Shown here: positions 1 to 64,000 of the stretch, piece by piece
How the letters are laid out: every line of letters begins with the position of its first letter
Numbering within the stretch: the stretch's first letter is position 1
Assembly (NCBI RefSeq): GCF_004217615.1
Contig: NZ_SHLD01000001.1
Coordinates: 3,906,001-3,970,000, forward strand
From: Micromonospora kangleipakensis
GTDB lineage: Bacteria; Actinomycetota; Actinomycetes; Mycobacteriales; Micromonosporaceae
DNA: 64,000 nucleotides
Direction of reading: 5' to 3'
Notes under the pieces: model-generated
What the model saw: the letters and a program-made list of their open reading frames with translations, nothing else
What the model was told of the DNA's origin: nothing
The model's database searches: none
Program-made: the position numbers and the translations under genes

Positions 1-754
1 GCACGTCCAGCAGCCGGCGCATCTCCCGCAGGGTGGCCCGGCTGGTCTCCTCGATGGTGGCGATCGCCTCGTCCGCCGTGTCCGGGTCCCGGCGCAGCAC
101 CCGGCGGGCGCCGGTGGCCAGCACCCCCATCACGCTGACGTGGTGGGCGACCACGTCGTGCAGCTCACGGGCGATCCGGCGACGCTCGTCGGCGACCGCC
201 CGCTCGGCCAGGGAGCGCTGGTTCGCCTCGGCGACCCGGGCCCGCTCGCGCAGCGCCTGCGTCGACTGCCGCCGGGCCTGCACGGCCCGGCCCACCGCGT
301 ACGCCACCGAGGCGGTGAGCAGGTTGTTGAGCAGCAGGTAGGCGGGGCCCACGTCGAGCACGCCGTCCAGCGGCGCGACCGTGACAACCAGCGCCACCGG
401 CACCCACAGCAGCACCGCGGCCAGCGTGGCCGCCCGCAGCGGCCGGTGCGCCGCCATCGTGTACGTGAGCACGACGAAGGTCACGCCCTGCGTGGTCGGG
501 GCGTGCCCGAGCAGCGCCGGCACCCCCAGCGTGGCCACCGCCGCGCCGACCGCCGGCCACGGGGCGACCCGGCGCAGCGCCACCGGCGCGGCGCAGAGCA
601 CGCTCCAGCCCAGCTCGGCCGACAGTTGCCCGGGGCGCAGCTCCCGCGGGGTGAGCAGGAGGAAGACCAGATCCACCAGCACCAGGGCGACCGCGAAGCA
701 GCCGTCGACAGCCAGCGGTCGGTGCCGTGCCCACGCCCTCAGCCGATCTGTCAC
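1..754 (-). CDS. Sensor histidine kinase, partial (C-terminus cut by window edge)
   Basis: Two-component sensor kinase of the HisKA_3 (NarL-partner) class acting at the cytoplasmic membrane. The first ~170 residues are mostly hydrophobic membrane segments. The dimerisation/phospho-acceptor helix follows with the motif ARELHDVVAHHVSV; the acceptor His is about residue 199. The sequence runs off the left edge at RRLLDV, so the HATPase_c domain, stop and probable partner response regulator lie outside. The GTG at 754 is chosen because a TAGCGT hexamer ends 6 nt upstream, implying a leaderless message. The ligand is unknown. Confidence 0.85.
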   Translation of the reverse strand, partial: MTDRLRAWARHRPLAVDGCFAVALVLVDLVFLLLTPRELRPGQLSAELGWSVLCAAPVALRRVAPWPAVGAAVATLGVPALLGHAPTTQGVTFVVLTYTMAAHRPLRAATLAAVLLWVPVALVVTVAPLDGVLDVGPAYLLLNNLLTASVAYAVGRAVQARRQSTQALRERARVAEANQRSLAERAVADERRRIARELHDVVAHHVSVMGVLATGARRVLRRDPDTADEAIATIEETSRATLREMRRLLDV

Positions 755-760
755 ACCGGA

Positions 761-766
761 ACGCTA
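761..766 (-). promoter_or_regulatory. -10 hexamer, leaderless start of the sensor kinase
   Basis: TAGCGT on the minus strand followed by 6 nt and GTG at 754. No clear -35. Confidence 0.5.
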
Positions 767-830
767 ACCGCCGCCCGGCGGGACCCCTCGTCGCCGATGC
801 CGAACCCGCCCTCCTCCCTGGGGAGGAGGT

Positions 831-1745
831 TCACTCGTCGGCGCCCGGGGTTACCGGCCCGGAGCGGGCGTCGCGCAGCGGGTCCGTGGTGGCGAGGGTC
901 GGGAACGGCGGCGGGGTGCCACCGAAGCTCGGGCAGTGCGCCTGGTGGCTGCACCAGTCACAGAGCCGGCTGGGTCGGGGTCGGAAATCCTGCCGCGCGG
1001 TGGCCTGCTCGATGGCCTGCCAGAGCGCCACCACCGTGCGCTCGAAGCGCAGCAGCTCCTCGGCGTCCGGGGTGTAGTCGCAGATCTCGGCGTCCTTGAG
1101 GTAGAGCAGCCGCAGCACCCGCGGCACCACCCCCCGGGTCCGCCACAGCACCAGGGCGTAGAACTTGAGCTGGAACAGCGCCCGCGCCTCGAACGCCTCC
1201 CGCGGCGCCCCGCCGGTCTTGTAGTCGACCACCCGCAGCGCCCCGTCCGGCGCGACGTCGAGCCGGTCCAGGTAGCCCCGGATCAGCAGCTCGTCGTCGA
1301 CCACCGCGGAGATCAACGCCTCCCGCTCGGCCGGCTCCAACCGGCGCGGATCCTCCACCGCGAAGTAGCCCTCCAGCAGGGTGGCGGCCGAGCGGAGGAA
1401 CTCGGCGACCCCGGCGGCGTCGCCCTCGGCGAACAGGCCCGCCAGCTCCGGCTCCTCGGTGACCAGCCGGTCCCACTGCGGGGCCACCAGGTCGCCCGCG
1501 GACTCCGGCGTGCGGGCCGCCGCCGGCAGGTCGAACAGCCGCTCCAGCACGGCGTGCACCAGCGTGCCCCGGGCCTGCTCCACGGTGGGACGCTCGGGCA
1601 GCCGGTCGATGCTGCGGAACCGGTAGAGCAGGGGGCAGGTCTTGAAGTCCGCCGCGCGCGACGGCGACAGCGACGCCCGTACCGTGGGTGGCACCACCGC
1701 CGTGGCGAGGGTGTCCTGTGCGTCGATCACCGGTTCCGCCGTCAT
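831..1745 (-). CDS. RecB-family PD-(D/E)XK exonuclease with Fe-S cysteines
   Basis: Stand-alone RecB/Cas4-like nuclease domain protein of 304 aa, probably a DNA-processing enzyme. The PD-(D/E)XK core is visible as LRVVDYKTGG (Asp, Lys). Four cysteines fit an AddB/Cas4-like iron-sulfur staple: one near the N-terminus in FKTCPLLYRFRS and three at the C-terminus in CDWCSHQAHC. No helicase domain is attached, so it is not RecB itself. The ATG at 1745 is preceded by TAACCT with a 7-nt gap (leaderless). It is divergent from the M50 protease gene. The substrate and pathway are unknown; orphan RecB-like nucleases of this type are common in actinobacteria. Confidence 0.9.
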   Translation of the reverse strand: MTAEPVIDAQDTLATAVVPPTVRASLSPSRAADFKTCPLLYRFRSIDRLPERPTVEQARGTLVHAVLERLFDLPAAARTPESAGDLVAPQWDRLVTEEPELAGLFAEGDAAGVAEFLRSAATLLEGYFAVEDPRRLEPAEREALISAVVDDELLIRGYLDRLDVAPDGALRVVDYKTGGAPREAFEARALFQLKFYALVLWRTRGVVPRVLRLLYLKDAEICDYTPDAEELLRFERTVVALWQAIEQATARQDFRPRPSRLCDWCSHQAHCPSFGGTPPPFPTLATTDPLRDARSGPVTPGADE

Positions 1746-1752
1746 GTCCGGA

Positions 1753-1758
1753 AGGTTA
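1753..1758 (-). promoter_or_regulatory. -10 hexamer of the RecB-like gene
   Basis: TAACCT on the minus strand, 7 nt before the ATG at 1745. Confidence 0.45.
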
Positions 1759-1813
1759 GGGCACCGGTGTGACAGGGCCGCCGTCGCCGCACCGGCACAT
1801 GATCCGTGCCGCG

Positions 1814-4004
<2,191 letters not shown>

Positions 4005-4008
<4 letters not shown>

Positions 4009-4079
4009 GGCAGGCGATCATGTGTCCCGGCGCGGACCGGCGCCGGGACGACACCGAACGGGCGGAGACGGTGGCATGA
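4005..4079 (+). other. 24-codon mini-ORF in an ATGA chain
   Basis: The ATG overlaps the preceding stop (ATGA), and the frame ends in an ATGA that opens the next one. The predicted peptide starts MRQAIMCPGADRRRDD and is hydrophilic. No family recognised. Confidence 0.25.
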
Positions 4080-4186
4080 GCGAGCGGATCGGGGCACGCG
4101 ACGGGATCCGGCCCCGCGCGGGCCTCGGCGACGGTGACGGCCGGCGGGTCCGGCCGGACGCCCGGCGGGCGGGGGCGGCGGCATGA
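4076..4186 (+). other. 36-codon mini-ORF in an ATGA chain
   Basis: Opens with an ATGA overlap and closes with an ATGA overlap onto the 190-aa gene. The peptide starts MSERIGARDGIRP and is Gly/Arg/Asp-rich. It may only serve to carry ribosomes from trmI to the next gene, or be non-functional. Confidence 0.25.
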
Positions 4187-4755
4187 GCAGCCCCGGCTTC
4201 GGCAACGGCGACCTGCCCGCGGTCTTCCCCGACTGGTCGCCGTACACCGACCTGGAGTCGGCGGCGCGGGCCTACCTGCGGGACCCGGACGTGGCCCTGG
4301 AGGCGCTCGGCGGGGTGCTGCGCGGCGCCTCCGTGCTCGGCTTCACCCTGGAACGCTTCGTGAACGAGGTCAACGGGGTGTGGCAGGAGGTCGTCGTCTG
4401 CGACGGCAGCCGCCTCGTGCTCTGGCACGGCGAGGACGTCCCGCCGGGGGAGGGGCCGCCCGGTTCGATGACCTCGTCGCTGCGGGTGGTGCCGGTCTCC
4501 ACGGTGACCGAGGTCGGCTGCCGGCGGCGGCTGACCCGGGCCGACACCGGCGAGATCCGGGTCGACAGCATCGACGTCTACCTGCTGCTGACCTCGCTGG
4601 ACGAGGCGCCGGCCGGGGACGAGATGGTCGCCGGGCCGCGGCACGACGCGCTGCGCTTCGGCAAGACCCTCGACGACGGCGGCGCGGGACAGATCGCCCG
4701 GCTGGAGGAGTTCGCCCGGCTGGTCGCCTCGGTGGTCGGCCGCCCGGTGCTCTGA
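4183..4755 (+). CDS. Conserved hypothetical protein downstream of trmI
   Basis: Soluble, acidic 190-aa protein with no signal peptide or membrane segment. I do not recognise a characterised domain. Strongly patterned stretches are [20 protein letters not shown] and [17 protein letters not shown]. Codon use is typical of the window, so it is a real gene. Its start overlaps the last mini-ORF by 4 nt, making it the end of the M50-trmI transcript, and it converges on the ferredoxin gene. Similar proteins of unknown function are, from memory, found next to trmI and the proteasome ATPase in other actinobacteria. Confidence 0.85.
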
Positions 4756-4796
4756 GCCCCGCCGGCTGACTCACCCTGGTCCGCCAGGCTCCGGCG

Positions 4797-4820
4797 CCCG
4801 CCGGCCACCGGGCCGGCAGG
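4797..4820. terminator. Hairpin between convergent genes
   Basis: GCCGGCC, a 4-nt loop and GGCCGGC give a compact stem with flanking G/C pairs around one bulged A. It lies between the stops at 4755 (+) and 4829 (-). No T tract. Confidence 0.35.
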
Positions 4821-4828
4821 CGGGCGGC

Positions 4829-5125
4829 TCAGTCCTCCTCGGCGTCCGGGCCGGCCACCTCGACGCCGTCGCTGCCGCGCACCACGTGGATGCACTCGCC
4901 CGGGCACTCCTTCGCCGAGTCGATCACCTCGAGGCGCAGGTGCTCGGGCACGCCCACCCGGCTGCCCGGGGCCAGCCGCAGCTCACCGTCGGCGCCCTTG
5001 ACGTACGCCAGGCCGTCGACGTCGAACTCGAAGACCTCCGGCGCGTACTGCACGCAGAGCCCGTCGCCCGTGCAGAGGTCCTGGTCCACCCAGACCTGAA
5101 GCTGGTCCGTCGCGACCTGCGTCAT
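4829..5125 (-). CDS. Ferredoxin (3Fe-4S/4Fe-4S single-cluster type)
   Basis: Small acidic electron carrier, 98 aa. Cluster cysteines are C18 and C24 (CTGDGLC) and C74 in AKECPGEC, with an extra C78. This C-x5-C...CP layout is that of actinobacterial 3Fe-4S ferredoxins that usually feed cytochromes P450, but no P450 is nearby. It is divergent from mpa with about 175 nt between the starts. A ferredoxin at this position recurs beside the proteasome ATPase in related genomes as far as I recall; no functional link is known. Confidence 0.92.
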
Positions 5126-5259
5126 CGTGCACCCCCCATGTTCTCCCGTCCCACGGTCCGACGGTACCCGAACGCCAGTACCCGCCCGTCGACCAGCCCT
5201 TGGCGATCAAGCTTCGGTGACGAGCGCGTTGCGCGGGACCGAATCGAGCTCATAGCGGC

Positions 5260-5265
5260 TAGTGT
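5260..5265 (+). promoter_or_regulatory. Possible -10 of mpa
   Basis: TAGTGT about 38 nt before the GTG of mpa, which has its own GGGGAGGTGGG ribosome site at 5290-5300. The -35 is not clear. Confidence 0.3.
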
Positions 5266-5302
5266 TAGGTCAGAACGTTCAAGCCCCCCGGGGAGGTGGG
5301 AC

Positions 5303-7084
5303 GTGGCACGCAGCGACGACGCGGACTCGCGCGCCGCACGGTGGGAGAAGGAGGCCCACGATCTCTCCACGCAGGTCGCGTTCCTTCAAGAGGAACTCGC
5401 TCTGGTGCGGCGCAAGTTGACCGAAAGCCCCCGACACGTCCGGCAGCTCGAAGAGCGGCTGGCGGCCACCCAGGCACAGTTGGCGCGGCTGACCGAGAAC
5501 AACGACCGGCTCGTGAGCACCCTCAAGGAGGCTCGCGCGCAGATCGTGACGCTCAAGGAGGAGATCGACCGCCTCGCGCAGCCACCCAGTGGCTACGGCG
5601 TCTTCCTGGCGAAGCACGACGACGGCACGGTGGACGTGTTCACCGGCGGGCGCAAGCTCCGGGTCGCCGTCTCGCCCTCGCTGGAGGTCGACGAGCTCCG
5701 GCGCGGCCAGGAGGTCCTGCTCAACGACGCGCTCAACATCGTCGACGCGTTCGGCTACGAGCGGGTCGGCGAGGTCGTGATGCTCAAGGAGATCCTCGCG
5801 GGTCCCGGCGGCGCCCCGGGCGACCGGGCGCTGGTGGTCTCGCACTCCGACGAGGAGCGGATCGTGCACCTCGCCGAGACCCTGATCGGCTCGCCGATCC
5901 GGGCCGGCGACTCGCTCATGATCGAGCCCCGCTCGGCGTACGCGTACGAGCGGATCCCGAAGAGCGAGGTCGAGGAGCTGGTCCTGGAGGAGGTGCCCGA
6001 CGTCGGCTACACCGACATCGGCGGCCTCCAGTCGCAGATCGAGCAGATCCGCGACGCGGTGGAGCTGCCCTTCCTGCACGCCGACCTGTTCCGTGAGCAC
6101 CAGCTCCGGCCGCCGAAGGGCATCCTGCTCTACGGCCCGCCCGGCTGCGGCAAGACGCTGATCGCCAAGGCGGTGGCCAACTCGCTGGCCAAGAAGATCG
6201 CCGAGCGGCGTGGTGAGGAGAAGCACACCAGCTTCTTCCTCAATATCAAGGGTCCCGAGCTGCTCAACAAGTACGTCGGCGAGACCGAGCGGCACATCCG
6301 GCTGATCTTCCAGCGGGCCCGGGAGAAGGCCGGCGAGGGCACCCCGGTGATCGTGTTCTTCGACGAGATGGACTCGGTCTTCCGCACCCGCGGGTCCGGC
6401 GTCTCCTCGGACGTGGAGAACACCATCGTCCCGCAGCTGCTCAGCGAGATCGACGGCGTGGAGGGCCTGGAGAACGTCATCGTCATCGGCGCCTCCAACC
6501 GGGAAGACATGATCGACCCGGCGATCCTGCGCCCGGGCCGGCTCGACGTGAAGATCAAGATCGAGCGGCCGGACGCCGAGGCGGCCAAGGACATCTTCTC
6601 CAAGTACATCCTCTCCGGGCTGCCCCTGCACCCGGACGACCTGGCCGAGCACGGCGGCGACCCGCAGGCCACCGTGGCGGCGATGATCGACGCGGTCGTG
6701 CTGCGGATGTACTCGGAGACCGAGGAGAACCGCTTCCTCGAGGTCACCTACGCCAACGGCGACAAGGAAGTCCTCTACTTCAAGGACTTCAACTCCGGCG
6801 CGATGATTCAGAACATCGTCGACCGGGGCAAGAAGATGGCCATCAAGGAGTTCCTCACCTCCGGGCGCAAGGGGCTGCGGCTGCAGCACCTGCTCGACGC
6901 CTGCGTCGACGAGTTCCGGGAGAACGAGGACCTGCCCAACACCACCAACCCCGACGACTGGGCCCGCATCTCCGGCAAGAAGGGCGAGCGGATCGTCTAC
7001 ATCCGCACGCTCGTCTCCGGCGGCAAGGGCGCGGAGGCCGGCCGGTCGATAGAGACCGCCAGCAACACCGGCCAGTACCTGTAG
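5303..7084 (+). CDS. mpa: Proteasome-associated AAA ATPase Mpa/ARC
   Basis: Hexameric ring ATPase that captures pupylated proteins, unfolds them and threads them into the PrcAB core, 593 aa. Order: N-terminal coiled coil (~13-92) that binds Pup, tandem OB folds (~95-240), AAA module with Walker A GPPGCGKT (~278-285) and Walker [10 protein letters not shown] (~348-356), sensor residues GASNRED, and the C-terminal QYL that docks onto the 20S alpha ring. GTG at 5303 is chosen for the strong Shine-Dalgarno. It starts the proteasome locus and is followed by a strong hairpin terminator. The name arc is used outside mycobacteria. Confidence 0.98.
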
Positions 7085-7098
7085 GCCCGACCAGCAGA

Positions 7099-7133
7099 CG
7101 GAGGCCCGTGGCGCGTCGCGCCGCGGGCCTCCG
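7099..7133. terminator. Strong hairpin terminator after mpa
   Basis: CGGAGGCCCG pairs with CGGGCCTCCG, and inside it GGCGC pairs with GCGCC around a 3-nt loop, giving ~15 bp with one mismatch. No T tract, as is common at this GC content. Confidence 0.7.
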
Positions 7134-7203
7134 CGCGTCCGTCGCCGGCCCGCCACACCGTACGCCCGCACCGCGCCGAGCCCCCTTCCCGCGTGCCGGC
7201 GAC

Positions 7204-7209
7204 TACGCT
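7204..7209 (+). promoter_or_regulatory. Possible -10 of dop
   Basis: TACGCT, about 46 nt upstream of the dop ATG and downstream of the mpa terminator. Confidence 0.4.
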
Positions 7210-7255
7210 CGACCTGACGGGGGGACCGGGACGGGCGAGCGGGAGCGGGCAGTCG

Positions 7256-8773
7256 ATGAGCGTAAGACGGATCATGGGCACCGAGGTCGAGTACGGCATC
7301 TCCGTGCCCGGCCAGGCCGGGGCCAACCCGATGGTCACCTCCTCACAGGTGGTGAACGCCTACGGGGCGCGCCCGGAACTCAACCGCGGTGGTCGGGCCC
7401 GCTGGGACTACGAGGAGGAGTCGCCGCTGCGCGACGCCCGCGGCTTCACCTACTCCGGCGCGGCCTACGACCCGGCCGAGGCGCTCGCCGACGAGGACCT
7501 CGGGCTGGCCAACGTCATACTCACCAACGGCGCCCGGCTGTATGTCGACCACGCGCACCCGGAGTACTCCACCCCCGAGGTGACCAACCCCCTTGACGTG
7601 GTGCGCTGGGACAAGGCGGGGGAGCGGGTGATGGCCGAGGCGGCGCGGCGGGCCGCCACCATCCCGGGCACCCAGCCGATCCACCTCTACAAGAACAACA
7701 CCGACAACAAGGGCGCCAGCTACGGCTCCCACGAGAACTACCTGATGCGGCGGCAGACCCCGTTCGCCGACATCGTGGCGTACCTGACGCCGTTCTTCGT
7801 CACCCGGCAGATCGTCTGCGGCGCCGGCCGGGTCGGCATCGGCCAGGACGGCGGCCAGAACGGCTTCCAGATCTCCCAGCGCGCCGACTTCTTCGAGGTC
7901 GAGGTCGGGCTGGAGACCACCCTCAAGCGGCCGATCATCAACACCCGCGACGAGCCGCACGCGGACGCCGACAAGTACCGCCGGCTGCACGTCATCATCG
8001 GCGACGCCAACCTGTCGGAGATCTCCACCTACCTCAAGGTCGGCACCACGGCGCTCATCCTCAGCATGATCGAGGAGAAGGCCCTCGGCCCGGACCTGGG
8101 CATCGCCGACCCGGTCAGCGAGCTGCGCGCGGTCAGCCACGACCCCGGGCTGAAGCACCTGATGCGACTGCGCGACGGGCGCAAGCTGACCGCCCTGGAC
8201 GTGCAGTGGGCGTACCTGGAGCGGGTCCGGTCCTTCGTGGACGACCGGTACGGCAGCGACGTCGACGAGCAGACCGCCGATGTGCTGAACCGCTGGGAGA
8301 GCGTGCTGGACCGGCTCGGCCGGGATGCGTTCCTCTGCGCCGACGAGCTGGACTGGGTGGCCAAGCTGCGGCTGCTCGAGGGGTACCGGGAGCGGGAGAA
8401 GCTCGCCTGGGGCTCGCACAAGCTCCAGCTGGTCGACCTGCAGTACTCCGACGTCCGGCCGGAGAAGGGGCTCTACCACCGGCTGGTGTCGCGGGGGTCG
8501 ATGAAGACGCTGCTGACCGACGAGCAGACCCGGACCGCGATGACCCAGCCCCCGGAGGACACCCGGGCCTACTTCCGTGGCCGCTGCCTGGCCCAGTATG
8601 CCTCCGAGGTGGTCGCGGCGAGCTGGGACTCGGTGATCTTCGACGTGGGCCGGGAGTCGCTGGTCCGGGTGCCGATGATGGAGCCGGAGCGGGGCACCCG
8701 CAAGCACGTCGGCGCGCTCTTCGACCGGTGCGCCAGTGCCAAGGATCTGCTGGAGACCCTGACCGGGGGCTGA
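7256..8773 (+). CDS. dop: Deamidase/depupylase of Pup
   Basis: Carboxylate-amine ligase-fold enzyme that deamidates C-terminal Gln of Pup where present and cleaves Pup from substrates, 505 aa. The N-terminus [17 protein letters not shown] carries the catalytic-loop glutamates; further family motifs are [28 protein letters not shown] and the shared [18 protein letters not shown] also found in PafA. The Dop-loop region after GYGARPELN distinguishes it from PafA. The ATG at 7256 matches the usual family start. It has its own promoter and terminator. Pup here already ends in Glu, so depupylation is the likely main role. Confidence 0.97.
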
Positions 8774-8789
8774 CCGCCGCCGGACGCAG

Positions 8790-8828
8790 GCCCGTCGTAC
8801 GCCGGAAGACGGCGCGCGGCGGGCTTTT
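8790..8828 (+). terminator. Hairpin plus TTTT terminator after dop
   Basis: GCCCGTCGT pairs with GCGGCGGGC (two G-U pairs), followed directly by TTTT. One of the few terminators in the window with a T run. Confidence 0.65.
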
Positions 8829-8844
8829 CGTCGCTCCCGCGAGG

Positions 8845-8850
8845 TAAGTT
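8845..8850 (+). promoter_or_regulatory. Possible -10 of the pup operon
   Basis: TAAGTT 30 nt before the pup ATG. The leader carries GTGGAGGAGG as a strong ribosome site. Confidence 0.45.
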
Positions 8851-8880
8851 CGTCGCAGGCGATCGTGGAGGAGGCACCTG

Positions 8881-9093
8881 ATGGCTACGCAAGAAGGCGG
8901 CCAGACCCAGTCCGGCAAGTCGACCCAGGGCGAGGAGATCGAGGACGTCACCGCGCAGGCCAACCCGGAGGTTGCCGAGCGCCACGCCGAGATCACGGAG
9001 GACGTCGACGACCTGCTCGACGAGATCGACTCCGTCCTCGAAGAGAACGCAGAGGAATTTGTCAGGGGCTACGTTCAGAAAGGGGGTGAATGA
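8881..9093 (+). CDS. pup: Prokaryotic ubiquitin-like protein Pup
   Basis: Disordered 70-aa modifier ligated by its C-terminal Glu to substrate lysines by PafA. Typical features: Gln/Gly-rich N-terminus, acidic helix-forming centre ([20 protein letters not shown]) that binds the Mpa coiled coil, and the C-terminal [11 protein letters not shown]. The last codon is GAA (Glu), not the Gln of mycobacterial Pup, so no deamidation is needed. The stop overlaps the start of the HNH gene by 4 nt (ATGA), so pup heads an operon with that gene, prcB and prcA. Confidence 0.98.
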
Positions 9094-9767
9094 TATCATG
9101 TGTCCGGTTCGTCCAGCGAATCGGCAAGATCTGTCCGCAGTGTGAGCGCCGCCTGTCCGTCACGGAGTTCCACCGCAACCGGCGGCGAGCGGACGGGCTG
9201 GCCTACTACTGCAAGACCTGCGCGGCGGCCCGCTCCGAGGCGAGCCGCCGTAAGCGCGGGATTGGCGCCCAGCGGAAGCCGGCGGCTCCGGTACCGGCCG
9301 GTCTGAAATGGTGCCCGGACTGCGACCAGGTCAAGCCGCTCGAGGATTTTCCGCGCACCAGAAAGTCGCCAGGGCGACACTCGTACTGCAAGCCGTGCCA
9401 CAACAGCCGGACCAGGGAGACCAAGCAGCGGCTGCACGGCGGCGACCGCGAGTACCACCTGCGGCGGCGGTACGGGATCGGAGAGCAGGAGTTCCGGGAG
9501 CTTCTGGCCGAGCAGGGCGGCGTCTGCGCGGTGTGCGGCCACCCCGATCCGGAACATGTGGACCACGATCATCGCACCGGGTGGGTGCGCGGGATACTCT
9601 GCTTCAACTGCAACGGTGGTCTTGGCCAGTTCCGTGACAGTCCCGCGAGGCTGGCCAGGGCGATCACGTACCTGAGAGGAACCACGTGGCAGCGGGTTTT
9701 GATCCATCCGGGCGTCTTCCAGATGTGTTCACCAACGCGGGGACGTCCTCCTTCACAGCGTTCCTGA
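9090..9767 (+). CDS. Endonuclease VII-type HNH protein with two zinc ribbons, between pup and prcB
   Basis: 225-aa protein with two Cys4 ribbons (CPQC...CKTC near residues 15-50 and CPDC...CKPC near 75-105) and a C-terminal recombination endonuclease VII/HNH domain: CAVCGH, the catalytic HVDHDH and [11 protein letters not shown]. All zinc ligands and HNH histidines look intact. The ATG overlaps the pup stop by 4 nt and its 3' end overlaps prcB by 82 nt in another frame. It is cotranscribed with the proteasome genes, but no nuclease role in pupylation is established. From memory such a gene recurs at this position in several actinobacteria. It could bind nucleic acid in DNA-damage control, matching the nearby pafBC genes. 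Confidence 0.93.
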
Positions 9768-10525
9768 GCAAGGTGGCCCCCGAGATGCTGCCCGGCCGAC
9801 GGCCGCTGCCGCCCGGTATGGCCGCCGACATGGCGCCGCACGCGACCACCATCGTGGCCATTGCGGCCGCCGGCGGCGTGGTGATGGCCGGCGACCGGCG
9901 CGCCACGATGGGCAACCTGATCGCCCAGCGGGACATCGAGAAGGTGCACCCGGCGGACGCGTACTCGCTGGTCGGCATCGCGGGCACCGCGGGCATCGGC
10001 ATCGAGCTGATGCGACTGTTCCAGGTGGAGCTGGAGCACTACGAGAAGATCGAGGGCGCGATGCTCTCGCTCGACGGCAAGGCCAACCGGCTGGCCTCGA
10101 TGATCCGCGGCAACCTGGGCGCGGCGATGCAGGGTCTCGCGGTGATCCCGCTCTTCGCCGGCTTCGACCTGGCCGCCAGCGACCCGACGAGGGCCGGTCG
10201 GATCTTCAGCTTCGACGTCACCGGCGGCCCGTACGAGGAGACCGGCTACGACGCGATCGGCTCCGGCTCGCTCTTCGCCAAGTCGGCGCTGAAGAAGCGT
10301 TTCCGGGCCGGCCTGTCGATCGACGACGCGAGGCGGCTCGCGGTCGAGGCGCTCTACGACGCGGCCGACGACGACACGGCGACCGGTGGCCCGGATCTGA
10401 CCCGCCGGATCTACCCGGTGGTGATGACGGCGACGGCGGAGGGCACCCACCGGCTCACCGACGCCGAGACGGCGACGATCGCGGAGAGCGTCGTCTCCGG
10501 CCGGATGGAGAACCCGGGCGGCTGA
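9686..10525 (+). CDS. prcB: Proteasome beta subunit PrcB
   Basis: Catalytic subunit of the 20S core, 279 aa as precursor. A 53-residue propeptide ends at MAPHA, and the mature enzyme begins with the nucleophile Thr54 in [21 protein letters not shown]. The proteasome-type Ntn-hydrolase fold continues to KSALKKRF and [16 protein letters not shown] at 9686 gives the usual propeptide length. The first 82 nt are also read in another frame as the end of the HNH gene. The product forms two inner heptameric rings flanked by PrcA. Confidence 0.98.
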
Positions 10526-10586
10526 CCCCGCTCCCACCTGACCAGTCAGCAGTCCGCAGCACAGCGCCCGAAGGAGAACCGCCGCC

Positions 10587-11420
10587 GTGGCCATGCAGTT
10601 CTACGCCTCGCCCGAGCAGATCATGCGCGACCGCTCCGAGCTGGCCCGCAAGGGCATCGCCCGGGGTCGCAGCGCGGTGGTCCTGAGTTACGAGGGTGGG
10701 GTGCTCTTCGTCGCGGAGAACCTCTCCAGCACCCTGCACAAGGTCAGCGAGATCTACGACCGGATCGGCTTCGCCGCGGTGGGCCGGTACAACGAGTTCG
10801 AGAACCTGCGCCGCGCCGGGGTGCGGATGGCCGACCTGAACGGCCTGAGCTACGACCGGCGGGACGTCAACGGCCTGGCCCTGGCGAACGCGTACGCGCA
10901 GACCCTGGGTGCGATCTTCACCGAGCAGTCGAAGCCGTTCGAGGTGGAGATCTGCGTGGCCGAGGTGGGCGCGACGCCGGAGGACGACGCGCTCTACCGG
11001 CTGACCTACGACGGCTCGGTCAACGACGAGCCGGGCCGGATGGCGATGGGCGGCCAGGCCGAGTCGATCTCCGGGGTGCTCAAGTCGCAGCACCGGCCGG
11101 ACATGTCGCTCAGCGAGGCGGTCCGGGTGGCCATGCAGGCGCTGAGCAGCGTCGGCGGGGAGGGCGGGGCGTCGCGGACGATCGCCGCCAACCAGCTCGA
11201 GGTGGCGGTCCTGGACCGGCGCCGGGTGGGGCGGACGTTCCGCCGGATCACCGGGGCGGCGCTGACGGGGCTGCTGGACGGCGAGGCCGGCGCGGACGGT
11301 GCGCCCGCTGCCGGGCGGGCGAAGACGCCGACGGTGCCGACGGAGGAGGCGAACAAGCCGACCACGTCGGCGGGCTCGGCCGACCTGGAGGGCCAGCAGA
11401 CCGAGCAGCCGGAGGCGTAA
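10587..11420 (+). CDS. prcA: Proteasome alpha subunit PrcA
   Basis: Outer-ring subunit of the 20S proteasome that gates the chamber and binds the Mpa C-terminus, 277 aa. The N-terminal gate is [27 protein letters not shown], followed by the alpha-type signature around [16 protein letters not shown] and [18 protein letters not shown]. The last ~45 residues are low-complexity Ala/Thr/Glu-rich. GTG at 10587 has GAAGGAGAA upstream; ATG at 10593 is an alternative. Last gene of the pup operon, ended by a bidirectional hairpin. Confidence 0.98.
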
Positions 11421-11448
11421 CGGGCGGGTCGCCGCCGACCGGCGTCGC

Positions 11449-11472
11449 GGACCCCGACCGGCGTCGGGGTCC
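11449..11472. terminator. Bidirectional hairpin terminator between prcA and rmlB
   Basis: GGACCCCGAC, loop CGGC, GTCGGGGTCC: a perfect 10-bp stem between convergent stops at 11420 and 11482. Confidence 0.75.
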
Positions 11473-11481
11473 GGCGAGCCG

Positions 11482-12465
11482 TCAGCGGTGCGGCTTGAGC
11501 GGCTCCCACCAGGCCCGGTTCCGGCGGTACCAGTCGACGGTGGCGGCGAGGCCCTGCTCCAGGTCGACGGTGGGGGACCAGCCCAACTCGCGGTGGCTGG
11601 TGGTGCTGTCCAGCGAGTAGCGCCGGTCGTGGCCCTTGCGGTCGGCGACCGGTCGGACCCGGTCCCAGCCGGCGCCGCAGGCGGCCAGCAGCCGCCCGGT
11701 GAGCTCCCGGTTGGTCAGCTCGGCGCCGCCGCCGAGGTGGTAGACGCCGCCGGCGCGCCCGCGGGTCTGGGCCAGCGCGACGCCGTGGCAGTGGTCGTCG
11801 ACGTGCAGCCACTCCCGGACGTTGCCGCCGTCGCCGTAGAGCGGCACGTCGTGCCCGTCGAGCAGGTTGGTGACGAAGAGCGGCACGATCTTCTCGGGGT
11901 ACTGGTAGGGGCCGTAGGTGTTGGCGCCCCGGGTGACGACGACGTCCAGGCCGTGGGTGCGGTGGTAGGCGAGGGCGAGCAGATCGGCGCCGGCCTTGGC
12001 GGCCGAGTACGGCGAGCTGGGGTCCAGCGGCGCCCGCTCGGTCCACGAGCCGGTGGCCACGGAGCCGTACACCTCGTCGGTGGAGACCTGCACCATGCGG
12101 CGTACGCCGTGCCGCAGCGCGGCGTCGAGCAGGGTCTGGGTGCCGACCACGTTGGTGGTGACGAAGGCCGCGGCGCCGGTGATGGACCGGTCCACGTGTG
12201 ATTCGGCGGCGAAGTGCACGACGACGTCGTGGCCGCCGACGACGGCGTCGACCAGGGGCGCGTCGCGGATGTCGCCGTGGACCACCCGCAGCCGGGGGTC
12301 GGTGCGGACGGCGTCGAGGCTGCCCTCGGTGCCGGCGTAGGTGAACGCGTCGAGCACGGTGACCGCGTCGATGTCGACGTCGAGGGCCGGCTCGGCGCCG
12401 CGGAGCAGCCGCCGCACGTACGCCGATCCGATGAAGCCGGCGCCGCCGGTGACGAGGATCCTCAC
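11482..12465 (-). CDS. rmlB: dTDP-glucose 4,6-dehydratase-like SDR
   Basis: Extended short-chain dehydrogenase converting dTDP-glucose to dTDP-4-keto-6-deoxyglucose in deoxysugar synthesis, 327 aa. N-terminal NAD motif TGGAGFIGS, substrate motifs HFAAESHVDRS and STDEVYGS, catalytic YSAAK, and NTYGPYQYPEKIVP. GTG at 12465 has TACGTT 7 nt upstream (leaderless). No other rml or sugar genes lie nearby, and the gene separates prcA from pafA on the opposite strand. The symbol is inferred from motifs; another nucleotide-sugar dehydratase specificity is possible. Confidence 0.9.
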   Translation of the reverse strand: MRILVTGGAGFIGSAYVRRLLRGAEPALDVDIDAVTVLDAFTYAGTEGSLDAVRTDPRLRVVHGDIRDAPLVDAVVGGHDVVVHFAAESHVDRSITGAAAFVTTNVVGTQTLLDAALRHGVRRMVQVSTDEVYGSVATGSWTERAPLDPSSPYSAAKAGADLLALAYHRTHGLDVVVTRGANTYGPYQYPEKIVPLFVTNLLDGHDVPLYGDGGNVREWLHVDDHCHGVALAQTRGRAGGVYHLGGGAELTNRELTGRLLAACGAGWDRVRPVADRKGHDRRYSLDSTTSHRELGWSPTVDLEQGLAATVDWYRRNRAWWEPLKPHR

Positions 12466-12472
12466 GGCTGGG

Positions 12473-12478
12473 AACGTA
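12473..12478 (-). promoter_or_regulatory. -10 hexamer of rmlB
   Basis: TACGTT on the minus strand, 7 nt before GTG at 12465. Confidence 0.5.
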
Positions 12479-12587
12479 CCGGCTCGCCGGTCGGGGCGCG
12501 GCGGGACCGCCGGTGCCGCGGGGCGCGCGGGACGGCCGCCGATGAGACGGCTGGGTTGAGCGCTGCCCATGTGGGGCCTCGGGCGGC

Positions 12588-12593
12588 TAATGT
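12588..12593 (+). promoter_or_regulatory. -10 hexamer of pafA
   Basis: TAATGT followed by 6 nt and the ATG at 12600. There is no ribosome site, so pafA is probably translated from a leaderless message. Confidence 0.6.
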
Positions 12594-12599
12594 CACATC

Positions 12600-13958
12600 A
12601 TGGAGCGGCGAATCTTCGGCCTCGAGACCGAGTACGGCGTCACCTGCACCTATCGCGGGCAGCGCCGGCTTTCCCCCGACGAGGTCGCGCGGTACCTGTT
12701 CCGGCGGGTGGTGTCGTGGGGCCGGTCGAGCAACGTGTTCCTGCGCAACGGGGCCCGCCTCTACCTGGACGTGGGCTCGCACCCGGAGTACGCGACACCG
12801 GAGTGCGACTCGGTCACCGATCTGGTCGCTCACGACCGGGCCGGTGAGCGGATCCTGGAGGGGCTGCTCGTCGACGCGGAGAAGCGGCTGCACGACGAGG
12901 GCATCGCGGGTGAGATCTACCTGTTCAAGAACAACACCGACTCGGCCGGCAACTCGTACGGCTGCCACGAGAACTACCTGGTCTCCCGGCACGGCGAGTT
13001 CGGCCGGCTCGCCGACGTGCTGATCCCGTTCCTGGTCACCCGGCAGTTGATCTGCGGAGCGGGGAAGGTGCTGCAGACCCCGCGCGGGGCGGTCTACTGC
13101 CTGTCGCAGCGGGCCGAGCACATCTGGGAGGGCGTCTCCTCGGCGACCACCCGGAGCCGACCGATCATCAACACCCGGGACGAGCCGCACGCCGACGCCG
13201 AGCGGTACCGGCGGCTGCACGTGATCGTGGGCGACTCGAACATGAACGAGGTGACCACGCTGCTGAAGGTGGGCACCGCCGACATCGTGCTGCGGATGAT
13301 CGAGGCCGGGGTGGTGATGCGGGACCTGTCGCTGGAGAACCCGATCCGGGCGATCCGCGAGGTGTCGCACGACATCACCGGCCGGCGCAAGGTGCGGCTG
13401 GCCTCCGGCAAGGAGGTCAGCGCGCTGGATATCCAGCAGGAGTACCTGGCCAAGGCGACCGAGTTCGTGGAGCGGCGCGGCGGCGACCAGACCGCGAAGC
13501 GGGTGGTGGAGCTCTGGGGCCGGGTGCTGCGGGCGGTGGAGACCGGCGACCTGGACCCGGTGGCCCGGGAGATCGACTGGGTGACCAAGCTGAAGCTGAT
13601 CGAGCGGTACCAGCGCAAGCACGACCTGCCGCTGTCGCATCCGCGGGTGGCGCAGATGGACCTGGCGTACCACGACCTGCGGCGCGGCCGCGGCCTGTAC
13701 GGGCTGCTGGAGCGGCGCGGCGAGGTGGACCGGGTGGCGACCGACCCGGAGATCTTCGAGGCGAAGGAGACCCCGCCGCAGACCACCCGGGCGCGGCTGC
13801 GCGGTGAGTTCATCCGGCATGCGCAGGAGAAGCGGCGGGACTTCACCGTCGACTGGGTGCACCTGAAGCTGAACGACCAGGCGCAGCGGACCGTGCTCTG
13901 CAAGGACCCGTTCCGGGCGTACGACGAGCGGGTGGAGCGGCTGATCGCCAGCATGTGA
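12600..13958 (+). CDS. pafA: Pup ligase PafA
   Basis: ATP-dependent carboxylate-amine ligase that joins the Pup C-terminal Glu to substrate lysines, 452 aa. The N-terminus [18 protein letters not shown] carries the glutamates for ATP/Mg; shared Dop/PafA motifs are [34 protein letters not shown] and [19 protein letters not shown]. The C-terminal domain (last ~70 residues, [22 protein letters not shown]) is typical. Leaderless ATG at 12600. Transcribed apart from the pup operon. Confidence 0.98.
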
Positions 13959-13999
13959 CGGCGAAGGCGGCGGGTGCCGGGGGGCGCCGCCCGTCCCGG

Positions 14000-14005
14000 T
14001 ACGCT
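14000..14005 (+). promoter_or_regulatory. -10 hexamer of the small membrane protein gene
   Basis: TACGCT, 9 nt before the ATG at 14015; near-leaderless. Confidence 0.4.
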
Positions 14006-14014
14006 GGCGACGCG

Positions 14015-14209
14015 ATGAACACTTCCGAACCCTCCGGCCGCGACAGCGGCACCGAGAAGCTGAACTGGATCGACCGCCGCCGCGAGAAGATCCGCGCCGA
14101 GATCGACCGCAACCGCCGCGGCGAGTACACGGTGCCGACCTGGGTGCTGGCGGCGGCGCTGGTCCTGATCGTGGGCGCCTGGCTGGCGCTGATCCTCTTC
14201 GCCGGCTGA
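14015..14209 (+). CDS. Small single-pass membrane protein downstream of pafA
   Basis: 64-aa protein: a charged N-terminal half with a likely amphipathic helix (LNWIDRRREKIRAEIDRNRR) and one C-terminal membrane helix (residues ~42-63, VLAAALVLIVGAWLALILF). No enzyme motif. A longer in-frame start at 13955 overlaps pafA but lies upstream of the TACGCT hexamer, so ATG at 14015 is preferred. Position just after pafA suggests, but does not prove, a link to pupylation. Function unknown. Confidence 0.75.
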   Translation: MNTSEPSGRDSGTEKLNWIDRRREKIRAEIDRNRRGEYTVPTWVLAAALVLIVGAWLALILFAG

Positions 14210-14284
14210 CCCGTTCCCGGCTGGTCGCCCAGCCTGACGAGGTGCGGGTCGGCTGAGGGTGGCGCGGCCGGGACGGCCTTGACA

Positions 14285-14923
14285 GTGCCGCCGGGTCATG
14301 ATCGTCTATGTCTTTCGCCGGGCTCGATCGCGGGTGGGACATGCCGGTCGCGGAGCGGAAGGGAGCGTGACGTCATCGCGCACATCGATCTCGGCTTCGA
14401 CGAGCGGCAGCACCCCGGCATCCGGGGGCTGACCCGGTTCCGCCCGGAGACCGCCGGGCCGCTCAACGCCCTGGCGGAGACGCTGCTGCGGGCGCCGCAC
14501 CCGACCCTGACGCCGGGGGAGCGGGAGCTGATCGCCGCGTACGTGTCGGCCCTGAACGACTGCGGCTTCTGCCGCGCCTCCCACTCGGCGACGGCGGCGG
14601 CCCAACTGCCGGCGGGGATGTCCCTGGTCGAGCAGGTGCGCGCCGACGTGGACGCCGCGCCGGTCGGGGAGAAGCTGCGGGCCCTGCTGCGGATCGCCGC
14701 CGCCGTCCAGCGCGGCGGCCGGGAGGTGACCGGCGAGCTGGTCGACGCCGCCCGGGCCGCGGGCGCCACCGACCTGGAGCTGCACGACACGGTGCTGATC
14801 GCCGCCGCGTTCTGCATGTACAACCGGTACGTCGACGGGCTGGCCGCGTTCACGCCGGAGGATCCGCGGGCGTACGAGATGGCGGCCCGGCACCTTGTGG
14901 CGCACGGCTACGACGCGGGCTGA
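14285..14923 (+). CDS. Carboxymuconolactone decarboxylase/AhpD-like peroxidase-related protein
   Basis: Alkylhydroperoxidase D-like fold protein with the CxxCxxxH redox motif DCGFCRASHS, likely reducing peroxides or acting with a thiol partner. Family similarity begins at AHIDLGFDERQHPGIRGL; there the codon in the Met position is ATC (14375-14377), preceded by GGAAGGGAG. The only canonical in-frame starts are TTG 14279 and GTG 14285, which add ~30 unlikely, Arg/Gly-rich residues and overlap a TTGACA. So the start is doubtful: either a non-standard AUC start, a mutated ATG, or the long form. The coding body is intact to 14923. Confidence 0.8.
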   Translation: MPPGHDRLCLSPGSIAGGTCRSRSGRERDVIAHIDLGFDERQHPGIRGLTRFRPETAGPLNALAETLLRAPHPTLTPGERELIAAYVSALNDCGFCRASHSATAAAQLPAGMSLVEQVRADVDAAPVGEKLRALLRIAAAVQRGGREVTGELVDAARAAGATDLELHDTVLIAAAFCMYNRYVDGLAAFTPEDPRAYEMAARHLVAHGYDAG

Positions 14924-14935
14924 CCCCGCCGCCGG

Positions 14936-16021
14936 TCAGCCGCTGAGGCGGGCCGCGTGCCGGCCGGCCGCCGCCGCGGCCAGGAAGTAGGCGTGGTCGG
15001 CGGCCAGGCCGCGACCCATGGTGGACAGCGCAACCGGGGCGGCGCGCAGCGCGGCGTCGAGGCCGTCGGTGGGCACCCGGACGATCGGGTGCCGCCCCGC
15101 GAGGGGGGCGAGCGCCGCGTCGACCGCCGCGGCGAGCGCCGGGTCCAGGCCGTCGGGCACGACGAGGTCCGCCGCCGCGAGCGCGACCCGGCCGTACGCG
15201 GTGAGGCTGTGGTGGGAGACGCCGCGGTGCCGGGGGCGGGGGTCGGCGCCGGAGATCCGCAGCGAGCCGACCGGGCGGCCGCCGAGGGTGGCGACGGCGT
15301 TGACCGCCTCGCCGACGGCGACGCCGGAGAAGCCCCAGCGGGTGCCGGTGCCCAGGTTGCCGGGTCCCTGGGCGACGATGGCGACGTCGGCGCGGAGCAC
15401 GTGCCGGGCGGCGAGCAGCCCGCTGTGCAGGGTGCTGGCCTCCAGGTCGCCGCCGAAGGCCTGGCCGACGCTGACCGTGCCGGCGAGGTGGTCGGCGAGC
15501 CCGGCGAGGGTGCGGGAGAACCAGGCGGGCAGCGCCCCGCCGTCGGTGAGCAGGTACGCCACCCGGGCGTCCGGGGCGTCGGCGTGGATCCCGGCGAGGA
15601 TCGCCGGCAGGGCGGAGTGCAGGTCGGCGGTGACCACCGGCATCCCGTCCAGGCTCTCCGCGGCGGCGAGCAGGTCGTGGTGCGGGGAGGCCTCCTCGTC
15701 CACGCCGAGCAGGATGGGTTGCAGCGGGGTGTAGCGGGCCTTCACCAGGTGGCCGGCGTCGCGGGTGTCGAGGGCCCGCGGCGGGTCCGGCGGCAGCCGG
15801 TCGGGCAGGGCCACGACCAGGGCGTACCCGCCGGTGCCGAGGCCCATCAGCAGGGCGCCGGCGTTGAGCAGCACCCGGTCGCCGGGCTCGGGGTCGCCGA
15901 CCAGCGCCGGGTAGGCCAGGGCGCGCATCCGGGCGCCGTCGGGCAGGTCGACGTCGAGTTCCGCCGCGCCGGCCCACCGCCGCCGCACCGCCGTGACCGT
16001 TCCGGACCGCCATCGCACCAT
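14936..16021 (-). CDS. DUF3866 family protein
   Basis: 361-aa protein of a widespread actinobacterial family of unknown function. Conserved stretches: HLVKARYTPLQPILLGVDEE, AYLLTDGGALPAWFSRT, VAIVAQGPGNLGTGTRWGFSG and HHSLTAYGRVALAAADL. Soluble, no signal peptide. ATG at 16021 is chosen because TAGCGT ends 7 nt upstream, excluding a GTG 9 nt further upstream that overlaps the hexamer. It converges on the AhpD-like gene with 12 nt between the stops. Confidence 0.9.
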   Translation of the reverse strand: MVRWRSGTVTAVRRRWAGAAELDVDLPDGARMRALAYPALVGDPEPGDRVLLNAGALLMGLGTGGYALVVALPDRLPPDPPRALDTRDAGHLVKARYTPLQPILLGVDEEASPHHDLLAAAESLDGMPVVTADLHSALPAILAGIHADAPDARVAYLLTDGGALPAWFSRTLAGLADHLAGTVSVGQAFGGDLEASTLHSGLLAARHVLRADVAIVAQGPGNLGTGTRWGFSGVAVGEAVNAVATLGGRPVGSLRISGADPRPRHRGVSHHSLTAYGRVALAAADLVVPDGLDPALAAAVDAALAPLAGRHPIVRVPTDGLDAALRAAPVALSTMGRGLAADHAYFLAAAAAGRHAARLSG

Positions 16022-16028
16022 GCCCGGC

Positions 16029-16034
16029 ACGCTA
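16029..16034 (-). promoter_or_regulatory. -10 hexamer of the DUF3866 gene
   Basis: TAGCGT on the minus strand, 7 nt before ATG at 16021; it overlaps the alternative GTG. Confidence 0.55.
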
Positions 16035-16064
16035 TCCGCGTCCGCCGGGCCGGGCGTCCCCGGG

Positions 16065-17078
16065 TCAGGACTGGCCGCCGGCGCCGGCCTCCTGATCCGC
16101 CGGACGATCGCCCTCGTCCTGGGTGCGGCGGGCGCGTCGGCCGCCGGCGCCGGGCATCGACCGGGTGGGGTCGAGGAAGACGTACCCGATCTCCGGGTAC
16201 CGGTCGGTGAGCCGGCGCTCGGCCTCGTCCGCGGCGGCCTCGATGTCGGCGCCGGTGGCGTCGTCGTGGAAGTCGACCTTGGCGGCGACCAGGATGTCCT
16301 CCGGGCCGAGCAGCATGGTCATCAGCGTGTCGACCCGGTCCACCGTCGGCAGTCCGGCCAGCTCCCGCTCGATCTCCCGGTGCACGCGTTCCGAGACGGC
16401 GCGGCCGACCAGCAGCGAGACGTTGCTCCGGGCCAGGATGGTGGCGACCGTCAGCAGCAGCACGCCGATGAGGATCGAGGCGATGCCGTCGTAGAGCTCG
16501 TCCCCGGTGAGGTGGGAGAGCCCGAGTCCGGCGCCGGCGATCAGCAGACCGATCAGGGCGGCGCTGTCCTCCAGGAAGACCGCCTTGACGGTGGTGTCGG
16601 CGGTCAGCCGGAGATAGCGGCGCGGGCTGGCCCGCCAGCGGCGGGACTCCCGGCGGACCTGCCGGACCGCCCGGGTCAGGGAGACCGACTCGATCACGAA
16701 GGAGACCGCCAGCACGAGGTACGACGCCAGGTAGGCACCGGTGTGCTCGTGCATGATGATCGTGGTCACGCCGTGGGTGATGGCGAAGCCGGCGCCGGCG
16801 ACGAAGGTGAACAGCGCGGCGAGGAAAGCCCAGACGTAGCTCTCCTTGCCGTACCCGAAGGGGTGGCGGGTATCGGCGGGCCGCGCGCCCCGGCGTAGCG
16901 CCAGGTAGAGCAGCACCTCGGTGGTGGTGTCGGCGACGGAGTGGGCGGCCTCGGAGAGCATCGCGGCTGACCCGGAGATCAGCCCGGCGACCAGCTTGGC
17001 GACGGCGATGGCGAGGTTCGCCGCGCCGGCGACGACGACCGTGCGGACGCTCTCGGTCCTGGCTTCCGCTTCCGCCAT
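16065..17078 (-). CDS. Cation diffusion facilitator (CDF) family transporter
   Basis: Proton-coupled efflux of divalent metal (Zn, Mn, Fe or Co), 337 aa, cytoplasmic membrane, dimer. Six membrane helices; the transport-site motifs are MLSEAAHSVADTTTEVLL in helix 2 (His and Asp) and a second acidic site in ITHGV/VLAVSFVIESVSL. The C-terminal domain (from ~235) is the ferredoxin-like CDF dimerisation fold. The tail is charged and low-complexity. Leaderless ATG after TAGGGT. The metal cannot be assigned from sequence. Confidence 0.93.
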   Translation of the reverse strand: MAEAEARTESVRTVVVAGAANLAIAVAKLVAGLISGSAAMLSEAAHSVADTTTEVLLYLALRRGARPADTRHPFGYGKESYVWAFLAALFTFVAGAGFAITHGVTTIIMHEHTGAYLASYLVLAVSFVIESVSLTRAVRQVRRESRRWRASPRRYLRLTADTTVKAVFLEDSAALIGLLIAGAGLGLSHLTGDELYDGIASILIGVLLLTVATILARSNVSLLVGRAVSERVHREIERELAGLPTVDRVDTLMTMLLGPEDILVAAKVDFHDDATGADIEAAADEAERRLTDRYPEIGYVFLDPTRSMPGAGGRRARRTQDEGDRPADQEAGAGGQS

Positions 17079-17084
17079 GCGCTC

Positions 17085-17090
17085 ACCCTA
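17085..17090 (-). promoter_or_regulatory. -10 hexamer of the CDF gene
   Basis: TAGGGT on the minus strand, 6 nt before ATG at 17078. Confidence 0.5.
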
Positions 17091-17213
17091 TGGCCGGTTC
17101 CGGCCGGCCGCCCGACGACTGGAGACCGGTCCACAGGCTGTGGCGTGGCTCGCCCCGGCCCCGACGCTCCGCGCGCCGCGCCCGCGGGTGCACACCCACG
17201 GCGCGCGGGCTGC

Positions 17214-17219
17214 TAGCGT
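17214..17219 (+). promoter_or_regulatory. -10 hexamer of pafB-pafC
   Basis: TAGCGT followed by 6 nt and GTG at 17226; leaderless. Confidence 0.55.
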
Positions 17220-17225
17220 TCACAC

Positions 17226-18224
17226 GTGTCGCGGAGCCGTACTGAACGCCTGGTCAACCTGGTGATCTGCCTGCTCTCCACGCGACGGTTCCTGACCGCC
17301 GCGCAGATCGCCGCGACCGTGCCCGGTTATGAGCACGATCCGGACGACGCCAAGGACCACGAGGCGTTCCAGCGCAAGTTCGAACGGGACAAGGCGGAGC
17401 TGCGCGAGCTGGGGGTGCCGCTGGAGACCGGAACGGCGAGCGTCTTCGACGCCGAGCCCGGTTACCGGATCGCGCACCGCGAGTACGCGCTGCCCGACAT
17501 CCCCCTGGAGCCGGACGAGGCCGCCGCCGTGGGCATCGCCGCCCGGCTGTGGCAGCACGCCGGCCTGGCCGCGGCCGCCTCCTCCGGGCTCGCCAAGCTG
17601 CGCGCCGCCGGGGTGGACGTGGACCCGCAGGCCACCCTGGGGCTGGAGCCGATGGTCACGGTCGACCCGGCGTTCGCCCCGCTGACCGCCGCGGCCAGGG
17701 ACCGGCGGGAGGTCAACTTCGACTACCGGGTGCCGGACCGGGACGCGTCGAGCCGCCGCCGGCTGCAGCCGTGGGGTGTGGTCTGCTGGCGCGGCCGGTG
17801 GTACGTGGTCGGCCACGACCTGGACCGGGACGCCACCCGCTGCTTCCGCCTGTCCCGGGTGGTCGGCGCGGTCCGGGTGACCGGCCAGCCCGGGGCGTAC
17901 GATCCGCCCGCCGGGGTGGACCTGATCAGCCACGTCGCCCGCTGGTCCGGGCCGGTGGAGCGGACCGGGCGGGCCACCGTGCTGGTCGCGCCGGGCCGGG
18001 CCGCCGGGCTGCGCCGCTGGGCGGTGGAGAGCACCACCGGGCCGGACGGCGACCGGCTGGTCCTGCCGTACGCCGATCCGGACTCCCTCGCCGGCCAGCT
18101 CGTCGGGTACGGCCCCGACGTGCGGGTGCTGGATCCGCCGGAGGTCCGCGAGGCGGTCATCCAGCGGCTGAAGGAGATCGCCGCCCGGCACGACGAGCTG
18201 GCGGTGGCCGGGGGTGCCCGGTGA
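17226..18224 (+). CDS. pafB: WYL-domain DNA-damage regulator PafB
   Basis: One half of the PafBC transcriptional activator of the LexA-independent DNA-damage response, 332 aa. N-terminal winged HTH (residues ~3-85, SRSRTERLVNLVICLLSTRRFLT), middle WYL domain around RREVNFDYRVPD and RGRWYVVGHDLDRDATRCF, and a C-terminal WCX extension. The WYL domain senses single-stranded DNA. It overlaps pafC by 4 nt. It lies a few kb from the pup genes and directly before the tat genes, as in mycobacteria. Confidence 0.96.
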   Translation: MSRSRTERLVNLVICLLSTRRFLTAAQIAATVPGYEHDPDDAKDHEAFQRKFERDKAELRELGVPLETGTASVFDAEPGYRIAHREYALPDIPLEPDEAAAVGIAARLWQHAGLAAAASSGLAKLRAAGVDVDPQATLGLEPMVTVDPAFAPLTAAARDRREVNFDYRVPDRDASSRRRLQPWGVVCWRGRWYVVGHDLDRDATRCFRLSRVVGAVRVTGQPGAYDPPAGVDLISHVARWSGPVERTGRATVLVAPGRAAGLRRWAVESTTGPDGDRLVLPYADPDSLAGQLVGYGPDVRVLDPPEVREAVIQRLKEIAARHDELAVAGGAR

Positions 18225-19228
18225 CCCGCCCCGCGGCCCGCGGCGGCCGCGCCTCGGCGGACCGGCTGGCCCGGCTGCTGAACCTGGTGCCCTACCTGCT
18301 GGCCCGGCCCGGCATCGAGATCGCCGAGGCGGCCGGTGACCTGGGGGTGACCGAGCGGCAGCTGCGGGAGGACCTGGAGCTGCTCTGGGTGTGCGGGTTG
18401 CCCGGTTACGGCCCGGGTGACCTGATCGACATGGCGTTCGACGGTGACCGGGTGACCATCACCTACGACGCGGGGATCGACCGGCCGCTGCGGCTCACCC
18501 CGGACGAGGCCCTCGCCCTGGTGGTGGCGCTGCGGATGCTCGCGGAGACCCCGGGCGTGGCCAACCGGGAGGCCGTCGAGCGGGCCCTCGCCAAGATCGA
18601 GAACGCGGCCGGTGACCTGGTGGCCGCCCCGGTGGAGGTCCGGCTGCCCGGCGACACCGCCCGGGTGCGGGAGCTGCGCGCCGCGGTCGAGCGCGGCCGC
18701 GCCCTGCGGATCACCTACTACACCGCGGCCCGGGACGAGACCAGCGAGCGGACCATCGACCCGCTGCGGATGCTGATGGTGGGCGGCCGGGCGTACGTCG
18801 AGGCGTGGTGCCGGCGGGCCGAGGCGGTCCGGCTGTTCCGGGCCGATCGGATCGACGCGGTCACCGAGCTGGCGGAGGCGGCGGTGGTGCCGCCGCAGGC
18901 CCGCCCGCACGACCTCTCCGACGGGGTGTTCCGCCCCTCGCCGGACCTGCCGCTGATCACCCTGCGGATCGGCCGGGGCGAGCGGTGGATCACCGAGTAC
19001 TACCCGTGCGAGCGGGTCGAGGCCGACGGCGAGCAGTGGCTGGTGTCCCTGCGGGTCACCGACCTGGGCTGGGCCCGCCGCTTCGTGCTCGGGCTGGGCC
19101 CGGACGTCACGGTGGTCGCCCCGGCGGAGCTGGCCGAGCAGGTCCGCGCCCAGGCGGTCGCCGCGCTCGACGCGTACGCGACGCCGGCGGCGCCCGCCGA
19201 TCCGGCGGGGGCGGCGGTCACCCAGTAG
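18221..19228 (+). CDS. pafC: WYL-domain DNA-damage regulator PafC
   Basis: Partner of PafB, 335 aa, with the same HTH-WYL-WCX order: HTH in DRLARLLNLVPYLLARPG, WYL region around RALRITYYTAARDETSERT and GGRAYVEAWCRRAEAVRLFR. GTG start within the pafB stop (GTGA), so translation is coupled and the 1:1 complex is favoured. The promoter of the following small gene lies across its stop codon. Confidence 0.96.
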   Translation: MTRPAARGGRASADRLARLLNLVPYLLARPGIEIAEAAGDLGVTERQLREDLELLWVCGLPGYGPGDLIDMAFDGDRVTITYDAGIDRPLRLTPDEALALVVALRMLAETPGVANREAVERALAKIENAAGDLVAAPVEVRLPGDTARVRELRAAVERGRALRITYYTAARDETSERTIDPLRMLMVGGRAYVEAWCRRAEAVRLFRADRIDAVTELAEAAVVPPQARPHDLSDGVFRPSPDLPLITLRIGRGERWITEYYPCERVEADGEQWLVSLRVTDLGWARRFVLGLGPDVTVVAPAELAEQVRAQAVAALDAYATPAAPADPAGAAVTQ

Positions 19229-19231
19229 GCT
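19226..19231 (+). promoter_or_regulatory. -10 hexamer overlapping the pafC stop
   Basis: TAGGCT, whose TAG is the pafC stop; 7 nt then GTG at 19239. Confidence 0.45.
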
Positions 19232-19238
19232 GACCGCC

Positions 19239-19445
19239 GTGGTGACGTGGATCGTGCTCGCGGTGGTGCTGTTCGCGCTCGTCGTGCTGGCCCTGGCGGT
19301 GCGGCCGGTGCTGGCGCGGCTGCCCCGGCTGCGCCGGGCTGCGGTGGCGCTGCAGGGGCGGCAGGCCGAGGCGGAGGCGTTGCAGGCCCGAGCTGCCACC
19401 GCCCAGGAGCGGGTGGCGTTGATCAAGGCCAAGCGGGGTAAGTGA
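19239..19445 (+). CDS. Small membrane protein between pafC and tatA
   Basis: 68 aa: an N-terminal membrane helix (residues 3-23, WIVLAVVLFALVVLALAV) followed by a basic amphipathic/coiled region rich in Arg, Ala and Gln. Unknown function. Similar short proteins sit between pafC and tatA in other actinobacteria as I recall. The shape (short TM plus amphipathic helix) resembles a TatA/B-type protein, but no TatA motif is present. Confidence 0.75.
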   Translation: MVTWIVLAVVLFALVVLALAVRPVLARLPRLRRAAVALQGRQAEAEALQARAATAQERVALIKAKRGK

Positions 19446-19660
19446 TCGATCGGTGTCGGTCCCGGGCGCGTCAGCTGCGCGTTCGGCGGCCGTTGCGCGC
19501 AGGAACGCGCCCCGCAGACGGTTGACGGGACACTCCGGGTTGGTCGAGACTTCACCGGCCGGGCCCGCACCGACCGACCCGGCGGGGTGGCAAGCGCTCT
19601 CGACGCACGTACGATGGGCTGCGACCGCCCCTCAACGACTCAGAGCGACTGGAGCTTCCC
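19446..19660. other. 215-nt intergenic region upstream of tatA
   Basis: No convincing frame. It holds the tatA promoter candidate at 19610 and the tatA leader; otherwise nothing recognised. Confidence 0.6.
19610..19615 (+). promoter_or_regulatory. Possible -10 of tatA-tatC
   Basis: TACGAT about 45 nt before the tatA ATG, which has CTGGAG as ribosome site. Confidence 0.45.
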
Positions 19661-19993
19661 ATGGGTGCCCTCAAGCCGTGGCACATCGCCGTACTCGTGG
19701 TCGTGCTGATCCTGCTCTTCGGCGCGAAGCGGCTCCCCGACGCGGCCCGCTCGCTGGGCCGCTCGCTGCGGATCATCAAGGCTGAGACCAAGAGCCTGCA
19801 CGACGACGACCGTGACCTGGCCGAGAAGGCCGACGCGCAGGCCGGCTACCAGCCGCTCCAGCCGTACGCCGGTCAGCAGCCGCAGCAGGGTTACGCGCCG
19901 CAGCAGCCCCCGCAGCAGCAGCAGTACGCCCCGCAGCCGCAGCAGCCGGTCGCCCCGCCGGTCGACCCGGTGCAGCGCGTCCGCGACAACTGA
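19661..19993 (+). CDS. tatA: Sec-independent translocase subunit TatA
   Basis: Pore-forming subunit of the twin-arginine translocase, 110 aa. N-terminal helix HIAVLVVVLILLFGAKRLPD with the conserved FGAKRLPD hinge, then the amphipathic helix AARSLGRSLRIIKAETKSL. The C-terminal ~50 residues are a Gln/Pro/Tyr-rich low-complexity tail from a CAG-rich tract. 17 nt upstream of tatC in the same operon. Confidence 0.97.
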   Translation: MGALKPWHIAVLVVVLILLFGAKRLPDAARSLGRSLRIIKAETKSLHDDDRDLAEKADAQAGYQPLQPYAGQQPQQGYAPQQPPQQQQYAPQPQQPVAPPVDPVQRVRDN

Positions 19994-20010
19994 CCGAAGG
20001 GCTCAGCACC

Positions 20011-20964
20011 GTGGCCTTCGCGCTCCGTAAGCGCGGCCCGAGCACCTTCGAGCGGGCCGCCGACGGCTCGATGACGCTCATGGAGCACATCCATGAGCTG
20101 CGCAACCGCCTGTTCCGCGCCTCCCTGGCGATCGTGGTCGGCTTCGGCTTCGGCGTCTGGCTGTCCGGTCCGGTGCTGCACCTGCTGCAGAAGCCGTACT
20201 GCGACCTGCCGAAGGCGCGGCTCGTCAACGGCACCTGCAACTTCGTGCAGCTCGGGCCGGCCGACCTGTTCCTGTTGCAGATGAAGGTGGCGCTCTGGGT
20301 CGGGCTGATCATCGCGGCGCCGATCTGGCTGTACCAGCTCTGGGCGTTCATCGCGCCGGGCCTGCACCGGCACGAGCGGCGGTACGCGTACTTCTTCACC
20401 GGCCTGGCGGCGCCGCTGTTCGGCGGCGGCGCGGTGCTGGCCTACTTCGTCACCTCCAAGGGCCTTGAGTTCCTGCTCAACGTCTCCGGTGGCGGTGACA
20501 TCACCACGACGCTGGACATCACCCGGTACATCTCGTTCGTCACGAATCTCATCCTGCTGTTCGGGGTGGCGTTCGAGTTCCCACTGATCGTGCTGATGCT
20601 CAACTTCGTGGGGCTGGCCAGCGCGAAGCGGCTGTTCGGCTGGTGGCGGGTGGCGATCTTCGTCTTCTTCGCCTTCTCCGCGGTGGTCACCCCGACGCCC
20701 GATCCGTTCGGCATGACCGCGCTGGCCATCTGCCTCTCCGCGCTCTACTTCGGCGCGGTGGCGGTGGCCTTCCTCAACGACAGGCGGCGCGGCCGGGGTC
20801 GGGAGATCTACTCGGACCTCAGCGACGACGAGGTGTCGCCGCTGGACCTGACCGCCGAGCCGGTCGAGGCCGGTGCGCGGGTGGAGACGGTCGCCCCGGT
20901 CGGGGCGCCGGAGCCGGTCGCCGCGCCCGCGCCGATCGAGCGCCGCTACGACGACATGACCTGA
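20011..20964 (+). CDS. tatC: Sec-independent translocase subunit TatC
   Basis: Receptor for twin-arginine signal peptides, 317 aa, six membrane helices. Conserved N-terminal MTLMEHIHELRNRLFRA with the catalytic-type Glu, LWAFIAPGLHRHERRY and FEFPLIVLMLNFVGL. A hydrophilic ~65-residue C-terminal extension rich in Ala, Pro and Glu is cytoplasmic. GTG at 20011. Followed by a strong hairpin terminator. NamZ (42624) carries an RR-type signal and may be a client. Confidence 0.97.
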   Translation: MAFALRKRGPSTFERAADGSMTLMEHIHELRNRLFRASLAIVVGFGFGVWLSGPVLHLLQKPYCDLPKARLVNGTCNFVQLGPADLFLLQMKVALWVGLIIAAPIWLYQLWAFIAPGLHRHERRYAYFFTGLAAPLFGGGAVLAYFVTSKGLEFLLNVSGGGDITTTLDITRYISFVTNLILLFGVAFEFPLIVLMLNFVGLASAKRLFGWWRVAIFVFFAFSAVVTPTPDPFGMTALAICLSALYFGAVAVAFLNDRRRGRGREIYSDLSDDEVSPLDLTAEPVEAGARVETVAPVGAPEPVAAPAPIERRYDDMT

Positions 20965-20990
20965 CCGGGCTCCTCGGAACACCGACGCGG

Positions 20991-21016
20991 ACGCCGCCCC
21001 GACCGGGGCGGCGTTC
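20991..21016 (+). terminator. Hairpin terminator after tatC
   Basis: ACGCCGCCCC, loop GACC, GGGGCGGCGT, then TT: a perfect 10-bp stem. Confidence 0.75.
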
Positions 21017-21045
21017 GGCGTAGCCGGGGGTGTGCGCCGGACCGG

Positions 21046-21432
21046 TCACAGCCGCGCCAGGAGACGGTCGAGCGCCGGCGGCACCCGGGCGGGCGGGAGC
21101 GCGCCGGCGAGCAGGTCGGCGTACCGCGCCTTCCGTCCGGACCGGGTGCCGATGAACCGGTGGAGCTGAGCGGCGAGCGGGCGGACGAATCCCTCCTCGG
21201 CGACGTCGTAGAGGCCCGCGAGGTCGCGGCCGAGGCCCCGCGGGCCGAACAGGTCGAGGAAGTGCCCGATGTTGGTGATCCCGCCCATCGGCACGATCGC
21301 CACCCCGGCCAGGGATCGCCCACCCCGCCGCGCCACCGCCTCCAGCGCGTGGCGATCGCTGGTACCCTCCACCAACACCACCGTGCGCGCCCGCAGACCG
21401 GCCGCCCGGTGCAGGCTGGTCCGCAGATCCAC
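21046..21432 (-). CDS. Stand-alone TOPRIM-domain protein
   Basis: 128-aa protein consisting almost only of a TOPRIM fold like that at the end of OLD-family nucleases: VVLVEGTSDRHALEAVA with the catalytic Glu and Asp, AIVPMGGITNIGHFL, and LYDVAEEGFVRPL in the place of the acidic DxD motif. There is no ATPase domain. GTG at 21432 is preceded by GGGAGGTG at the right distance; a longer ATG start at 21535 would overlap the divergent gene's promoter. Possibly a nuclease or nucleotidyl-transfer enzyme; substrate unknown. Confidence 0.75.
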   Translation of the reverse strand: MDLRTSLHRAAGLRARTVVLVEGTSDRHALEAVARRGGRSLAGVAIVPMGGITNIGHFLDLFGPRGLGRDLAGLYDVAEEGFVRPLAAQLHRFIGTRSGRKARYADLLAGALPPARVPPALDRLLARL

Positions 21433-21531
21433 CGCCCACCTCCCGCCGATCTCGATACCCTGCCCGCGCCCGCGCCGGCCGGCAACCGGTATCCGGCTCG
21501 GGTGCACCGGCACGACGGTGATCAGTCCCGG

Positions 21532-21537
21532 CATACT
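21532..21537 (+). promoter_or_regulatory. -10 hexamer of the 131-aa membrane protein
   Basis: CATACT followed by 6 nt and GTG at 21544. Confidence 0.4.
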
Positions 21538-21543
21538 GGCCCG

Positions 21544-21939
21544 GTGATCGACAACGGATCGCCGGGCCGACCGGACCTCTCCTCCGCGCTGCGGTTCCTC
21601 AGCGAGCTGATCGCCTGGGTGGCCACGCCGTGGGCGCTCGCCCCGCACTCGGTGCCGCTGGCGGTCGCCTCGGTGGTCGTCCTGGTGGGGCTGCCGACCG
21701 TCTTCGCCACCCCCGGCGACAAGAACCACGTCCTGGTCCCCGTGCCCGGGGCGGTCACCATCGCGCTGGTGGGGTTGCAACTGGTCGCCGCGGCGGTGTC
21801 GGCCTGGTTCGCGTGGCCGTGGCCGGCCGCGCTGGTCGTGACCGCCGTGGCGCTGTCCACCGTGGTCACCGAGCTGCCGCGCTGGCGTCGGCTCGCCCCG
21901 CTCGGCCCCGAGGGCCGGCCCTCGCACCGACCTGCCTGA
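21544..21939 (+). CDS. Conserved hypothetical membrane protein (3 TM)
   Basis: 131 aa with three predicted membrane helices (around residues 20-50, 60-85 and 86-105) and a short basic tail. No family recognised and no catalytic motif. Leaderless GTG. Divergent from the TOPRIM gene; converges on the BtuF-like gene across a hairpin. Confidence 0.75.
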   Translation: MIDNGSPGRPDLSSALRFLSELIAWVATPWALAPHSVPLAVASVVVLVGLPTVFATPGDKNHVLVPVPGAVTIALVGLQLVAAAVSAWFAWPWPAALVVTAVALSTVVTELPRWRRLAPLGPEGRPSHRPA

Positions 21940-21947
21940 CCCGCCCG

Positions 21948-21972
21948 CGGCCGGCGACTACCTCGCCGGCCG
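21948..21972. terminator. Bidirectional hairpin between convergent genes
   Basis: CGGCCGGCGA, 5-nt loop, TCGCCGGCCG: perfect 10-bp stem between stops at 21939 (+) and 22052 (-). Confidence 0.65.
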
Positions 21973-22051
21973 GGCCGAGCGGGACCTGTGCCAGCGGGCC
22001 CACCGACGGGCGGCGACCCGACCGCGCGTCGGCGGACCGGGCCGGGCGGCG

Positions 22052-22936
22052 TCAGGCCACCCGGCGGATGCTGCCCGCCGGCGGGGCCGGCACGGCGCCC
22101 GGGTGCAGGATCCCCGCGATCGCCTCGACCCCGTCGACCAGCCGGGGGCCGGCCCGCACGATCAGCCCATCCGCGTCGACGGCCCAGACCTCCGCGTCCG
22201 GGAAGTGCGGGACCACCGCCGCGGCCTGCTCGGCCGCCCCGTCGAGGTGGAAGCCGCACGGGGTGACCAGCACGACCTCCGGCGCCGCCGCCCGCAGCGC
22301 CGCCCAGGTGGTGGGTGTCGAGCGGGCGCCGGGGTGGGTGGCCACCGGCTTGCCGCCGGCGGCCCGGACCTGGTCGGGGATCCAGTGACCGGCGCCGAAC
22401 GGCGGGTCCACCCATTCCACCACCGCGACCCGGCGCCGGGCCCGGCCGGCCACCGCCGCGCTGACCCCGGCCAGCCGCGCCCGCAGGCCGTCCACCAGGG
22501 CCTCCGCCCGATCCGGTACGCGGGCCGCCGCCCCGACCGCGAGGATGGTGCCGAGCACCTCCTCCAGCGTGTACGGGTCCAGCGACAGCACGTCGGCCCG
22601 GCAGCCGAGGTGGTCCAACGCGTCGGCGACCCGCCCGGCGGGCAGGGCACAGACCCGGCACAGGTCCTGGGTGAGGATCAGGTCGGGGTCGAGCCCGGCG
22701 AGCGCGCCCGCGTGCAGGGTGTAGAGGTCGGCGCCCGCGGCGAGCTGCCCCTTGACGTACGCGTCGATCTCGCCGGGGCTCATCCCCCGGGTGTCCCGGC
22801 CGCCCACGACGACGGTCTTGCCGGCCCGGTCGGCCGCCGGCAGCTCGCACTCGAAGGTCACCCCGACCAGGTCCTCGGCGAGGCCCAGGGCGTAGACGAT
22901 CTCGGTGGCGGACGGCAGCAGGGAGACCAGGCGCAT
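22052..22936 (-). CDS. BtuF-like periplasmic-binding-fold protein without signal peptide
   Basis: 294-aa protein of the cobalamin/ferric-siderophore binding class III fold: MRLVSLLPSATEIVYALGLAEDLVGVTFEC, a long linking helix, and WVDPPFGAGHWIPDQVRAAGG. It lacks an export signal and lipobox, so it is probably cytoplasmic, and there is no permease nearby. Such proteins are annotated as cobalamin-binding or ABC-substrate-binding; the ligand is not proven. Probably leaderless (CAGGAT 6 nt upstream of ATG). Confidence 0.88.
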   Translation of the reverse strand: MRLVSLLPSATEIVYALGLAEDLVGVTFECELPAADRAGKTVVVGGRDTRGMSPGEIDAYVKGQLAAGADLYTLHAGALAGLDPDLILTQDLCRVCALPAGRVADALDHLGCRADVLSLDPYTLEEVLGTILAVGAAARVPDRAEALVDGLRARLAGVSAAVAGRARRRVAVVEWVDPPFGAGHWIPDQVRAAGGKPVATHPGARSTPTTWAALRAAAPEVVLVTPCGFHLDGAAEQAAAVVPHFPDAEVWAVDADGLIVRAGPRLVDGVEAIAGILHPGAVPAPPAGSIRRVA

Positions 22937-22942
22937 CCCGCC

Positions 22943-22948
22943 ATCCTG
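22943..22948 (-). promoter_or_regulatory. Possible -10 of the BtuF-like gene
   Basis: CAGGAT on the minus strand, 6 nt before ATG at 22936. Confidence 0.35.
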
Positions 22949-23135
22949 CCCGCCCACCGCAGGCACCCCGCGCCGCCCCCGCAGTTGCCCGATCCGGACC
23001 TCTCCACGCTGGCCCGGCGATAGGCTGGGTCGGCGCCGGGAGGGCACGGACGCGTCGGTCGTCGCCGCTGCACGGGTCGCCACGGTCCACCTCGGGGCCG
23101 TCCGCCCCGACGGCGATCTCGCGGGAGGCGGTGCG

Positions 23136-23513
23136 GTGTCGGATCCCATCGGAGCGTTCTTCGACCGACTCGCCGGCGGCGGGTACGAGCGTCTGCTGCG
23201 CAAGACCCGCGGTACCGTCCGGTTCGAGCTGACCGGAGACGACGGGGTCGACCTCTGGCACCTGACCATCGCCGACGGGCGGGTCGCGGTGTCCCGGGAG
23301 CCGCTTGACGCGGACGCGCTGATCTGCACCGACCGGGCCACCTTCGCGCGGATAACCCGGGGCGAGGCGAAGCCGCTGGCGGCGTGGCTGCGCAATGACC
23401 TCACCATCGATGGGCAGTTCGGCTTCGTCGTCCTGCTGGAGCGGCTCGTCGCCGCGCCGCCGGGGGCCCGGCACCCGCGCGCCATGGCTGGCGACCGGCA
23501 GGAGTCGGCGTGA
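23136..23513 (+). CDS. SCP2-like sterol-carrier-domain protein
   Basis: 125-aa single-domain protein resembling SCP2 sterol-binding folds: VRFELTGDDGVDLWHLTIADGRVAVSR, then DALICTDRATFARITRGEAKPLAAWLRNDLTIDGQ. Hydrophobic-ligand binding is typical of the fold; the ligand is unknown. GTG at 23136 has GGGAGG 7 nt upstream. The stop overlaps the start of the glycosidase gene by 4 nt (GTGA), so they form a coupled pair. Confidence 0.88.
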   Translation: MSDPIGAFFDRLAGGGYERLLRKTRGTVRFELTGDDGVDLWHLTIADGRVAVSREPLDADALICTDRATFARITRGEAKPLAAWLRNDLTIDGQFGFVVLLERLVAAPPGARHPRAMAGDRQESA

Positions 23514-25570
23514 ACCCGAATGTGGCCCGGGTGCTGGACGGCAACATCTTCGTGCTCAGCGGGGACAACGGTGACATCGAGGCGACCGCCGCCAACGTGT
23601 GCGGCTTCTTCGACTTCGACACCCGCTTCCTGTCGCTGTGGCGCCTCCGGCTGAACGGCGAACGGCTGAACCCGCTCTCCATCGCCGAACGGGACTACTT
23701 CGCACTGCGATTCTTCCTGGTGCCGGGCGAGCCCACCCATTACGTGGACGCGAAGGCCTCGGTGATCCGGGAGCGGTCCATCACCGGCGGCATCTTCGAG
23801 GAGCGGCTGACCGTGCTCAATCACGACCGGGAGCCGGTGGAGTTCAGCGTACGGCTGGAGGCGGCGAGCGACTTCGCCCCGATCCAAGCGGTCAGCGAGG
23901 AGCGTGAGCCGGTGGGACGGCTCTATCGGCGCGTCGAGGAGGGCTGTCTGCGGCTCGGCTACCGCCGGGAGAAGTTCCACCGGGAGACGGTGATCTCGGC
24001 CGACGAGCCGGCGGCCGTCGACGAGAACGGGCTGACGTACACCGTGCGGGTGGACGCGAACGGGGAGTGGACGACGACCCTTCGGGTCCGGGCGCTGGTG
24101 TTGCGGCCGGACGGCCGGGACGTTCGGGAGCAGCTGGACCGGCCCCCCCGGCGGACCAACGCGGAGCAGCAGGACGACCTGGCGGGCTGGCTGGCCCGGG
24201 CGCCGCAGCTGAGCTGCGACTGGGACGCCGTGACCACTACCTACCGCCGGAGCCTGGTCGACCTGGCCGCGCTGCGGTACTCCCCGCTGACCCTCCCGGA
24301 CCAGGCGATGCCCGCCGCCGGCCTGCCCTGGGTCGCCACCATCACCGGGCGGGACAGTATCCTGACCAGCTTCCAGGCGCTGCCGGTCGCCCCGGAGCTG
24401 GCGGTGGCCACCCTGCGGATGCTCGGCATCGACCAGGGCTCGGTGCTCGACGACTTCCGCGACGAGGAGCCGGGCAAGATCCTGCGCGAGTTCCGCTACG
24501 GCGAGCAGGCGGCCTTCGAGGAGCGACCCGAGTCGCCGTACTACGGCAGCGCCGACGCCACCCCGCTATACGTGGTGCTGCTCGACGAGTACGAGCGGTG
24601 GACCGGCGACGCCGCCCTGGTGCGGGACCTCGAGGACGAGGCCCGGGCGGCGCTGAACTGGATTGACGAGTACGGCGACCTCCTCGGCGACGGCTACGTC
24701 CGCTACCAGCGGCGCAACGCGCGGACCGGGCTGGAGAACCAGGGCTGGAAGGACTCGCCGGAGGCGATCTGCTACGCCGACGGCCGGCTGCCGGCACCGC
24801 CCCGGGCCACCTGCGAGCTGCAGGGGTACGCGTACGACGCGAAGCTGCGCGGGGCCCGGCTGGCCCGCGAGTTCTGGGGCGATCCGGCGTACGCGGACCG
24901 GCTGGAGCGGGAGGCGGCGGCGCTGCGGGAGCGCTTCGAGCGGGACTTCTGGATCGCCGACCGGGGTTACTACGCGCTCGCGCTGGACGCCGACGGCCGG
25001 CAGGTCGACGCGCTCGCCTCCAACATGGGGCATCTGTTGTGGAGCGGCATCGTCGAGGAGTCCCGGGCCGCGCAGGTCGCCACGCACCTGCTCGGCCCCC
25101 GGCTCTTCTCCGGCTGGGGGGTGCGGACGCTGGCCGACGGGCAGGCGCGGTACAACCCGCTGGGCCACCACGTGGGCGCGGTCTGGCCGTTCGACAACGC
25201 GCTGATCGCCTGGGGGCTGCGCCGCTACCGCCTCGCCGAGGAGGCGGGGCGGATCGCCGAGGGGATCATCGACGCGGCGTACCACTTCCAGGGCCGGCTG
25301 CCGGAGGCGTTCGCCGGCTATCCCCGGGAGCTGACCCGCTACCCGGTGCGCTATCCGGCGGCGAACAGCCCGCAGGCGCTGGCCACCGGCGCGACGTTCC
25401 TGCTGCTGCGGGCCCTGCTCGGGCTGGAGCCGGCCGGGGAGCACCTGGTGATGGCGCCGCGGGTGCCGGCCCGGTTCGGCCGGGTGGAGCTGCTGGACAT
25501 CCCCGGGCGGTGGGGCCGGATCGACGTGATCGGCAGCGGGTTGGCCCACGCGGACGGCGGGCGATGGTGA
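23510..25570 (+). CDS. Glycogen-debranching-enzyme-like glycoside hydrolase
   Basis: 686-aa cytoplasmic enzyme. The N-terminal glycogen-debranching N-domain (~10-200: RVLDGNIFVLSGDNGDIEAT, GFFDFDTRFLS) precedes an (alpha/alpha)6 barrel of the amylo-1,6-glucosidase/GH63-like clan (WVATITGRDSILTSFQAL, ENQGWKDSPEAICYADG, GHHVGAVWPFDNALIAWGL). Acidic residues in GWKDS are candidate catalytic groups. Likely acts on alpha-glucans or trehalose-like sugars; exact substrate unknown. GTG inside the stop of the SCP2-like gene. Confidence 0.92.
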   Translation: MNPNVARVLDGNIFVLSGDNGDIEATAANVCGFFDFDTRFLSLWRLRLNGERLNPLSIAERDYFALRFFLVPGEPTHYVDAKASVIRERSITGGIFEERLTVLNHDREPVEFSVRLEAASDFAPIQAVSEEREPVGRLYRRVEEGCLRLGYRREKFHRETVISADEPAAVDENGLTYTVRVDANGEWTTTLRVRALVLRPDGRDVREQLDRPPRRTNAEQQDDLAGWLARAPQLSCDWDAVTTTYRRSLVDLAALRYSPLTLPDQAMPAAGLPWVATITGRDSILTSFQALPVAPELAVATLRMLGIDQGSVLDDFRDEEPGKILREFRYGEQAAFEERPESPYYGSADATPLYVVLLDEYERWTGDAALVRDLEDEARAALNWIDEYGDLLGDGYVRYQRRNARTGLENQGWKDSPEAICYADGRLPAPPRATCELQGYAYDAKLRGARLAREFWGDPAYADRLEREAAALRERFERDFWIADRGYYALALDADGRQVDALASNMGHLLWSGIVEESRAAQVATHLLGPRLFSGWGVRTLADGQARYNPLGHHVGAVWPFDNALIAWGLRRYRLAEEAGRIAEGIIDAAYHFQGRLPEAFAGYPRELTRYPVRYPAANSPQALATGATFLLLRALLGLEPAGEHLVMAPRVPARFGRVELLDIPGRWGRIDVIGSGLAHADGGRW

Positions 25571-25620
25571 GCCCGGCCACCCTCGCGGCGCGGCGGGTTG
25601 GTGGTCGTTCCGGGTCGGTC

Positions 25621-25626
25621 TAGCGT
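25621..25626 (+). promoter_or_regulatory. Possible -10 of the alcohol dehydrogenase
   Basis: TAGCGT with ~60-nt leader to ATG 25688; ribosome site GGAGGA. Confidence 0.4.
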
Positions 25627-25687
25627 TCGCCGGGGCGCGCCGTCGGCGCCCGACAGCCCATCACCGCCCACCCGGAGGACTCCCTTC

Positions 25688-26731
25688 ATGCGCGCCACCG
25701 TGATCCACGGCCCGAACGACATCCGCATCGAGGAGGTGCCGGACGCCGCCGTCCGCACCTCCACCGACGCCGTCGTCCGCACCGTGCTCGCCTGCATCTG
25801 CGGCAGCGACCTGTGGGCGTACCGCGGAGTGGCCAAGCGCCAGCCCGGGCAGCGGATCGGTCACGAGTTCCTCGGCGTGGTCGAGGCCGTCGGCGCCGAG
25901 GTGACCTCGGTCCGGGCCGGCGACCTGGTGGTGGCGCCGTTCGTCTGGTCCGACGGGGTCTGCGACTTCTGCCGCGAGGGCCTGCAGACCTCCTGCCCGC
26001 ACGGCGGCTTCTGGGGCGAGCCCGGCTCGGACGGCGGCCAGGGGGAGGCCGTCCGCGTCCCACACGCCGACGGCACCCTGGTCAAGCTCCCCGCCGAGGC
26101 GGCCGGCGACGAGCGGCTGCTCACCGCGATGCTGGCCCTGTCCGACGTGATGTCCACCGGCCACCACGCCGCCCTGGCCGCCCGGGTCCGCCCCGGCGCC
26201 ACCGTCGCCGTGGTCGGCGACGGCGCCGTCGGGCTCTGCGGGGTGCTCGCCGCCCGGCGGCTCGGCGCCGAGCAGATCATCGCGCTGGGCCGGCACAGCG
26301 CCCGCACCGACATCGCCCGCTCCTTCGGCGCCACCGATGTGGTCGCCGAGCGGGGCGACGCCGCGATCGCCGCGGTCCGGGAGCTGACCAAGGGGCAGGG
26401 CGCGCACGCCGTGCTGGAGGCCGTCGGCACCGAGGAGTCGATGCGTACCGCGATCTCGATCGCCCGCGACGGCGGCGCGGTCGGTTACGTCGGCGTGCCG
26501 CACGGCGGCAGCGCCGGCGTCGACATCGGCCAGATGTTCGGCCGCAACGTCGCGCTCGGCGGCGGCGTGGCGCCGGCCCGCGCGTACATCCCGGAGCTGC
26601 TCGCCGGCGTGCTGGACGGCACCATCGACCCGTCGCCGGTCTTCGACCGGTCGGCGAGCCTCGACCAGGTGCCGGACGGCTACCGGGCGATGGACGAGCG
26701 CACCGCGCTCAAGGTCCGCATCACCTTCTGA
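25688..26731 (+). CDS. Zinc-type alcohol dehydrogenase (MDR family)
   Basis: 347-aa medium-chain dehydrogenase/reductase. Catalytic zinc motif CICGSD and GHEFLGVVEAVG; nucleotide fold VAVVGDGAVGLCGVLAA. In the structural-zinc lobe the first of the usual four Cys is replaced (SDGVCDFCREGLQTSC keeps three), a pattern seen in a subgroup of the family. Substrate unknown. ATG with GGAGGA upstream. Confidence 0.93.
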   Translation: MRATVIHGPNDIRIEEVPDAAVRTSTDAVVRTVLACICGSDLWAYRGVAKRQPGQRIGHEFLGVVEAVGAEVTSVRAGDLVVAPFVWSDGVCDFCREGLQTSCPHGGFWGEPGSDGGQGEAVRVPHADGTLVKLPAEAAGDERLLTAMLALSDVMSTGHHAALAARVRPGATVAVVGDGAVGLCGVLAARRLGAEQIIALGRHSARTDIARSFGATDVVAERGDAAIAAVRELTKGQGAHAVLEAVGTEESMRTAISIARDGGAVGYVGVPHGGSAGVDIGQMFGRNVALGGGVAPARAYIPELLAGVLDGTIDPSPVFDRSASLDQVPDGYRAMDERTALKVRITF

Positions 26732-26796
26732 CGAGGGTCGTCACCGGTCCGGGGCGTCGACGGCGGGCTGGGGCCAACCACCGAGGCAGAAATACG

Positions 26797-26843
26797 GGCC
26801 ACGCAGCGCGCCGCCGGACTGTCCGCGGTTACGCTGCGTGGCC
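26797..26843. repeat. 12-bp inverted repeat with 23-nt loop
   Basis: GGCCACGCAGCG at 26797-26808 and its exact complement CGCTGCGTGGCC at 26832-26843. About 65 nt past the alcohol dehydrogenase stop: a terminator hairpin or a remnant element end. Confidence 0.55.
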
Positions 26844-27051
26844 GGGCGGGCAGCTCGTCGGCGGGACGGAGCCACCGGGCCCGACCGACGACGACCTGCC
26901 GCGCCGTGCTCCCTCCGGCCACCTGCGGCCGACGTCGCGCCCCCGTTCCTCGCCACGTCCTCCGGAGGCCGCCGGGGGAGCGCCCTGGCATCACGTCGTG
27001 CCAACCCCGAACGGGCGTGGCCACGGCGGTTGCCAAAGGCGGTCGTAATCG

Positions 27052-27063
27052 TACGCATGCGTA
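27052..27063. promoter_or_regulatory. Perfect palindrome, candidate operator of the HTH cassette
   Basis: TACGCATGCGTA, a 12-bp dyad 76 nt upstream of the HTH regulator start, next to a TTGATT (27082-27087) with TAAACG 18 nt later that could be -35/-10. Autoregulation by the downstream HTH protein is inferred. Confidence 0.35.
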
Positions 27064-27138
27064 AAGTGGAGCTGTCAATGCTTGATTCCGGTTCGGGCTC
27101 TCGTGTAAACGTTGGCTTCCGCCGCGCGAGGAGTCCCC

Positions 27139-27606
27139 ATGCCTGAAGCCCCCGAGCCACCTGGCGACACGTTCGCCGAGCGTCTCGACTGGCTGTTCCG
27201 CACCTCCCGGGATCCGGCCGGCAGGCCGTACAGCGTCCGGTACGTGGCCACCGAGCTGACCCGCCGTGGCTGCCGGATCTCCCACACCCATCTGAGCAAC
27301 CTGCGGCAGGGGCGGGCCCCCGACCCGCGGCGGTCCGTCGTGGACGCCATCGCCGGCTTCTTCGGGCGACCGCCCGCCTTCTTCGCCGAGCAGGCCGGCA
27401 GCCAGGACGAGGGTGACCTCGTCCACGCCCTGGCCGATCCGCACATCAAGCAGGTCGCCATGCGGCTGGCCGACGCCCGGCTGTCACCCGAGGGGCACGC
27501 GGCGGTGGTAGCGATGATCGAGCAGGTGCAACGGCTGGAGGCCGCGGCGCGCCGCCGCCGGGACGACCAGCGGCACGACCTCGAACGGTCCGCCGCCGGT
27601 GACTGA
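27139..27606 (+). CDS. HTH (XRE-like) regulator of the zincin/MAB_1171c cassette
   Basis: 155-aa DNA-binding protein. An EspR/XRE-like N-terminal HTH (residues ~12-85: AERLDWLFRTSRDPAGRPYS, ISHTHLSNLRQGRAPDP, VDAIAGFFGRPPAFF) is followed by a helical C-terminal part (LADARLSPEGHAAVVAMIEQ) of the type that mediates dimers or effector sensing. ATG with GAGGAG upstream. Overlaps the next gene by 8 nt, first of four overlapping genes. Likely regulates the cassette and perhaps responds to the peptidase, as XRE/ImmA pairs do; not demonstrated for this family. Confidence 0.88.
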   Translation: MPEAPEPPGDTFAERLDWLFRTSRDPAGRPYSVRYVATELTRRGCRISHTHLSNLRQGRAPDPRRSVVDAIAGFFGRPPAFFAEQAGSQDEGDLVHALADPHIKQVAMRLADARLSPEGHAAVVAMIEQVQRLEAAARRRRDDQRHDLERSAAGD

Positions 27607-28063
27607 CGTCCTGGCGCCCGGGCACCGAGCGGTCACCCCGGGCTGCGTACGCCTGGACCGGTGGTGGCGGCTCGGCGGGACCGCCCCGTGGTGTCGCGGC
27701 TCCACCGCGGACCACATCCTGGTCGGGTCGCCGGGTCCGAGCCTGCACCGGGACCATCTCGCCCTGCACGGCGTCGGGCACATGGTCTTCGGCCACGTCG
27801 GTCACCCGGCGGTCGCGCAGGGCCTGCGTGGCGTGCTGGACGGTGCCGACCTGGCGGCCCTGCGCGAGCGGTCGACGCGGGTCGTCTACACGCCCGACGA
27901 GGAGTGGCAGGCCGAGGTCTTCGCCACCCGGGTGCGGCAGCTGGCCGTCGTCGCGCGCCCCGGCCCACCCGCCGGCGCGGAGCGGGTGCTGGCGAACCCT
28001 GCCACGGTGCTCGAACACCGGCCACGCCGGCCGCGGTCGACGGGAGAAGGCGATGCGACGTAG
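27599..28063 (+). CDS. ImmA/IrrE-like zincin-fold protein lacking the catalytic Glu
   Basis: 154-aa protein. The zinc-site helix reads HLALHGVGHMVFGH: both His (57 and 61) are kept but the HEXXH Glu is Gly. The third ligand helix is present as EEWQAEVFATRV. This indicates a zinc-binding but inactive peptidase homologue. The C-terminal ~35 residues are Pro/Arg-rich. It overlaps the HTH gene by 8 nt and the next zincin by 11 nt. It may act as a regulator or chaperone-like partner of the active paralogue. Alternative: a decayed gene, though codon use is normal. Confidence 0.8.
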   Translation: MTDVLAPGHRAVTPGCVRLDRWWRLGGTAPWCRGSTADHILVGSPGPSLHRDHLALHGVGHMVFGHVGHPAVAQGLRGVLDGADLAALRERSTRVVYTPDEEWQAEVFATRVRQLAVVARPGPPAGAERVLANPATVLEHRPRRPRSTGEGDAT

Positions 28064-28580
28064 GAGCGCCCTCGGCGACCTGCGGGACCAGTCCGAGCGA
28101 CTCCTGGCCGCCCTCGACCTGCCCGCGACGTTCACCTTCGCCGAGCTGCACGACCGGATCGAGCGCCGCCGGGGCCGCCCGGTGCACCTGATCGCCCAAC
28201 ATCTGCCGGCGCTCGCCCCGCACGGCCTGTGGGTGGCCGGCGAGTTCGCCGACTACGTGTTCTACGACGCCAGCGCCAGCAAGGTACGGCAGAGCCTGAT
28301 CATCGGCCACGAGTACGGGCACATGATGTTCGACGACGTCTCCGTGCCGGGCGACCTCGACCAGCTCGCGGCCATGTTGATGCCGGCGGTGGATCCGTCC
28401 GTGCCGCAGATCATGCTGGCCCGCAGCGGGTACGACGAACCGGTCGAACGCCGGGCCGAGATCTTCGGGACCGTCGCGGTGCAGCGCGCCGAGTCCTGGT
28501 CGGAGATTCCGGCCACGACGCCGGCGGACCCCGAGGTCTCCGCCCGGCTGATCGCCACGCTGGAAGGCCGGTGGCCCTGA
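28053..28580 (+). CDS. ImmA/IrrE-like zinc metallopeptidase
   Basis: 175-aa protein. N-terminal helical part (LRDQSERLLAALDLPATFTF), then a core with VLFY-type strand (YVFYDASASKVRQSLIIG), the intact HEYGH motif (His86, Glu87, His90) and third ligand in VERRAEIFGT (about Glu136). No signal peptide, so cytosolic. By analogy with ImmA and IrrE/PprI it may cleave the HTH repressor on a signal, but the substrate is unknown. It overlaps the following membrane protein by 1 nt (TGATG). Confidence 0.87.
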   Translation: MRRRSALGDLRDQSERLLAALDLPATFTFAELHDRIERRRGRPVHLIAQHLPALAPHGLWVAGEFADYVFYDASASKVRQSLIIGHEYGHMMFDDVSVPGDLDQLAAMLMPAVDPSVPQIMLARSGYDEPVERRAEIFGTVAVQRAESWSEIPATTPADPEVSARLIATLEGRWP

Positions 28581-29857
28581 TGTCGGGGATCGTCCCCGTC
28601 GCCATGGTCGTCGTACCGCTGGCCTGCTGGGGGATGAGCCTCTACAAGCTGCGCGATCTGGCCCGCGATCCCGGCAACCGACCGCTGCGCGCGCTCTGCG
28701 TGGCCCTGTGGTCGATCACCCTTGCGCTCACCGTCCAGCCGGTCGGGCCGTGGCTCGACCAGCGCCTGGGCGTGCTGGACGTGGCGCGGCTGACCGGCAA
28801 CTGCCTCACCCTGGTCTGTGTCACCGCGGGGCAGGCGTTCCACCTCTACATGACGGGCACGGACGCCGCCACCGAGCGGCGCGTCCGACGGCGCTCGGTG
28901 CTCCTCGCGATCGCCGTGGCCACGATGATCGTCCTGTTCATCCGCACGCCGCCCGCGGCCGACCTGGCCGATCCGCGCGTGCTCTCCCGCGCCTACTACG
29001 CCGAACCGTTCGACGCCCCGTGCCTCTACGTGTACCTGGCCTACCTGGGCTGGTCGCTCGCGCAGATGGCGCTCCTGGCAAACCGGTACGCCGGCATCGC
29101 CCACCGGCCGCTGCTCCGCTTCGGACTCCGGCTGATCACCGTCGCCGCGATGTGGGGGCTGCTGTACGTCGCGGGCAAACTGGTCGCCGTCGTCGCGGGG
29201 GTGTTCCAGCCGGGCCTCGTCCCGGCCGTCGACTCGCTGGTGATCCTCTGCTTCACCACCTCGATCCTGCTGGCGCTGATCGGCTCCACCATCCCGTCCT
29301 GGGGGCCGCTGGTGGGTCTGTACCGGCTGTGGGCGTGGGCGGGTGCGCTGCGCGACTACTACCGGCTCCATCCGCTGTGGCGGCGCATCCACGCGGTGCT
29401 GCCGCAGATCGCGCTTCTCCCGCCGCCGTCCGGGCTGCGGGGCTTCCTCTCCGTCGCCCGGGACGCCTCGCTGCGGCGGGTCAGGATCACCGTGGAGATC
29501 CTCGACGGGTACGCGGGCCTGCGGCCGTGGATGTCGGCGGAGGTGGCCGCGGCGGCCCGGCGGGTGGCGCGCGAGCAGGGCCTCCCGGTCGAGGAGCAGG
29601 CCGTGGTCGTCGAAGCCGCGGTGATCGGGGCGGCGCTGCGCGCCCGGCGGCAGGGCGGATCCGCCGCCGTGCCCGGAGATCCGGCCGTGGAGGTGCCGTT
29701 CCAGGACCCGAAGGCCGGTGACCTCGGCGCGGCTGACCAGGTGACCTGGCTGGCCCGGGTCGCCCGGGCGCTCGCCACGCCGACGGTCGAGATGATCATC
29801 GCGCGGGCCGCGCCGCCGGTCGGCATGGGGACGCCGGGACCCGCCGGGCGGCCGTAG
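28580..29857 (+). CDS. MAB_1171c-type seven-helix membrane protein with C-terminal cytoplasmic domain
   Basis: 425-aa protein of the family annotated MAB_1171c putative transporter. About seven membrane helices in residues 1-235 (e.g. VPVAMVVVPLACWGMSLY, LITVAAMWGLLYVAGKLVAV) arranged like a 7TM sensor, then a soluble helical domain of ~190 residues (LHPLWRRIHAVLPQIAL, RVRITVEILDGYAGLRPWM, DQVTWLARVARALATPT), similar to DUF6545 as I recall. No transport motif is visible; a receptor/signalling role fits as well. The last gene of the HTH-zincin cassette. Confidence 0.87.
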   Translation: MSGIVPVAMVVVPLACWGMSLYKLRDLARDPGNRPLRALCVALWSITLALTVQPVGPWLDQRLGVLDVARLTGNCLTLVCVTAGQAFHLYMTGTDAATERRVRRRSVLLAIAVATMIVLFIRTPPAADLADPRVLSRAYYAEPFDAPCLYVYLAYLGWSLAQMALLANRYAGIAHRPLLRFGLRLITVAAMWGLLYVAGKLVAVVAGVFQPGLVPAVDSLVILCFTTSILLALIGSTIPSWGPLVGLYRLWAWAGALRDYYRLHPLWRRIHAVLPQIALLPPPSGLRGFLSVARDASLRRVRITVEILDGYAGLRPWMSAEVAAAARRVAREQGLPVEEQAVVVEAAVIGAALRARRQGGSAAVPGDPAVEVPFQDPKAGDLGAADQVTWLARVARALATPTVEMIIARAAPPVGMGTPGPAGRP

Positions 29858-29893
29858 CGGCGTCTCCCCTGGTGGACGGCGTGGGTCGTACCG

Positions 29894-29899
29894 TACGGT
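29894..29899 (+). promoter_or_regulatory. -10 hexamer of the lipid kinase
   Basis: TACGGT followed by 7 nt and GTG at 29907; decides against the GTG at 29898 that overlaps it. Confidence 0.5.
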
Positions 29900-29906
29900 G
29901 CTCGCC

Positions 29907-30824
29907 GTGACCGCGCACGATCATGTTCCGTCCGGCCCCGTCGCCGTGCTCGCCAACCCCACCGCCGGCCGGGGCCGGCACCGTGGCCTGCTGCCCCGGC
30001 TGCTGGAGCGGCTGGCTGCCGGCGGCCGCCCGGTGCGGGTGCTGACGGCGGGCACCCCGGCGGAGGCGGAGGCGGCGTGCCACGCCGCCGTCGCGGACGG
30101 CGTCGGCGCCCTGGTCGCGGTCGGCGGCGACGGCACGGTCCACCGGGCGTTGCAGGCGGTCGCCGGTACGGCCGTGCCGTTCGGTCCCGTCCCCGCCGGT
30201 ACCGGCAACGACTTCGCGGTCGACACCGGCTACCCGGCCGACCCGCTGGCCGCGGTCGACGTGATCGCCGCCGCGCTGCGCGACGGCCGGACCCGCCCGG
30301 TCGACCTGGCCCGGATGAGCTCCCCGGACGGCGGGCACCGCTGGTACGGGGCGGTGCTGGCCGCCGGCTTCGACGCGATCGTCAACGAGCGGGCCAACCG
30401 GATGCGCTGGCCGCGCGGCCCCCGCCGCTATGACCTGGCGATCCTGGTGGAGCTGGCGCGGCTGCGCCCCCGCCGGTACACGCTGCGCCTCGACGGCGAG
30501 GAGCTGAACCTCGACGCCGTGCTGGTCGCGGTGGGCAACTGCGCCAGCTACGGCGGGGGCATGCGGATCTGCCCCGACGCCGACCCGACCGACGGGCTGC
30601 TGGACGTGGTGGTCGGCGGGCGGTTCGACCGGCGCACCCTGATGCGGGTGAAGCCTCGCATCTACCAGGGCACCCACGTCGACCACCCGCTGGTGCGCAG
30701 CTACCGGGCGCGGACCGTGGAGCTGGCGGCCGAGGGCATCACCACGTACGCCGACGGGGAGCGGGCCCTCGACCTGCCGGTGCGGATCAGCGCCGTGCCG
30801 CAGGCGGTGCGGCTGCTGCGCTGA
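29907..30824 (+). CDS. Diacylglycerol/lipid kinase family protein (YegS-like)
   Basis: 305-aa soluble lipid kinase of the DAGK catalytic-domain family. Motifs: VLANPTAGRGRHRGLL, the nucleotide-binding GGDGT (about residues 73-77), PVPAGTGNDFAVD and CPDADPTDGLLDVV. It phosphorylates a lipid hydroxyl, probably diacylglycerol or a related lipid in membrane-lipid turnover. Its 3' end overlaps the convergent EamA gene by 38 nt. Confidence 0.93.
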   Translation: MTAHDHVPSGPVAVLANPTAGRGRHRGLLPRLLERLAAGGRPVRVLTAGTPAEAEAACHAAVADGVGALVAVGGDGTVHRALQAVAGTAVPFGPVPAGTGNDFAVDTGYPADPLAAVDVIAAALRDGRTRPVDLARMSSPDGGHRWYGAVLAAGFDAIVNERANRMRWPRGPRRYDLAILVELARLRPRRYTLRLDGEELNLDAVLVAVGNCASYGGGMRICPDADPTDGLLDVVVGGRFDRRTLMRVKPRIYQGTHVDHPLVRSYRARTVELAAEGITTYADGERALDLPVRISAVPQAVRLLR

Positions 30825-31854
30825 GCCGCCCGTCCGACCCCGCGGCGGCGGAGCTGTCCGGCTCGTCGCCGCCGTTGCCGGCCGCGGCCCCGGCGGCCGG
30901 GGTGCCGTCCACCCCGCCGGCCGGCGCGTCGAACCGTGCGCCGGCCCGCGTGGCGTCGGGCCCGCCGACCGGCTCGGCGGCCGGCGCGCCGGCCCGGACC
31001 GCGCCGATGCTGGCGACGATCACCAGGCCGATCGCGAGGACTTCCGCCGCGCGCAGCTCCTGGTCCAGGACCAGCCAGCCGGCGAGGGCGGCGATGGCCG
31101 GGCCGAGGCTCATCAGCACGGCGAAGGTCGCGGTGGGCAGCCGGCGCAGCGCCAGCAGCTCCAGGGTGTACGGCAGCACGGAGGCGAGCACGGCGAGCCC
31201 GGCGCCCAGCCCGAGCACGGCCGGATGCCACAGCCGGGCGCCCGCCCCGACCAGCCCGATCGGCAGGGTGATCAGGGCGGCCACCGCGAGCGCCAGGGCC
31301 AGCCCGTCGGCGCGCGGGAACCGGCCGCCCACCCGGGCCGAGCAGACGATGTACGCCGCCCACATCGCCCCCGCGCCCAACGCGAGCGCGGCGCCGACCG
31401 GGTCGAGCCGGTCGAAGCCGCCCTGGCCGAGCAGGGCCACCCCGGCCAGGGCCAATCCGGCCCAGCACCAGGCGGCCAGCCGGCGGGCGGTGCAGACCGA
31501 CAGCGCGAGCGGTCCGAGCACCTCCAGGGTGACCGCCGGGCCGAGCGGGATCCGGTCGATGGCCTGGTAGAAGATCGAGTTCATGCCGGCCAGGGCCAGC
31601 CCGAAGGCCACCACCGCCGCCCAGTCGGCGCGGTCGTGGCCGCGCAGCCGCGGCCGGCACACCACCAGCATCAGCAACGCGCCGATGGTCAGCCGCAGGG
31701 TCACCGCCCCGGCCACCCCGGTACGCGAAAAGAGCAGGGCGGCGACCGCCGACCCGAACTGCACCGAGAGTGCCCCGCCGAGCACCAGCCCGACCGCTCC
31801 GAGCTGGCCGCCGCGCGGTGCGTGCCGCGTCGACGGGTGCGGCCTGGTCGTCAT
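30787..31854 (-). CDS. EamA/RhtA-type 10-TM exporter
   Basis: 355-aa drug/metabolite transporter superfamily protein with two EamA repeats and ten helices (e.g. IGALLMLVVCRPRLRG, FGLALAGMNSIFYQAIDRIP, VLPYTLELLALRRLPTATFA). It resembles RhtA, an exporter of threonine/homoserine; the substrate is unproven. A ~60-residue Gly/Ala/Asp-rich tail reaches into the 3' end of the convergent lipid kinase gene. Leaderless ATG after TAGCGT. Confidence 0.92.
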   Translation of the reverse strand: MTTRPHPSTRHAPRGGQLGAVGLVLGGALSVQFGSAVAALLFSRTGVAGAVTLRLTIGALLMLVVCRPRLRGHDRADWAAVVAFGLALAGMNSIFYQAIDRIPLGPAVTLEVLGPLALSVCTARRLAAWCWAGLALAGVALLGQGGFDRLDPVGAALALGAGAMWAAYIVCSARVGGRFPRADGLALALAVAALITLPIGLVGAGARLWHPAVLGLGAGLAVLASVLPYTLELLALRRLPTATFAVLMSLGPAIAALAGWLVLDQELRAAEVLAIGLVIVASIGAVRAGAPAAEPVGGPDATRAGARFDAPAGGVDGTPAAGAAAGNGGDEPDSSAAAGSDGRLSAAAAPPAARR

Positions 31855-31861
31855 GCCCGTG

Positions 31862-31867
31862 ACGCTA
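31862..31867 (-). promoter_or_regulatory. -10 hexamer of the EamA gene
   Basis: TAGCGT on the minus strand, 7 nt before ATG at 31854. Confidence 0.55.
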
Positions 31868-31935
31868 GACGGGCGCCGGGGAACCGGGCTCGCCGGGCCG
31901 GCCGGTCCGGGGGCGGGTCACGTCGCGCCCGCCGC

Positions 31936-32910
31936 TCAGCGCGGCCCGCCGGTCGTCGGCGCCACCCCGGCCCGGTAGTCCCGCGCCGGCACTCCGTACC
32001 CGGCCCGGAAGGCGCGGCTGAAGTGGGCCGGGTCCGGGAACCCCCACCTCGCCGCGATGACGTGGATGGGCTGGTCCCGCAGCAGCGGGTTGCGCAGGTC
32101 GCGCCGGCAGTGTTCCAGGCGACGCCGGCGGATGAGCCCGGCGACCGTCTCGTCCTCGTCGGCGAAGAGCCGGTGCAGGGTGCGCAGTGAGACGTGGTGG
32201 GCCCGGGCCACGGCGGCCGGGTCGAGGTCCGGGCGGGCGAGGTGCCGCTCGATGAACTGGACGACCTGCAGCCGGGTGACCTGCTGTCGCGTCTCCGGGG
32301 AGAGGGCCTCCTCGGCGTCCGCATGCCTGGCCAGGGTCGCGCACACCAGGTCGAGGGCGACGCCGCCCAACCGCAGCGCCTCGGTCGGCTCGTACTGCTC
32401 GGGGTGCGCCGCCACCTGCTGGAGGAACTGCGCCAGCAGGCCGCCCGTCCCCCGGTCGGCGGGCATGCTCGCCGCGAGCAGCCGGTTCACCCGGTCGGGG
32501 GAGAGCGGCAGTCGCGCGTGTGGGATGCGCACGCAGATCGTCGAGGTGTAGGTCTCCTCGTCCACCCGGTGCTCCGCCTCGTACGGGCGGGAGCTGTCGA
32601 AGAAGGTGAACCCGGTCTGGTCGATGGTCGACTCGTTGCGGGCCTGGCTGATCGCGCTGAACCCGGCGATCGGCAGGGCGAGCTGGAACATCTCCGCGTC
32701 GGCCTGCCGGATCTGCCGGGCGGTCCGCCTGGTGCGCAGCGTCGGGTACCGGAACGAGGTCAGGTGTACGCCGCCCAGGTCGATCAGCTGCGCGAAGGCG
32801 TTGAACGGCGTCGCCCGGTCGGTCCAGATGCTGGCCGGCGTGGCGCCGACGACGAAGTCCGCCCAGAGGTCGAAGCGGTCGGCCTCCGGCACCAGCTGGG
32901 TGTCGAGCAC
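31936..32910 (-). CDS. AraC-family transcriptional regulator (AraC-binding-like N-domain)
   Basis: About 324 aa. N-terminal AraC_binding_2-like domain (DRFDLWADFVVGATPASIW, FNAFAQLIDLGGVHLTSFRY) and C-terminal double HTH (VARAHHVSLRTLHRLFADED, RWGFPDPAHFSRAFRAGYGV). The start is uncertain: GTG 32910 has no ribosome site, while a perfect AGGAGG (32931-32936) lies 5 nt before ATC 32925 and 8 nt before CTG 32922, both in frame and without nearer ATG/GTG/TTG. Targets unknown; the upstream EamA exporter or the gene itself are candidates. Confidence 0.88.
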   Translation of the reverse strand: MLDTQLVPEADRFDLWADFVVGATPASIWTDRATPFNAFAQLIDLGGVHLTSFRYPTLRTRRTARQIRQADAEMFQLALPIAGFSAISQARNESTIDQTGFTFFDSSRPYEAEHRVDEETYTSTICVRIPHARLPLSPDRVNRLLAASMPADRGTGGLLAQFLQQVAAHPEQYEPTEALRLGGVALDLVCATLARHADAEEALSPETRQQVTRLQVVQFIERHLARPDLDPAAVARAHHVSLRTLHRLFADEDETVAGLIRRRRLEHCRRDLRNPLLRDQPIHVIAARWGFPDPAHFSRAFRAGYGVPARDYRAGVAPTTGGPR

Positions 32911-32961
32911 CTGACGTGGCAGGATCGCGTCCTCCTGAGGTCTGTTGACGACCGAGGCAGC

Positions 32962-32967
32962 ATCGTA
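32962..32967 (-). promoter_or_regulatory. Possible -10 of the AraC-family gene
   Basis: TACGAT on the minus strand, ~26 nt upstream of the AGGAGG ribosome site. Confidence 0.4.
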
Positions 32968-33014
32968 CGGCAGCTTGCGGGCGCCCACAGCGCAGCGCGG
33001 CCCGCCGGGGCGGA

Positions 33015-33272
33015 TCAGCGGGTGCCCTCCCGGGACGGCCGCGCGCCGGCCAAGCGGTCCAGCCACTCAGCCAGCAGCGCCCGCTCGGCCGGGCTCAGGT
33101 CGCCGGCCACCTCGGGCAGCGCGGCCCGCAGCGCGACGGCATGGCGGACCGGCCGGTCGGGTGGGCGTACCGCGCGGGCGGCCGGGCTGTCGGCGCAGAT
33201 CGCGGCGAGGACGGCCTCCCGGGTGGCGGGGGAGAGGCCCCGGTCGCCGCTTAGCGCCGGAAACAGCAGCTC
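33015..33272 (-). CDS. Start-less 85-codon coding frame downstream of the HAD gene (+1 frame)
   Basis: Open frame with strongly biased G/C third positions (nearly all codons), so it looks coding: ELLFPALSGDRGLSPATREA, AAICADSPAARAVRPP, GDLSPAERALLAEWLDRLAG, stop at 33015. It has no ATG, GTG or TTG near its beginning. It is in the +1 frame relative to the HAD gene, which ends in TCC-TGA at this point. It could be a C-terminal extension of the HAD protein made by +1 frameshifting, a gene with a CTG start (33269, GGTGGGG upstream), or the result of an indel. No family recognised. Confidence 0.5.
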   Translation of the reverse strand, partial: ELLFPALSGDRGLSPATREAVLAAICADSPAARAVRPPDRPVRHAVALRAALPEVAGDLSPAERALLAEWLDRLAGARPSREGTR

Positions 33273-34035
33273 AGGACCCCACCGCCAGGTCGAGCACCGC
33301 GCCGAGCCCGTTGGCCCGGCCGGCGTCGCCGGCCGGCAGCACCAGCACCGCGCAGCCCGCGGCCACCGCGCCCGCGTCGGCCGGCGTGTCGCCGACCATC
33401 AGCGCACGCTCCGGGTCGACGCCGAGCATCCCGCAGGCCCGCAGGAAGATCCCCGGGTCGGGCTTGCAGCGCCCCACCTCGTAGGAGAGCGCGTACGCGT
33501 CGACCAGGCCGTCGAGGCCCCAGGCGGCGAAGATCGGCCGGATGTCGAAGCCGATGTTGCTCACGACGGCCACCTTCACCCCGGCGCGCCGCAGCTCCTT
33601 GAGGACCGCCTCGGTGTCCGGGTACGGCACCCAGCCCTCCGGGACCAGCACCCGCTCGTAGAGCGCCTCGGCGAACCCGTCGATGCCGGCGTCCACCGTC
33701 TCGGCCAGCCCGGTGTACGCGCCCCGGTGGGCGTGCTCGTAGAGATCCCGATCGGCCCAGAGCTCGGCCAGCCGGGGCGGGACCCGCGCCGGCAGCGGCC
33801 CGCCGGCCCGCCCGGCGGTGAGCAGCCGGTCGGCCAGCGAGGTGGCCCGCACCCGGTCCAGCTCCACCCCGCACGCCGCGGCGGCCGCCAGCACCCACGC
33901 GCGCGCCTCCTCCACCTGGGCGAGGGTGCCGTGGAAGTCGAAGAGCACCGCCTCCACGGGCCGACGGGACGTGCTCGGGCGGACGACGTCGTCGGCGCCG
34001 CTCGAGGCGTGGGGCGGTTCGGCATGGTCCGGCAC
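33271..34035 (-). CDS. HAD-superfamily hydrolase
   Basis: 254-aa HAD-IA phosphatase-like enzyme. Nucleophile motif VEAVLFDFHGTLAQVE, motif II AVVSNIGFD, Lys in YEVGRCKPDPGIFL and acidic motif LMVGDTPADAG. The FDFHGT variant (His in place of the second acidic residue's neighbour) is seen in some HADs. Substrate unknown. The start GTG 34035 follows TAGGGT by 7 nt; the GTG at 34044 overlaps that hexamer. It ends at TCC TGA, where a coding frame continues in +1. Confidence 0.9.
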   Translation of the reverse strand: MPDHAEPPHASSGADDVVRPSTSRRPVEAVLFDFHGTLAQVEEARAWVLAAAAACGVELDRVRATSLADRLLTAGRAGGPLPARVPPRLAELWADRDLYEHAHRGAYTGLAETVDAGIDGFAEALYERVLVPEGWVPYPDTEAVLKELRRAGVKVAVVSNIGFDIRPIFAAWGLDGLVDAYALSYEVGRCKPDPGIFLRACGMLGVDPERALMVGDTPADAGAVAAGCAVLVLPAGDAGRANGLGAVLDLAVGS

Positions 34036-34042
34036 GTCGTGC

Positions 34043-34048
34043 ACCCTA
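34043..34048 (-). promoter_or_regulatory. -10 hexamer of the HAD gene
   Basis: TAGGGT on the minus strand, 7 nt before GTG 34035. Confidence 0.5.
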
Positions 34049-34108
34049 CCGACCTCCTCCGACCGTCCTGCCGGACGGCCTTGTCAGGTGGTGGTCGGTC
34101 GTACCGAT

Positions 34109-34114
34109 TAATCT
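34109..34114 (+). promoter_or_regulatory. -10 hexamer of helY
   Basis: TAATCT, 7 nt before ATG 34122. The gap contains GGAGG, but if transcription starts at the ATG this would not act as a ribosome site. Confidence 0.45.
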
Positions 34115-34121
34115 TGGAGGC

Positions 34122-36923
34122 ATGTCGAGCCCCGCTGAGCGGTACGCCGCGGCGCGCCGCCGGGCCGCGCAGGCCTTCGCCTTCCCGGCCCTGGACGAGT
34201 TCGCCCGAGACCTCGGGTTCGACCTCGACGACTTCCAGCGGGAGGCGTGCCAGTCCCTGGAGCGGGGCAGCGGCGTGCTGGTCTGCGCTCCCACGGGCGC
34301 GGGCAAGACCGTGGTCGGCGAGTTCGCCGTACACCTGGCCCTGCGTGGCACGCCTGGGCAGCCGGCGGCGGCCGAGGCGGCCGAGGGGCCGACCACCCGG
34401 CGCAAATGCTTCTACACCACGCCGATCAAGGCGCTCTCCAACCAGAAGTACCACGACCTGGTGGACCGCTACGGCGCCGAGCAGGTCGGCCTGCTCACCG
34501 GCGACAACGCGATCAACGGCGACGCGCCCGTGGTGGTGATGACCACCGAGGTGCTGCGCAACATGCTCTACGCCGGCTCGACCACCCTCGAGGGCCTGGC
34601 CTACGTGGTGATGGACGAGGTGCACTACCTCGCCGACCGGTTCCGGGGCGGAGTCTGGGAAGAGGTGATCATCCACCTGCCCGCCTCGGTCACCCTGGTC
34701 TCCCTCTCCGCCACGGTCTCCAACGCCGAGGAGTTCGCCGACTGGCTGGTCACCGTGCGCGGCGAGACCGCGGTGGTGGTCAGCGAGCACCGGCCGGTGC
34801 CGCTCTGGCAGCACATGCTGGTCGGTAAGCGGATGTTCGACCTGTTCCACGACGCCGACGCCGCCCGCAAGCACGACGTGCACCCGGAGCTGCTGCGCTA
34901 CACCCGCGACACGGTGCGCCGCCTGGAGCTCGGCGAGGGGCGCAGCGCCGGCCCCGGCGCCGGGCGCCGCGGCCCCCGCTGGCGCGGCCCGATGCGCCCC
35001 GACATCGTCGACCGGCTCGACCGGGAGGGCCTGCTCCCGGCGATCCTGTTCATCTTCAGCCGGGCCGGCTGCGCCGCGGCCGTGCAGCAGTGCCTCGCCG
35101 CCGGGCTCCGGCTGACCTCTCCGGAGGAGCGCGCCGAGATCCGTCGGGTGGTCGAGTCCCGGGTCACCGCCATCCCCGGCGAGGACCTGTCGGTGCTCGG
35201 CTACTGGGAGTGGCTCGACGGGCTGGAGCGCGGCCTGGCCGCCCACCACGCCGGCATGCTCCCCGTCTTCAAGGAGGTCGTCGAGGAGCTCTTCGTCCGC
35301 GGCCTGGTCAAGGCGGTCTTCGCCACCGAGACCCTGGCGCTGGGCATCAACATGCCGGCCCGCTGCGTCGTCCTCGAACGGCTGGTCAAGTTCAACGGCG
35401 AGGCGCACGTCGACCTCACCCCGGGGGAGTACACCCAGCTCACCGGGCGGGCCGGCCGGCGCGGCATCGACGTCGAGGGGCACGCCGTGGTGGTCTGGTC
35501 GCCGGAGACCGACCCCCGGCACGTCGCCGGGCTCGCCTCCACCCGGACGTACCCGCTGAGGTCCAGCTTCCGGCCGTCGTACAACATGGCGGTCAACCTG
35601 GTCGGTACCGTCGGCGCGGAGCCGGCCCGGGCGCTGCTGGAGTCGTCCTTCGCGCAGTTCCAGGCGGACCGCTCGGTGGTCGGCCTGGCCCGGCAGGTGC
35701 AGCGCAACACCGAGACCATCGAGGCGTACGGCGTCGAGGCGGCCTGCCACCACGGCGACTTCGACGAGTACTTCGCGCTGCGGGTGGCGATCGCCGACCG
35801 GGAGCGGGCCATCGCCCGGCAGGGCCAGACCCAGCGCAAGGCGGCGGCCGTCGCGTCGCTGGAGCGGCTGCGGATCGGCGACGTGATCCGGGTGCCGTCC
35901 GGGCGGCGGGCCGGGCTGGCCGTCGTCCTCGACCCCGCCACCGGCGGCTTCGGCGAGCCGCGCCCGCTGGTGCTCACCCAGGACCGGTGGGCCGGCCGGG
36001 TCAGTCCCGGCGACTTCACCACCCCGGCCGAGGTGCTCGCCCGGATCCGGGTGCCGAAGCACTTCAACCACCGGTCCCCGGCCGCCCGGCGGGATCTCGC
36101 CGCCGAGGTCAGCGGCACCGGGCTGGATCGGCACGGCGGTCGCCGGGGCGGGCGGTCCCGGCAGGCCGAGGGCGAGGACCACCGGCTCAGCCAGCTCCGC
36201 ACCGAGCTGCGCCGGCACCCGTGTCACGGCTGCCCGGAGCGGGAGGAGCACGCCCGCTGGGCCGAGCGGCGCCGCCGCCTCGAACGCGACACCGAGGAGC
36301 TGCGGCAGCGGGTCTCCGGCCGGACCGGCTCGCTGGCGCGGACCTTCGACCGGATCGTCGCGCTGCTCACCGCCCGCGGCTACCTCGCCGCCGACGGAGG
36401 GGTCACCGACGCGGGCCGGATGCTCGGCCGGATCTGGACGGAGGCGGACCTGCTGGTCGCCGAGTGCCTGCGCCGGGGGGTCTGGGACGGGCTCTCCCCG
36501 GCCGAGCTCGCGGCCGCCGTCTCCGTCGTGGTCTTCGAGGCCCGCCGGGACGTCGACGAGCGGGCCTCGGTGCCGCGCGGCGCGGTCGTCGACGCGGTCG
36601 ACGAGACGCTCAAGCTGTGGAGCGAGATCGAGGCGGACGAGGCCGCCCGGGGCCTCGCGGTCACCCGCGAGCCGGACCTCGGCTTCGCCTGGCCGATCTA
36701 CCGCTGGGCGCGGGGCGAGGCGCTCGCCAAGGTGCTCGCCAGTGGCCACCAGATCGATGGCGAGATGCCCGCGGGCGACTTCGTGCGCTGGGCCCGGCAG
36801 GTGGTCGACCTGCTCGGCCAGCTCGCCGACTCCGGCGGCGCGGCGGCGGAGCTGCGCTCCACCGCCCGCCAGGCCATCGCGGCCGTCAACCGGGGCGTGC
36901 TGGCGTACCACGCCGCCGCCTGA
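34122..36923 (+). CDS. helY: Ski2/Mtr4-like DEAD-box RNA/DNA helicase HelY
   Basis: 933-aa superfamily 2 helicase. Walker A APTGAGKT, motif Ia TTPIKALSNQKY, DEVH box (VMDEVHYLAD), SAT motif SLSATVSN, ATETLALGINMPARCV and QLTGRAGRRG, then a C-terminal DSHCT domain (from ~760) and two cysteines in HPCHGCPERE. Mycobacterial HelY is the counterpart and lies near tat and pafBC there as well. Role in RNA or structured nucleic-acid processing is inferred. Confidence 0.95.
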   Translation: MSSPAERYAAARRRAAQAFAFPALDEFARDLGFDLDDFQREACQSLERGSGVLVCAPTGAGKTVVGEFAVHLALRGTPGQPAAAEAAEGPTTRRKCFYTTPIKALSNQKYHDLVDRYGAEQVGLLTGDNAINGDAPVVVMTTEVLRNMLYAGSTTLEGLAYVVMDEVHYLADRFRGGVWEEVIIHLPASVTLVSLSATVSNAEEFADWLVTVRGETAVVVSEHRPVPLWQHMLVGKRMFDLFHDADAARKHDVHPELLRYTRDTVRRLELGEGRSAGPGAGRRGPRWRGPMRPDIVDRLDREGLLPAILFIFSRAGCAAAVQQCLAAGLRLTSPEERAEIRRVVESRVTAIPGEDLSVLGYWEWLDGLERGLAAHHAGMLPVFKEVVEELFVRGLVKAVFATETLALGINMPARCVVLERLVKFNGEAHVDLTPGEYTQLTGRAGRRGIDVEGHAVVVWSPETDPRHVAGLASTRTYPLRSSFRPSYNMAVNLVGTVGAEPARALLESSFAQFQADRSVVGLARQVQRNTETIEAYGVEAACHHGDFDEYFALRVAIADRERAIARQGQTQRKAAAVASLERLRIGDVIRVPSGRRAGLAVVLDPATGGFGEPRPLVLTQDRWAGRVSPGDFTTPAEVLARIRVPKHFNHRSPAARRDLAAEVSGTGLDRHGGRRGGRSRQAEGEDHRLSQLRTELRRHPCHGCPEREEHARWAERRRRLERDTEELRQRVSGRTGSLARTFDRIVALLTARGYLAADGGVTDAGRMLGRIWTEADLLVAECLRRGVWDGLSPAELAAAVSVVVFEARRDVDERASVPRGAVVDAVDETLKLWSEIEADEAARGLAVTREPDLGFAWPIYRWARGEALAKVLASGHQIDGEMPAGDFVRWARQVVDLLGQLADSGGAAAELRSTARQAIAAVNRGVLAYHAAA

Positions 36924-37002
36924 TCATCCCTTTCGGGCGCCGCTCGTCGGACATCGACGCATCGCAGCGTCACCGCGACGGATACCCGGATTCGCCCGGA
37001 TG

Positions 37003-37008
37003 TACGAT
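37003..37008 (+). promoter_or_regulatory. Possible -10 of the MHYT gene
   Basis: TACGAT 80 nt before ATG 37088, whose ribosome site is ACGGGGGGACG. Confidence 0.4.
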
Positions 37009-37087
37009 TGCGCCTGCTCATCCACCTCCCCGATCATGGCTCGGGCAGCCTTGCCGCGCGACGGTAGTCAACGGGGGGACGACTGCG

Positions 37088-37975
37088 ATGGCGCACATCC
37101 AGCATTTCGAGTACGGGTCGATCACGCCCGCGCTCAGTTACGCCCTGTCCGTGCTGGGCTCGGCGCTCGGGCTGGTCTGCGCCGGGCGGATCCGCGCCGC
37201 GCGCAGCGCCGGCCAGCGGACGTGGTGGGGACTGCTGGCCGCATGGGCCATCGGCGGCACGGCAATCTGGGCCATGCACTTCATGGCGATGCTCGGCTTC
37301 GCCGTCGACGGGACGAGGATTCGCTACGACGTACCGATCACCGCGGCCAGCACCGGGATCGCCGTCGTGGCGGTCGGCATCGGGCTGGCCATCGTCGGCA
37401 CCGGCCGCCTCAACGCGCTCCGGCTCGTCGCCGGCGGCCTTTTCACGGGCCTCGGCGTGGCCGCGATGCACTACACCGGCATGGCGGCGATGCGGCTGGA
37501 CGGCACCCTCGGCTACGACCGCATCCGGGTCGCCCTGTCGGTACTCATCGCGGTGGTGGCGGCCACGGTGGCGCTCTGGTTGTCGATGACCGTCCGCCGC
37601 GGCCTGGCGATCGCCGCCTCCGCGCTGGTGATGGGGATCGCGGTCAACGGGATGCACTTCACCGGGATGAGCGCGCTCTCGGTGCACCTGCACGAGCGCC
37701 GCGGGCAACTCGCCGGGACCGAGGTCAGCGGCCTGTTGGTGCCGATCGTGCTCGCGGTGATCTTCGGGGTGGTCGGGTTGGTCTACGCGCTGCTCGCCGC
37801 GCCCACCGAGGACGACCGCGCCGGAGCGGCGTACCTGGACGCGCGGCGGGGCGCGGAGCGGACGGCGGTCGCCTCGCCCGAGCCCGCCCCGGACCCGGTC
37901 GGCCTGCGCGGCCGGTCCACCCTGGGCCAGCCCGGCACGCCGTTCCCGTCCCGCCGGGGCAACCCGCCCCGCTGA
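37088..37975 (+). CDS. MHYT-domain membrane sensor protein
   Basis: 295-aa integral membrane protein with seven helices and three MHYT-type repeats: WAMHFMAMLGF, AAMHYTGMAAM and NGMHFTGMSAL. The Met/His residues face the outer leaflet and are proposed to bind copper and sense O2, CO or NO in this family. No GGDEF or EAL output domain is attached; the C-terminal ~60 residues are hydrophilic. It may partner another regulator, e.g. the diguanylate cyclase at 44 kb, but nothing links them directly. Confidence 0.92.
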   Translation: MAHIQHFEYGSITPALSYALSVLGSALGLVCAGRIRAARSAGQRTWWGLLAAWAIGGTAIWAMHFMAMLGFAVDGTRIRYDVPITAASTGIAVVAVGIGLAIVGTGRLNALRLVAGGLFTGLGVAAMHYTGMAAMRLDGTLGYDRIRVALSVLIAVVAATVALWLSMTVRRGLAIAASALVMGIAVNGMHFTGMSALSVHLHERRGQLAGTEVSGLLVPIVLAVIFGVVGLVYALLAAPTEDDRAGAAYLDARRGAERTAVASPEPAPDPVGLRGRSTLGQPGTPFPSRRGNPPR

Positions 37976-37990
37976 CACGGGTGTGCGTGG

Positions 37991-38018
37991 AGGGCGGCGG
38001 TCACCGGGACGCCGCCCT
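37991..38018. terminator. Bidirectional hairpin between MHYT and exonuclease genes
   Basis: AGGGCGGCG, 10-nt loop, CGCCGCCCT: perfect 9-bp stem between stops at 37975 (+) and 38032 (-). Confidence 0.65.
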
Positions 38019-38031
38019 TCGTCGGGTCTGA

Positions 38032-38952
38032 TCAGGAACGCGCGGCGAGCGCGTCCACGAGCCGCCGGCACGAGCCGGCCAGGTTCCACCGCTGCGCCAG
38101 CTCCAGCAGCCCGTCCGGGTCCGCGGGCGCCGTCGGCAGCGCGGTGGGCAGCTTCGGCAGCGGTACGTCCCGCGCCACCTCCACCACCTTCGGCGCGACC
38201 GCCAGGTAGTCCCGGGCCGCCGCCAGCTTGTTCCGCAGCCCCGGCGCGAAGCCGGCGTCCCCGTCGTCCAGGGCGGCGAGGATGCCGGGCAGCCCGCCGT
38301 ACCGTTCGATCAGCCGGGCGGCCGTCTTCTCGCCCACGCCGGGCACCCCGGGCAGCCCGTCGCTCGGGTCACCACGCAGCGCCGCGAAGTCCGCGTACCG
38401 GTCGGCGGGGACCCCGTACCGGGCGCGGACCGCGGCGTCGTCGCAGTCCTCCAGCTTGGCCACCCCGCGCCCGACGTAGAGCAGCCGGACCTGGCGGGCG
38501 TCGTCCACGAGCTGGAACAGGTCCCGGTCGCCGGAGACCACCTCCACCGGGCCGGGCTGGGTGACCGAGAGCGTGCCGAGCACATCGTCGGCCTCGTAGC
38601 CGGTGGCGCCGACGAAGGTGATGCCGAGCGCGGACAGCACCTCGAGGATCATCGGGACCTGCGGGGAGAGGGTGTCCGGCACCACCTCGCCGCCCTCCGG
38701 CGCCACCCGGTGCGCCTTGTACGACGGCAGCAGCGCCACCCGCCAGGCCGGCCGCCAGTCGTAATCCAGCGCGCAGACCATCCGGTCCGGCCGGCGGGTG
38801 CGGACGAGCTGGGCGAGCATGTCGAGGAAGCCGCGCACGGCGTTGACCGGCTGGCCGTCCTCGGTCTTCGCGGCCGACTCGGGAATGCCGAAGTAGGCCC
38901 GGAAGTAGAGGCTGGGGGAGTCGATGAGCAGGATCGGGGGTCGCTGTGCCAC
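38032..38952 (-). CDS. 5'-3' exonuclease (PolA N-domain-like, stand-alone)
   Basis: 306-aa FEN-like nuclease resembling the 5'-nuclease domain of DNA polymerase I. Acidic metal-site motifs: LLIDSPSLYFRAYF, GYEADDVLGTL, VVSGDRDLFQLVDD; H3TH motif GLPGVPGVGEKTAARLIERYG is within the C-terminal half. Probably removes RNA primers or flaps with PolA. GTG 38952 follows CAGGCT by 6 nt. Confidence 0.94.
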   Translation of the reverse strand: MAQRPPILLIDSPSLYFRAYFGIPESAAKTEDGQPVNAVRGFLDMLAQLVRTRRPDRMVCALDYDWRPAWRVALLPSYKAHRVAPEGGEVVPDTLSPQVPMILEVLSALGITFVGATGYEADDVLGTLSVTQPGPVEVVSGDRDLFQLVDDARQVRLLYVGRGVAKLEDCDDAAVRARYGVPADRYADFAALRGDPSDGLPGVPGVGEKTAARLIERYGGLPGILAALDDGDAGFAPGLRNKLAAARDYLAVAPKVVEVARDVPLPKLPTALPTAPADPDGLLELAQRWNLAGSCRRLVDALAARS

Positions 38953-38958
38953 CCGGAC

Positions 38959-38964
38959 AGCCTG
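38959..38964 (-). promoter_or_regulatory. Possible -10 of the exonuclease gene
   Basis: CAGGCT on the minus strand, 6 nt before GTG 38952. Confidence 0.35.
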
Positions 38965-39066
38965 GCACAGCCGTACGACGAGGTGGGGGACGGCGATCCC
39001 TCGCCGGGGCGTCCGCGGTTGGCCGAGGGGTGAGTGGTGGGCGCGTCCGCCGGGGAGACTGACGGC

Positions 39067-40140
39067 ATGACGTTCGTACCCGGGCTGGCGCTCGCCCGGC
39101 GGTTCCACGATGAGGTGGTGGCGCCGCTGCTGGCCCGGCGGCTGCCCGGGCTGCGCTATGCCGCCGGCCTGCTCGACGGCGGGTCCGAGCTGCTCGGCCT
39201 GGACACCACGCGCTCCACCGACCACGACTGGGGTCCGCGGACCCAGCTCTTCGTCGCCGCCCCGGACGAGGTGGGACCCGTCCGGGCGGTCCTCGACGGC
39301 GAGCTGCCGGCGGAGTTCCTCGGCTGGCCGACCCACTTCGCCGGCGGCCCCGACGTCCGCCTCGGGGTGGTCGACGCCGACGGGGACCGGCACGGGGTGA
39401 GCGTGGACGAGCTGGGTGGCTGGCTGCGCGGCCGGCTCGGCTTCGACCCGCGGACCGGGGTCGAGGTGGACGACTGGCTCGCCACGACCACCCAGCGGCT
39501 GGCCGAGCTGACCGGTGGCGCGGTCTTCCACGACGGCCTCGACGGGGCGCTCACCGCCGTCCGGGCCCGGCTGGCCTGGTACCCGGACGACGTGTGGCGG
39601 CACGTGCTGGCCGCCGCCTGGACCCGGATCGGCCAGGCCGAGCACCTGGCCGGCCGGTGCGCCGAGGTCGGCGACGAGCTGGGCAGCCGGGTGGTGACCG
39701 CCGGGCTGGCCCGGGACCTGATGCGGCTCGGTCTGCTGCTGCACCGCCGTTGGCCCCCCTACGCGAAATGGCTCGGCACCGTCTTCGCCCGGCTGCCGCC
39801 GGCGGACCCGGTGGTCGACGCGTTGACCCGCGCGCTCGGCCCCGACGGCTGGTCCGAGCGGCAGGCCGGACTGGTCGGGGCGCTGGAGACGGTGGCCGGC
39901 TGGACCAACGACCTGGGGCTGGCCCCGCCGGTGGACCCGACGGCCCGGCAGTTCCACGGGCGGCCGTTCCTGGTACTCGATGCCGGCCGGTTCGCCGCCG
40001 CGCTGCGTGCCGCGATCGGCGACCCGGCGCTGCGCGCGCGGCCCCCGGTGGGCACCGTCGACCAGTACCTGGACAACGTGGACGTCCTCACCGATCCGCA
40101 GCGGGTGCGCCGGATCGTGGCGGCGATCCCGCCGGACTGA
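39067..40140 (+). CDS. DUF4037 (nucleotidyltransferase-like) protein
   Basis: 357-aa soluble protein of the DUF4037 group. The N-terminal region contains a nucleotidyltransferase-like pattern (GGSELLGLDTTRSTDHDWGPR). The C-terminal part is helical (RHVLAAAWTRIGQAEHLAGR, LLHRRWPPYAKWLGT). Function unknown; related proteins occur as stand-alone genes in actinobacteria. ATG with GGGGAG upstream. Confidence 0.88.
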   Translation: MTFVPGLALARRFHDEVVAPLLARRLPGLRYAAGLLDGGSELLGLDTTRSTDHDWGPRTQLFVAAPDEVGPVRAVLDGELPAEFLGWPTHFAGGPDVRLGVVDADGDRHGVSVDELGGWLRGRLGFDPRTGVEVDDWLATTTQRLAELTGGAVFHDGLDGALTAVRARLAWYPDDVWRHVLAAAWTRIGQAEHLAGRCAEVGDELGSRVVTAGLARDLMRLGLLLHRRWPPYAKWLGTVFARLPPADPVVDALTRALGPDGWSERQAGLVGALETVAGWTNDLGLAPPVDPTARQFHGRPFLVLDAGRFAAALRAAIGDPALRARPPVGTVDQYLDNVDVLTDPQRVRRIVAAIPPD

Positions 40141-40186
40141 CCGGGCGGGCCAGGGCAACCCGGGCGACTACGGAGCGTGCCGGGGA

Positions 40187-41518
40187 TTAGTCCGCCGGCT
40201 GCGGCGGGCCGTCGTCGTGCCAGCGGGCGCGCCAGGCGGCCTCGCTGGCCTCGTGTTCGGTCCGCTCTTCGAACACCGCTGTGCGCAGGGCGCGTCGGGA
40301 GTCCGCCAGTACCACCACCTCGATGGCGACGAGCGCGACGCAGATGGCGGTCAGCAGCCCGAGCGCGCCGAGCGCGGGCAGGCGTCGACCGACGGGGAGC
40401 CCGGCCGCCAGCGCGAGGAGCGCGCCGACCCGGGTCCACGTGACGGTGTGCAGGGTGCGCAGCTGGAATGCCACGTCGGCGGCCAGGTAGACCATCACCC
40501 CGCCGAACAGCATCGGGACGGCCGGGCCGTGCGCCCGCTCGGCCACCCCACCCGCCGGGTCGGTGATCGTACGCAGGAGCTCCTCGGCGCCGATGGCGAA
40601 CAGGACGACTCCGGCGATCATCGGCAGGTAGAGGTAGGCGTAGGCGTCGCGGGCCATCGCCACCCGTGGGCCGCCCTGTGCGGCGTGCAGCGCGATCCGG
40701 GCGGCTGGCCCGATCATGTCGAAGTGCGCCCACCACAGCGCCGCGGTGAACAGGATCCCCAGCATGGCCGCCGGGACCGCCGGCCAGGTCACCGGTTGGC
40801 CGATCAGGTTGCCACCGACCCCGACCGAGATCACGGACTCACCCAGCGCGATGATGAGGATCAGGTCGTACCGTTCCGTCCAGTGTTCGGCGGAGGTGAC
40901 CGTCCAACCCTTGGTGCCGCCCGTCAGCCCGCTGCCGTACTGCAGGACGACGACGGCGATCCACAGGCCGTCGCGGAGCCACAGTCCGAGGTCGGGATCC
41001 TCGATCTTCGGTGGCAGGAGCGCCGCGATCAGCAGCAGGAGGGTGGTGATCACGATCTCCGGCACGAAATGGAGCAGCTTGCGGCGGGCGTCCGGCCTGC
41101 CCCGCGTCGCGTGCACGTACAGCGCCAGGTGCACGGCGCGGACCACCACGTAGCTGATCGTGACCAGGATGGGTCCGGCCGAGCCCTGGTGCAGGCTGCC
41201 GAAGGTCTGTGGCAGCGCCAGGGCGAAGGTGAACAGCGCCATCATGCCGACCACCATCAGCACCGGGACGAAGCCCTCGCCGAGGCGGAGCTGGCTGGCG
41301 ACCACGCTGTGCACCACCCAGCACCACCAGAGCACGGCCAGCACCAGCATCGCGTGCAGCAGCTGCCGCCCGCTGACGTTGGCGGCGGTGGCCCGGGTGA
41401 TGATGAAGAACGACACGACGAAGACGAGGTCGAAGAACACCTCGAACTTGTCCACCCGCGCGGCTGGGGCGACCGGGATGGCAGGCCCCAGCCGACCGGT
41501 CCACCGGTCGCCGCCCAC
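40187..41518 (-). CDS. Low-temperature-requirement A (LtrA)-like membrane protein
   Basis: 443-aa polytopic protein, ~10-12 helices, of the LtrA family: KFEVFFDLVFVVSFFIITRA near the N-terminus, AEHWTERYDLILIIALGESV in the middle (Glu-rich signature) and FDMIGPAARIALHAAQGGPRV. Function of the family is unclear. The tail after ~400 is charged and cytoplasmic. GTG 41518 follows CAGACT by 6 nt. Converges on the DUF4037 gene. Confidence 0.92.
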   Translation of the reverse strand: MGGDRWTGRLGPAIPVAPAARVDKFEVFFDLVFVVSFFIITRATAANVSGRQLLHAMLVLAVLWWCWVVHSVVASQLRLGEGFVPVLMVVGMMALFTFALALPQTFGSLHQGSAGPILVTISYVVVRAVHLALYVHATRGRPDARRKLLHFVPEIVITTLLLLIAALLPPKIEDPDLGLWLRDGLWIAVVVLQYGSGLTGGTKGWTVTSAEHWTERYDLILIIALGESVISVGVGGNLIGQPVTWPAVPAAMLGILFTAALWWAHFDMIGPAARIALHAAQGGPRVAMARDAYAYLYLPMIAGVVLFAIGAEELLRTITDPAGGVAERAHGPAVPMLFGGVMVYLAADVAFQLRTLHTVTWTRVGALLALAAGLPVGRRLPALGALGLLTAICVALVAIEVVVLADSRRALRTAVFEERTEHEASEAAWRARWHDDGPPQPAD

Positions 41519-41524
41519 CGGTCG

Positions 41525-41530
41525 AGTCTG
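41525..41530 (-). promoter_or_regulatory. Possible -10 of the LtrA-like gene
   Basis: CAGACT on the minus strand, 6 nt before GTG 41518. Confidence 0.35.
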
Positions 41531-41624
41531 GCAGCGGCTGGCCCGTCGCGGGTCGGAATCGGCCTGGGGCGGCCGGGCAGCGCGGTCTACGGGTCCGATG
41601 CCGTGACCGCTTCGGGTCAGCGCG

Positions 41625-41867
41625 GCGTTCGACGCCGAAGGACACGTTCAAGCTGTATCGCTCGCCCGCGTACCGCGACTCCGTCAGCTCCAGGGGCTCG
41701 TCCCGGTCGTCGAGGATGACGCGCTGCTCGACCAGCAACGCCGAGCCCACGGGGACGCCGAGCAGCTGCGCGTCGTCCCGAGTGGCCGGCCGGGCGGCCA
41801 GCGTCGCCATCCCTCTCGTCGGAGTACGGCCGAGCGCGGTCACTGCTTCGTGCAGCGACCCGACCAT
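41625..41867 (-). pseudogene. Truncated GntR-family regulator (UTRA domain remnant)
   Basis: About 80 residues matching the effector (UTRA) domain of HutC/GntR regulators: GSLHEAVTALGRTPT, TRDDAQLLGVPVGSALLVEQ, LELTESRYAGERYSLNVSFG. The N-terminal winged-HTH domain is missing because deoC sequence begins at that point on the other strand, and no stop follows at the expected end; the frame runs on into LtrA antisense. So it is a remnant unable to bind DNA. Confidence 0.7.
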
Positions 41868-42544
41868 TCCCTGCTGCGCCCGAACTCACCGGAGACGACG
41901 TGCGCGAGGGTTGCGCGCTCGCCGCCCGCTACGACGTCGCATTAGTCTGCGTCCGGCCCGGCGACGTCGACCTCGCGGTGGACCTTTTGCGGGGAACCGA
42001 CGTGCTCGTCGGCACGGTGGCCGGCTTCCCGCACGGCAGCACGACCACCCGGATCAAGGCCGCGGAGACCGCGTTCGCCGTCAGCCAGGGGGCCGCAGAG
42101 GTCGACATGGTGATCAACATCGGCTGGCTCCGGTCCGGGAAATTGGGCGAGGTCGAGGCGGACATCCGCGCCGTCGTGGCAGCCGCTGACCGCGCGACCG
42201 TGAAGGTGATCCTCGAGAACGCCTACCTGACCGGCGAACAGATCGTCGCCGGCTGCCGGGCGGTGGAGCGAGCGGGCGCCCACTTCGTCAAGACCTCGAC
42301 CGGCTTCGCGCCCGGGGGCGCCACGATGGAGGATCTGGCTCTCATGCGCTCCGCGGTGTCACCAGCCATCCAGGTCAAGGCCGCCGGCGGTGTCCGCACC
42401 CTCGACACCCTCCGCGCGATGGCCGCCATCGGCGTCACCCGGTTCGGTGCGACCGCCACCGCCGCCATCCTCGACGACCTCGCCCATCGGCAGGAGCACG
42501 GCCGGCCCGCTGCCGAGGCCGTGGCGAGCACCGGTGACTACTGA
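41850..42544 (+). pseudogene. deoC: Deoxyribose-phosphate aldolase with a 1-nt frameshift near its start
   Basis: DERA cleaves 2-deoxyribose-5-phosphate to acetaldehyde and glyceraldehyde-3-phosphate. From GTG 41900 the frame is open (214 aa) with EVDMVINIG (Asp69), the Schiff-base Lys131 in HFVKTSTGF and Lys160 in IQVKAAGGVRT. The expected N-terminal motif DHSLLRP is present at 41862-41881 but in another frame, reachable from GTG 41850; one base is missing in the Pro codon at 41880-41881. If translated from 41900 the protein lacks the first ~17 residues of the barrel. It may still be made as a shorter protein; activity doubtful. Confidence 0.7.
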
Positions 42545-42564
42545 ACACCCGTAGGTATCTTTCC

Positions 42565-42593
42565 TTGACCGACCACCTGCATGTAGCTAAGTT
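42565..42593 (+). promoter_or_regulatory. Sigma70-type promoter of the NamZ-like gene
   Basis: TTGACC (42565-42570), 17-nt spacer, TAAGTT (42588-42593). The best -35/-10 pair in the window, with a 24-nt leader containing TTGGAGG. Confidence 0.65.
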
Positions 42594-42623
42594 TCGATGA
42601 GCTGAGCTGCTTGGAGGCACGCG

Positions 42624-43916
42624 ATGGAGCGCAGAACCTTCCTCACCGGCGCCGGGGCGGTCACCGCCGGCGCCCTCGCCACGACCGTGACTGGCTCGCC
42701 CGGCAGCGCCGACCCCGGGATTCGCCGGGTCGAGACCGGCCTGGACGTGCTGGTGCACTCCGACTTCGCCGACCTGCGGGGGCAGCGGGTGGGAGTGATC
42801 TCCAACCCGACCGGTGTCGACTCCGCCTACCGGCACCTGGTCGATCTGATGCACAGCTCGGGCCAGGTGGACGTGGTCGCGGCGTTCGGTCCCGAGCACG
42901 GCTTCCGGGGTTCGGCCCAGGCGGGCGGCAGCGAGGGCACCGGCACGGACGCGCGGACCGGCATCACCGTCTATGACGCGTACGGCGCCTCGCAGGCCAA
43001 ATGGGAGGCCATGTTCACGCAGTCCGGAATGGACACGGTGGTCTTCGACATCCAGGACGTGGGGGCGCGTTTCTACACGTACATCTGGACGATGTACACC
43101 TCGATGGTCGCCGCCGCGCGGGTCGGCAAGCGGTACGTCGTGCTCGATCGGCCGAACCCGGTCGGCGGCCGGGCGTACGGCCCGATGATGACCGCCGGCT
43201 ACACCTCCGGGGTCGGGCTCAAGGAGATCGTGCAGCAGCACGGCATGACCGTCGGCGAACTGGCGCGCTTCTTCAACGCCGAATTCCTGCCGGCCGAGGC
43301 GGGCCTGCCGGTCGAGTTGGACGTGGTGCGGTGCCGGCACTGGAAGCGGGACAGGCTCGCCGCCGACACCGATCTGCCCTGGGTGATGCCCAGCCCGAAC
43401 ATGCCGACCACGGACACCGCTCTCGTCTACCCGGGCACCTGTCTCTTCGAGGGGGTCGCGTCGATCACCGAGGGGCGGGGCACCTGCCGCCCGTTCGAGC
43501 TGATCGGTGGCCTGGCGACGGACTTTGACTACCACTGGGGTGACCGGCTCAACGCCCGGAACCTGCCGGGGGTGCAGTTCCGGGAGGCGTACTTTTCGCC
43601 GACCGCGGCCGGGCAGAAGCCGGCGCTGCTCAACAAGCCCTGCGCGGGCGTCGAGGTCAAGATCGTGGACCGGGGCGCGTACGACCCGATCCGTACCGGG
43701 GTCGCGATGCTGGTGGAGGCGCGGAAGTACCCGGCGTTCGCCTGGCGGCAGGACGCGTGGGACACCCTGCGGCCGTACTGGATCGACAAGCTCACCGGCT
43801 CGCCCCGCCTCCGCACGATGATCGACGCGGGCGCCGACGTGGCCGACGTGGTCGGCGCCTGGGCCGACGAGCTGGCCACGTTCGACCGGCAGCGGCAGCC
43901 CTACCTGCTCTACTGA
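42624..43916 (+). CDS. DUF1343/NamZ-like exo-beta-N-acetylmuramidase, exported
   Basis: 430-aa secreted enzyme. N-terminal twin-arginine-type signal MERRTFLTGAGAVTAGALATT, cleavage likely before ADPGIRRVE. The mature protein is a DUF1343 (NamZ, GH171) domain: RVGVISNPTGVDSAYRHLVD, GPEHGFRGSAQAGG, VFDIQDVGARFYTYIWTM, DRPNPVGG, SPNMPTTDTALVYPGTCLFEG. NamZ removes N-acetylmuramic acid from peptidoglycan fragments, so the role is likely cell-wall recycling; not shown here. Export by the TatABC system encoded upstream is plausible. Confidence 0.93.
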   Translation: MERRTFLTGAGAVTAGALATTVTGSPGSADPGIRRVETGLDVLVHSDFADLRGQRVGVISNPTGVDSAYRHLVDLMHSSGQVDVVAAFGPEHGFRGSAQAGGSEGTGTDARTGITVYDAYGASQAKWEAMFTQSGMDTVVFDIQDVGARFYTYIWTMYTSMVAAARVGKRYVVLDRPNPVGGRAYGPMMTAGYTSGVGLKEIVQQHGMTVGELARFFNAEFLPAEAGLPVELDVVRCRHWKRDRLAADTDLPWVMPSPNMPTTDTALVYPGTCLFEGVASITEGRGTCRPFELIGGLATDFDYHWGDRLNARNLPGVQFREAYFSPTAAGQKPALLNKPCAGVEVKIVDRGAYDPIRTGVAMLVEARKYPAFAWRQDAWDTLRPYWIDKLTGSPRLRTMIDAGADVADVVGAWADELATFDRQRQPYLLY

Positions 43917-43922
43917 CCGCCA

Positions 43923-43958
43923 CGGCCGGGCGGTGCGACGGAAGGCCCCGCCCGGCCG
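43923..43958. terminator. Bidirectional hairpin between NamZ-like and GGDEF genes
   Basis: CGGCCGGGCGG, 14-nt loop, CCGCCCGGCCG: perfect 11-bp stem between stops at 43916 (+) and 43989 (-). Confidence 0.7.
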
Positions 43959-43988
43959 CGGCGCCGATCCTCGTACGGGTTCGCGGGA

Positions 43989-45056
43989 CTACCCGGGCGA
44001 CCACCCCGGCCGTTGACCGGCCGCCCGCACGCCGAGCGCGTCCGAGCGGCTGGACAGCAGGCCGTGGCGGTCTTCCCGGGGCGGGGCGCCGGCCGGCCGG
44101 TGCTCCTGTTTCATGCGATAGAGGCGCTGGTCGGCCACCTGCATCAGGGCATCGAGCGTGTCGCCGTCCTGCGGAGCGGTGGCCGAGCCGATGCTGGCGC
44201 GGGCATGCGGGCGCACCGCCGCGTCGATCCGGGTCAGCACCGTCCGCGCCGTGACGTCGTCCGCGTCGACCAGCACGACGACGAACTCGTCACCGCCGAT
44301 ACGGGCGATGGCGTCCCCGGCGCGCAGCACTTCACGGGTCGCCGCCACCGTCCGCTGTAGCAGCCGGTCGCCGGCGGCATGGCCGAGGCGGTCGTTGACC
44401 AGCTTGAAGTCGTCGAGATCCAGACAGAGCAGGGACGGGCCGGGGCGACAGCCGTTCCGGAACAGGTGCCTGGTGAACTCGGCCAGGCCGCGCCGGTTGA
44501 GGGCGCCGGTGAGCGGGTCGAGCTCTGCGAGCGAACGGAGCTGGGATCGCTGCCGCGCCAGTATCCGCGCCTGCGCGGAGCACACCGAGATCAGCACCAC
44601 CATGGCCGCGACGTAGATGAAGACGTGACCGGGGGGCACCGGTCGTCCGGTGGCGGCCACGGCGAGGTAGGACCCGACGGTGAGCGTCGCCAGCCCCATC
44701 ATCAGCCGCAGGTGTGGGGTGTGGCTGGCAACGAACACGGCCGTGGTCACGAAACCCACGGCGGCCGGTGAGGCGGCGCCGCCGTCCCAGTACGCGCCGA
44801 GCGCCGCCACGGCGAGCGTGATCAGCAGGATCGTGAACGAGACGCGGTACCCCGAGGTCTTCGTGGTCACTGTCCTCGCGGCCCACAGGCCCACGATTCC
44901 GGACGCCATTCCGAAGCCGTAGGCCGCCAGCATGAGGGACCGGTGTGGCTGGTGCCACGTCATGAGGCAGTAGCTGACCGCGATCCCGTGCGAGACGACG
45001 TGCAGCGCTGCGCTGAGCAGCATCCTTCGCCGGCGCTCGGTCACCCGGTTGTCCAC
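43989..45056 (-). CDS. Membrane-bound diguanylate cyclase (GGDEF)
   Basis: About 355 aa. Six membrane helices (residues ~10-190) then a GGDEF domain: DPLTGALNRRGLAEF, DLDDFKLVNDRLGHAAGDRLL, active-site IGGDEF and, five residues upstream, RAGD as an intact inhibitory I-site. It should make c-di-GMP with product inhibition. Start uncertain: GTG 45056 is chosen as it leads directly into the helices; longer GTG/ATG starts to 45185 and a shorter GTG at 45044 are possible. No EAL domain. Confidence 0.9.
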   Translation of the reverse strand: MDNRVTERRRRMLLSAALHVVSHGIAVSYCLMTWHQPHRSLMLAAYGFGMASGIVGLWAARTVTTKTSGYRVSFTILLITLAVAALGAYWDGGAASPAAVGFVTTAVFVASHTPHLRLMMGLATLTVGSYLAVAATGRPVPPGHVFIYVAAMVVLISVCSAQARILARQRSQLRSLAELDPLTGALNRRGLAEFTRHLFRNGCRPGPSLLCLDLDDFKLVNDRLGHAAGDRLLQRTVAATREVLRAGDAIARIGGDEFVVVLVDADDVTARTVLTRIDAAVRPHARASIGSATAPQDGDTLDALMQVADQRLYRMKQEHRPAGAPPREDRHGLLSSRSDALGVRAAGQRPGWSPG

Positions 45057-45380
45057 CGCACCCACGGCAACCTGACGATGGCTCCCGATGACGTGACAAT
45101 GGAATCGATCGAAGTGACCGTGACCGTGGTACGTGTCGAGGCCGCTTCGACGCATCCCACCATTCCGACATTGAACGATGTGCATCAGGTCACGTCAACA
45201 CCTCGGCGGCGGTGCGTTTGCGCTGCGTACGCCCACCATGGCTCACGGCGACGTCGTGCGTCTCGCCGTAGCGGTACGCAACCGGCGAGCTACTTACCGC
45301 GGAGTCGGCGGCGGAAGCTGCGGTGTCCCGCTACCCGAGAGCTCGGCATGGACGCCCCCGTGGGAGCGGGTGCGCGCGGG
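45057..45380. other. Gene-free region between the GGDEF gene and the ABC operon
   Basis: Contains the upstream region of the GGDEF gene with several CACGT/ACGTG-like words (45090-45200); no frame with coding bias. The exact left edge depends on the GGDEF start. Confidence 0.5.
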
Positions 45381-46193
45381 TCAGAGGCGACCACCGGCGG
45401 CGGTGTCGGAGACGCGCTGGGCGAGGTAGATGGGCACGATCGAGAGCACGATCAGCACCGCCGCGACGACGTTGATGACCGGCGCCTGGTTGGGTCGGAA
45501 GAGGTTGTTGAAGATCCAGATGGGCAGGGTCTGGACGCCCGGCCCGGCCGTGAAGGTCGTCACGATGATCTCGTCGAAGGAGAGCGCGAAGGCCAGCAGC
45601 CCGCCGGCGAACAGCGCCGAGCGCAGCAGCGGGAACGTCACGTAGCGGAACGTCTGGAAGGTGTCCGCGCCGAGGTCCGCGCTCGCCTCCTCCAGGTTGC
45701 CCCCGAGCCGGCGCAGCCGGGCCAGCACGTTGTTGTAGACCACCACGACGCAGAACGTCGCGTGCCCGACGATCACCGAGAACAGCCCCTTGCCGACCCC
45801 GAGCGGCTCGATCAGCGAGCGGAAGGCGGTGTCCAGCGCGATCCCCGTGACGATGCCGGGCAGCGCGATCGGCAGCACCACGAGCAGCGACACGGCGTCG
45901 CGTCCGAAGAACCGGTAGCGCTGCACCGCGAACGCGACCAGCGTGCCGAGCAGCAGCGCGACGGCCGTCGCGCCGAGGCCCGCCTTCGTCGAGGTCCACA
46001 ACGCCTCGCGGGCCCCCGCGTTCTCCCACGCCCGCAGCCACCAGTCGGTGGTCCAGCGCGGCGGCGGCCAGGCGAAGGTGCGATCGGCGTTGAACGAATT
46101 GATCAGCACGATGGCCAGCGGCACGTAGACGAAGGCCAGGCCCACCGCCATGGCTCCGCGCAGCAGCCAGCGCGCTCCGCGTGACAGCGTCAC
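45381..46193 (-). CDS. potC: Polyamine-type ABC transporter permease (PotC-like)
   Basis: 270-aa inner-membrane permease, six helices, with the EAA loop ASADLGADTFQTFRYVTFPLL that contacts the ATPase. Sequence resembles PotC/YdcV (VYVPLAIVLINSFNADRTFAWPP). GTG overlaps the PotB-like stop by 4 nt. Last gene of the operon. Confidence 0.9.
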   Translation of the reverse strand: MTLSRGARWLLRGAMAVGLAFVYVPLAIVLINSFNADRTFAWPPPRWTTDWWLRAWENAGAREALWTSTKAGLGATAVALLLGTLVAFAVQRYRFFGRDAVSLLVVLPIALPGIVTGIALDTAFRSLIEPLGVGKGLFSVIVGHATFCVVVVYNNVLARLRRLGGNLEEASADLGADTFQTFRYVTFPLLRSALFAGGLLAFALSFDEIIVTTFTAGPGVQTLPIWIFNNLFRPNQAPVINVVAAVLIVLSIVPIYLAQRVSDTAAGGRL

Positions 46194-47110
46194 AGCTCCT
46201 CCAACGCGCCGGACCGGCGCACCGCGACCAGATAGCCGACCATGATGAGTACGGGGATCGTGGCGAGCGCCGCCGAGAACGGCAGGTTGTTGGCCGCGCC
46301 GATGTTGGCGTACACCAGATTGCCGATGAGCTGCGTCTTGCCGCCCACGATCTGCACGGTGATGTAGTCGCCGAGGGACAGGGAGAACGTGAAGATCGAG
46401 CCGGCGATCACCGACGGCACGATCATCGGCAGCACCACCGAGCGGACGGTGCGCCCGCCCCGGGCACCGAGGTCCGCCGACGCCTCCAGCAGCGAATCCG
46501 GCAGCCGCTCCAGCCCGGCGTAGATGGGCAGGATCATGTACGGCAGCCACAGGTAGCTCAGCACGAGAACGGTCGCGACCAGCCCGTACCCGGGGCCGTT
46601 GCCGGCACCCCCGAAGAGCCAGTCCACCGGGCCGCCGTTGGCGAGCATCACCCGCCAGGCGTACGCCTTGACCAGGTAGCTCGCCCACAGTGGGGTGAGG
46701 ATCGCGATGACCAGCAACCGGCGGCTGCGCGGGGAGGCGACCTTCGCCATGAAGAACGCCATCGGCAGCGCGATGAGCACGTCGATGACGGTGACCGCGG
46801 CGGCGACGCCGAGGCTGCGCAGGGTGACGGTGCGGTAGACCGCTTCGGTCAGGATGGTGCGGAAGTTCGCGAACGTCGGCTCGCGCACCAGGTCGCCGGT
46901 GAAGCTGTTGACCGTCCACAACGCGGAGACGAAGAGCACCGCCAGCGAGCCGAGGTACGCCACGAGCAGCCAGAGCAGTGGCGCCGAGAGCAGCCCGGCG
47001 AGGCGTGCGCCGCGGTGTCGGTGCAGCCAGGAGGAGAGCCGGCGGACCGGCCCGCGGGCGGGGATGCTGTCCTCGCCCGCCGGCCGGTCCAGGGTGGAGA
47101 GAGCGGTCAC
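46190..47110 (-). CDS. potB: Polyamine-type ABC transporter permease (PotB-like)
   Basis: 306-aa permease with a ~35-residue cytoplasmic N-terminus and six helices; EAA loop ASADLGARGGRTVRSVVLPM. Partner of the PotC-like permease. GTG 47110 lies 5 nt after the stop of the binding-protein gene. Confidence 0.9.
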   Translation of the reverse strand: MTALSTLDRPAGEDSIPARGPVRRLSSWLHRHRGARLAGLLSAPLLWLLVAYLGSLAVLFVSALWTVNSFTGDLVREPTFANFRTILTEAVYRTVTLRSLGVAAAVTVIDVLIALPMAFFMAKVASPRSRRLLVIAILTPLWASYLVKAYAWRVMLANGGPVDWLFGGAGNGPGYGLVATVLVLSYLWLPYMILPIYAGLERLPDSLLEASADLGARGGRTVRSVVLPMIVPSVIAGSIFTFSLSLGDYITVQIVGGKTQLIGNLVYANIGAANNLPFSAALATIPVLIMVGYLVAVRRSGALEEL

Positions 47111-47115
47111 CTGTC

Positions 47116-48315
47116 TCAGCCCTTGATCGTGGTCCAGGCCTGGGTCCAGGCCGCGTAGTCCTTGCACTTGACGTCGGTGCGGCCGTCGAGGCACTGCTCC
47201 ACGGGGGTGCTCCAGAACCAGACCTTGTCGAAGTACGCCTCGTCGGCGGCGTGGAACGTGGTGCAGTGGTTCTTGTCGGCCGTCTGGTCGCAGGCGAGCT
47301 TGTTCGCCGGGGCCTCGCCGAACCACTCCGCCACCGCGGCGTTCGCCGCCGGGGCGATGATGTGGTTCATCCAGAGGTAGCCGCAGTTCGGGTGCTTGGC
47401 CTTGGCGGAGACCATCCAGGTGTCGGACCAGCCGGTCGCGCCCTCCTCGGGCAGGACCGCCTCGACGGGGGCGCCGTCGGCCTTGGCCAGGTTGACGATG
47501 ACCTGCCACGCGGTGCCGACGACCGAGTTGCCGGACTTGAAGGCCTGCACCTCCTTGGTGTAGTCCGACCAGTACTCACCGATCAGCTCGTTCTGCTTCT
47601 TGAGCAGGTCCACGGCGGCGGCGAACTGCTTGTCGTCCAGCGCGTACGGGTTCTTGATGCCCAGCTCCGGCTGGTGCTTCATCAGGTAGAGCGCCGCGTC
47701 GGCGATGTAGATCGGCGAGTCGTACGCCGTCACCTTGCCCTGGTACGGCGAGTTCGCGTCGAACACCGCGCTCCAGGACGTCGGCGCCGGGGTGACCTTG
47801 TCGGTGCGGTACATCAGCACGTTCGCGCCGCGGCCGTGCGGGATGCCGTACGCCACCCCGTCGACCGAGTTCCACTGCTTGAGCTTCAGGCCGTCGAAGA
47901 CGTCCTTGTAGTTGGCGATCAGGTCGGTGTTGACCGGGGCGACCTCACCGCCGTAGATCAGGCGCAGCGAGGCGTCGCCGGAGGCCGAGACGACGTCGTA
48001 GTCGCCGGTCTTCATCAGCGTCACCATCTCGTCGGAGGTGCCGGCGACCTTCACGTTGACCTTGCAGCCGGTCTCCTTCTCGAAGCCGGTGACCCAGTCG
48101 ACCTTCGGGTCCGTGGAGCCGTTCTCGACGTACCCGGCCCAGGCGACGATGTTGACCTGGCCCTCCCCGGCGCCGAGCGACGCCAGTTTGTCGATCTTGG
48201 GCGGTTTGATGCCGCCGGGGCCGGAGCCGCCGGTGGCGCCGCCGCCGTCGCCGCATCCGGCCAGCGCGAGCAGGCCGGCCGCGGCGAGCGCGGTGAAGAC
48301 TCGGGTGGTGCGCAT
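47116..48315 (-). CDS. potD: Polyamine-type ABC substrate-binding lipoprotein (PotD-like)
   Basis: 399-aa lipoprotein: signal MRTTRVFTALAAAGLLALAGC with lipobox LAGC (Cys21), then a class II periplasmic-binding fold (VNIVAWAGYVENGSTDPKVD, VVSASGDASLRLIYGGEVAP, YGIPHGRGANVLMY, WMNHIIAPAANAAVAEWFGE). Sequence suits spermidine/putrescine-type ligands; specificity is inferred. The order A-D-B-C on one strand gives a complete importer. Confidence 0.92.
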   Translation of the reverse strand: MRTTRVFTALAAAGLLALAGCGDGGGATGGSGPGGIKPPKIDKLASLGAGEGQVNIVAWAGYVENGSTDPKVDWVTGFEKETGCKVNVKVAGTSDEMVTLMKTGDYDVVSASGDASLRLIYGGEVAPVNTDLIANYKDVFDGLKLKQWNSVDGVAYGIPHGRGANVLMYRTDKVTPAPTSWSAVFDANSPYQGKVTAYDSPIYIADAALYLMKHQPELGIKNPYALDDKQFAAAVDLLKKQNELIGEYWSDYTKEVQAFKSGNSVVGTAWQVIVNLAKADGAPVEAVLPEEGATGWSDTWMVSAKAKHPNCGYLWMNHIIAPAANAAVAEWFGEAPANKLACDQTADKNHCTTFHAADEAYFDKVWFWSTPVEQCLDGRTDVKCKDYAAWTQAWTTIKG

Positions 48316-48355
48316 CTACGCTCTCCTTCTGGTTGCCGACGGGGGTCGGGTGGTG

Positions 48356-49387
48356 TCAACGGGAGTTCGCGGGAACCGCGACGACGTGCTCGGCCCGCCA
48401 GGTCAGCCGGATCGGTTTGCCGCGCAGCGCCGCCACGTCGGCGGGGGAGGTCTGCTGGTTCTGCTGCATCGCGACCACGCGCGCCCCGGCGTCGAGGTCG
48501 ACCACGAAGCGGGTCGCCGCTCCGGCGTAGATCACCTCGACGACCTGGCCCGCCGCGCTGATCTCCTCGGCGGACGCGGGCGCGCCGCCGAGGCGGATCT
48601 TCTCCGGACGCACGGAGAACACGCCGTCGCGGCCGAGCACGGCGCGGGCGGTTCCACCCTCGAACAGGTTGGAGGTGCCCACGAAGCCGGCGACGAACGG
48701 GGTGCCCGGGCGCTCGTACACCTCGGCCGGCGTGTCGACCTGCTCGATCCGGCCCTGGTTGAACACCGCCACCCGGTCGCTCATCGTCAGCGCCTCCTGC
48801 TGGTCGTGCGTGACGAAGACGAAGGTGATGCCGACCTCACGCTGGATGGCCTTCAACTCGACCTGCATCTCCTCGCGCAGCTTCAGGTCCAGCGCGCCGA
48901 ACGGTTCGTCGAGCAGCAGCACGGCCGGACGGTTGACCAGGGCGCGGGCCAGCGCCACGCGCTGGCGCTGGCCGCCGGAGAGCGCGTTGGGCCGGCGCTC
49001 GCCGTACCCGTCGAGGCGGACCGTCCGCAGCGCCGCCGCCGCGCGCTCCCGGCGCTCGGCGCGTGCCACCTTGCGCACCCGCAGGCCGTACTCGACGTTC
49101 TGCTGGACGGTCATGTGCGGGAAGAGGGCGTAGTCCTGGAAGACGGTGTTGACGTCCCGGTCGAACGGGGCGAGCCGGGTGACGTCGCGACCGGCGAGCG
49201 TGACGGTGCCGGCGGTCGGCAGCTCGAATCCGGCGATCATCCGCAGCACGGTCGTCTTGCCCGAACCGGACGGCCCGAGCATGGAGAAGAACTCGCCGTC
49301 GGCGATGTCCAGGTCAATGCCGGCGACGGCCTCCACGGCATCGAACGACTTGCGCAGACCGGTCAGGCGGATCGCGGGTTCCGACAC
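48356..49387 (-). CDS. potA: Polyamine-type ABC transporter ATPase (PotA-like)
   Basis: 343-aa ATPase. Walker A GPSGSGKTT, Q-loop FQDYALFPHMTV, signature LSGGQRQRVALARAL, Walker B LLLDEPFGALD, H-loop VTHDQ, then a C-terminal TOBE domain (FVGTSNLFEGGTARAV). GTG 49387 has GGAG 9 nt upstream; a TTG 15 nt earlier is possible. First gene of the operon. Confidence 0.94.
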   Translation of the reverse strand: MSEPAIRLTGLRKSFDAVEAVAGIDLDIADGEFFSMLGPSGSGKTTVLRMIAGFELPTAGTVTLAGRDVTRLAPFDRDVNTVFQDYALFPHMTVQQNVEYGLRVRKVARAERRERAAAALRTVRLDGYGERRPNALSGGQRQRVALARALVNRPAVLLLDEPFGALDLKLREEMQVELKAIQREVGITFVFVTHDQQEALTMSDRVAVFNQGRIEQVDTPAEVYERPGTPFVAGFVGTSNLFEGGTARAVLGRDGVFSVRPEKIRLGGAPASAEEISAAGQVVEVIYAGAATRFVVDLDAGARVVAMQQNQQTSPADVAALRGKPIRLTWRAEHVVAVPANSR

Positions 49388-49460
49388 GGCGACAGGCTCC
49401 AACTCTTCTACGGATCATGGTGACCCGAGCGGCCAGTGGCTACGAATTCTTCCGTCGGAG

Positions 49461-49489
49461 GATAGAACTGCAACGGATACCGTAGTCAA
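49461..49489 (-). promoter_or_regulatory. Promoter of the polyamine ABC operon
   Basis: On the minus strand TTGACT (49484-49489), 17-nt spacer, TCTATC (49461-49466), in an AT-rich stretch. Confidence 0.45.
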
Positions 49490-49646
49490 TAGTTGTTGCC
49501 GGATCGTTGGCATGCCGACCGAAGAGGACCCGCACCTCGACAGCTTTTGCCGTTCACCGCCGCCTGAGCCGTCGGCCGGGCCATGATGGCCGCGAGGCCG
49601 CCCCGGTAGGCCTCCGGATCGGCTGTGGCCAGGACGGGGAGTGGAC

Positions 49647-51479
49647 GTGCGCGATATGGCGGTCGAACCTGAGGCCATCGACACCGACGTGGCCGGACTG
49701 GGCGACAAGGTGTGGGACAACGCCCGGGAAGATCCCGATGCGGTGCAGTTCCTGCGTCCGGATCCGGTTCCCCGGTCGTGGCCCGCGCAGCGGTCCGCGC
49801 GCGGCGGTGCGCTGCCGGTGACCTGTCTGCAGTTCCGCGACGACGTGCTCACCCTTGCGCGCGGCTTCGTCGCCGCCGGCGTGAGTCACGGCGACCGGGT
49901 GGGACTGATGAGCCGCACCCGCTACGAGTGGACCCTCGTCGACTACGCCCTGTTGTCGATCGGCGCGGTCACCGTCCCGATCTACGACACCTCGAGCGCG
50001 GAGCAGCTCCAATGGATCCTGGCTGATTCGGGTGCGGTGGGGTGTGTGGTGGAGACCGCCGGACACGCCGCGACGCTCGCCGGTCTGCGCGATGACCTGC
50101 CGGCGCTGGGCCGGGTGTGGCAGATCGACGGCGGTGACCTGATCGCCCTGGCGGGGGACGGCCGCGTGATCGACGACGCGCAGGTCGACGTCCGCCGGCG
50201 GGCGGTGTCGGGCGGGGATGTGGCGACCATCGTGTACACCAGCGGCACCACCGGGCGGCCGAAGGGCTGCGTGCTGACGCACCGCAACATCCAATGCGAC
50301 GTCAGCGCCGCGACGGGCGTGTTGCCTGAACTGTTGCACCCAGGTGCGTCGACCGTGTTGTTCCTGCCGCTGGCGCACGCGTTCGCGCGGCTGATCCAGG
50401 TCGGCATGGTGCACACCCGCGCGACGATGGTGCACAGCGCCGAAATGGCCGGTGTGCTGGAGCAGCTACGCAGGTTCCGCCCGACGTTCATCCTGGCCGT
50501 GCCGCGGGTGTTCGAGAAGATGCACACCAGAGCGCGGCAGCGAGCTGACGACGCGCACCGAGGATGGCTGTTCAGCCTCGCGGACCAGGTGGCGGTGCGC
50601 TACAGCCGCGCCATGGACACCCGCCGAGGTCCGGGAGTTCTGCTACGACTGGCGCACGCGCTGTGCGACGTTGTCGCGTACCGGAAACTGCGCGACGCCC
50701 TCGGCGGACGGTGCCGGATGGCGATCGTCGGCGGGGCGCCGCTGGGGGAGCGGCTGGGGCACTTCTTCCGCGGCGCCGGCCTGACGGCGCTGGAAGGGTA
50801 CGGGCTGACCGAGACCTCGCCGGCCTTGACGGCGAACCTGCCCTCGGCGATGCGGATCGGCACCGTTGGACGTCCGCTGCCCGGCGTGCAGATCCGCATC
50901 GCCGACGACGGGGAGGTCCTCGCGTACGGCCCGGTGGTGTCCCCTGGCTACTGGAACAACCCCGAGGCCACGCAGGCGGCGTACACAGGTGACGGGTGGC
51001 TGCGCACCGGGGACCTGGGCAGTCTCGATGACGACGGGTATCTGCGCATCACCGGCCGGAAGAAAGAGATCATCGTGACGGCGGCGGGCACGAACCTCGT
51101 CCCGGCGCCGATCGAGGAGACGATCCGGGCGCATCCCCTCGTAAGCCAGTGCATGCTCGTCGGCGACGCCCGCCCCTATGTCACCGCGCTGGTCACCATC
51201 GACGAACACGTGTGGCCGCACTGGCGGGCCGCGCGGAAGCTGCCCGAGAAGTCCGTCGCTGAGCTGCGCGACAGTCCCGAGCTGCGCAGCGAGATCCAGA
51301 CCGCCGTCGACCGAGCCAACGAGACGGTGTCCAAGGCGGAACAGATCAAGACCTTCCGCATCCTGCCGCGGGACTTCACCGAAGCCGACGGCGAGCTCAC
51401 CCCCACCCTGAAGATCAAACGGGAGGCGGTGCGGGAACGCTACGCCGACGATATCGACGCTCTCTACCGCGGCCACTGA
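49647..51479 (+). CDS. Long-chain fatty-acid-CoA ligase (AMP-binding)
   Basis: 610-aa ANL-superfamily enzyme that adenylates a fatty acid and makes the CoA thioester. P-loop-like motif YTSGTTGRPKGCVLTH, GYGLTETSP, WLRTGDLGSLDDDGYLRITGRKKE and the C-terminal Lys region LTPTLKIKREAV. Resembles FadD15-type bacterial ligases. Start: GTG 49647 with GGGGAG 5 nt upstream; GTG 49641 overlaps that ribosome site. Confidence 0.93.
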   Translation: MRDMAVEPEAIDTDVAGLGDKVWDNAREDPDAVQFLRPDPVPRSWPAQRSARGGALPVTCLQFRDDVLTLARGFVAAGVSHGDRVGLMSRTRYEWTLVDYALLSIGAVTVPIYDTSSAEQLQWILADSGAVGCVVETAGHAATLAGLRDDLPALGRVWQIDGGDLIALAGDGRVIDDAQVDVRRRAVSGGDVATIVYTSGTTGRPKGCVLTHRNIQCDVSAATGVLPELLHPGASTVLFLPLAHAFARLIQVGMVHTRATMVHSAEMAGVLEQLRRFRPTFILAVPRVFEKMHTRARQRADDAHRGWLFSLADQVAVRYSRAMDTRRGPGVLLRLAHALCDVVAYRKLRDALGGRCRMAIVGGAPLGERLGHFFRGAGLTALEGYGLTETSPALTANLPSAMRIGTVGRPLPGVQIRIADDGEVLAYGPVVSPGYWNNPEATQAAYTGDGWLRTGDLGSLDDDGYLRITGRKKEIIVTAAGTNLVPAPIEETIRAHPLVSQCMLVGDARPYVTALVTIDEHVWPHWRAARKLPEKSVAELRDSPELRSEIQTAVDRANETVSKAEQIKTFRILPRDFTEADGELTPTLKIKREAVRERYADDIDALYRGH

Positions 51480-51572
51480 CCGACCTGCCCTGGAGACATC
51501 TCTCGGACATCGGCCCGAAGCGGCGATGACAGGAGAATGCCGGTTGTCGCGTCAGGCCGGCGCGGAACTGGA

Positions 51573-51578
51573 TACGGT
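51573..51578 (+). promoter_or_regulatory. -10 hexamer of the LLM oxidoreductase
   Basis: TACGGT followed by 6 nt and GTG 51585; excludes an upstream in-frame ATG at 51537. Confidence 0.5.
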
Positions 51579-51584
51579 GCCGGC

Positions 51585-52496
51585 GTGGAGGTTGGATTCG
51601 CCCCGCCGGTCTCCGGCTCGTGGGCCACGCCGGAGAACATGGTCCACGTCGCCCGCCGCGCCGAGCAGCTCGGGTACCACTCACTGTGGACCTTTCAGCG
51701 CCTGCTGGTGCCCGCCGATCTCGGGTGGAGCGAGACGTATCACAGCGTCCAGGACCCGCTGATCACGCTGGCCTTCCTCGCCGCCCACACCGCGCGGATC
51801 CGGCTCGGGGTGGCGGTGCTCAACCTGCCGTTTCTCTCACCGGTGGTGTTGGCGAAGCAGACCGGGACCCTCGACATTCTCTCCGGCGGACGGCTGGACG
51901 TCGGACTCGGTCTGGGTTGGTCGGATGAGGAGTATCAGGCGACAGGTGCGAGCAGGCACCGGCGGGGCCCGCGGGCCGCCGAGTTCCTCGCCGTTCTCCG
52001 CGCCTGCTGGCAGGACGACGTCGTAGCGCATCGCGGCGAGTTCTACCAGATCCCGCCCACGCGGATGGAGCCGAAGCCGGTGCAGCGACCACACCCGCCG
52101 ATCCTGCTCGGCGGCCACGCGCCCGCGGCGCTGCGCCGGGCGGGTCGGCTCGCCGATGGCTGGGTCAGTGGCAGTCAGGCCGACCTGAAGGGCATCGGCG
52201 AGGCGATCGCGATCGTCAAGGCCGCCGCGGCCGGCGCCGGCCGCGATCCCGGCTCGTTGCGATTCGTGTGCCGCGGCGCCGTCCGGGTACGCGACCCCGG
52301 CCCGGCCGACCGCGAGCCGCTCACGGGCAGCCTCGAGCAGATCCGGTCGGACCTTGGCAGACTCGCCGCGGCCGGTGTCACCGAACTGTTCGTGGACCTC
52401 AACTTCGATCCGGAGATCGGCTCACCCCGTGCTGACCGGCAGGCGTCGCTACGCCGGGCGGACGAGGTGCTCGACGCCCTCGCTCCGACCCGCTGA
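51585..52496 (+). CDS. LLM-class F420-dependent oxidoreductase
   Basis: 303-aa luciferase-like TIM-barrel flavin/F420 enzyme: VEVGFAPPVSGSWATPENMV, HSLWTFQRLLVP, IRLGVAVLNLPFLSPVVLAK, GLGLGWSDEEYQATG. Most actinobacterial members use cofactor F420H2. Substrate unknown. It is adjacent to another F420-type protein on the opposite strand. Confidence 0.92.
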   Translation: MEVGFAPPVSGSWATPENMVHVARRAEQLGYHSLWTFQRLLVPADLGWSETYHSVQDPLITLAFLAAHTARIRLGVAVLNLPFLSPVVLAKQTGTLDILSGGRLDVGLGLGWSDEEYQATGASRHRRGPRAAEFLAVLRACWQDDVVAHRGEFYQIPPTRMEPKPVQRPHPPILLGGHAPAALRRAGRLADGWVSGSQADLKGIGEAIAIVKAAAAGAGRDPGSLRFVCRGAVRVRDPGPADREPLTGSLEQIRSDLGRLAAAGVTELFVDLNFDPEIGSPRADRQASLRRADEVLDALAPTR

Positions 52497-52534
52497 CCGC
52501 TGGGCCTCGGGGATCGGGCGGTGCGCCCGGGCGG

Positions 52535-52966
52535 TCACCCGGCCGGGTCGACCGCTCCTTCCGCCGACCACGCCGACCAGTGGCTCACCGTGACGGCGAC
52601 GACCGGCCGGCCAGGCGGCTGCTCGACGTACTGTGGATACTTCGCGGCCAGTGCCGCGCGGACCGCGGCGTCCTCCGCCGGGTCGTCGACCAGCCGCCCG
52701 TGCCCGTCCAGCCGTATCCACCACAGCTTCGACCAGTCTTCGTGGTATTCGTCGATGAGCAGGCAGGCGTGGCCCGTTTCCCGGATGTTCTCCAACCGGC
52801 GTAGCCGCCGGTGGCGCTTGGGCTTTTCGTCGACGGCGTGGTAGACGACGTCACCGAGCAGGACGAAGCACACCGGCACCAGGTGTGGACGACCGTCCGC
52901 GTCGACGGTGGCCAGCCGGGCCAGCCGGGCCGACCGGACCCGGTGCCGGAGGTCGTTGGCGGGCAC
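52535..52966 (-). CDS. PPOX-class F420-dependent oxidoreductase (TIGR03668-like)
   Basis: 143-aa split-barrel flavin/F420 protein: RHRVRSARLARLATVDADGR, HLVPVCFVLLGDVVYHAVDE, WWIRLDGHGRLVDDP. Typical length for the family. Leaderless GTG after TACGTT. Converges on the LLM gene with 38 nt between the stops; the two may share cofactor but not operon. Confidence 0.92.
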   Translation of the reverse strand: MPANDLRHRVRSARLARLATVDADGRPHLVPVCFVLLGDVVYHAVDEKPKRHRRLRRLENIRETGHACLLIDEYHEDWSKLWWIRLDGHGRLVDDPAEDAAVRAALAAKYPQYVEQPPGRPVVAVTVSHWSAWSAEGAVDPAG

Positions 52967-52972
52967 AGGCCC

Positions 52973-52978
52973 AACGTA
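52973..52978 (-). promoter_or_regulatory. -10 hexamer of the PPOX gene
   Basis: TACGTT on the minus strand, 6 nt before GTG 52966. Confidence 0.5.
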
Positions 52979-53168
52979 GTGGAACCCCGCCGGGGAAGTG
53001 CCCGCATCCGGGGGACCCGCGCGGACCGGATACCGGTCCGCCAACGCCCACCCGCGCAACGCTGACAGCGACGAGTGGCCCGCGGCCGTGCGGGACCTCC
53101 CGTCCGTTTGGACCAGGTGCCGACGGGTACGGCCGACCTGGCATAGGGACACGGAGGGCGGTACGGCG

Positions 53169-53351
53169 ATGGACAGTGGTCGACTGGGTGACATGCTCGT
53201 CGGCGCGGCCGGCAACGTGGCCGGTACGGTTGTCGATCCGCGCAAGGGACTGAGCCAGCTCCGCTCGGCGATCTCCGGGCGGGCCCTGGTGACCGTGGCG
53301 GCCGGCCTGATCATCGGCTTCCTGGTGGCACGGTCACGACGCCGGGCCTGA
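53169..53351 (+). CDS. Small C-terminally anchored membrane protein
   Basis: 60 aa: polar first half (MDSGRLGDMLVGAAGNVAG), then a membrane helix (residues ~39-55, ALVTVAAGLIIGFLVA) and a short Arg-rich tail. Ribosome site GGAGGGCGG. Unknown function. Codon bias is normal. Confidence 0.7.
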   Translation: MDSGRLGDMLVGAAGNVAGTVVDPRKGLSQLRSAISGRALVTVAAGLIIGFLVARSRRRA

Positions 53352-53394
53352 CGTCCGCCTCCCGGCGCGATTGGCATGCCCGGTCCGGGGGGGG

Positions 53395-53422
53395 CGCCCG
53401 GACGGACCGGCAGGTCCGGGCG
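53395..53422. terminator. Bidirectional hairpin at the end of the ccm operon
   Basis: CGCCCGGAC, 10-nt loop, GTCCGGGCG: perfect 9-bp stem between stops at 53351 (+) and 53454 (-). Confidence 0.6.
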
Positions 53423-53453
53423 TCCGCCCTCCGGCGCACCGCCCACGGTTATT

Positions 53454-54359
53454 TCAAGGGTGGGAGGTCAGCAGCCGGGTGATCTCCGGGGCGGCCGGGT
53501 GTTCCGGCGCGATGGTCAGGAAGCGTCGCAGGGTGCGCGGCGCCTCGGCGGGGCGGGTACGCCGCTGGGCGAGGCCCAGCACGAGCAGGCCGTCTGGGGA
53601 GTCCGGGGTGTGACTCAGCACCTCCTGCGCGGCCTGTCCCGCGCCGGCCGCGTCTCCTGCCCGGAGGAGGGCGAAGGCGAGTCGCAGCCGGATCGTGTCG
53701 TCGGGCCGGTCGCGCAGCGCCTCCCGGTACATCTGCGCGGCGGCGTCGTACCGGTCCTGCGCCTCCAGGTCGCGCGCCAGCCCGACCGCCACCGTGACCG
53801 GATCCGCCGGCGTCGGGTCGGGCCCGGGCCGGTCGAGGCCGCGGGCGGCGACGGCCACCGACACCACGACGGTGATCAGCCCGAGCGCGGACCACCGCCA
53901 GGCCCACCGGGCCGCGCCGCCCGGTGCCGGCCCGACGGCCGGTGGCGCCGCCGCCCGGTCGGCGGTCCGTCGTGGCCGGGGACGCAGCGTGCGTCGGGCC
54001 GCGTAGCCGACGGCCAGCAGGGTCAGCGCGGGTACCGCCCAGAGCAGCAGCTCCACGCCGCGGGCCGGCGGGTCGGCCAGCACGTCCGGGCCGTAGCGTT
54101 GGACGAACCAGCGCCGGACCTCGTCGCGGCTGCGCCCCTGGGCCACCTGGTCCGCCACCGCCTGCCGCATCGCCGCCGCCATCGGGGAGCGGGAGTCCGC
54201 CACCGACTCGCCCTGGCACGCCGGGCAGCGCAGATCGGCGGTGACCGAGCGGACCGGGTCGTCCTGGCCGGGGCCGGCGGCCGACCGGGCCAGACCCGCG
54301 GCGGCCGCGGCGAGCAGGGCCACGAGGACGAGCGTCCCCGCGGCCGGCCGCCACCTCAT
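53454..54359 (-). CDS. ccmH: Cytochrome c maturation protein CcmH fused to a TPR (CcmI-like) domain
   Basis: 301-aa membrane-anchored protein. N-terminal signal/anchor, then the CcmH domain with the redox motif LRCPACQGES and the helix-bundle, a second membrane helix (~110-125), a third (~150-170) and a C-terminal TPR region (AAQMYREALRDRPDDTIRLR) like CcmI/CycH. It keeps apocytochrome thiols reduced and delivers the apoprotein to CcmF. ATG overlaps the ccmG stop by 4 nt. Confidence 0.92.
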   Translation of the reverse strand: MRWRPAAGTLVLVALLAAAAAGLARSAAGPGQDDPVRSVTADLRCPACQGESVADSRSPMAAAMRQAVADQVAQGRSRDEVRRWFVQRYGPDVLADPPARGVELLLWAVPALTLLAVGYAARRTLRPRPRRTADRAAAPPAVGPAPGGAARWAWRWSALGLITVVVSVAVAARGLDRPGPDPTPADPVTVAVGLARDLEAQDRYDAAAQMYREALRDRPDDTIRLRLAFALLRAGDAAGAGQAAQEVLSHTPDSPDGLLVLGLAQRRTRPAEAPRTLRRFLTIAPEHPAAPEITRLLTSHP

Positions 54360-54922
54360 CCGGCCAGCAGCGGCGCCACCCGCTGCTCCAGCCACTGCCG
54401 GGTGACCACACCCCGCTGCCGGTCGACGATCCGGCCGTCCCGGTCCACCACGAAGGTCTCCGGCACGCCACGGACGCCCCAGTCGACCGCCCGGGTGCCG
54501 TCCGGGTCCGGCAGCACGGTCAGCCCGGCCGCGCCCGTCTCGTCCAGCAGCGCGCGGACGGCTTCGCTGCCGTCCCGGACGTTCAGCCCGACCAGCCGCA
54601 GCCCCTGCGGGGACCAGCGCCGCCCGGCCTCGACCAGCAGCGGCAACTCGTCCCGGCACGGCCCGCACCAGGAGGCGAAGACGTTGACCAGCAGCACGTG
54701 GCCGTGGGCGTCGGCCAGGTCGAACCGGCCACCATCCAACGTGGGGCCGGAGAGTGCCGGAGCCGGGACCGGCGGCCCTGCTGTCCCGGCGTCGCTGCCC
54801 GGCGACGTCGACCCCGATGGCAGGCCGAGGGCCACGACCACGCCGACGGCGACGGTGACCGCCAGGACCAGCGGCGGCCAGAGAGGTACCCGTCGTGGCC
54901 GCCGCCCGGCGGGGCGGATCAT
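54356..54922 (-). CDS. ccmG: Thioredoxin-like CcmG/TlpA
   Basis: 188-aa membrane-anchored thioredoxin-fold protein: anchor helix at 14-33, then HVLLVNVFASWCGPCRDELP with the WCGPC active site and GVRGVPETFVVDRDGRIV with the cis-Pro loop. It supplies electrons to CcmH/apocytochrome. Overlaps ccmF and ccmH by 4 nt each. Confidence 0.94.
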   Translation of the reverse strand: MIRPAGRRPRRVPLWPPLVLAVTVAVGVVVALGLPSGSTSPGSDAGTAGPPVPAPALSGPTLDGGRFDLADAHGHVLLVNVFASWCGPCRDELPLLVEAGRRWSPQGLRLVGLNVRDGSEAVRALLDETGAAGLTVLPDPDGTRAVDWGVRGVPETFVVDRDGRIVDRQRGVVTRQWLEQRVAPLLAG

Positions 54923-56856
54923 CCGGCGGCTCCGGCGCGGACGGCGCCGGAGGCCGGCCGGGCCCGGTCGCGTGGCGTCCCGACCCGTCGCGGGCGGGCC
55001 GTGGCGATCGCCGACCCGAGTCCCCCCGCGGCCGTCAGGGCGCCGCCGGCCCAGAGCAGGCCGACGAGCGGGTTGACCGCGAGCCGCAGCGTGGCGCTGC
55101 CGTCGTCGGGGGAGACCGCGATCAGGGTGACGTAGGTGTCCCGGAGCAGCCCGGTGTCGATCGCCGGCAGCGTGACGACGGTGTCCCGGGCCGGGTGGTA
55201 GCGCAGGACCGGGGTGACCGTCCGCTCCGCCTCGCCGGATTCGGAGAGCCGGAGCCGGGCCCGCACCGTCATGCCGCCGCTGTCGCCCCGCCGGTCCACC
55301 CCGACCAGGCGGATGCTCACGTCAGCCACCCGCAGCGTCTCGCCGGTCCGGACGGTCCGTTCGGCGTCCCGGCCGTACGCCGAGGACCCGGCGACGCCCA
55401 CCGCGACCAGGGCGATCCCGGCGTGCGCGACCAGTCCGGCGAGCCGGCCCCGGCCCGACCGGCGGAACCGGTCCGGCAGCTCCCCGGCCAGGCCGGTGAG
55501 CACGAACGCGGCGGTGCCGAAGGCGGTGAGCGCGGGCAGGCCGGGCCGGCTGAGCAGACCCACCACGGCGACCGTGGCCAGCGCCACGGCACCCGGTACG
55601 GCGAGACGCCGCAGCGCCCGGGTCCGGTCGTGGCCCCGCAGTGCCGGCGTCACCCCCATCGCCAACAGCACCACGATGGCCAGTGGCACCGCGGTGCGGT
55701 GGTAGTAGTCCGGGCCGACCGAGGTGCGGACGCCGCCGAGCGGGCCGGACAGCAGCGGGAAGATCGTGCCGATCAGCACCACCGCCGCGATCGTCACCAG
55801 GAGCACGCCGTTGACGAGGACGGCGGTGCTCCGGGACAGCAGCACCGGCGACGCGGTGCGGCCGGCCGGCTCGGGGGGCCGCCACCCGGTCAGGATCGTC
55901 GACGCGACGACCGCCAGCAGCACGAAGCCGAGCAGCATGGGGCCCAGCGGCGAGTCGGTGAAGGCGTGCACGCTGGCCACCGCACCGGACCGGGTGAGGA
56001 AGGTGCCGAGCAGCACCAGCACGAAGCTCGCGCAGGCCAGCACCAGGTTCCACCCGGCACGGCGGGCCCCCGGACCGAGGGCGGTGTGCAGGAACGCGGT
56101 GGTGGTCAGCCAGGGCAGCAGGGAGGCGTTCTCCACCGGGTCCCACGCCCAGTAGCCGCCCCAGCCCAGCACCGCGTACGACCACCAGGCGCCGAGCCCG
56201 ATGCCGGCGGTCAGCGCCGCCCAGGCGACCAGTGTCCAGGGCCGGGCCACCCGCAGCCAGCCGCGTCCCTCCCGCCCGGCCAGCGGCGCGGCGAGCGCGA
56301 AGGCGAACGGCACGACCAGCCCGATGTAGCCGGCGTAGAGCAGGGGCGGGTGCACCCCCATCGCCGGGTGCTGCTGCAGCAGCGGGTTGGGCCCGGGACC
56401 GTCGGCCGGCACCGGATCCACCGCGCGGAACGGGTTCGCGGCGAAGCAGGACAGCGCGAAGAAGAACACGGTCACCGCGCTGACGACCACCATCGCGTAC
56501 GCCTGCAGCCGGGCCGGGTACCGCCGACCGGCGAGCAGGACCGCGTACCCGCCGAGGACCAGCAGCCAGAGCAGCAACGACCCGTCCAGCGCGGACCAGA
56601 GACTGGTCACGGTGTAGTACAGCGGTACCTGGCGTCCGCCGTTCTCCGCCACGTACCGGACGCTGAAGTCGTGCCGGAGCAGGGCCGCCTCCAGCACGCC
56701 GCAGGCGACGGCGGCGGTGGTCAGGGTCGCGGCGGTCGCGAGCCGGGCCGGTCGGGTGGGCGTGCCGAACAGGGCCACCCGCAGCCAGAGCAGGGCGGTC
56801 AGCGTGGCGCAGAGCAGCCCGACCGTGAGGCTCGACGTGCCGAGCTCACCGAGCAT
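54919..56856 (-). CDS. ccmF: Haem lyase CcmF
   Basis: 645-aa polytopic protein, ~15 helices, that transfers haem to apocytochrome c. Haem-handling signature WGGYWAWDPVENASLLPWL, plus HPAMGVHPPLLYAGYIG and the C-terminal domain with long periplasmic loop. System I (Ccm) hallmark. ATG 56856 overlaps the ccmE end by 11 nt. Confidence 0.95.
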   Translation of the reverse strand: MLGELGTSSLTVGLLCATLTALLWLRVALFGTPTRPARLATAATLTTAAVACGVLEAALLRHDFSVRYVAENGGRQVPLYYTVTSLWSALDGSLLLWLLVLGGYAVLLAGRRYPARLQAYAMVVVSAVTVFFFALSCFAANPFRAVDPVPADGPGPNPLLQQHPAMGVHPPLLYAGYIGLVVPFAFALAAPLAGREGRGWLRVARPWTLVAWAALTAGIGLGAWWSYAVLGWGGYWAWDPVENASLLPWLTTTAFLHTALGPGARRAGWNLVLACASFVLVLLGTFLTRSGAVASVHAFTDSPLGPMLLGFVLLAVVASTILTGWRPPEPAGRTASPVLLSRSTAVLVNGVLLVTIAAVVLIGTIFPLLSGPLGGVRTSVGPDYYHRTAVPLAIVVLLAMGVTPALRGHDRTRALRRLAVPGAVALATVAVVGLLSRPGLPALTAFGTAAFVLTGLAGELPDRFRRSGRGRLAGLVAHAGIALVAVGVAGSSAYGRDAERTVRTGETLRVADVSIRLVGVDRRGDSGGMTVRARLRLSESGEAERTVTPVLRYHPARDTVVTLPAIDTGLLRDTYVTLIAVSPDDGSATLRLAVNPLVGLLWAGGALTAAGGLGSAIATARPRRVGTPRDRARPASGAVRAGAAG

Positions 56857-57256
56857 CGACCGGCTCCACCGGAGAGGTGGACGCCCGGTACTCGTTGCCG
56901 TGCCGGACCACGACGTGGTCGGAGCGGAACGTCCCGTCCGCCGACAGGGTGCCCTCGACGACCGCCCCCTCGCCCTCCCGGAACGTCCCCGGCGGCGCGC
57001 CGCGCTGCTCGACGGTGATCGCCTGGCCCCCCTCGGCGAGGCGGAACACCACCAGGTCGCCGTCGCGGCGCAGCGACCCGGGCACCACGTCCCCGCCGAG
57101 GCGCACCCGCTCCCGGGCCGCGTCCGGGTCGCGCAGCACCTCACCGGGGGTGCGGTAGTAGGTGAGGGTGCCGCGCAGCCCGCTGGTCACCAGCAGCGCG
57201 CCGGCGGCGAGGAGCACGACGACGACGGCGGTCCGGCCGGTGCGGCGGCGGTTCAT
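56846..57256 (-). CDS. ccmE: Haem chaperone CcmE
   Basis: 136-aa single-pass protein: anchor RTAVVVVLLAAGALLVTSGL, OB-fold domain, and the haem-binding motif HGNEY (HxxxY) near the C-terminus (RSDHVVVRHGNEYRAS). It receives haem from CcmC and hands it to CcmF. Overlaps ccmC and ccmF. Confidence 0.93.
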   Translation of the reverse strand: MNRRRTGRTAVVVVLLAAGALLVTSGLRGTLTYYRTPGEVLRDPDAARERVRLGGDVVPGSLRRDGDLVVFRLAEGGQAITVEQRGAPPGTFREGEGAVVEGTLSADGTFRSDHVVVRHGNEYRASTSPVEPVDAR

Positions 57257-58011
57257 CCGACCCGGGCCGGGACGCGGTCGGCCGTGCGGGGGGTGCCGGC
57301 GGCGAGCCGGCGCTCCAGCCGGACGACCCGGTGCAGCAGGACGCAGAGCGCGGCGAGCGTCGCGGCGGCCACGGCGAGCAGCAGGGCGAGAGCCATCCGG
57401 GAGTCGATCGGTGGACGCTGCGGGGCGAACACGGTCGCCTGCTGGTGCAGCGACCGCCACCAGACGACGGAGAAGTGCACCACCGGAACGAGCAGGAACC
57501 CCGCCATGCCGACCAGTGCCGCCGGGCGCGCCACCCGGTGGTCGTCCCCGTCGCGCGCGTCGGTCCGGTCGCTCACCGCGCGGCGCAGGGCCAGATAGCC
57601 GGCGTACGCGAGCAGCAGCAGCGCGGTGCTGACCAGCCGTGGATCCCACGCCCACCAGGTGCCCCAGACCAGCTGCCCCCAGACGGATCCGGTGGCGATG
57701 GCGACGGCGGTCAGCGCCACCCCGATCTCGGCACCGGCCCGGGCGAACCGGTCCCAGCGCAGATCGCCGCCGATGAGGTAAGCGCCGCTGGCGGCGAGCA
57801 CGACGGCGAACGCGGCGTAGGCGACCCACGCGGCGGGGACGTGCAGGTACATCAGTCGCTGCGCCGGGCCCTGGACCGCGTCGGGCGGGGCGAGCCAGCC
57901 GCCCGCCACGGTCGCCGCCGCGGCGAGCCCCCCGGCGGTCCAGGCCATCGTCCGGCGACCGGCGGCCGCTCTGGCGGTGTCCGCGACGAGGTCCACCGTG
58001 GAGGCTCGCAT
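57253..58011 (-). CDS. ccmC: Haem exporter/handling protein CcmC
   Basis: 252-aa membrane protein, six helices, with WWD signature GTWWAWDPRLVSTALL and axial-His candidates LMYLHVPAAW and VPVVHFSVVWW. It presents haem to CcmE. First gene of the ccm operon. CcmA, CcmB and CcmD are not found in this window. Confidence 0.94.
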   Translation of the reverse strand: MRASTVDLVADTARAAAGRRTMAWTAGGLAAAATVAGGWLAPPDAVQGPAQRLMYLHVPAAWVAYAAFAVVLAASGAYLIGGDLRWDRFARAGAEIGVALTAVAIATGSVWGQLVWGTWWAWDPRLVSTALLLLAYAGYLALRRAVSDRTDARDGDDHRVARPAALVGMAGFLLVPVVHFSVVWWRSLHQQATVFAPQRPPIDSRMALALLLAVAAATLAALCVLLHRVVRLERRLAAGTPRTADRVPARVG

Positions 58012-58131
58012 GATCTCCCTGTCCGCGCCCGGGCGCTTGCCGGATGGGTTCGCTGCGCGTTCACCATAAGCTCCTCAAACGCTCGGATCTCCCCATATCG
58101 CGCAAAAGCGTTGGAACCAACCGGAAGCGTC

Positions 58132-58137
58132 TAATGT
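58132..58137 (+). promoter_or_regulatory. -10 hexamer of the caa3 oxidase operon
   Basis: TAATGT, 8 nt before GTG 58146. The ATG inside the hexamer (58134) is therefore less likely as the coxB start. A TTGGAA lies 15 nt upstream. Confidence 0.45.
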
Positions 58138-58145
58138 CCCTCCCG

Positions 58146-59189
58146 GTGGAGAAGACAGCGGACCCGACCGTGAGCGCCGCCCGGTACGCCCGGCGGCGTG
58201 CGCTGCCGCGCCGCCTTCCGGTGCTGACCACGCTCTGCGGCCTGCTCCTGCTCGCCGGCTGCGCCGGCGACGCACCGTCCGCCCTGAATCCCGGCGGGGC
58301 CGGGGCCACCCGCGTCGCCGGCCTCTGGTGGCTGCTCTTCTGGATCTCCGTGGCCGTCTTCGCCGAGGTCATGGCACTGCTGGTCTGGGCGCTGGTGTTC
58401 CGGCGGGGCAACGCCCGCGTCCGGCACGGCCAGCCGCTGCGCTTCGTCACGATCGCCGGCGCCGGCCTGCCCTTCGTGATCCTCGTCGCCGTCTACGGTG
58501 TGGGCCTGCGCGACCTCGCCGCGTTGGGCGACGGCCCCGGCCCGGACGCTCCCACCGTCGAGGTGACCGGCCACAAGTGGTGGTGGGAGGTGCGGTACCA
58601 GGGCGCCTCGGGGGCCACCGCCAACGAGATCCACATCCCGGTCGGGGAGCGGGTCAAGGTGCGGCTGCGCACCGACGACGTGCTGCACAGCTTCTGGGTG
58701 CCGCAGCTCATGCCCAAGACGGACCTGATCGCCGGTGAGACCCGGGAGACCTGGCTACGGGCGGAGCGGGCCGGCAGCTACCGGGGCCAGTGCGCCGAGT
58801 ACTGCGGCACGCAGCACGCGCACATGGCCTTCCTGGTGGTGGCGCAACCCCGCACCGACTTCGACGCCTGGCTCGCCCGACTCGACGCCCCGGCCCGGGA
58901 GCCGCGGACGGACGCCGAGCGGCGGGGCCAGCAGGCCTTCGTGCAGGGCACCTGCGCCGCCTGCCACGCGGTACGCGGCACCGGCGCCGCGGGCCGGGTC
59001 GGGCCGGACCTGTCGAACGTGGGCTCCCGGTGGAGCCTCGGCGCCGGCGCGGTGCCCAACGACGCCGGTCACCTGGGCGGATGGATCGCCAACACCCAGA
59101 CGGTCAAGCCCGGCAACGCCATGCCCCCACAGCCGGTCGATGCCGCGCAACTGCCCGACCTCATCGCGTACCTGCGGTCGCTGGAGTAG
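58146..59189 (+). CDS. coxB: Cytochrome c oxidase subunit II fused to cytochrome c (caa3 type)
   Basis: 347 aa. Lipoprotein signal with lipobox LLLLAGC, two membrane helices (~60-80, ~95-115), CuA cupredoxin domain with VEVTGHKWWWEVRY, LHSFWVPQLMPKTDL and CAEYCGTQHAHM (all CuA ligands present), then a C-terminal cytochrome c domain with CAACH and Met ligand in GNAMPPQPV. It takes electrons from cytochrome c. Start: GTG 58146; ATG 58134 gives 4 more residues. Confidence 0.94.
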   Translation: MEKTADPTVSAARYARRRALPRRLPVLTTLCGLLLLAGCAGDAPSALNPGGAGATRVAGLWWLLFWISVAVFAEVMALLVWALVFRRGNARVRHGQPLRFVTIAGAGLPFVILVAVYGVGLRDLAALGDGPGPDAPTVEVTGHKWWWEVRYQGASGATANEIHIPVGERVKVRLRTDDVLHSFWVPQLMPKTDLIAGETRETWLRAERAGSYRGQCAEYCGTQHAHMAFLVVAQPRTDFDAWLARLDAPAREPRTDAERRGQQAFVQGTCAACHAVRGTGAAGRVGPDLSNVGSRWSLGAGAVPNDAGHLGGWIANTQTVKPGNAMPPQPVDAAQLPDLIAYLRSLE

Positions 59190-59206
59190 GTCGGGGAGGA
59201 GAAGCG

Positions 59207-61135
59207 ATGTCCACGACCACCACACCGCCGCCCGGCGTCAGCGAGCAGGACCTGGCGCGGCTGGCGGAACACTGGGGCGAGCGCCCCTCGCTGCGGGGCT
59301 GGTTCAGCACCGTCGACCACAAGAAGATCGGCCGGCGTTACCTGGTCACCGCCGGGTTCTTCTTCGTCCTCGCCGGGCTCAGTGCCCTGGTGATGCGCAC
59401 CCAGCTCGCCCGGCCGGAGGCGGGCGTGGTGTCGCCGCAGGAGTACAACCAGCTCTTCAGCATGCACGGCACCGCGATGATCTTCCTGTTCGCCACGCCG
59501 ATGCTCTTCGGCTTCGGAAACTTCCTGGTCCCCCTGATGATCGGCGCCCGGGACATGGCGTTCCCGAGGTTGAACGCCTTCGGCTACTGGGTCTTCCTCT
59601 TCGCCGGTCTGTTCATGTGGGCGAGCCTGCCCTTCGGCGCCGCTCCCAACAACGGTTGGTTCGCCTACGTCCCGCTCAGCGGGGAGCAGCACAACCCGGG
59701 CCTGCACATGGACGTCTACGCGCTCGGGCTGCTCTTCCTCGGCATCTCCACCACCGCCGCGTCGATCAACTTCATCGTCACCGCGCTCAAGCTGCGCGCC
59801 CCGGGGATGTCGCTGAACCGGGTGCCGCTGTTCGTCTGGGCGATCGTCGCCACCGCGTTCATGGTGATCTTCGCGTTGCCGGCGCTGAACGTGGACAACG
59901 CGATGCTCTTCCTCGACCGGCGCTTCGGCACCCATTTCTTCGACCCGTCCGGCGGCGGAAACGTGCTGCTCTGGCAGCACCTGTTCTGGATCTTCGGACA
60001 CCCCGACGTCTACATCATCGTCATGCCGGCGCTGGGCATCGTCTCCGCCGTGCTGCCCGCCTTCACCCGCCGGGGGGTGGTCGGCTACCCGCTGATCGTG
60101 CTGTCCATCGTGTCGATCGCGATCATCTCGTTCGGGGTCTGGGTGCACCACATGTTCGCCACCGGGCTGCCGCAGTTGTCGTACAGCTTCTTCAGCGCGG
60201 CCAGCACGATCATCACCATCCCGTCGGGCATCCAGATCTTCGCCTGGCTGGCCACCATGCTGCTCGGCCGGCTCGTCCTGCGGGTGCCGCTGCTGTACGT
60301 GATCGGCTTCGTGGTGACCTTCGTGCTCGGCGGGTTCACCGGCGCGATGTTCGCGCTGACCGCGTTCGACCAGCAGGTTACCGACTCCTACTTCGTGGTG
60401 GCGCACTTCCACTACGTGCTGATCGGCGGGGCCGTCTTCCCGATGCTCGCCGGCATCTACTACTGGCTACCGAAGATCACCGGGCGGATGTACCACGAGC
60501 GGTTGGGCCGCTGGGCGTTCTGGCTGGTCTTCGCCGGCATGCACGTCACGTTCTTCCCGATGCACCTCTACGGCCTGTTCGGCATGCCGCGGCGGGTCTA
60601 CACCTACCGGAGCGAGCCCGGCTGGGACGGATGGAACCTGGTCAGCACCGTCGGGTCGTACCTGCTCGCCGTCGGACTGCTGCTCGTGCTCGTCGGAGTG
60701 GTGCACGCGCTGCGGCGGGGCCGGCCGGCGCCGCCGGACCCGTGGGAGGGCGACAGCCTGGAGTGGGCCACGGCGTCGCCGCCCGAGCCGTACAACTTCC
60801 CGGTCCTGCCCCGCGTGCACAGCCTGCACCCGGCGTGGGACGAGCGCACCGCCGAGTCCGTGCGCGCCGGCGCCACCGCGGACCGCATCCTCAGCGACGG
60901 TCGGCGCACCCTGGTCACCAGTGAGCTCGACGCGCACCCCGAACGCGCGGTGCAGATGCCGGAGTCGACCCTCATGCCGCTCGTGCTGGCCGGCGCGCTG
61001 CTGGTCTTCTTCACCTCGATGCTCTTCGCCTGGTACCCGGTGGCGGCGGTCGCCGCGCTGGCGGTGGCGGCGACGATCGCGGTCTGGCTCTGGCCGTCCC
61101 GCCGCCCCGACGAGGAACTGGGGGTGTCCGGGTGA
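59207..61135 (+). CDS. coxA: Cytochrome c oxidase subunit I, fused to a subunit IV-like tail
   Basis: 642-aa haem-copper oxidase core with 12 helices: haem a ligand in SMHGTAMIFLF, CuB/Tyr motif FWIFGHPDVYIIVMP, HHMFATG and haem ligands AHFHYVLIG. After residue ~540 a hydrophilic linker and two extra helices (LVLAGALLVFFTSMLFAWYP, AVAATIAVWLW) resemble a fused small subunit IV/CtaF. Ribosome site GGGGAGGAG. GTG of coxC overlaps its stop. Confidence 0.96.
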   Translation: MSTTTTPPPGVSEQDLARLAEHWGERPSLRGWFSTVDHKKIGRRYLVTAGFFFVLAGLSALVMRTQLARPEAGVVSPQEYNQLFSMHGTAMIFLFATPMLFGFGNFLVPLMIGARDMAFPRLNAFGYWVFLFAGLFMWASLPFGAAPNNGWFAYVPLSGEQHNPGLHMDVYALGLLFLGISTTAASINFIVTALKLRAPGMSLNRVPLFVWAIVATAFMVIFALPALNVDNAMLFLDRRFGTHFFDPSGGGNVLLWQHLFWIFGHPDVYIIVMPALGIVSAVLPAFTRRGVVGYPLIVLSIVSIAIISFGVWVHHMFATGLPQLSYSFFSAASTIITIPSGIQIFAWLATMLLGRLVLRVPLLYVIGFVVTFVLGGFTGAMFALTAFDQQVTDSYFVVAHFHYVLIGGAVFPMLAGIYYWLPKITGRMYHERLGRWAFWLVFAGMHVTFFPMHLYGLFGMPRRVYTYRSEPGWDGWNLVSTVGSYLLAVGLLLVLVGVVHALRRGRPAPPDPWEGDSLEWATASPPEPYNFPVLPRVHSLHPAWDERTAESVRAGATADRILSDGRRTLVTSELDAHPERAVQMPESTLMPLVLAGALLVFFTSMLFAWYPVAAVAALAVAATIAVWLWPSRRPDEELGVSG

Positions 61136-61761
61136 GCGATGGTGGCGGGGTCGTCGCGGCGGCCACCGGCGCCGAGGCGCTGAGCACCGAGCTGCCGGTC
61201 GGCCGGTCCGCCGGCTGGTGGGGCATGGTGATGTTCGTGGCCACCGAGGCCACCCTCTTCGCCTGCCTGCTCGGCAGCTACTTCTACCTCCGCTTCCAGT
61301 ACGGCCCACAGTGGCCGCCGGACGGCATAGGCGCCCCGGAGCTGCTCAAGCCGCTGGTGATGACCGCGGTACTGGTGCCCAGCAGCCTGCCGGTGATATG
61401 GGCCGAACACGGCATCCGGCACGGCCAGCGGTGGCGGCTGCGGTCCGGGCTGGCCGCCACCATGCTGCTCGGGATGACCTTCCTGGCCCTGCAGGCCACC
61501 GAGTACGCCGAGAAGCTGAAGCACTTCACCATGACGACCGACGCGTACGGCTCGCTGTTCTACCTGATCACCGGCTTCCACGGGCTGCACGTCCTGGTCG
61601 GGCTGACCATGATCGGCTGGCTGCTGGCCGCCTCCCTGCGCGGCGGCAGCTTCGGCTCCCACCGGCACGAACGGGTCCGCAACGTCGCGATCTACTGGCA
61701 CTTCGTGGACCTGGTCTGGGTCGCCATCCTGTTCACCATCTACCTTTCCCCGCGGCTGTGA
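61132..61761 (+). CDS. coxC: Cytochrome c oxidase subunit III
   Basis: 209-aa membrane subunit, five helices: WWGMVMFVATEATLFACLLG, QATEYAEKLKHFTMT, FHGLHVLVGLTMIGWLLAA and NVAIYWHFVDLVWVAILFT. GTG overlaps the coxA stop by 4 nt. Translationally coupled to the next gene through TGATG. Confidence 0.95.
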   Translation: MSDGGGVVAAATGAEALSTELPVGRSAGWWGMVMFVATEATLFACLLGSYFYLRFQYGPQWPPDGIGAPELLKPLVMTAVLVPSSLPVIWAEHGIRHGQRWRLRSGLAATMLLGMTFLALQATEYAEKLKHFTMTTDAYGSLFYLITGFHGLHVLVGLTMIGWLLAASLRGGSFGSHRHERVRNVAIYWHFVDLVWVAILFTIYLSPRL

Positions 61762-62153
61762 TGACCACGCGACCCGGTCCGCACGCGCGCCTGACCGGCG
61801 GGCTGCTGCTCTGGTACGGCGTGCTCGGCGGCGCGGTGGCCTGGGCGGTGCACGTGCTCGCCGCGTGGAGCCTGGACGAGCTCGCCTGCGCCGCCGGCTC
61901 CGAGCGCGTCGCCGCCGTACCGCTCTGGCAGGCGGTCGGGCTCGCGGTGGTGATCCCGGGCCTGTTCACCGTGGGGTCGCTGCTGGTCGCCGCGCTGGTG
62001 TGGCGGCGCACCGCGCGGGCCGGCGAGGAGGACCGGGCGTTCGGCCGGTCCCGGATGCTCGCCGTGGTCGGCGTCTGGGCGAACCTGTTGTTCCTGACCA
62101 TCATCGTGCTCGGCGGGGTTGCCGTGCTGGTGCTGCCGCCATGTCAGCGTTGA
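61761..62153 (+). CDS. Hypothetical membrane protein of the caa3 operon
   Basis: 130 aa, three membrane helices (LLLWYGVLGGAVAWAVHVLA, VVIPGLFTVGSLLVAALVW, LLFLTIIVLGGVAVLVL). No cofactor motif. Stop/start coupling with coxC and ctaG suggests an oxidase assembly or accessory subunit. Not recognised further. Confidence 0.85.
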   Translation: MTTRPGPHARLTGGLLLWYGVLGGAVAWAVHVLAAWSLDELACAAGSERVAAVPLWQAVGLAVVIPGLFTVGSLLVAALVWRRTARAGEEDRAFGRSRMLAVVGVWANLLFLTIIVLGGVAVLVLPPCQR

Positions 62154-63055
62154 CCGCGCACCGGGCCCACCAGCCCGGTCAGGATCCGGTGGCCGAGGGC
62201 CTGCTGACCATGCTCGCGGTCGTCACGCTCTGCCTGCTGGTGGCCGGCTACGGGCGGGGCGTCCAGGAGCTGTGGGCGCGGCGCGGCGTGGGCCGGGTCG
62301 TGCCGGTCTGGCGGGTGGCCGCGTTCGGCGTCGGGGTGCTGACGGTGCTCGCCGCCGAGCAGGGCCCGGTGCACGAGCTGGCCGAGTCCTCGTTCGCCGG
62401 GCACATGGCGCAGCACATGCTGCTCCTGCTGGTGGCGGGGCCGCTGCTGGCGGCCGGCGCGGCGGGGTTGCCGCTGAGCCTGGCCGCCCCGGTGCCGCTG
62501 CGCCGGCTGCTGGCCCGGTGGCGGGTGGCGCCGGCGGTGCGCCGGCTGCGCCGCTCCACCACGTACGCCCTGCTGGCCGGGGGTGGACAGACCGTCGTGC
62601 TGTGGTTCTGGCATCTGCCGGGGCCGTACGCCGCCGCGGTGGACCGGCCCGCCGTGCACGCCGCCGAGCACCTCAGCCTGCTGGCGACGGCCTGGCTGTT
62701 CTGGGTGCCCGTGCTGGGTCCACCGCGCCACCGCGCACCCGCCCCGGTGACGGTGCTGCTGCTGGTCGGCGCCATGTTGCCGGCCTCGGCGCTCGGGGCG
62801 GTGCTCACCTTCGCCCCGGCCCCGGTCTATCCCGACCGGATGCTCGGTGCCGACCCGTTGGCCGACCAGCAGCTGGCCGGCCTGCTGATGTGGGCGCCGA
62901 TGGACCTGGTCGTACTGGTCGTGGCGCTGAGCGTGTTCCTGCGCTGGCTGCTGCGGATGGACCGCGACCGGCCCGACGCCCTGGCCGGCGGGCCGCTTCG
63001 TCGCGGAGGCGGCCCGGTGGCGTCCAGGCCTGGAACGGAAGGGATGGTGCGATGA
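62141..63055 (+). CDS. ctaG: Copper-delivery/oxidase assembly protein CtaG (Caa3_CtaG type)
   Basis: 304-aa polytopic protein of the caa3_CtaG family: FAGHMAQHMLLLLVAGPLLA, TVVLWFWHLPGPYAAAV, AVHAAEHLSLLATAWLFW and YPDRMLGADPLADQQLAGLL with His/Met residues suited to copper. Needed for CuB/CuA assembly of caa3 oxidases. Overlaps the previous gene by 13 nt and the next by 4 nt (ATGA). Confidence 0.93.
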   Translation: MSALTAHRAHQPGQDPVAEGLLTMLAVVTLCLLVAGYGRGVQELWARRGVGRVVPVWRVAAFGVGVLTVLAAEQGPVHELAESSFAGHMAQHMLLLLVAGPLLAAGAAGLPLSLAAPVPLRRLLARWRVAPAVRRLRRSTTYALLAGGGQTVVLWFWHLPGPYAAAVDRPAVHAAEHLSLLATAWLFWVPVLGPPRHRAPAPVTVLLLVGAMLPASALGAVLTFAPAPVYPDRMLGADPLADQQLAGLLMWAPMDLVVLVVALSVFLRWLLRMDRDRPDALAGGPLRRGGGPVASRPGTEGMVR

Positions 63056-63444
63056 AGCTGCCCGGTCGGAGCTGGGCGTTCGGGGTGGCGCTGACGGTGC
63101 TGCCCGTCGCCGCGGTCACCGGATGCTCCTCGACAGCGCCACCACCGCCACCCGAGGTGCGCAGCGGACGGCCGGACCGGGGCGCCGAGCTGATCGCCCG
63201 GTACGGCTGCGGGTCGTGCCACACCATCCCCGGCGTCAGCCGCGCCGACGGCCTGGTCGGGCCGCCGCTGACCCGGTTCGGCGCCCGCTCGTACATCGCC
63301 GGTCAGCTGCCCAACAACGCCGACAACCTGCGCCGCTGGATCACCGACCCGCAGGCGGTCGAGCCGGGCACCGCCATGCCGAAGCTGGGTGTCAGCGCCA
63401 TCGACGCGCAGGACATTGCCGCCTACCTGTACACCCTGGACTGA
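63052..63444 (+). CDS. Monohaem cytochrome c lipoprotein
   Basis: 130 aa: signal with lipobox VTGC, then a small cytochrome c domain with CGSCH and distal Met in GTAMPKLG. Membrane-tethered electron carrier, probably between the bc complex and caa3 oxidase. The haem would be attached by the Ccm system encoded opposite. Confidence 0.92.
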   Translation: MKLPGRSWAFGVALTVLPVAAVTGCSSTAPPPPPEVRSGRPDRGAELIARYGCGSCHTIPGVSRADGLVGPPLTRFGARSYIAGQLPNNADNLRRWITDPQAVEPGTAMPKLGVSAIDAQDIAAYLYTLD

Positions 63445-63447
63445 CCG

Positions 63448-64000
63448 GTGCGGCGACCACGAGTGGCGACGGTTTTGCCCGACCCGCACCCGCGCCGGGC
63501 CCTCGCGGTGGGCGCGGCGCTGGTGCTCGCCGCCGGACCGGTGGCCCTCGCCCCCGTACGGACACCGGCGGGCTCGGCGGCCCCGGCCGCCGCTGCCCCG
63601 GCCTCGGGCGACCGCGGCACCCGGCTCTACCTGGAGCAGTGTGCGAGCTGCCACGGCGCGCAGGGACAGGGCGCACAGCGGGGGCCGTCCCTGATCGGCG
63701 TCGGCCCCGCCTCGGTGGACTTCCAGGTCTCGACCGGACGGATGCCGTTGTCGCACGAGGTGCAGCAGGCGCGCCGCCGGGAACCGGTGTTCTCGGCCGA
63801 AGACATCTCGGCGCTGGTCGACCACGTCGCCAGCTTCGGCGGCGGGGGGCCGCAGATTCCCCGGGTCGCGCCGGGCGACCTGGTCTCCGGCCGGGAGATC
63901 TTCGCCGCCAACTGCGCACCCTGCCACGGGGCGACGGGCGCGGGCACCGCGCTGACCAACGGATGGATCGCCCCGCCGCTGTACGACAGCACCGCCGTGC
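63448..64000 (+). CDS. qcrC: QcrC-like dihaem cytochrome c, partial (cut by window edge)
   Basis: N-terminal 184 residues of a cytochrome bc complex cytochrome c subunit. Signal/anchor (RRALAVGAALVLAAGPVALA), first haem domain YLEQCASCHGAQGQGAQRG with VDFQVSTGRMPL, second haem motif NCAPCHGATGAG; the C-terminal part is outside. Starts 3 nt after the previous stop. Genes for Rieske and cytochrome b are expected next but lie outside the window. Confidence 0.9.
   Translation, partial: MRRPRVATVLPDPHPRRALAVGAALVLAAGPVALAPVRTPAGSAAPAAAAPASGDRGTRLYLEQCASCHGAQGQGAQRGPSLIGVGPASVDFQVSTGRMPLSHEVQQARRREPVFSAEDISALVDHVASFGGGGPQIPRVAPGDLVSGREIFAANCAPCHGATGAGTALTNGWIAPPLYDSTAV

Follow-up and report, generated by a model that had tools for sequence, protein, structure and literature searches.

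Three genes, encoding a putative HTH protein (g1), a predicted ImmA/IrrE-type zincin (g3) and a MAB_1171c-family 7TM protein (g4), form a widespread actinobacterial module, a conclusion that is well supported by gene neighbourhoods in several genera. We ascribe to it, with about an even chance of being right, the function of a transmembrane, protease-relayed transcription switch, in which a signal at g4 would act through g3 and lead to the cleavage of g1 and the derepression of the operon. The window, that is, the whole stretch of 64,000 nt of Micromonospora kangleipakensis DNA that was analysed, carries the three genes together with a fourth one (g2), arranged as follows.

26733..29858, + strand: whole inserted unit, made up of the control region and g1 to g4, flanked by alcohol dehydrogenase and lipid kinase genes
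26986..27003, no strand assigned: distal operator-like inverted repeat TGGCA-N8-TGCCA, seen as TGGCA-N8-TG[CA]CA some 145-155 nt 5′ of g1 in 7/7 four-gene loci
27018..27035, no strand assigned: proximal operator-like repeat TGGCC-N8-TGCCA, about 30 nt past the distal repeat, of the same form in 4/7 four-gene loci and degenerate in 3
27139..27606, + strand: g1, putative HTH DNA-binding protein, proposed to be both the repressor and the substrate of the protease, 155 aa
27599..28063, + strand: g2, degenerate zincin (HGVGH), GTG start, 154 aa
28053..28580, + strand: g3, predicted ImmA/IrrE-type zincin, HEYGH (H86, E87, H90) plus E132 and E136, 175 aa
28580..29857, + strand: g4, MAB_1171c-family 7TM protein with a cytoplasmic DUF6545 domain, 425 aa

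The four same-strand genes, overlapping by 8, 11 and 1 nt (ORF coordinates), and the 407-nt gene-free stretch 5′ of g1 (26732-27138) were found as an earlier, sequence-only reading of this DNA had described them. The palindromes that it had noted upstream were also there, as 12 inverted pairs, with one repeat pair conserved in relatives. Its four-gene description was thus partly confirmed: layout, g4 family and palindromes stood, a second working zincin did not, and the observation holds apart from g2.

The distribution of the module was examined using g4 as the sole anchor in 112 stretches from relatives, class and phylum samples and 5 of the 9 matching plasmid records. With the window itself left out, this gave 121 distinct g4 hits, 117 of them at least 250 aa long. 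A same-strand zincin adjoined g4 in 100/117 loci and a g1-type HTH gene lay upstream in 70/117, both being present in 67/117; the adjacent zincin was absent from 17 loci and a recognised g1-type HTH from 47. The 17 zincin-less loci include distant DUF6545 proteins, tandem second g4 copies, g4 genes standing alone and a few that do have an HTH gene (such as L116 and L118, HTH plus g4). Besides Micromonospora, module loci occurred in Streptomyces, Amycolatopsis, Mycobacterium, Nonomuraea and others, so that the co-occurrence beyond close relatives on which the sequence-only reading had staked its module idea was borne out. The MAB_1171c family exceeded its cut-off in 18/61 relatives, 9/296 phylum genomes, 41/296 class genomes and 0/14 control genomes. 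In addition, the protein distances of g1, g3 and g4 correlated (0.76, 0.67 and 0.81 over 68 three-gene loci, the largest of 999 permutations giving 0.18), which reflects joint inheritance rather than contact because the shared descent of the genomes contributes to it. At L117 and L120, a single genome carries the complete HTH-zincin-7TM unit twice, in tandem. On a plasmid of Streptomyces sp. NBC_01431, a class II lanthipeptide gene set (L065:1-2618) was located just upstream of such a unit.

The protein encoded by g4 scored 205 bits against NF042915 (cut-off 100) and 100.3 bits against PF20182, the DUF6545 model (cut-off 24.4), and it is the only MAB_1171c-family match in the genome (one contig, 7.27 Mb), whose proteins have close homologues bearing Micromonospora names. 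Its model (pLDDT 90) consists of seven long N-terminal helices and a helical C-terminal part, the predicted cytoplasmic portion spanning about residues 247-425, which upholds the initial description of a 7TM protein with a cytoplasmic helical domain. The fold matches listed for this model were GPCRs or GPCR-like designs and none of them transporters, the best Foldseek E value being only 0.067 and none reaching 0.001. No PDB sequence matched g4 at E <= 1, and Pfam and NCBIfam profile searches returned no kinase match. The GPCR likeness is therefore meant as a predicted way of working, and no family membership is claimed. A phage origin of g4 was rejected, as no phage record matched it at 1e-5. 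The predicted GPCR-like bundle lends support to the membrane receptor role suggested at the outset, the route of the signal being what we infer.

According to the alternative that survives best, although we consider it rather unlikely, g4 would be a transporter, and g1 and g3 would only control the expression of g4 or of linked enzymes. NF042915 carries the name 'putative transporter', an annotation that g4 also bears in the plasmid records, and a MAB_1171c knock-out of M. abscessus is reported to form about half the biofilm, from which its authors infer transport (PMC8707978). However, the cefoxitin MIC of that knock-out (4 versus 16 in the parent) is a value common to several other mutants in the same table and points to no substrate (PMC8707978). 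The GPCR-type fold matches and the sizeable cytoplasmic helical domain argue in the same direction, and predicted fold and gene context together appear to fit a receptor better than a transporter.

Regarding g3, residues H86, E87, H90, E132 and E136 were invariant in 31/31 close relatives, so that the HEXXH motif is accompanied by downstream glutamates throughout, and the predicted fold was IrrE-like. The window g3 matched no Pfam model at E <= 1, PF06114 with its curated cut-off included, and it is therefore called ImmA/IrrE-type by predicted fold and motif, together with the Peptidase_M78 matches of 22/31 relatives at E <= 0.1 (best 2.6e-5). Judged from its residues, g3 is a plausible active zincin, and the only one of the cassette. 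It is also conceivable, if unlikely, that g3 senses a ligand instead of acting as a protease: a metabolite held in the zincin cavity, as in MtPrpR, would alter DNA binding by g1, and g4 would deliver or report that metabolite. The HExxH motif was retained in 100/100 adjacent zincin frames of the g4-anchored sample and in 31/31 close g3 relatives, which argues for catalysis. A second ImmA-like gene is present in the same genome (L176:5277-6083, HELSH), with no MAB_1171c gene in the surrounding 12-kb stretch. Elsewhere, a subfamily with HE[LIV]WH zincins (L125, L129-L135 and similar loci), some of them lacking a recognised g1-type HTH, precedes genes that match FAD oxidoreductases.

The sequence-only reading had counted two ImmA/IrrE-like zincins, of which only g3 is plausibly active; two working enzymes were ruled out, since the catalytic glutamate was absent from 10/10 aligned g2 copies and the window g2 is shortened. 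Specifically, the motif reads HG[IV]GH in all ten copies (HGVGH in the window). The retention of both histidines and two downstream glutamates in 10/10 proteins and a shared N-terminal GCVRL..WW are the features by which we class g2, at the level of its residues, as a conserved pseudoprotease. GCVRL..WW is absent from g3, and the shortened window g2 keeps it although the N-terminal part of the fold has gone. This protein has 154 aa, against 201-209 aa in the aligned full-length homologues, and lacks 53 residues relative to the closest of them (P0065). The loss is internal and in-frame, and alignment with g3 shows that the missing block comprises helices 1 and 2 together with strand 1 of the fold. 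A wrongly chosen start was excluded, as the upstream frame has stops and the missing part is internal. We conclude that g2 is probably decaying in this genome. In a FastTree phylogeny, the 11 g2 entries formed one clade (support 1.0) that was not sister to g3 and whose nearest relative was one zincin of another genome (L100, support 0.93). A recent tandem duplication of g3 as the origin of g2 was consequently not favoured, with the deeper nodes being weak (0.42-0.71). A close g3 (71-100% identity) was found in 7/160 genus genomes, and g2 lay between g1 and g3 in 7/7 of them; named four-gene carriers are M. craterilacus, M. chokoriensis, M. parva and Micromonosporaceae KJ-029. Relatives from Streptosporangium, Nonomuraea and Amorphoplanes had one zincin only. 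The four-gene form is thus narrow in distribution and g2 is a Micromonospora-clade extra.

The HTH identity of g1 came out less firmly than first stated. The protein matched HTH_31 of Pfam weakly (E 0.007, 17.1 bits, below the cut-off of 27), while the gene in the g1 position was annotated as HTH/XRE in 4/5 plasmid records. The g1 alignment comprised 18 proteins. Upstream of g1, the operator-like repeat was expected by shuffles at 0.004-0.024 per region, a figure to be read knowing that the repeat had been picked by eye from the alignment beforehand. The exact tandem pair occurred at one place in the genome, and the tandem pattern with up to 3 mismatches gave 6 strand hits at 4 places versus 2 in the control; two of the other repeat places (L201 and L202) were judged from ORF lists only. 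The single repeat CTGGCA-N8-TGCCA was not enriched genome-wide (4 strand hits versus 13 for the reversed control), and a genome-wide regulon was not seen. As putative operators, the repeats would fit local autoregulation. Inside the insert, just past the alcohol dehydrogenase gene, an inverted repeat at 26797-26843 (23-nt arms, 78% complementary, 1 nt apart) is possibly a terminator.

Comparison with three relatives (G022, G009 and G010) in which the alcohol dehydrogenase and lipid kinase genes adjoin without the module showed that the unit is a discrete, clean insertion that moves as a unit. Homology to the three ended at 26732, one base past the dehydrogenase stop codon, and restarted just after g4, at 29859 (29866 in G010). 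G014, with a partial dehydrogenase match, was left out. At this site, G010 has a GNAT-like frame (104 aa, recognised by eye) and G022 and G009 have a long minus-strand frame; the position between dehydrogenase and lipid kinase may be a general insertion site. The flanks of the other four-gene loci were unlike those of the window; L177 and L180 have an upstream neighbour in common, and L174, L178 and L179 a downstream membrane-protein gene whose copy L045 weakly matches PAP2. Among all loci, 44 downstream genes followed at a gap of <= 120 nt, of which 35 were scanned and 9 left out. PAP2 was matched by 9/35 at E <= 0.001 (those printed singly being below the Pfam cut-off), FAD_oxidored by 6, P450 by 3, and amidase, MPAB and short-chain dehydrogenase by 2 each; in 3/5 plasmid records a P450 was annotated directly after g4. 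A constant output gene was ruled out by this variation among the scanned genes, which agrees with a sensor that stays the same while the outputs change. The window insert has no linked enzyme gene; the lipid kinase gene, which starts 40 nt downstream, is part of the old locus.

Co-occurrence and clean insertion sustained the module part of the initial idea of a signalling or conflict module, whereas its conflict part was not supported. A toxin-antitoxin-like unit spread on mobile DNA, with g1 as antitoxin-like repressor and g3 plus g4 as the harmful part, would agree with its being an insertion, with the annotation of the zincin as 'toxin' in 3/5 plasmid records (hypothetical in 2/5) and with weak matches of 18/31 g3-family members to the capP model (best E 1.7e-4), but we hold it quite improbable given that no defence model was matched convincingly by the four window proteins (the sole match being that of g4 to REase_II, E 0.075), that the scanned downstream genes encoded oxidoreductases, PAP2-like proteins, amidases and similar, and that phage records lacked g4 at 1e-5.

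Returning to the protease-relayed switch, computation supports its framework, namely the order of the genes, their co-occurrence and their insertion as a unit, the conservation of the repeats, the predicted g3 and g4 folds and the degeneracy of g2. From ligand to cleavage, we infer the following course. The tandem TGGCA/TGCCA repeats upstream of g1 would be bound by g1, keeping the operon repressed. A GPCR-like bundle with its N-terminus outside, g4 would sense a small, probably lipophilic ligand or the state of the membrane, and its cytoplasmic DUF6545 domain would activate the protease g3. This would cleave the C-terminal helical part of g1 and derepress the operon and, in other genomes, also the attached enzyme gene (PAP2-like, P450 or FAD oxidoreductase). 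As a clade-specific inactive paralogue, g2 may have modulated g3 or g1 through competition and is probably decaying here. More broadly, and with somewhat less than an even chance, actinobacterial GPCR-shaped 7TM receptors of the MAB_1171c type could signal through a cytosolic zinc protease that destroys a transcription regulator, beside two- and one-component sensing. The three genes would be passed on together, with output enzymes that can be swapped, and one Micromonospora branch would have added a conserved pseudoprotease modulator with the metal-ligand positions kept.

If true, a 7TM-wired HTH/ImmA switch would provide actinomycetes with a protease-relayed response to extracellular molecules, with oxidoreductase and PAP2-like genes close by. 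It would also give a role to the MAB_1171c family, which is now named only 'putative transporter' and reaches 41/296 class genomes, and, if the GPCR-like fold holds, g4 would offer a bacterial comparison for receptor architecture. A search of the open-licence PMC literature (titles and abstract starts; subscription papers and preprints being outside its scope) found no description of an HTH-zincin-7TM unit, and that literature mentioned MAB_1171c in 1 paper (PMC8707978) and DUF6545 in 0.

Among known systems, ImmR/ImmA, CapH/CapP and DdrO/IrrE are described as pairs in which the HTH protein is cleaved by the protease, and DNA damage is said to be their common trigger (PMC10233336). Here, the 7TM gene is mostly adjacent and co-inherited, which suggests that the trigger enters through the membrane. 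The module shares with ImmR/ImmA, the repressor and protease of an ICE, the same-strand order of an HTH gene and then an ImmA/IrrE-type HEXXH gene; it differs in that a 7TM gene comes next and the g3 sequence is far from the Pfam M78 model (the context compared being the near neighbours). IrrE of Deinococcus is reported to answer DNA damage (PMC10233336), whereas a membrane protein is co-inherited here. In contrast to CapH/CapP of CBASS, the pair has a 7TM gene as its companion, and the genes next to the unit encode an alcohol dehydrogenase and a lipid kinase; none of these neighbours is a CBASS gene, and the four module proteins had no CBASS match. By the curated cut-offs g4 is a member of NF042915 and PF20182, but the former is named a transporter and the predicted fold and context favour a receptor. 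The bacterial 7TM histidine kinase BtsS is likewise described as a seven-helix membrane sensor with a cytoplasmic output (PMC10653868); the output there is a histidine kinase, while g4 has no kinase match and adjoins a protease gene. In MtPrpR, an IrrE-like fold is also linked to a DNA-binding domain, with HEXXH reported as lost and the fold fused to the HTH (PMC6765138), whereas g3 keeps HEXXH and is a separate protein. Altogether, these comparisons describe what is possibly a new version of the HTH/ImmA switch, with a sensor that may be GPCR-shaped.
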